Source of the DNA: Bacteroides sp. CAG:1076 | Lineage (GTDB): Bacteria > Bacteroidota > Bacteroidia > Bacteroidales > Bacteroidaceae | Assembly: GCA_000436795.1 (NCBI GenBank) | Contig: HF993140.1 | Span: forward strand, 1-15,650 | Direction: 5' to 3' | DNA length: 15,650 nucleotides | Shown: positions 1-15,650 of the stretch, one piece after another | Layout: each line of letters begins with the position of its first letter | Position numbering within the stretch: the stretch's first letter is position 1 | Translations under genes and position numbers: made by a program | The notes under the pieces: model-generated | Told to the model about the DNA's origin: nothing | Seen by the model: the letters and a program-made list of their open reading frames with translations, nothing else | Databases searched by the model: none

Positions 1-33
1 GACATTTTAAGACGAGTGTGCTATTATATAATT
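1..33 (+). promoter_or_regulatory. Left-end early promoter, truncated by the window edge
   Basis: The window opens on GACA, the last four bases of a probable TTGACA -35 box. A 17-base spacer ends in TGTGC, followed by the -10 TATTAT at 22-27 (extended -10, TGn). Initiation is expected near 34. The same core occurs inverted at the right end with a complete TTGACA, which supports reading the missing TT as lying just outside the window. Confidence 0.75.
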
Positions 34-42
34 ACAGAAAGG
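16..42 (+). repeat. Left copy of 27-bp inverted repeat (promoter core)
   Basis: Bases 16-42, starting GTGTGCTATTATATAATTAC, are identical to the reverse complement of 15509-15535. The repeat covers the extended -10, the start site and the first transcribed bases. Beyond it the two ends diverge, so it is a promoter-centred inverted repeat rather than a proven terminal repeat. The true ends are not visible on the left. Confidence 0.85.
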
Positions 43-62
43 AAATAAAGGAGGAAAAGAAA

Positions 63-263
63 ATGAAAAAGTACGAATACCTAGTAAATGAGTTGGCAAA
101 TGTTAAATCATCAGCAGAGTATATTAGAGTGTTAAAATGGTTTGACGCAGAGGTATACAAAAACAATAAAGAGGAAATTGAAAAGCAGCTTGAGAAATTA
201 GAAGAGCGCATTGGAGTATTGTTAGGTCTATTAGAGGATATAATCAATGAAGAGCCTACATAA
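63..263 (+). CDS. Small early protein, paralogue of the right-end protein at 14893-15141
   Basis: A 66-residue, highly charged, mostly helical protein with no recognisable domain. The start at 63 is chosen because AAAGGAGG at 48-55 sits correctly upstream; an in-frame ATG at 18 lies inside the promoter. The protein aligns without internal gaps to the leftward protein at 14893-15141. Shared elements include KYE.L near the start, D.E.YK in the middle, and a C-terminal NE..P, with roughly 23 identities over about 62 residues by eye. Its stop codon lies in the loop of a terminator hairpin. Leucine-rich heptads (QLEKLEERIGVLLGLLEDI) suggest a dimerising coiled coil. Position next to a genome end and an early promoter suggests an early regulatory or DNA-end function, but this is inference. 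Confidence 0.85.
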   Translation: MKKYEYLVNELANVKSSAEYIRVLKWFDAEVYKNNKEEIEKQLEKLEERIGVLLGLLEDIINEEPT

Positions 264-277
264 AATAGGCTTTTTTT
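253..277 (+). terminator. Rho-independent terminator
   Basis: AGCCTA at 253-258 pairs with TAGGCT at 266-271, followed by a run of seven T (271-277). The stop codon of the preceding gene (261-263) lies in the loop. The next two genes have no obvious promoter of their own, so readthrough is likely. Confidence 0.8.
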
Positions 278-300
278 CATTTATAAGGAGGGCAAGAAAA

Positions 301-381
301 ATGGAAGAAATATTGGTGGTAGTTATAATAGGAATTAGCCTATTCGCAGGATATCTGACATGGGAGGACAAGAAGAAATGA
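301..381 (+). CDS. 26-residue single-pass membrane miniprotein
   Basis: ATG at 301 follows AAGGAGGGC (284-292) at good spacing. It encodes 26 residues: MEE, a hydrophobic stretch ILVVVIIGISLFAGYL (residues 4-19), then TWEDKKK. The pattern of an acidic N-terminus, one membrane helix and a positive C-terminal tail is what is expected of a real membrane miniprotein. It overlaps the next gene by four bases (ATGA at 378-381), a typical translational-coupling arrangement. Function unknown. The ribosome binding site and overlap argue that it is translated, although it is below the usual annotation length. Confidence 0.6.
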   Translation: MEEILVVVIIGISLFAGYLTWEDKKK

Positions 382-746
382 CAATACAAAACATAATAAA
401 GAAACTGCGTAAAAACGGTATAACGAACTATGAAATAATACCAATGGTATCTGGATGTGACACAGTAAGTGTTCCCTACATAAATGGTTACGATCTTACA
501 AATATAGTTCGGTTATTTAAGACAGGCGTTAAGATTGATATAAGCAGTTATACAAAAGCAGTAATATTATGGAACTATAGAGAATGGGAACGTTCCAGAA
601 AACTAAGTGATAGAGTGTCGCTATTAGTAGAATTGTTTTACACAGAGTTGCGAACCGGAAAAACACCGGAGGAAGCAAAACAGACACAGCACGAATATGC
701 GAAAACAAACAACATGTTGGACGCGTTTTATAGCATTTATAAGTAA
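378..746 (+). CDS. Hypothetical early protein, 122 residues
   Basis: I do not recognise the family. The start at 378 is preferred over the in-frame ATG at 360 because GGGAGG (362-367) lies about 10 bases upstream of 378 and because it gives an ATGA overlap with the membrane miniprotein. The protein is basic and soluble, with a short N-terminal helix (TIQNIIKKLRKNG), a central hydrophobic/beta section, and a helical C-terminus containing ELRTGKTPEEAKQTQHEYAK. Its location upstream of the replication genes suggests an early takeover or regulatory role; nothing in the sequence defines it further. A strong terminator follows immediately. Confidence 0.8.
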   Translation: MTIQNIIKKLRKNGITNYEIIPMVSGCDTVSVPYINGYDLTNIVRLFKTGVKIDISSYTKAVILWNYREWERSRKLSDRVSLLVELFYTELRTGKTPEEAKQTQHEYAKTNNMLDAFYSIYK

Positions 747-779
747 ATAAGAAAAGCCGTGCAAACGGCTTTTCTTATT
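746..779. terminator. Strong, largely symmetrical terminator hairpin
   Basis: A 14-bp perfect stem (746-759 with 766-779) encloses the loop TGCAAA. The core is AAAAGCCG/CGGCTTTT, giving T-rich tails on both strands. It ends the first early transcription unit just before a new promoter. Confidence 0.85.
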
Positions 780-806
780 GTATTTTTTATAAAAATATGT
801 TATAAT
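778..806 (+). promoter_or_regulatory. Promoter for terminal protein/DNA polymerase
   Basis: TTGTAT (778-783), a 17-base spacer, then TATAAT (801-806) preceded by TGT, giving a perfect extended -10. The -35 overlaps the last bases of the upstream terminator. Transcription should start near 813, with an AAAGGAGG ribosome binding site before the ATG at 838. Confidence 0.8.
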
Positions 807-837
807 AGAACTACATTATAAAAGGAGGTTTTTTCAT

Positions 838-1464
838 ATGACGAGAAAAAATAGGTATGCGAAAGTATACGCGCAAGAACTAAAACGAATAGAAAAGCAA
901 GTGAATAAATTGCTCGCACAAGGTTATGCAATATCAATTGACATGCCAAAAGTAAAACAGCAACCTACAAAATCAGATGTTCAGCGGTTGAAGAAAATAA
1001 CACCGGACGTTATACAAAAATCTTCTGAATCTTTAATAACTGATAGCGGTTATAAGTCAAAAAGGCGAAAAGCAAAAAAGAAAATAGGTCGGGGAGAATA
1101 CAAGTCAAAAAGACGAAAAGCAAAAAAGAAAAGAGGACGCGTAGTAGATTATCCCTCTAGTGCGGATATTATTATAGAAAATTTTATAAACACAACATAC
1201 ACATATTTTCCGGTAGCAGAACGCATGTGTAGGCAATGGCTAGAAAATAGCTTAAGGAAGAATGGAAAAGAAGCAACAGCAGAAGCGTTGGAAGCTGTAC
1301 CGTGGCTGACTATTCACGAAAGTTATGACGCAGAAAAAAATGGAGGGCAGCCAATCGTACCCGAGTTTTTATCCGAACTGTCTGATAATCTAGGACTTTC
1401 CCGCGCGCAGCAAAAAGAATTTTTAGATTCATTCGACTATGAAAACGGTTGGGGTGAATATTAA
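838..1464 (+). CDS. Probable terminal protein (primer for DNA replication)
   Basis: A 208-residue basic protein directly upstream of the DNA polymerase, the position of the terminal protein (gp3) in phi29. The N-terminus matches the phi29 pattern: YA+..KN at the start, a helix, then a D.P segment (SIDMPKVKQQPTKSDVQRLKKIT). The C-terminal half (IIIENFINTTYTYFP...AEALEAVPWLTI) also resembles the phi29 priming domain. In phi29 the priming Ser232 lies in an acidic loop; here the analogous loop is HESYDAEKNGGQ, making S162 (or Y163) the candidate attachment residue. Two tandem copies of YKSKRRKAKKK (residues 72-82 and 88-98) form a strongly positive stretch in the middle. phi29 terminal protein is 266 residues. 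The identification rests on position and pattern, not a search. Confidence 0.75.
   Translation: MTRKNRYAKVYAQELKRIEKQVNKLLAQGYAISIDMPKVKQQPTKSDVQRLKKITPDVIQKSSESLITDSGYKSKRRKAKKKIGRGEYKSKRRKAKKKRGRVVDYPSSADIIIENFINTTYTYFPVAERMCRQWLENSLRKNGKEATAEALEAVPWLTIHESYDAEKNGGQPIVPEFLSELSDNLGLSRAQQKEFLDSFDYENGWGEY
1051..1146 (+). repeat. Two tandem 48-bp units encoding a lysine/arginine-rich repeat
   Basis: Two units with a 48-base (16-codon) period: AAGTCAAAAAGRCGAAAAGC begins at 1054 and again at 1102, and about 31 consecutive bases match with one difference. The units encode YKSKRRKAKKK twice. The frame is kept. Near-identity at silent positions indicates a recent duplication inside the terminal protein gene. 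Confidence 0.9.
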
Positions 1465-1484
1465 ATGTTTCACGTGAAACATTT
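1463..1484. promoter_or_regulatory. parS: parS-like site (host ParB/Spo0J binding sequence)
   Basis: TGTTTCACGTGAAACA at 1466-1481 is a perfect 16-bp palindrome identical to the consensus parS of Bacillus and other Firmicutes as I know it. The symmetry extends to 22 bp (1463-1484). It fills the gap between the terminal protein stop codon and the DNA polymerase ribosome binding site. A further half-site, GTTTCAC, lies at 1491-1497. No ParB or ParA gene is visible in the window, so any binding protein would come from the host. The palindrome could also form an RNA hairpin next to the polymerase ribosome binding site. Confidence 0.85.
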
Positions 1485-1498
1485 TGAGAGGTTTCACA

Positions 1499-3349
1499 AT
1501 GTCAAAAAAATCAGCGAAAAAACCCGTTATAATAGCGGCAGACTTTGAGACAACCGTATATCCCGGTCAGACATCGACAGAAGTTTGGAGCGCCGCATGG
1601 ATAGAATTATTTACAGAGCGACCGCACGTTCGCGGTAACATAGAAGATTTTTTGAACGATATTTTTAATTTGAATAAAAACGTTCTATGTTATTTTCATA
1701 ACCTGCGTTTTGATGGAGCATTTATTGTGTATTGGCTTTTAAAGAACGGCTATACATGGAATAATGCACGTAATAAAGGCATGAACGCAAAAGAGTTTAA
1801 AGCTTTAATATCAGATACAAATAAATGGTATACCGTTACAGTCAAACCAAAGTTTGATACAGTGATCGAGTTTAGGGATAGTGTTAAGCTGATGCCTATG
1901 ACATTAGATCAAATTGGCTCTGCATTTAATACGAAGCATAGGAAATTGGAAATGGAGTATATAGGAATGCGACACGCAAATTGTGAAATAACACCGGAAG
2001 AATATGCTTATATTATTAACGATATTTATGTACTAAAGGAAGCGCTGGAAGTTATGATAAAAAGTGGACATGATAAATTAACCATAGGCTCATGCTGTAT
2101 GGACGAATTCAAAAATAAATTTGATGCTATGGACTTCAAAGCAGCTTTTCCGAATTTAAAAGAGATAGCATTGATAAAATATGAGCTTGGAAGCGATAAC
2201 GTAGATCAATATATTCGAAAAGCGTATAAGGGAGGTTATTGCTATTACAAATACAAACAAAGAAAACATATTACACAGAATGGCATGACTTTTGATGTTA
2301 ACTCTCTATATCCTAGTGTTATGCACAGTAAAAGTGGGAACTATTACCCAACAGGGAAACCGATATTTTTTGAAAAAGCAATCCCTTATAAATGCTTAGA
2401 AGCGCGCGTGTATCCGTTTTATGTTAGATTGCGCTGTCGTTTTAAGCTAAAAGATGGGTTTTTGCCGACTGTGCAGATTAAAGGAGACTATAAGTATAAT
2501 TCTACTCAATGGCTGGAAACTTCTGATATTTATTATCGCGGGAAATATTATAGATATTTTACAAATAAAGAGGGGCAAAAAGAGGAAGCAAGGCCGGAAC
2601 TAACGCTTTTTATGACAGACTATTTACTTTTATTAGAACATTACGATGTGTATGACTTAGAGATTTTAGACGGTTGTTATTTTCATGGCGCGATAGGTTT
2701 GTTTGACACTTATATAGATCACTACATGAAAATTAAAATGACTACCAAAGACAAGGGAGAGCGAACAGAAGCAAAATTATTCCTAAACAACTTATATGGA
2801 CGGCTTGCCATTAACGATAACAGCTCTTACCGTGAACCATTTATCGACCCTGAAACAGATTCTATAGGATTCGAATTGCACCCGGAACATGAAAAAGACA
2901 CACTATACATTGCAGCGGGCGCAGCTGTGACGGCATACGCGCGATATTTTACCATAACGCACGCACAAGCTAATTATCAAAATTTTGTTTACAGTGACAC
3001 GGACTCTATACATATGCTGGACGATGGGCAGCCAGTAAAAATGATAAAAGAACACGCTACAGAGCTATTGCATTGGAAGAGAGAAAGCGATTGGAGCAGT
3101 GCTATATTTATAAGGCAAAAGACATATGCAGAGTTTGTGCAAAAAGAGGACGGGAAAAAAGTGACAGGACACTGGGAGATAAAGTGTGCCGGGATGCCGG
3201 AAAAGTCAAAAAAATTATTTTTGGCAAGTCACCCAATAACGGATTTTAAGATTGGCTTGAAAGTGGGCGGAAAATTAAAACCAAAATACATCAGTGGCGG
3301 AATGGTGTTAGTGGAAGATTTTTATACTTTACGCGCAAAAAGATGTTGA
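1499..3349 (+). CDS. Protein-primed family B DNA polymerase (phi29 gp2 type)
   Basis: A 616-residue polymerase with all expected motifs. The 3'-5' exonuclease has Exo I ADFETT (D15, E17), Exo II HNLRFDGAF (N68, D72) and Exo III Y..ND (Y171, D175). The YxGG-type motif is YKGG at 243-246. Polymerase motifs are A DVNSLYP (D266), B KLFLNNLYG (K426) and C YSDTDS (D500, D502), with KTY at 541-543. The C-terminus GGMVLVEDFYTL matches the end of phi29 polymerase, so the gene is intact; it is about 40 residues longer than phi29's 572. The start at 1499 is chosen because GAGAGG (1486-1491) precedes it; an in-frame TTG at 1484 is less likely. The enzyme would elongate from the terminal protein and replicate by strand displacement. 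Its stop codon lies within the -35 box of the next promoter. Confidence 0.98.
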   Translation: MSKKSAKKPVIIAADFETTVYPGQTSTEVWSAAWIELFTERPHVRGNIEDFLNDIFNLNKNVLCYFHNLRFDGAFIVYWLLKNGYTWNNARNKGMNAKEFKALISDTNKWYTVTVKPKFDTVIEFRDSVKLMPMTLDQIGSAFNTKHRKLEMEYIGMRHANCEITPEEYAYIINDIYVLKEALEVMIKSGHDKLTIGSCCMDEFKNKFDAMDFKAAFPNLKEIALIKYELGSDNVDQYIRKAYKGGYCYYKYKQRKHITQNGMTFDVNSLYPSVMHSKSGNYYPTGKPIFFEKAIPYKCLEARVYPFYVRLRCRFKLKDGFLPTVQIKGDYKYNSTQWLETSDIYYRGKYYRYFTNKEGQKEEARPELTLFMTDYLLLLEHYDVYDLEILDGCYFHGAIGLFDTYIDHYMKIKMTTKDKGERTEAKLFLNNLYGRLAINDNSSYREPFIDPETDSIGFELHPEHEKDTLYIAAGAAVTAYARYFTITHAQANYQNFVYSDTDSIHMLDDGQPVKMIKEHATELLHWKRESDWSSAIFIRQKTYAEFVQKEDGKKVTGHWEIKCAGMPEKSKKLFLASHPITDFKIGLKVGGKLKPKYISGGMVLVEDFYTLRAKRC

Positions 3350-3380
3350 CACTTTAAAAGGTTTGTGCTATTATTATAAT
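3346..3380 (+). promoter_or_regulatory. Early promoter of the TGTGCTATTAT type
   Basis: Perfect TTGACA (3346-3351), a 17-base spacer, then TATTAT (3369-3374) preceded by TGC (extended -10). The TTGACA contains the TGA stop of the polymerase gene. TGTGCTATTAT is shared with both genome-end promoters, indicating a common early promoter class. An overlapping TATAAT (3375-3380) has poor spacing. Confidence 0.85.
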
Positions 3381-3421
3381 GTAATAAAAAATAAAACACA
3401 AAAAAGAAAGGAGCAGAAAAA

Positions 3422-3721
3422 ATGAGAAAAGGAGACGGAGACGCAAGGACACGGTTTTTTACAAGAACTGTGACTACAACCGTTATCAAGGTGGCACAGT
3501 TTGCGGATGGGCAGGTAACTGACTTTCCTGATATCATTGTTCCGGTTAGAGTAAGCTCTAATACGGCAATTACAAGGGAGATCAACAAGGCATATCCGGA
3601 TGCAAAAGGGTTGTTTTGTGTGAACACGGAATACAGGGAAGAGCTGAGACGTTTAAGCGTTGAAGATTTTCTGAAGTATTCCGAAGTCGTAACAGTTGAC
3701 GAAGCAGAAAAAGCAGAATAA
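3422..3721 (+). CDS. Small early protein, possible DNA-binding (histone-like) accessory
   Basis: A 99-residue protein with start at 3422 after AAAGGAGC (3407-3414). The N-terminus is basic (MRKGDGDARTRFFTRTVTTT) and is followed by an amphipathic beta pattern, a helix (NTAITREINKAYPDA) and a C-terminal helix (REELRRLSVEDFLKYSEVV) with an acidic tail. It is the first gene after an early promoter and is paired with the likely single-stranded-DNA-binding protein behind it. In phi29 the equivalent accessory genes are p6 (double-stranded DNA-binding) and p5 (single-stranded DNA-binding). Assigning this one to a p6-like role is inference from size, order and charge; I see no clear p6 sequence similarity. 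Confidence 0.8.
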   Translation: MRKGDGDARTRFFTRTVTTTVIKVAQFADGQVTDFPDIIVPVRVSSNTAITREINKAYPDAKGLFCVNTEYREELRRLSVEDFLKYSEVVTVDEAEKAE

Positions 3722-3735
3722 AAGGAGAGATTATT

Positions 3736-4071
3736 ATGAGTTTAATCAACACAGTAACCGACAAAAAGCAGCTGTACAGCCTTTCGCAGAATAGCGAGGG
3801 CTTAACCGATCACGTTGGTGAAGATATGGTGGTAGTTGGAGTTGCACAGTGGGAAACTACTAGAAAAGCAACCGGAGACGAGTGCGTGTGCACCGGGTTC
3901 GTGCTGCAGGACGGACGTTGTATTACAACACTCTCACCAACAGTCGCAGATTGTATTCAGACGCTTGAACAGTTTGTCGGAGCGCCGACAGCAGACAATC
4001 CGCTTACACTGCGGGCGGAATACCGGAAGTCCAACAATAAAAATGAATTTTTAACGCTTGTTCTTGTTTGA
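3736..4071 (+). CDS. Putative single-stranded-DNA-binding protein
   Basis: A 111-residue protein, start at 3736 after AAAGGAGAG (3721-3729). The predicted pattern is beta-rich: SLSQNSEGLTDHVGEDMVVVGVAQWE, then TGFVLQDGRCITTLSPTVADCIQTL, then PLTLRAEYRKSNNKNEFLTLVLV. A helix between strand pairs and the terminal basic strand resemble small OB-like phage single-stranded-DNA-binding proteins I remember, but I cannot name the family with certainty. Location next to the polymerase transcription unit fits the phi29 p5 role of coating displaced strands during strand-displacement replication. Immediately downstream is a strong bidirectional terminator, so this closes an early two-gene operon. Confidence 0.8.
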   Translation: MSLINTVTDKKQLYSLSQNSEGLTDHVGEDMVVVGVAQWETTRKATGDECVCTGFVLQDGRCITTLSPTVADCIQTLEQFVGAPTADNPLTLRAEYRKSNNKNEFLTLVLV

Positions 4072-4080
4072 CAGGGCAGC

Positions 4081-4114
4081 ATAAAAAAGAGGAACAATTG
4101 TTCCTCTTTTTTAT
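4081..4114. terminator. 34-bp perfect palindromic terminator
   Basis: Bases 4081-4114 form a perfect palindrome centred at 4097/4098. The stem core is GAGGAACAA/TTGTTCCTC flanked by A6 and T6, so it can terminate transcription in either direction. No promoter is apparent between it and the ATPase gene, so the ATPase probably depends on readthrough. Confidence 0.85.
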
Positions 4115-4129
4115 TGAGAAAGGGGTAGC

Positions 4130-5179
4130 ATGGAAAAGCATTATAGGCTAGACAACATTTTAAAAACGAAAGACTTAGACGGGAATACACCCGACATTTT
4201 TATTATAACTGGCTCAAAAGGTGGCGGAAAATCTTTTGCCGTAAAAGAATATTTAATCAATGAATTTTTGCATAAAAGTAAAAAGTTTATCTGTCTAGTT
4301 CGAAAAAAAGATGAATTGAACAGCTATATTCCCGCTTTTTGGGCAGATGTAAAAAATAAATTTCCGAATACCGATTTATATTCAGTATCCAGCGGTTCTG
4401 GTAAATTCGCAGAAGTTTTTATAAAAACGGAAGATTTTGAAATATCTTGTGGATATGTGATTGCGCTGAGTATGGTCGATAAAGTTAAGAGAATATCTAC
4501 GTTTTTTAACGATGCAGACAATATTTTTCTAGACGAGTTCCAAAGTGAAACGGGCGACTATTGCGCGGATGAGATCACGAAGTTTTTTGCAATCAATGAC
4601 GCAGTCGGTAGAGGTTTCGAACAATTAACGCGAAAACTAACCTATTTTTTAGTTAGTAATATGGTTTCGTTATTGAATCCGTATTTTGTCGCTTTAGGGA
4701 TTCATAAACGCTGGCAATCTGGAATCCACTTTATGCGAGGGCATGGCTGGGTGATGGAGGTCTACAGAAATAAATACGTAGCAGAGGAAAAACAGCAAAG
4801 CGGGTTTTATCGTGCGTTTTCCGATGCGTCCTATTTTAACTATAGTATTGACAATATCTTTTTGTTGGATAATGTGCAATTTATTGCAAAACAGAATCTT
4901 GCGGGAGCAAGGTATTTAATGACAATAAAACATAATGGTATTTTTTATGGCTTATGGATGTTGCAAAACGGAAGATATTATATATCGTTAAAAGCAGACA
5001 GAAATTTTCATCGGCTTTTTGCAATTTCCACAAAAGATCACGATGAAAACACATGTTTAACTGGCGCAATATCCGCGCAAGTGTCGATGTGTAGAAAGCA
5101 ATTTAATGCCGGGAATTTTCGTTTTGAATCACAGGAATGCAAAAATATTGGAATGGATTTTTTGGGAATTAGGGCTTGA
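4130..5179 (+). CDS. DNA packaging ATPase (phi29 gp16 type)
   Basis: A 349-residue ATPase that would power DNA translocation into the prohead from the portal vertex. Walker A is GSKGGGKS (residues 28-35) and Walker B is NIFLDEF (131-137, with D135/E136 catalytic). Other phi29 gp16 landmarks are VSNMVSLLNPYF (phi29 LSNAVSVVNPYF) and YSIDNIFLLDN (phi29 MSLDNQFIGD). Length is close to the 332 residues of gp16. Start at 4130 follows AAAGGGG. In phi29 this gene is last in the late operon; here it precedes the scaffold and capsid genes and is followed directly by a promoter and the candidate packaging RNA. Its stop codon is embedded in the TTGACA of that promoter. Confidence 0.95.
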   Translation: MEKHYRLDNILKTKDLDGNTPDIFIITGSKGGGKSFAVKEYLINEFLHKSKKFICLVRKKDELNSYIPAFWADVKNKFPNTDLYSVSSGSGKFAEVFIKTEDFEISCGYVIALSMVDKVKRISTFFNDADNIFLDEFQSETGDYCADEITKFFAINDAVGRGFEQLTRKLTYFLVSNMVSLLNPYFVALGIHKRWQSGIHFMRGHGWVMEVYRNKYVAEEKQQSGFYRAFSDASYFNYSIDNIFLLDNVQFIAKQNLAGARYLMTIKHNGIFYGLWMLQNGRYYISLKADRNFHRLFAISTKDHDENTCLTGAISAQVSMCRKQFNAGNFRFESQECKNIGMDFLGIRA

Positions 5180-5204
5180 CATCGGTACAAAAGGAAGCTA
5201 TACT
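5176..5204 (+). promoter_or_regulatory. Consensus promoter for packaging RNA/late operon
   Basis: TTGACA (5176-5181), exactly 17 bases, then TATACT (5199-5204). This is close to the ideal sigma-A promoter and among the strongest in the window. The start site is expected near 5211. It lacks the TGTGC extended -10 of the early promoters. The first 125 or so transcribed bases are noncoding and highly structured. Confidence 0.85.
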
Positions 5205-5210
5205 AAAACC

Positions 5211-5305
5211 ATAGAGGGAGAACTTACAGTACAGACAAGAACCCCCCGTGTGAAACGGCTCGTCTGTATGGCGTATAGGGATGTGCGCGTGTTTTCCCTT
5301 ACTTA
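5211..5305 (+). ncRNA. Candidate packaging RNA (pRNA) with three-way junction
   Basis: By hand folding, P1 pairs 5214-5223 with 5291-5300 (10 bp, two G-U). P2 pairs 5230-5236 with 5262-5268 (TACAGAC/GTCTGTA), with an upper helix 5246-5249/5255-5258 and a GTGAA loop. P3 pairs 5271-5277 with 5282-5288 around a GGGA loop. P2 and P3 sprout from P1, forming a tight three-way junction like the phi29 pRNA. A C-rich bulge in P2 (5242-5245) is complementary to the P3 loop GGG. It lies between the ATPase and scaffold genes, behind a consensus promoter. The 3' end is uncertain because no terminator is seen. It could instead be a leader structure of the late mRNA. No sequence similarity to phi29 pRNA is claimed. 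Confidence 0.65.
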
Positions 5306-5337
5306 TTAACTTAGCCGAACACGGGAGAAAGGAAAAA

Positions 5338-5595
5338 ATGAAGCGAGAGGATTTGATTTTAAAAGCGCGAATGATTGCGCGGATTGATTCCCCAGAAGAG
5401 GGCGCGTTGGACGAATCTGCAATTCTGAATTTAATCGCGGAAATTGCAGACGAGAACGATCGTCTGGAAACAGAAGTGGCGGACGTTAGAAAACAGTACG
5501 CAGATGCTTTTCTGTCTGGGACGAAGAAAGAAGAGGACAGAGAAGAAGTGGAGGAAAAAGAGGAAATCAAAACAGAAGATTTTCTCGATCTGTAA
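5338..5595 (+). CDS. Head scaffolding protein (phi29 gp7 type)
   Basis: An 85-residue, very acidic, helical protein directly upstream of the major capsid gene, as gp7 is in phi29 (98 residues). The start at 5338 follows GAGAAAGGA (5326-5333); the in-frame ATG at 5281 lies inside the structured RNA. Residues 10-60 (ARMIARIDSPEEGALDESA..., then IAEIADENDRLETEVADVRKQY) form a short helix plus a coiled coil. This matches the gp7 design of a dimerising helical bundle. The C-terminus is a charged EE/KK stretch ending KTEDFLDL, the likely shell-contacting tail. It would guide prohead assembly and leave before maturation. Sequence similarity is weak; the call relies on position, size and composition. 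Confidence 0.8.
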   Translation: MKREDLILKARMIARIDSPEEGALDESAILNLIAEIADENDRLETEVADVRKQYADAFLSGTKKEEDREEVEEKEEIKTEDFLDL

Positions 5596-5606
5596 AGGAG
5601 GTAAAA

Positions 5607-6893
5607 ATGGCAGTAAAAGGAGTTTTGAAAAATGTGCCTTTAGCGCTGAATAGCTTTAGAGCCAGTTTAAAAGGTACAGAATGGGATGGCTTGCTTCCCG
5701 AAGTTACGAACTCAAACATTAGGGAGTTCGGTCAGGTCATGATGCAGTATCAGCCGATCATGAACCGGTTCATGAACCAGCTCGTAAACGTTTGGGCATT
5801 GCAGAAAATCGACAAAATGTATTTTACTTCCCCGTTTGCTTTTTCAAAAAGGGGCATGCTGGAATACGGAGAAACGATTGAGTCCGTATGGGTAAAGATC
5901 GCGGCTGCTCACTCGTTCTGCTCAGATACCGACCCTTGGGCGATGTTAAAGCAGGAAAAGCCCGATATCGCGGTTGCTTTTATGAACCGAAACCGGGAAG
6001 AGTTTTTTAAGAAAACTGTGAACCGCGAAATGCTGCGGAGTGCGTTTTACAGTGCGCAGTCACTTGGAAATTTCGTTGATCTCGTGATCAATTCCATGTA
6101 CACCGGAAACGAAGTATCGGAAATGCTGTACGCAATGGGTGCTATCGTGTCTGCGCTTGACAATGGTTTTGTTAAGCTTGTGCATGTGACCGACCCGACA
6201 GACGAACAGAGCGCAAAAGACTTTCTTACAACGATGCGCATAGTTTCCAATAATTTACTCTTCCCGTCGGAAAATTATAACGCAGCAGGTGTTTTAAACA
6301 CCACAGCCAGAGAAAGCCAGCGCGTATTTATTACGCCAAAAGCCGACGCTGTAACATCTGTACAGGCGCTTGCCTATGCGTTCCATATGGACGAAGCGCA
6401 GATTTTAGGCAGAATCACTGTGATTCCGGAAATCCCTAATCACCCGGAAATCGTTGCGATTGTGGCAGACGATGACTGGCTAAATATCTATGACCAGTTA
6501 TTCGAAACGTCCGATTTTTTCAACGCAGAGAAATTGTATTGGAATTATTGGTTACACGTATGGCAGATATACTTCACCAGTCCTTTCCACAATGCAGTTG
6601 CACTTACTACGGAAGCAGTTAGCGAGTACACAGCCGTGACGATCACCGGAGAAGCGTCGATTGCAAAAGGCGCACAGAGTAAATACACAGCAGCTACCAC
6701 ACCTGTAAACGGCGGGGTGATCTTTTCCTTAGAGGGAGCGGAAGCAACCAGCACAAGGATTGTTTCGAGCGACAGCAAGAGCGCAACCATTGAAGTGAGC
6801 CCGAATGAGACATCTAAGTCGTTGACACTGAAAGCGGTTGTTGCAGGACAGACAAGTGTACAGACAACAAAAGCTGTGACGATCACAGGATAA
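5607..6893 (+). CDS. Major capsid protein with C-terminal Ig-like (BIG2) domain
   Basis: A 428-residue phi29 gp8-type capsid protein (gp8 is 448). Matches include the N-terminal RNREEFFKKTVNREMLRSAF region, LYWNYWLHVWQ (phi29 LYWNYYYHVWQ) near residues 310-320, and the start of a BIG2-like domain at about 343. The HK97-fold body would occupy roughly 1-340. The Ig-like domain (343-428, VTITGEASIAKGAQSKYTA onward) would sit on the capsid surface. The start at 5607 follows AAAGGAGG (5594-5601). The stop codon falls just after a second VTITG, and the two VTITG segments are repeated at DNA level (6633-6650 and 6873-6890). A terminator follows, which would raise capsid relative to downstream tail proteins. 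Confidence 0.95.
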   Translation: MAVKGVLKNVPLALNSFRASLKGTEWDGLLPEVTNSNIREFGQVMMQYQPIMNRFMNQLVNVWALQKIDKMYFTSPFAFSKRGMLEYGETIESVWVKIAAAHSFCSDTDPWAMLKQEKPDIAVAFMNRNREEFFKKTVNREMLRSAFYSAQSLGNFVDLVINSMYTGNEVSEMLYAMGAIVSALDNGFVKLVHVTDPTDEQSAKDFLTTMRIVSNNLLFPSENYNAAGVLNTTARESQRVFITPKADAVTSVQALAYAFHMDEAQILGRITVIPEIPNHPEIVAIVADDDWLNIYDQLFETSDFFNAEKLYWNYWLHVWQIYFTSPFHNAVALTTEAVSEYTAVTITGEASIAKGAQSKYTAATTPVNGGVIFSLEGAEATSTRIVSSDSKSATIEVSPNETSKSLTLKAVVAGQTSVQTTKAVTITG

Positions 6894-6902
6894 AGATTTT
6901 AT

Positions 6903-6931
6903 AAAAAGGGAACGGAAGCGTTCCCTTTTTT
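6903..6931 (+). terminator. Terminator after the capsid gene (probably leaky)
   Basis: AAAAGGGAACG (6904-6914) pairs with CGTTCCCTTTT (6919-6929) around the loop GAAG, with a T run to 6931. The downstream tail, portal and lysis genes have no separate promoter that I can see, so readthrough must supply them. Confidence 0.85.
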
Positions 6932-6951
6932 CAAAAAAGGAGGTTTAAAAG

Positions 6952-8622
6952 TTGTCGCTAGAAACAGTATACGCAATGCAAGCAAACGAACTGATGATAT
7001 GCGCAGACGTTCCTCTTGACGCTTCTCAGGTCCGGCAGCTGTCTTTTACAGATAAGAACGATCAATATAATTATTTCCGGTCAAAAGCAATCCGTTTTTT
7101 TAATGATTTTAAATATATCCGCGAACACAGAGGGGTAAAAGTCCCGGTAAACGCGGAAGAGATCGGTAACGCGTGTTATCTATGTTTTAAAAATCAGGCA
7201 AGCGGGAAATGGTATTATGCTTTTGTAACACAGGTTATTTATATCAACCCGGAAACGTCGTTAATGAATTTTGAGATAGACGTTTACCAGACGTTTTTGT
7301 TTGACATGGTTATAAGGGACTGCGACATCAGCAGAGAACATGTTGCAAACGATGATTTTAAAACAAACACGGTGCAAGAGCCTGTTGACGTTGGGGACTA
7401 TGTGATCGCACATGAAGAAACGTTTGATCTGGATAAACTGGATGAAGAAACAGACTATCAGTTCGTTATTATTTCCGCAATAGACATTCTGGCAGACCCG
7501 GGCACACTGGAAGAACCAAAAGTCACAGGTGCGAAAGGCGGAATGTATGCTGGTTTGCCGTCCGGTGCTAGAGCGTACTTAGTAAGTCCTAGACGCGGAA
7601 CTAGTTCCATTTCCTCCGTAATGGATTCACTATCAGCGTTTCCGTGGGTGTCGCAGAGCATACTTGCAATTTACGCCGTGACATCTTATAATATAGGCGG
7701 AGCAGTAACTGTGGAGCAGTCAGCAATGGGGTTTTCGGTTGGTGTAATTGCAGATAGTTCCGCGCCGTCTGTAATTCCAGTGGGAGGTGTGCTTGCAAAC
7801 TGGATATCAAAATTCCCGGCATATAAAAATAAAAAAATGTACACGTCTCAATTTTCTTTTATTGAGGTTGTGCTGCCTAATGGAGCGAGAACCGTATTAA
7901 AACCGGAATTTTTGCCAGATGGTATTCCCTCTGTAAAAGTAGTTGGTACGCTCATTCCATCGCCGAATTTATATCTATACACAGAAAACTATTGTGACGC
8001 GGAAGATGATTTTTTATTGAACGCGAACAATATCAGCGGTTTTCCTTGCTTCCCTGTGCAAAATAACACATACCCACTACAGACCGCGCAGGCAGAAGCT
8101 ACAAACACTCTTGTTCACTCTCAAAACAGATCGAATATTTTTTGGGACACAGTTGGGAACGTGGCGCAAGCTGTATTTACAGGCGACCCTTTGAATGTGC
8201 TATCCACAGGAATAGACGCATACAAAAATGTGCGATCCGAGCTTCAAAGTTCCGAAAGGGACAGACAGCGTATCGGACAGATGCAAACGAATGTTAGCTT
8301 GACGGGCGCAAGTGGTGGCGGGCTTGCAACGTTCATTGCTGCTAAGAAGCTGGAAATTCTCTACAGGTGGTGGACAGTAAAACCAGAGTTCGCGGAAAAG
8401 ATCGAGCAGTTTTTTGATGTTTACGGGTACAAGGTCAGCCGTTTTGGAGTTCCGAACTTAAATAGCAGACCGCGTTATAACTATATTAAATGCAATAATG
8501 TAAATGTTTATGGGAATATTCCGAATGAATTTTTGCAGCCATTGCGCAATATGTTTATAAACGGTTTTACCTTATGGCATGACAAAAACAATGTTGGAAC
8601 ATACGGAAACAATACAAAGTAA
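6952..8622 (+). CDS. Distal tail knob/tube protein (phi29 gp9 type)
   Basis: A 556-residue protein that starts at TTG (6952), chosen because AAAAAAGGAGG (6933-6943) has ideal spacing. It matches phi29 gp9 (599 residues). Shared segments are KWYYAFVTQVIYINPETSLMNFEIDVYQT near residues 83-112 (phi29 KWFYAFVTELEY...FEIDVLQT), SREHV, and a C-terminus FGVPNLNSRPRYNYIKC through NGFTLWHDKNNVGTY. gp9 forms the hollow knob at the tail tip through which DNA exits, and its long hydrophobic loops form a membrane pore. Here the corresponding region (about residues 385-470) is shorter and less glycine/alanine-rich than in phi29, with IFWDTVGNVAQAVF as the most hydrophobic part. Confidence 0.93.
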   Translation: MSLETVYAMQANELMICADVPLDASQVRQLSFTDKNDQYNYFRSKAIRFFNDFKYIREHRGVKVPVNAEEIGNACYLCFKNQASGKWYYAFVTQVIYINPETSLMNFEIDVYQTFLFDMVIRDCDISREHVANDDFKTNTVQEPVDVGDYVIAHEETFDLDKLDEETDYQFVIISAIDILADPGTLEEPKVTGAKGGMYAGLPSGARAYLVSPRRGTSSISSVMDSLSAFPWVSQSILAIYAVTSYNIGGAVTVEQSAMGFSVGVIADSSAPSVIPVGGVLANWISKFPAYKNKKMYTSQFSFIEVVLPNGARTVLKPEFLPDGIPSVKVVGTLIPSPNLYLYTENYCDAEDDFLLNANNISGFPCFPVQNNTYPLQTAQAEATNTLVHSQNRSNIFWDTVGNVAQAVFTGDPLNVLSTGIDAYKNVRSELQSSERDRQRIGQMQTNVSLTGASGGGLATFIAAKKLEILYRWWTVKPEFAEKIEQFFDVYGYKVSRFGVPNLNSRPRYNYIKCNNVNVYGNIPNEFLQPLRNMFINGFTLWHDKNNVGTYGNNTK

Positions 8623-8638
8623 AAAGGAGGAAGAAAAA

Positions 8639-9607
8639 ATGGGAAGAACAGGTTTTTCAACCGACCCGCTCGGATTGTGTGGTATCGGTTATGATGCAAA
8701 AATCGTCAGAAAATTTGATGAGCGCGTGACGTTCGACCATTTTGTCAGTCAGCTGTACTTATTAGCAATCAACCGCTATACATGGGCAGGGTTGCCGGAC
8801 ACTGTCAGCGCCCGCGCATTGGAGCAGGCGTTAATTTTTAACGGTGCAGTGTGCTTTTTTAAAGATGATGTAATGGGGTATCTGTGTTTACCTTGCGCAA
8901 AAGCGGGAAGCTTTAATATCTACAATATACCGACAACCCGATATATCAATACAGCAAGCGGGTATCATCACAAAGCGACCGAAAAAGACAGCGCTATCAT
9001 TTTTAACGATCAGACGTTCCGCCCGTTCATGCCGGAAATTTATTATTTCGCAAAAAAATTTACTATGATTGAAAAGGCGAAAGATGTGAACACCCGGCTA
9101 CAGATGAAACCTAAAGGAATTTTTGTAAATAAAGACAATGTAAACAGTGCGAAACACGCTATCAATGAAGCGGAGGACGGAAAACCTTTTGTTTTGGTAG
9201 ATGATACAGACGGTTTTTCTGCTGATACAAAAGGAGTGTTAGATTTTTCTGTTCCGTGTATTCTGGAACAGCTGGAAAAAGAAAAAAACTGCATATGGTC
9301 TGAGTATTTAACGCGTTTAGGTTATAACAACCTTAACATTTACAAAAAGGAACGTCTGGTGGAATCCGAAGCAGAAGCGAATGAAGAACATATTCTTGCG
9401 CTTAGGGACGGTGGGTTGTTTATGCGCAGGGAAGCAATAAAGAAAATTAAAAGACTATTCCCAGATTTATCTGAAATTCGTGTAGACTTTAATCCTAACT
9501 GTAACCGCTTAAGTCTGGGAACGCAAGAAATCGCTGGAATTGATAGCACGGAATCAAAGACCAGTCCTGAGATTGTAGACGAACCGGAGGTGACTATAAA
9601 TGAGTAA
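8639..9607 (+). CDS. Portal / upper collar protein (phi29 gp10 type)
   Basis: A 322-residue portal protein, comparable with the 309 residues of gp10. The segment YLLAINRYTWAGLPDTVSARALEQALIFNGAVCFFKDDVMGYL corresponds to the phi29 stem region ([45 protein letters not shown]). NIYKKERLVESEAEANEE matches phi29 NLEKKERMVTDEVSSNDE. Portal subunits form the dodecameric ring at one capsid vertex where pRNA and ATPase dock. The start at 8639 follows AAAAAGGAGG and lies shortly after the knob stop; an in-frame ATG at 8579 is inside the knob gene. The C-terminal tail is acidic. It overlaps the next gene by eight bases. Confidence 0.93.
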   Translation: MGRTGFSTDPLGLCGIGYDAKIVRKFDERVTFDHFVSQLYLLAINRYTWAGLPDTVSARALEQALIFNGAVCFFKDDVMGYLCLPCAKAGSFNIYNIPTTRYINTASGYHHKATEKDSAIIFNDQTFRPFMPEIYYFAKKFTMIEKAKDVNTRLQMKPKGIFVNKDNVNSAKHAINEAEDGKPFVLVDDTDGFSADTKGVLDFSVPCILEQLEKEKNCIWSEYLTRLGYNNLNIYKKERLVESEAEANEEHILALRDGGLFMRREAIKKIKRLFPDLSEIRVDFNPNCNRLSLGTQEIAGIDSTESKTSPEIVDEPEVTINE

Positions 9608-10289
9608 CCACACAACAACTTTAAGGAATATAATATACCATTATTCGCAGGACAATAACCCGCTGCACCCAGAGGAAGAAAAACGGTATGCGTTTATCCG
9701 GTTTGAAGATGAAATTGGTGTTATGGAGCGAATCGAAAAAGCACGTTCTAAGATGCTGTATAACACAAACAAATTTTTCGATGAAGAATTCAGAAACGCT
9801 TTTTTCCAACAGTTCTGCGTGGACAATATGATGCGAGAAATCGAATACGAAACACCGGAATATTTTATTCTGAAATTTAATCAAAATGTTTCGCGCTGGC
9901 TACCCGTGTATAATAAACTATATGAATCGAGTTTGTTGGAACTGGACAAATTAAAGAGCTACAGCCGGGAAAGTTCACGGAATGGCGACAGAGAGACAAG
10001 CGCAAGCGGGAAAAGCACAAGCGAAAACAACAACAAAAATGTTTTTGATGATACACCGGAAAACCGCTTGACAAACGCGGATTATGCAACTACAATAACA
10101 GTAGATGAGAGCAGCGGGAACGGAACGACATCTTCAAACGGAAAAGAGGTGTATTCAGAAAATTATAAAGAAAGTGGCTACAATGTGCCGCAGGCAGAAC
10201 TGATTTTAAAATACCGGGAAACGCTTATGGATGTAGTAGGGCAATTCTCGGACACGGTTTCCCGTTCTCTTTTCTTAAAAATTTACTAA
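9600..10289 (+). CDS. Lower collar protein (phi29 gp11 type)
   Basis: A 229-residue protein directly after the portal gene, as in phi29 (gp11, 293 residues). It starts at ATG 9600 inside the end of the portal gene, with GGAGGTGA (9585-9592) upstream. The N-terminal half is helical with many aromatic residues (NKFFDEEFRNAFFQQFCVDN; WLPVYNKLYESSLLELDKL). Residues about 118-185 form a polar Ser/Asn/Gly/Thr-rich segment containing NVFDDTPENRLTNADYATTI. That motif is typical of collar proteins, where this loop projects into the tail channel. The C-terminus ends with an amphipathic helix (ALILKYRETLMDVVGQFSDTVSRSL type). It connects portal to knob. Confidence 0.9.
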   Translation: MSNHTTTLRNIIYHYSQDNNPLHPEEEKRYAFIRFEDEIGVMERIEKARSKMLYNTNKFFDEEFRNAFFQQFCVDNMMREIEYETPEYFILKFNQNVSRWLPVYNKLYESSLLELDKLKSYSRESSRNGDRETSASGKSTSENNNKNVFDDTPENRLTNADYATTITVDESSGNGTTSSNGKEVYSENYKESGYNVPQAELILKYRETLMDVVGQFSDTVSRSLFLKIY

Positions 10290-10305
10290 AAAGGAGGTAA
10301 AAGAG

Positions 10306-11640
10306 GTGGATAAAAAGTTACCGGAAAAGCTATGTTTTAATAATGCCTATTTATCCTTGCCGTCTGAGTGGGATGCGTCAATTAGCCAGTTGGAAATGAT
10401 GCAGAAGATTGCATACAATATCAATCAGATCATTCAGTTTTTGACTGACTTAGAGACGAATTACCAGAACTATACAGACACAAAAGTGGCAGAGTTAAAA
10501 GCGGAGCTTTTGAAAACTCTCGAACAGACGGTTGAAACCTTACGCGTCTACATTGACACTCAAGACGTTTATTACTGGACAGAACATACCAAAGACGTAA
10601 AGCGGCTGGAAGATTTAATAACAGAGTTACGGCTGTATGTGGACAATGTCAAACTTACGCATGAAAAAGATGTTGCGCAGCTGAATGGTAAAATTGACGA
10701 GACAAAAGCCTATCTGGAACAGTACACAGACTTTGCAGTTGAGCGTCTGAAAGAGTGGGTAGAAGAGCAGCTGGAAAAGCTGCGTCTGGAAATTGACGAA
10801 GTAAACGAAGATGGCTTTCGGATTTTTGACCCGACAACCGGATACAGAGACAGAGTTGGAAACACTGTTAATAATGTGTTCGATGTTTTAAGAGTGCGGG
10901 CAATTACTTGCGGACAATTTGATGCTTGGTTTTCAGCTTTTGACAAGAACTGCGAAGATTTTAAAAAATTGCATATCCGTGCGGGTGCGTTCGATGCTGA
11001 AAGCTATTACAAAATGTACGGTGTTTTTGATGCAAGCGTGAACAGTCCGGGAAGCGGTGATTTACTTTCCCATGCCAGAGCACTTGACGAGGTTATGCAG
11101 GTGGACGCAGAACTACACTTGACCGCGCAGGAATTTGATTCTGTTATGTCAGAAACTTGTCAGGCAATCAAAACAAAAAAAAAGGATGCCTTGTGGTGGG
11201 ACACGGAAAACGCCACTTTTTACGATACCTATAACGTGGGGAACGGTTTAGGGGTTCGGACAGTTGGAAGAAGTGCGCATGGGTTTATTAAAAAATGTGT
11301 AACGAGTATAACACCACCAAAAAAGCCAACACCTGAAACATACCCCTATACGTGGACGGCAATAATTGGATTCAACGTGGAAATCACTAATGATAATGAG
11401 TGGCACGCGTGGCTGTGCATAGAGACAAACAGCAGTAATGGTATTTATTATTATCAATCAGAAAATAAATATAAAAACGGATTGCCAACAGTTATTCAGT
11501 TCCGTTTTAATGTTTACAATTTAGGCGCACCCGGAAAAGCATCCTCTCTTGATAATTTTGCTTTTGCATCCATTAGGGGTGTTTTATGTTGCGAAAACGC
11601 TTTACTAAAGGAGTTACCAGTTAAAAAGGAGGTACAATAA
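10306..11640 (+). CDS. Fibre/appendage protein with long coiled coil
   Basis: A 444-residue protein starting at GTG (10306) after AAAAAGGAGG. The N-terminus (LPSEWDASISQLEMMQKIAYNINQII) matches an anchoring motif I remember at the start of gut-phage tail fibre proteins. Residues about 35-175 are a long charged coiled coil (for example KEWVEEQLEKLRLEIDEVNED). Next comes DPTTGYRDRVGNTVNNVFDVLRVRAITCGQFDAWFSAFDKNCEDF, a segment recurrent in fibre shafts. The C-terminal part (about 290-444) is beta-rich and probably carries the host-binding or outer domain. It is likely anchored to the collar or tail; the receptor is unknown. Confidence 0.75.
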   Translation: MDKKLPEKLCFNNAYLSLPSEWDASISQLEMMQKIAYNINQIIQFLTDLETNYQNYTDTKVAELKAELLKTLEQTVETLRVYIDTQDVYYWTEHTKDVKRLEDLITELRLYVDNVKLTHEKDVAQLNGKIDETKAYLEQYTDFAVERLKEWVEEQLEKLRLEIDEVNEDGFRIFDPTTGYRDRVGNTVNNVFDVLRVRAITCGQFDAWFSAFDKNCEDFKKLHIRAGAFDAESYYKMYGVFDASVNSPGSGDLLSHARALDEVMQVDAELHLTAQEFDSVMSETCQAIKTKKKDALWWDTENATFYDTYNVGNGLGVRTVGRSAHGFIKKCVTSITPPKKPTPETYPYTWTAIIGFNVEITNDNEWHAWLCIETNSSNGIYYYQSENKYKNGLPTVIQFRFNVYNLGAPGKASSLDNFAFASIRGVLCCENALLKELPVKKEVQ

Positions 11641-12087
11641 ATGTTTACACGTCACACAAGGTTTTTTAATTTCGGAATGTACCAGAAAAAAGATGCTGTT
11701 GACATCATGGGAGATTGGAACGAAAACAACAAAAAGATTGATGCAGCCTTGCAATCACTGAAAGGTAAAACATCCGGCGTAAAAAACGAAATGGCAACAG
11801 TCCAGACAGAGATCACAAACATGACCGAAGAAATTGAAACATTAAAAAACACAATTACATTATCGCAGGGTAAATTACTGGCTGTGATGCCCGCACTGAA
11901 TGTTTTGACGCAGGTTGCCAGCGGTGCAGAAACAAAAGCAGCAAAAGCGGTTACTGATATTAGCAATTCAATAGAGCTGGTAACAGCAGCGCAGGAAGCG
12001 GTTAAAATTGCGAACGATGCAAACAGCGCGAACGCTGGAAAGATAACAAGTTTGCAAGAAAGGATTGCAGCTTTAGAGACTGCATAA
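11641..12087 (+). CDS. Small coiled-coil fibre protein with N-terminal anchor motif
   Basis: A 148-residue protein whose ATG directly abuts the previous stop codon (TAA at 11638-11640), with AAAGGAGG just upstream. The N-terminus (TRFFNFGMYQKKDAVDIMGDWNENNKKIDAALQ) shares its pattern with the next gene: NF, a D before the aromatic/helix, then D-W/Y-N...K-ID-A/G-AL. Such motifs join fibres to a virion baseplate or collar. The remainder is an alanine-rich coiled coil with no C-terminal head, suggesting a fibre shaft or a trimming partner of the next protein. Confidence 0.75.
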   Translation: MFTRHTRFFNFGMYQKKDAVDIMGDWNENNKKIDAALQSLKGKTSGVKNEMATVQTEITNMTEEIETLKNTITLSQGKLLAVMPALNVLTQVASGAETKAAKAVTDISNSIELVTAAQEAVKIANDANSANAGKITSLQERIAALETA

Positions 12088-12100
12088 AAGGAGGTAAAAA

Positions 12101-12856
12101 ATGAGTAGCACAAACAAAACAGCCAATTTTAAATTATCCCAGTTTATCGGCACAGACAAGCCTACTTTTCTGGGAGACTATAACAACGACATGAAGATCA
12201 TTGACGGCGCTTTATTTACTGCTAGTCAGACAGCGGATGAAGCAGTTAACGATGTGGAAACTGTAAAGAGCGCGCAGGCAGATCTGAAAGCCGTTCACGA
12301 GGATACCAAAAAACAGGTCGCACAGCTGAAAGAAACTGCGGACGGCATGGCCGGAGACGTTACGGCAGCACAGGAAGCAGCTAACAGAGCAGAGCAGAAA
12401 GCAACAGCCGCACAGACGACAGCAACCGATGTTGTAAACGCTGCGAATGCAGCCAGTGCGAACGCTACGAAAGCAAAGCAGACTGCGGATGGAAATAAAA
12501 CGACACTGCAGAATCTTGACGGGAGAGTGACGGCACTGGAAAATGCGCCAAAACCATCTACGGAGGTTGTGTTTAAAGTTATAGCGGTCGGAGCATCTAG
12601 ACCAAACACCGGAACAGCCACTTTTTTTTATAAAAATCTTGATAACATGACTTTGATAAAAATGGTTGTGTCAAACGTTTTTGGAACTGTCAATGTGCAA
12701 GGTTTAACAAGAAGCGCTACAATTCAACAGGGTTCTGCGCCAGTAACTTATACGGAGAGTGACTTCAAAGATGGGCGTATTGGTATTGGTCGTCCTAATA
12801 CTAGTGAGGGATGGAGTACGGCTGAGGTGGCTCTTACTTATCGTATAAACGCATGA
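12101..12856 (+). CDS. Receptor-binding/fibre protein, alanine-rich coiled coil plus C-terminal beta domain
   Basis: A 251-residue protein, start 12101 after AAAGGAGG. Residues 8-40 (TANFKLSQFIGTDKPTFLGDYNNDMKIIDGAL) are the same anchor motif as in the preceding protein. Residues about 45-150 form an Ala/Lys/Glu-rich coiled coil (EAANRAEQKATAAQTTATDV and so on). From about 155 the composition changes to a beta-rich domain (VVFKVIAVGASRPNTGTATFF ... RIGIGRPNTSEGWSTAEVALTYRINA), the likely exposed host-contacting head. It overlaps the tail lysozyme by four bases (ATGA). Confidence 0.8.
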   Translation: MSSTNKTANFKLSQFIGTDKPTFLGDYNNDMKIIDGALFTASQTADEAVNDVETVKSAQADLKAVHEDTKKQVAQLKETADGMAGDVTAAQEAANRAEQKATAAQTTATDVVNAANAASANATKAKQTADGNKTTLQNLDGRVTALENAPKPSTEVVFKVIAVGASRPNTGTATFFYKNLDNMTLIKMVVSNVFGTVNVQGLTRSATIQQGSAPVTYTESDFKDGRIGIGRPNTSEGWSTAEVALTYRINA

Positions 12857-13629
12857 TAAGTGGCAACAGGTGGATAACGCTTGCCGAAGCGTTGGAAAAT
12901 GCCCGCGAGGTTTACGACTACCTTGCGGGCAGCACCGTACAAGGCAGATGGACATCTTATGCAGTCTGCGCAATGTTGGGAAATATGTGGGCGGAATCAC
13001 ATGTCAACCCGGGAATATGGCAAAATCTAGATGCCGGGAATACCGACTTAGGTTTTGGACTTGTGCAGTGGACACCAGCAACAAAACTTTTTAGCTGGAT
13101 GGATGAAAACGGATACCCACACGACAGCGGGACAGGACAGTTAGAGCGTATAAAGTGGGAGGTTGCAAACAAAAAGCAATGGATTGCTACTTCTAAATAT
13201 CCGTACAGCTTTTACGAATTTACACAATGGACAACCGGAGAAAGCGTAGAAGCTATGGTGAAAATGCTGGCAAACATGTTTTTAAGAAATTATGAACGAC
13301 CAAAAGACCTGAACCAGCCAAACAGGGGAGAAATGGCATGGTATTTTTGGCAGAAGCTGTATAATGGGGAGGATATCGACCCGAAACCTGACCCGCCACC
13401 CGAACCACCTGAACCGCCTGACCCTGACCCGCCGATCGTGTCGGAAGCACCACTTTACTTATTTAAAATAAATAATATGTTTTTACCGTCAAACGGGGAC
13501 AGACTTATAAACCCTATTTTCTTTAACAAAACACAAATACTGCAGGACGGTGTTTTCTTGCGTGTAAATGGTAGCACGTATATAAAATTATCCGAAAGCG
13601 TATATAAATTAGTACAAGGAGGTGGTTAA
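12853..13629 (+). CDS. Tail-tip lysozyme (phi29 gp13 N-domain type) lacking the peptidase domain
   Basis: A 258-residue protein whose first 170 residues are a phage tail lysozyme. AVCAMLGNMWAESHVNPG (38-54) with E48 as the presumed catalytic acid, and IWQNLDAGNTDLGFGLVQWT (55-74), match phi29 gp13 almost word for word. The same holds for the NYERP...NQP.RG segment. In phi29 a glycine-rich linker and an M23 endopeptidase domain follow. Here residues 175-199 are a proline-rich linker, followed by about 60 unrecognised residues and no peptidase. It would degrade peptidoglycan during DNA entry. It starts at 12853 overlapping the fibre gene, without a clear ribosome binding site, so coupling is likely. 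Confidence 0.93.
   Translation: MISGNRWITLAEALENAREVYDYLAGSTVQGRWTSYAVCAMLGNMWAESHVNPGIWQNLDAGNTDLGFGLVQWTPATKLFSWMDENGYPHDSGTGQLERIKWEVANKKQWIATSKYPYSFYEFTQWTTGESVEAMVKMLANMFLRNYERPKDLNQPNRGEMAWYFWQKLYNGEDIDPKPDPPPEPPEPPDPDPPIVSEAPLYLFKINNMFLPSNGDRLINPIFFNKTQILQDGVFLRVNGSTYIKLSESVYKLVQGGG
13375..13449 (+). repeat. Proline-rich linker repeat in tail lysozyme
   Basis: Repeated CCNGAACC/CCNGACCC units encode DPKPDPPPEPPEPPDPDPP (residues 176-194). The linker is rigid and extended and separates the lysozyme from the C-terminal unknown domain. Confidence 0.8.
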
Positions 13630-13630
13630 A

Positions 13631-13894
13631 ATGGTTGAGCCTTATATTGCAATTACAGTTATCTGTTATGGTATTTCAGAGGTTGTCAAAAGTGCAAAGC
13701 TGGTGTGCGATGAATATATTCCATTGGTGTCTGTATTTATTGGCATTTTATGTTCTATTATTTCGATTGTGTACGGGTTCAATATCGGCGGAGGAAATGC
13801 CATTGACATTTTCGCTATTGGTATTTCAAGCGGTTTGGCTGCAGTTGGCATCAATCAGATTCCGAAGCAGATAAAAAAGGCGGTGGAAAAATGA
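13631..13894 (+). CDS. Putative holin
   Basis: An 87-residue membrane protein. The start at 13631 follows AAGGAGGTGG (13616-13625); an in-frame GTG at 13622 is inside that site. Three hydrophobic segments are visible: residues 3-19 (EPYIAITVICYGISEVV), 29-50 (YIPLVSVFIGILCSIISIVYGF) and 57-77 (AIDIFAIGISSGLAAVGINQI). A positive tail (KQIKKAVEK) follows. Size, membrane topology and location before a GH25 endolysin fit a holin. It overlaps the next gene by four bases. Confidence 0.8.
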   Translation: MVEPYIAITVICYGISEVVKSAKLVCDEYIPLVSVFIGILCSIISIVYGFNIGGGNAIDIFAIGISSGLAAVGINQIPKQIKKAVEK

Positions 13895-14106
13895 TAGAAT
13901 CTATTGTTACAGCTACCTGCAGTTTGGCATCCGCGTTGCTGGTAGCTGTGATGAATAATTCGCTAATTAAATACCGCTTAGACGCTTTAGAGAAACGCAT
14001 GGATAAACATGCAAGCATGGACGATCGGTTAATTCGGATTGAAACAGAAGTGTCTGGGTTGTCGCAGCATGTAAAAGAACTAGAAAGGAGATCAGAACAT
14101 GAGTAA
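13891..14106 (+). CDS. XhlA-like small membrane/coiled-coil lysis accessory
   Basis: A 71-residue protein with one N-terminal membrane helix (IVTATCSLASALLVAVMNN) followed by a coiled coil (YRLDALEKRMDKHASMDDRLIRIETEVSGLSQHVKELERR). The LEK.MDKH..... pattern is typical of XhlA/BhlA-like proteins encoded beside holins in Firmicutes phages. It is translationally coupled to the holin (ATGA overlap) and overlaps the endolysin by eight bases. It may help holin action or anchor lysis proteins in the membrane. It is not an obvious antiholin. Confidence 0.75.
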   Translation: MIESIVTATCSLASALLVAVMNNSLIKYRLDALEKRMDKHASMDDRLIRIETEVSGLSQHVKELERRSEHE

Positions 14107-14869
14107 AATCATTGACGTATCAAAGTGGAATTATCCGGTAGACTGGGACGCAGTTGTCAAGTCGGGTATTACTGGTGTAATTGTTCGCGCGGGCAGCGGA
14201 GTGACCGAAGATGAACGGATGAAATACTTTACGAATGGGGTTATAAAACGCGGGCTTGATCTGGGATTTTACTGGTTTGTGTATATTCATTCTGGTAGAA
14301 CGATTGCTGCAAATTGTGTCAAGTTTGAACAGACAATCAGATCATACAAAGATAAAATCAATCTGGGAGTTTGGTGTGACTTCGAATATGATACAGAAGA
14401 AAAGCTGTCTAGATATGACAAGAACACATTGACGCGCATTTCCAGAAGCACGCTAATTACTAACTTTTGTCAGACAATGAACTTTTACGGGTATAAATGC
14501 GGGTACTATGCTAACCGGGATTATCTAATAAACCACTTGCTACACAGCAAACTAAAAGATTTTCCTTTGTGGTATGCAAGATATACTACAAAAGAGGACG
14601 AGTATAGTAAAAATGCTACGTTGTGGCAGTATACTAACAGCGGTAAAATCGGAGGTAAAAATTTTGACATGTCAAAAAAGATAAAATCGGAAAAATTCTA
14701 TCCGGGTATTGGTCTGGTAGCTGCGTTAAACACGGTCGGAATTGATAGCAGTTTTGCGCACCGGAAAGAAATTGCAAGGGCGAATGGAATTACAGAGTAT
14801 ACCGGGACGGCAGAGCAGAATACGGAATTGGTGGTGCTGCTTACGAAAGGGATGCTGAGGAAAGAGTAA
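14099..14869 (+). CDS. Endolysin, GH25 N-acetylmuramidase with C-terminal wall-binding domain
   Basis: A 256-residue endolysin. The GH25 barrel shows the expected acids: D6 (IIDVSKWN), the DxE pair D94/E96 (WCDFEYD) and a late D190 (GGKNFDMS). The C-terminus (residues 201-256, YPGIGLVAALNTVGIDSSFAHRKEIARANGI.EYTGTAEQN) resembles a small repeat-type cell-wall-binding domain common in Firmicutes lysins. The start at 14099 follows AAAGGAGATC. No signal peptide, so export would need the holin upstream. It ends the rightward late operon. Confidence 0.95.
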   Translation: MSKIIDVSKWNYPVDWDAVVKSGITGVIVRAGSGVTEDERMKYFTNGVIKRGLDLGFYWFVYIHSGRTIAANCVKFEQTIRSYKDKINLGVWCDFEYDTEEKLSRYDKNTLTRISRSTLITNFCQTMNFYGYKCGYYANRDYLINHLLHSKLKDFPLWYARYTTKEDEYSKNATLWQYTNSGKIGGKNFDMSKKIKSEKFYPGIGLVAALNTVGIDSSFAHRKEIARANGITEYTGTAEQNTELVVLLTKGMLRKE

Positions 14870-14880
14870 GGTATAAAATT

Positions 14881-14907
14881 AAAGAACCCGTTCTAAACGG
14901 GTTCTTT
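14881..14907. terminator. Bidirectional terminator between convergent operons
   Basis: AAAGAACCCG (14881-14890) pairs with CGGGTTCTTT (14898-14907) around TTCTAAA; T-rich tails follow on both strands. It ends the endolysin operon rightward and the leftward small-gene operon. The stop codon of the leftward gene (14893-14895) lies in the loop, as with the left-end paralogue. Confidence 0.9.
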
Positions 14908-15141
14908 TTCATTTACTAGGTTTTCAAGTTCAGTTAATATTCTTTCACTTTCTATATCTAATCTTTCAAGCTCATTATTGATATGAACTTTATCACTTTT
15001 ATACATCTCGGAATCAAGCTGTTTTATCACTAACATATATTTCCTTGTACCGCAGATTCTAGCATATTCAGCCGCCAGATGCTCATATTTCATGTCAATA
15101 ATCTGTTCCTGTTCAATACGCTGTGCTATAGTTTCGGACAT
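14893..15141 (-). CDS. Small early protein, paralogue of the left-end protein
   Basis: An 82-residue charged helical protein read leftward. The start at 15141 is chosen because AAAGGAGG lies just upstream on this strand; longer starts would run through that site. From residue 18 (KYEHLAAEYARI) it aligns with the left-end protein: KYE.L, Y..V.K..D.E.YK, L.L, NE. It has about 17 extra N-terminal residues (MSETIAQRIEQEQIIDM). Heptad leucines suggest a coiled coil. Function unknown. It is the second gene of the right-end early operon. Confidence 0.85.
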   Translation of the reverse strand: MSETIAQRIEQEQIIDMKYEHLAAEYARICGTRKYMLVIKQLDSEMYKSDKVHINNELERLDIESERILTELENLVNEKEPV

Positions 15142-15158
15142 TTTTTCTTGACCTCCTT

Positions 15159-15476
15159 TTACAATAAAAATGCCATTGCTGCTTCTTTCTCTGTTGCTCC
15201 CTGCTGCATACAATTGTTATATCTAATAAGCTGCCGTTCTGCTTTAATCTCTCTGATTCTCTTTAATGTCACCCAGTCTACTAACGCGCCTACGCAATAG
15301 GCTTTTTCCATAAGTTCTTCAACCTCAATTATCCTATCTTCTATTTCATTCCATTGCTTGTCTGTGTAGGCATGTACCGCGTCATCCCGCATATCAATTT
15401 CAATGCACTTTAAACGGTCATACATAGACTGCAGATTAAAAATTTCACTCTCATTCACTCTGTACTTTTTAGTCAT
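15159..15476 (-). CDS. Hypothetical early protein, 105 residues
   Basis: The first gene of the leftward right-end operon, start 15476 after AAAGGAGG on the minus strand. It is predicted mostly helical and highly charged (EIFNLQSMYDRLKCIEIDMRDD; EIEDRIIEVEELMEKAY; KRIREIKAERQLIRYNNC), with no domain I recognise. Its stop codon overlaps the ribosome binding site region of the next gene, a compact operon. phi29 carries p16.7/p17-type early genes at the equivalent right end; I do not claim homology. Confidence 0.8.
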   Translation of the reverse strand: MTKKYRVNESEIFNLQSMYDRLKCIEIDMRDDAVHAYTDKQWNEIEDRIIEVEELMEKAYCVGALVDWVTLKRIREIKAERQLIRYNNCMQQGATEKEAAMAFLL

Positions 15477-15497
15477 TTTCTTTTCCTCCTTTTATCT

Positions 15498-15512
15498 AAG
15501 GGTTCTTCCCTT
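15498..15512 (-). other. Small leader hairpin in the right-end transcript
   Basis: On the minus strand AAGGG and CCCTT flank AAGAA, a 5-bp hairpin between the start site and the ribosome binding site. The left-end leader lacks it. Low-stability; function unknown. Confidence 0.4.
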
Positions 15513-15535
15513 TCTGTAATTATATAATAGCACAC
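15509..15535 (-). repeat. Right copy of the 27-bp inverted repeat
   Basis: Reverse complement identical to 16-42. It carries the extended -10 and start-site region of the right-end promoter. Confidence 0.85.
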
Positions 15536-15552
15536 GCTTATAGAAATGTCAA
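15524..15552 (-). promoter_or_regulatory. Right-end early promoter (leftward)
   Basis: On the minus strand: TTGACA (15547-15552), 17 bases, then TATTAT (15524-15529) preceded by TGTGC. It is the same class as the left-end and 3346 promoters and drives the two leftward genes. Confidence 0.9.
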
Positions 15553-15568
15553 GCGTATTTTCTAAAAT

Positions 15569-15598
15569 ATTTTATCCGCGTTCACTATTTTTAGTCAA
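15569..15598 (-). promoter_or_regulatory. Possible second upstream leftward promoter
   Basis: TTGACT (15593-15598, minus strand), 18 bases, then TAAAAT (15569-15574). It lies within the A+T-rich terminal region, in tandem with the stronger promoter. The region 15553-15650 otherwise holds no gene; a TTCACT/AGTGAA inverted pair (15581-15586 and 15607-15612) could be an operator, but support is weak. Confidence 0.4.
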
Positions 15599-15650
15599 CC
15601 GCGCAAAGTGAATGGGGAAATGTTCTAAATATCGTTTTATTTTATGTCAA

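Follow-up and report, generated by a model that had tools for sequence, protein, structure and literature searches.

The 15,650-base stretch of DNA analysed here, which we call the window, belongs to a small gut-type phage of the phi29 (Salasmaviridae) type and carries an exact copy of a bacterial chromosomal parS site. This site is probably a host centromere carried by the phage, onto which host ParB is loaded so that the phage genome is positioned or inherited. The word probably applies to this reading as a whole; our confidence is higher that it is a host ParB site and lower that the phage gains this particular benefit.

The exact parS 16-mer TGTTTCACGTGAAACA was located by sequence scan at positions 1466–1481 (unstranded), is identical to chromosomal sites and is the only match in the window at up to three mismatches. 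According to PMC10197239, the parS consensus is this same 16 bp palindrome. The 16-mer lies within the perfect 22 bp palindrome AAATGTTTCACGTGAAACATTT (1463–1484, unstranded), as read from the sequence; the symmetry ends there, and 22–23 bases within 1462–1485 are identical in chromosomal matches. The upstream open reading frame (ORF) ends with the stop codon TAA at 1462–1464, the last two bases of which are shared with the palindrome, and the polymerase gene starts with ATG at 1499–1501, preceded by a GAGAGG that resembles a ribosome-binding site (1486–1491, + strand, read from the sequence). The scan confirms what the preliminary description of this DNA gave: an exact parS and a 22 bp palindrome, placed after the ORF presumed to encode the terminal protein and ahead of the polymerase gene. 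At 1490–1497 (+ strand) the element GGTTTCAC matches seven of the eight bases of a parS half-site and lies 24 bp downstream of the exact parS, a spacing known from some tandem parS pairs. As a full 16-mer this position has eight mismatches to parS, and a role as the second half-site of a tandem arrangement is suggestive only; the window has one full parS site. Two other functions of the palindrome were considered and rejected: an intrinsic terminator, given that the stem is not G+C-rich and is followed by TTTTGAGAG without a long U run, and a stable RNA hairpin, given that the fold stability of the parS hairpin is ordinary (z = −0.41).

The gene content of the window and its size, in the range of about 15–20 kb, are those of a phi29-type phage. 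Searches with PHROGs and Pfam identify a family B polymerase, a p6-like double-stranded DNA-binding protein, a single-stranded DNA-binding protein, a gp16-type ATPase, the major capsid protein, the tail knob, portal and lower collar proteins, a tail lysozyme, a holin and a GH25 endolysin. The gene at 1499–3349 (+ strand) encodes a protein-primed family B DNA polymerase (phrog_1907, E = 9.1e-167; PF03175, E = 9.7e-48). The 208-amino-acid ORF at 838–1464 (+ strand) contains a very basic repeat region and is presumed to encode the terminal protein. It has no PHROG or Pfam match and its fold was predicted with low confidence (mean pLDDT 62), so that the label of terminal protein rests on its place. 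Of the two neighbours named in the preliminary description, the polymerase is therefore confirmed by profiles, while the terminal protein is assigned by position. A 48-nucleotide direct repeat in this ORF (1051–1096 and 1099–1144, 87% identical) encodes a very basic 16-amino-acid unit. Homologues of the presumed terminal protein are 192, 208 and 224 amino acids long and, in the alignment, differ by this unit, which implies that the copy number of the repeat varies among close relatives.

Several further features of the genome were observed. A promoter-like stretch at 1–27 is repeated at 3348–3374 (81%), and positions 1–48 recur inverted at 15503–15550 (85%), an arrangement that would suit three transcription units with a common type of promoter. 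Compared by eye, the translations of the two terminal small ORFs (63–263, + strand, and 14893–15213, − strand) look like those of paralogues. None of the four Rfam matches up to E = 0.5, all of which are under their gathering scores at this lax threshold, belongs to the pRNA family; pRNAs outside the curated families would escape such a search.

No ParA or ParB was found among 20 window ORFs compared with PHROGs or ten compared with Pfam (small ORFs being partly covered), nor in a tblastn search (E = 1e-3) of the window and 123 other phi29-like contigs, for which a single host ParA and a single host ParB served as queries. The statement that the phage has no visible ParA or ParB is upheld by all three scans, and a phage-encoded ParABS partition system, for which parA and parB genes were not found on the phage, was rejected.

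The same 16-mer is common on chromosomes. It occurs exactly in 136 of the 196 genomes of a host-type class, by which we mean one bacterial class that is centred on G001, the metagenome-assembled genome (MAG) holding the contig of a relative, and that may include the host group of this phage. Two copies are most often found, and carriers have one to four exact sites; a reversed-pattern control occurs in none of the 196 genomes. G001 itself, the sole MAG with the relative's contig, has no exact parS. In one chromosomal stretch (L270) the order, with gene names read by eye, is dnaA, dnaN, recF, gyrB, parS, parA, parB, parS. When the whole window was compared with 398 genomes (E = 0.01), matches were obtained in 90, and 76 of the 133 listed matches cover parS, many with 22–23 identical bases, the palindrome often being counted on both strands. 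Apart from parS, this comparison gave short weak matches or distant kin in G001, and no host is indicated. The two bases flanking the 16-mer are A in 77 and 69 of 98 cases on chromosomes (49 sites, from stretches chosen for holding parS or matching the window) and in 41 and 54 of 72 cases on phages (36 sites). The window site has the 16 bp consensus sequence that is also found at parAB/origin loci in a group that may include the host. It shares both the 16-mer and similar A-rich flanks with the chromosomal parS of the ParABS (Soj–Spo0J) system of Bacillota. The setting differs: the Bacillota sites lie at the bacterial origin and flank parAB in L270, whereas the window site belongs to a small phage genome, where parA and parB were not found.

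To place the site within the phage family, phi29-like contigs were gathered by their polymerase alone, and parS played no part in the choice. The sample comprised 80 of 506 IMG/VR relatives, 36 contigs from a phi29 query, two further IMG/VR loci (one already among the 80), one from the genome collection and 24 of 94 phage records picked by name and host; together with the window this gave 143 contigs, of which 124 were left after the removal of near-duplicates. The closest polymerase relatives of the window are 83–96% identical. At the DNA level there are two IMG/VR loci with 46 and 44% identity and one 52% relative in a MAG of the genome collection, and a further IMG/VR search for close DNA relatives of the window gave none. 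Exact parS is present as 36 copies in 19 of the 124 contigs, and the consensus TGTTNCACGTGAAACA as 44 copies in 21. Of 839 control palindromes of the same composition, only one was present at all, in a single contig. With both strands counted, parS ranks first among all 16-mers by number of contigs, with 19 compared with at most 13 for any non-overlapping 16-mer. Allowing one mismatch, parS is found in 26 of the 124 contigs and control palindromes in at most two. The site is not essential to the family, since most relatives (98 of 124, some of these contigs being partial) do without it even at one mismatch. In IMG/VR as a whole, parS is present in at least 120 stretches and two control palindromes in 0 and 11; phi29-type protein matches were found in six of the 120 stretches listed, two of them distant. 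The claim that the parS match is beyond chance is borne out by the 124-contig, 16-mer and palindrome controls.

Among the 120 listed IMG/VR parS stretches (L003–L122), only one (L081) has a ParB-type match to a single Clostridia ParB query, and none of these stretches, which are partial, matches dnaA, dnaN, recF, gyrB or parA. Phages beyond the phi29 group may commonly carry parS without parB. In each of two viral contigs, five exact copies of parS are clustered in roughly 1 kb (L018, 2657–3444; L045, 10535–11462). The commonest one-mismatch form is the centre variant TGTTTCACATGAAACA (or its complement), with ten copies in the non-redundant set, and is seen in L153, L165, L170, L172, L174, L183, L196, L213 and L218; this variant could be a sign of hosts with a ParB that tolerates it.

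The number of sites per genome bears on a different use of host ParB. As decoys, phage sites would titrate or misdirect the protein, upset segregation, replication control or sporulation entry, and favour lytic growth. This would fit a genome-level role without a fixed position, as well as the five exact sites found in each of two contigs (L172 and L198). Nevertheless, 15 of the 19 carriers, among them the window phage, are limited to one or two exact sites, no more than the one to four per carrier genome in the host-type class; with so few sites per phage genome, titration would require prior phage replication. We regard a decoy function as unlikely. Improbable, too, is a role in which parS would load host SMC via ParB and fold the phage genome, or would make the genome resemble the host chromosome before a defence system. 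The window site is host-like, flanks included, as self-marking would have it, but we know of no defence system by which DNA with parS would be spared. For folding, PMC10197239 states that SMC–ScpAB is recruited at parS.

Within phage genes, the sequence appears to be kept at the level of DNA. In the clade of phi29, the six codons AAT GTT TCA CGT GRA ACA are kept in all five phages compared (phi29, Goe1, B103, Goe6 and Chedec 11), at the same place in the linker of the endolysin (gp15) and near the C-terminus of gp10, with variable flanks. For comparison, the codons that are invariant among those with an invariant amino acid number 35 of 154 in gp15 and 47 of 204 in gp10. The five phages are not five independent cases, because they form three clusters at 90% identity. 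As the six-codon word is common to two unrelated genes, selection on DNA and not on the peptide is implied, and the in-gene sites of this clade point to such selection. Exact parS inside coding ORFs occurs in two reading frames. Taken with the enrichment, the codon conservation argues that the sequence is held by selection in the phage family, a statement that refers to the family and not to the species of the window.

The position of parS, by contrast with its sequence, is not fixed. Although ORFs cover 79–96% of the carrier contigs, 25 of the 36 exact sites lie between ORFs (as called mechanically). The gap between terminal protein and polymerase was compared in 118 contigs and contains parS in two of them, namely in the window and in L198; conservation of this exact gap as a general rule was rejected. 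On a quick tree of 98 contigs, which has some long branches away from the window clade, the window forms one clade with L123 and L130 (98*); all three carry parS, in three different gaps. In L123, the nearest relative, one parS is located between a 148-amino-acid ORF and the next gene, where the corresponding gap of the window is plain (13 bp); the terminal protein–polymerase gap of L123 is 12 bp long and has no parS. L130 has a parS pair 24 bp apart before a 549-amino-acid ORF, one member having one mismatch. The preliminary description had asked whether related phages conserve the site in this gap: as a rule they do not, and L123, whose gap has no parS, keeps one elsewhere. The outcome named there as a refutation, the same gene pair with a random gap sequence, has thus come about only by half. 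Carriers of TGTTNCACGTGAAACA are 19 of the 98 contigs on the tree, and at least 12 changes between presence and absence are needed to explain their distribution.

Tandem parS pairs 19–29 bp apart were observed in L223 (8742/8761), L196 (5149/5178), L198 (6555/6583), L011 (5525/5551) and L130 (9806/9830, the first with one mismatch), and the chromosomal stretch L264 has a similar 24 bp pair. In random 120 bp stretches, a site with up to three mismatches was met in two of 400 draws.

These positions allow a role in local control of the polymerase gene to be weighed, in which ParB would stand as a roadblock or act as a silencer, or in which the mRNA would form a hairpin ahead of the ribosome-binding site. 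In the window parS directly precedes the Shine–Dalgarno sequence, and of the 36 exact sites ten, spread over seven of the 19 contigs, are found in the 1 kb that precedes the polymerase, where uniform placement would put 2.5 on average (by sites, P = 0.0002; by contigs, P = 0.0054; the null ignores gene density and shared ancestry). This excess is exploratory, because the 1 kb cut-off was picked after the places had been seen. Against local control, parS is present in two of 118 gaps only, the stability of the hairpin is unremarkable (z = −0.41) and the sequence is also kept within coding ORFs, in two reading frames. Local control is therefore highly improbable. Silencing of the adjacent terminal protein and polymerase genes, which had been put forward, is unlikely as a general role, as the gap rarely holds parS while the nearest relative keeps parS elsewhere. 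A site that is kept in a lineage while it moves would exert its effect on the phage DNA as a whole, as expected of clamp loading and segregation more than of control of neighbouring genes.

Any palindrome may serve as an operator, and relatives of ParB, Noc among them, recognise palindromes of a related kind, so that the site could in principle belong to another phage or host DNA-binding protein with a parS-like specificity. The window site nevertheless agrees with the chromosomal one at every one of the 16 positions and in the preferred flanking bases, the carriers are scattered over the tree with its 12 or more state changes, and we give this reading very little credence. A chance match is of negligible probability: shuffled windows do contain a match at up to three mismatches in 22 of 200 cases (mean 0.11), but the window match is exact, and for the family a chance origin is refuted by the palindrome controls, the 16-mer ranking and the one-mismatch counts in the 124-contig set, together with the IMG/VR controls.

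The named phages were used to compare the presence of parS with sporulation of the host. Among these 24 records, eight have an exact site and 13 have nothing at up to two mismatches. Sites that fit TGTTNCACGTGAAACA are carried by six of 11 phages with spore-forming hosts, by two of eight with other hosts and by two of five gut records of unassigned host. Phi29, which has four TGTTCCACGTGAAACA sites, and Goe6, which also has one site with two mismatches, contain TGTTCCACGTGAAACA without an exact site, and Bfsp1 has a centre variant of parS. The TGTTCCACGTGAAACA sites of phi29 fit TGTTNCACGTGAAACA, which we take to be the B. subtilis parS consensus. No site at up to two mismatches was found in PumA1, SYYB1, KonjoTrouble and SRT01hs, all with spore-forming hosts, nor in Cp-1, Av-1, Swim, Thatch, PineapplePizza and the Rhizobium phage; these ten phages argue against a universal need for parS. 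Exact sites are also present in Athos, a phage of Enterococcus, and in Voltaire, a phage of Glutamicibacter, so that spore entrapment cannot be the sole use. The presence of parS follows host sporulation only untidily, and spore entrapment, one of the roles suggested earlier, is possible but not sufficient, given the sites of Athos and Voltaire and the four phages of spore-forming hosts without one.

For the window phage we infer ParB binding, clamp loading and a benefit in positioning or inheritance. Host ParB (Spo0J) would bind the phage parS, close as a CTP clamp and slide along the short linear genome. The ParA/ParB system would then handle the phage DNA as it does the origin region of the host, such that it is positioned or segregated, and when lysis is delayed the infecting genome would stay with a compartment or daughter cell, including the forespore in sporulating hosts. 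Because parS would act on the whole genome and not on neighbouring genes, it would be kept in the lineage while its place changes. According to PMC8367383, open DNA ends release ParB clamps in vitro and closed DNA retains them. By our own inference, a terminal protein on each genome end might prevent the loss of such clamps from the linear DNA. The phage thus probably borrows the chromosome-moving protein of its host. Of the earlier proposal that host ParB is used, what stands is an exact host-type parS that is beyond chance, without phage ParA or ParB having been found and with the motif recurring in the family; what does not is the role given to the gap. More tentatively, and with somewhat less than even confidence, we propose a portable host-centromere cassette of about 22 bp that has been repeatedly gained, lost and moved, into gaps between stop codon and ribosome-binding site and into gene linkers, that rides ParABS in sporulating and non-sporulating hosts, and whose clamps are perhaps held by protein-capped ends.

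The closest precedent in phage type is phi29 itself. Meijer et al. 2005 reportedly described Spo0J-dependent spore entrapment of phi29, and may also mention parS on phi29. PMC9437464, citing Meijer 2005, states that Spo0J traps the phi29 chromosome in spores. The window differs from phi29 in that its polymerase is 34.5% identical and that it has one canonical site, located elsewhere, in place of four TGTTCCACGTGAAACA sites. SGI1 resembles the window phage in being a mobile element with parS-like sites for a resident ParB that is not its own; according to PMC10954446, these parS mimics are bound by the ParB of a plasmid and stabilise SGI1. There the ParABS is that of an IncC plasmid, the element is integrative and mobilizable and binding is demonstrated, whereas the window has a chromosomal-type site on a virulent phage, known from sequence. 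Plasmid-prophages of the P1 type are likewise phage genomes with a centromere-like site. They encode their own ParA and ParB and have a replicon-specific site, in which they differ from the window, where no such genes were found. We met no publication on parS of phi29-like phages in the literature searched, most subscription papers lying outside its reach.

The usual view of virulent phages is that replication and lysis proceed without an inheritance system. If our reading is true, a selected host centromere would be a route to vertical inheritance for virulent phages, in carrier cells or in spores. The question of phi29 entrapment by Spo0J would become testable by sequence across many phages, and parS on phage contigs without parB would offer a simple marker.
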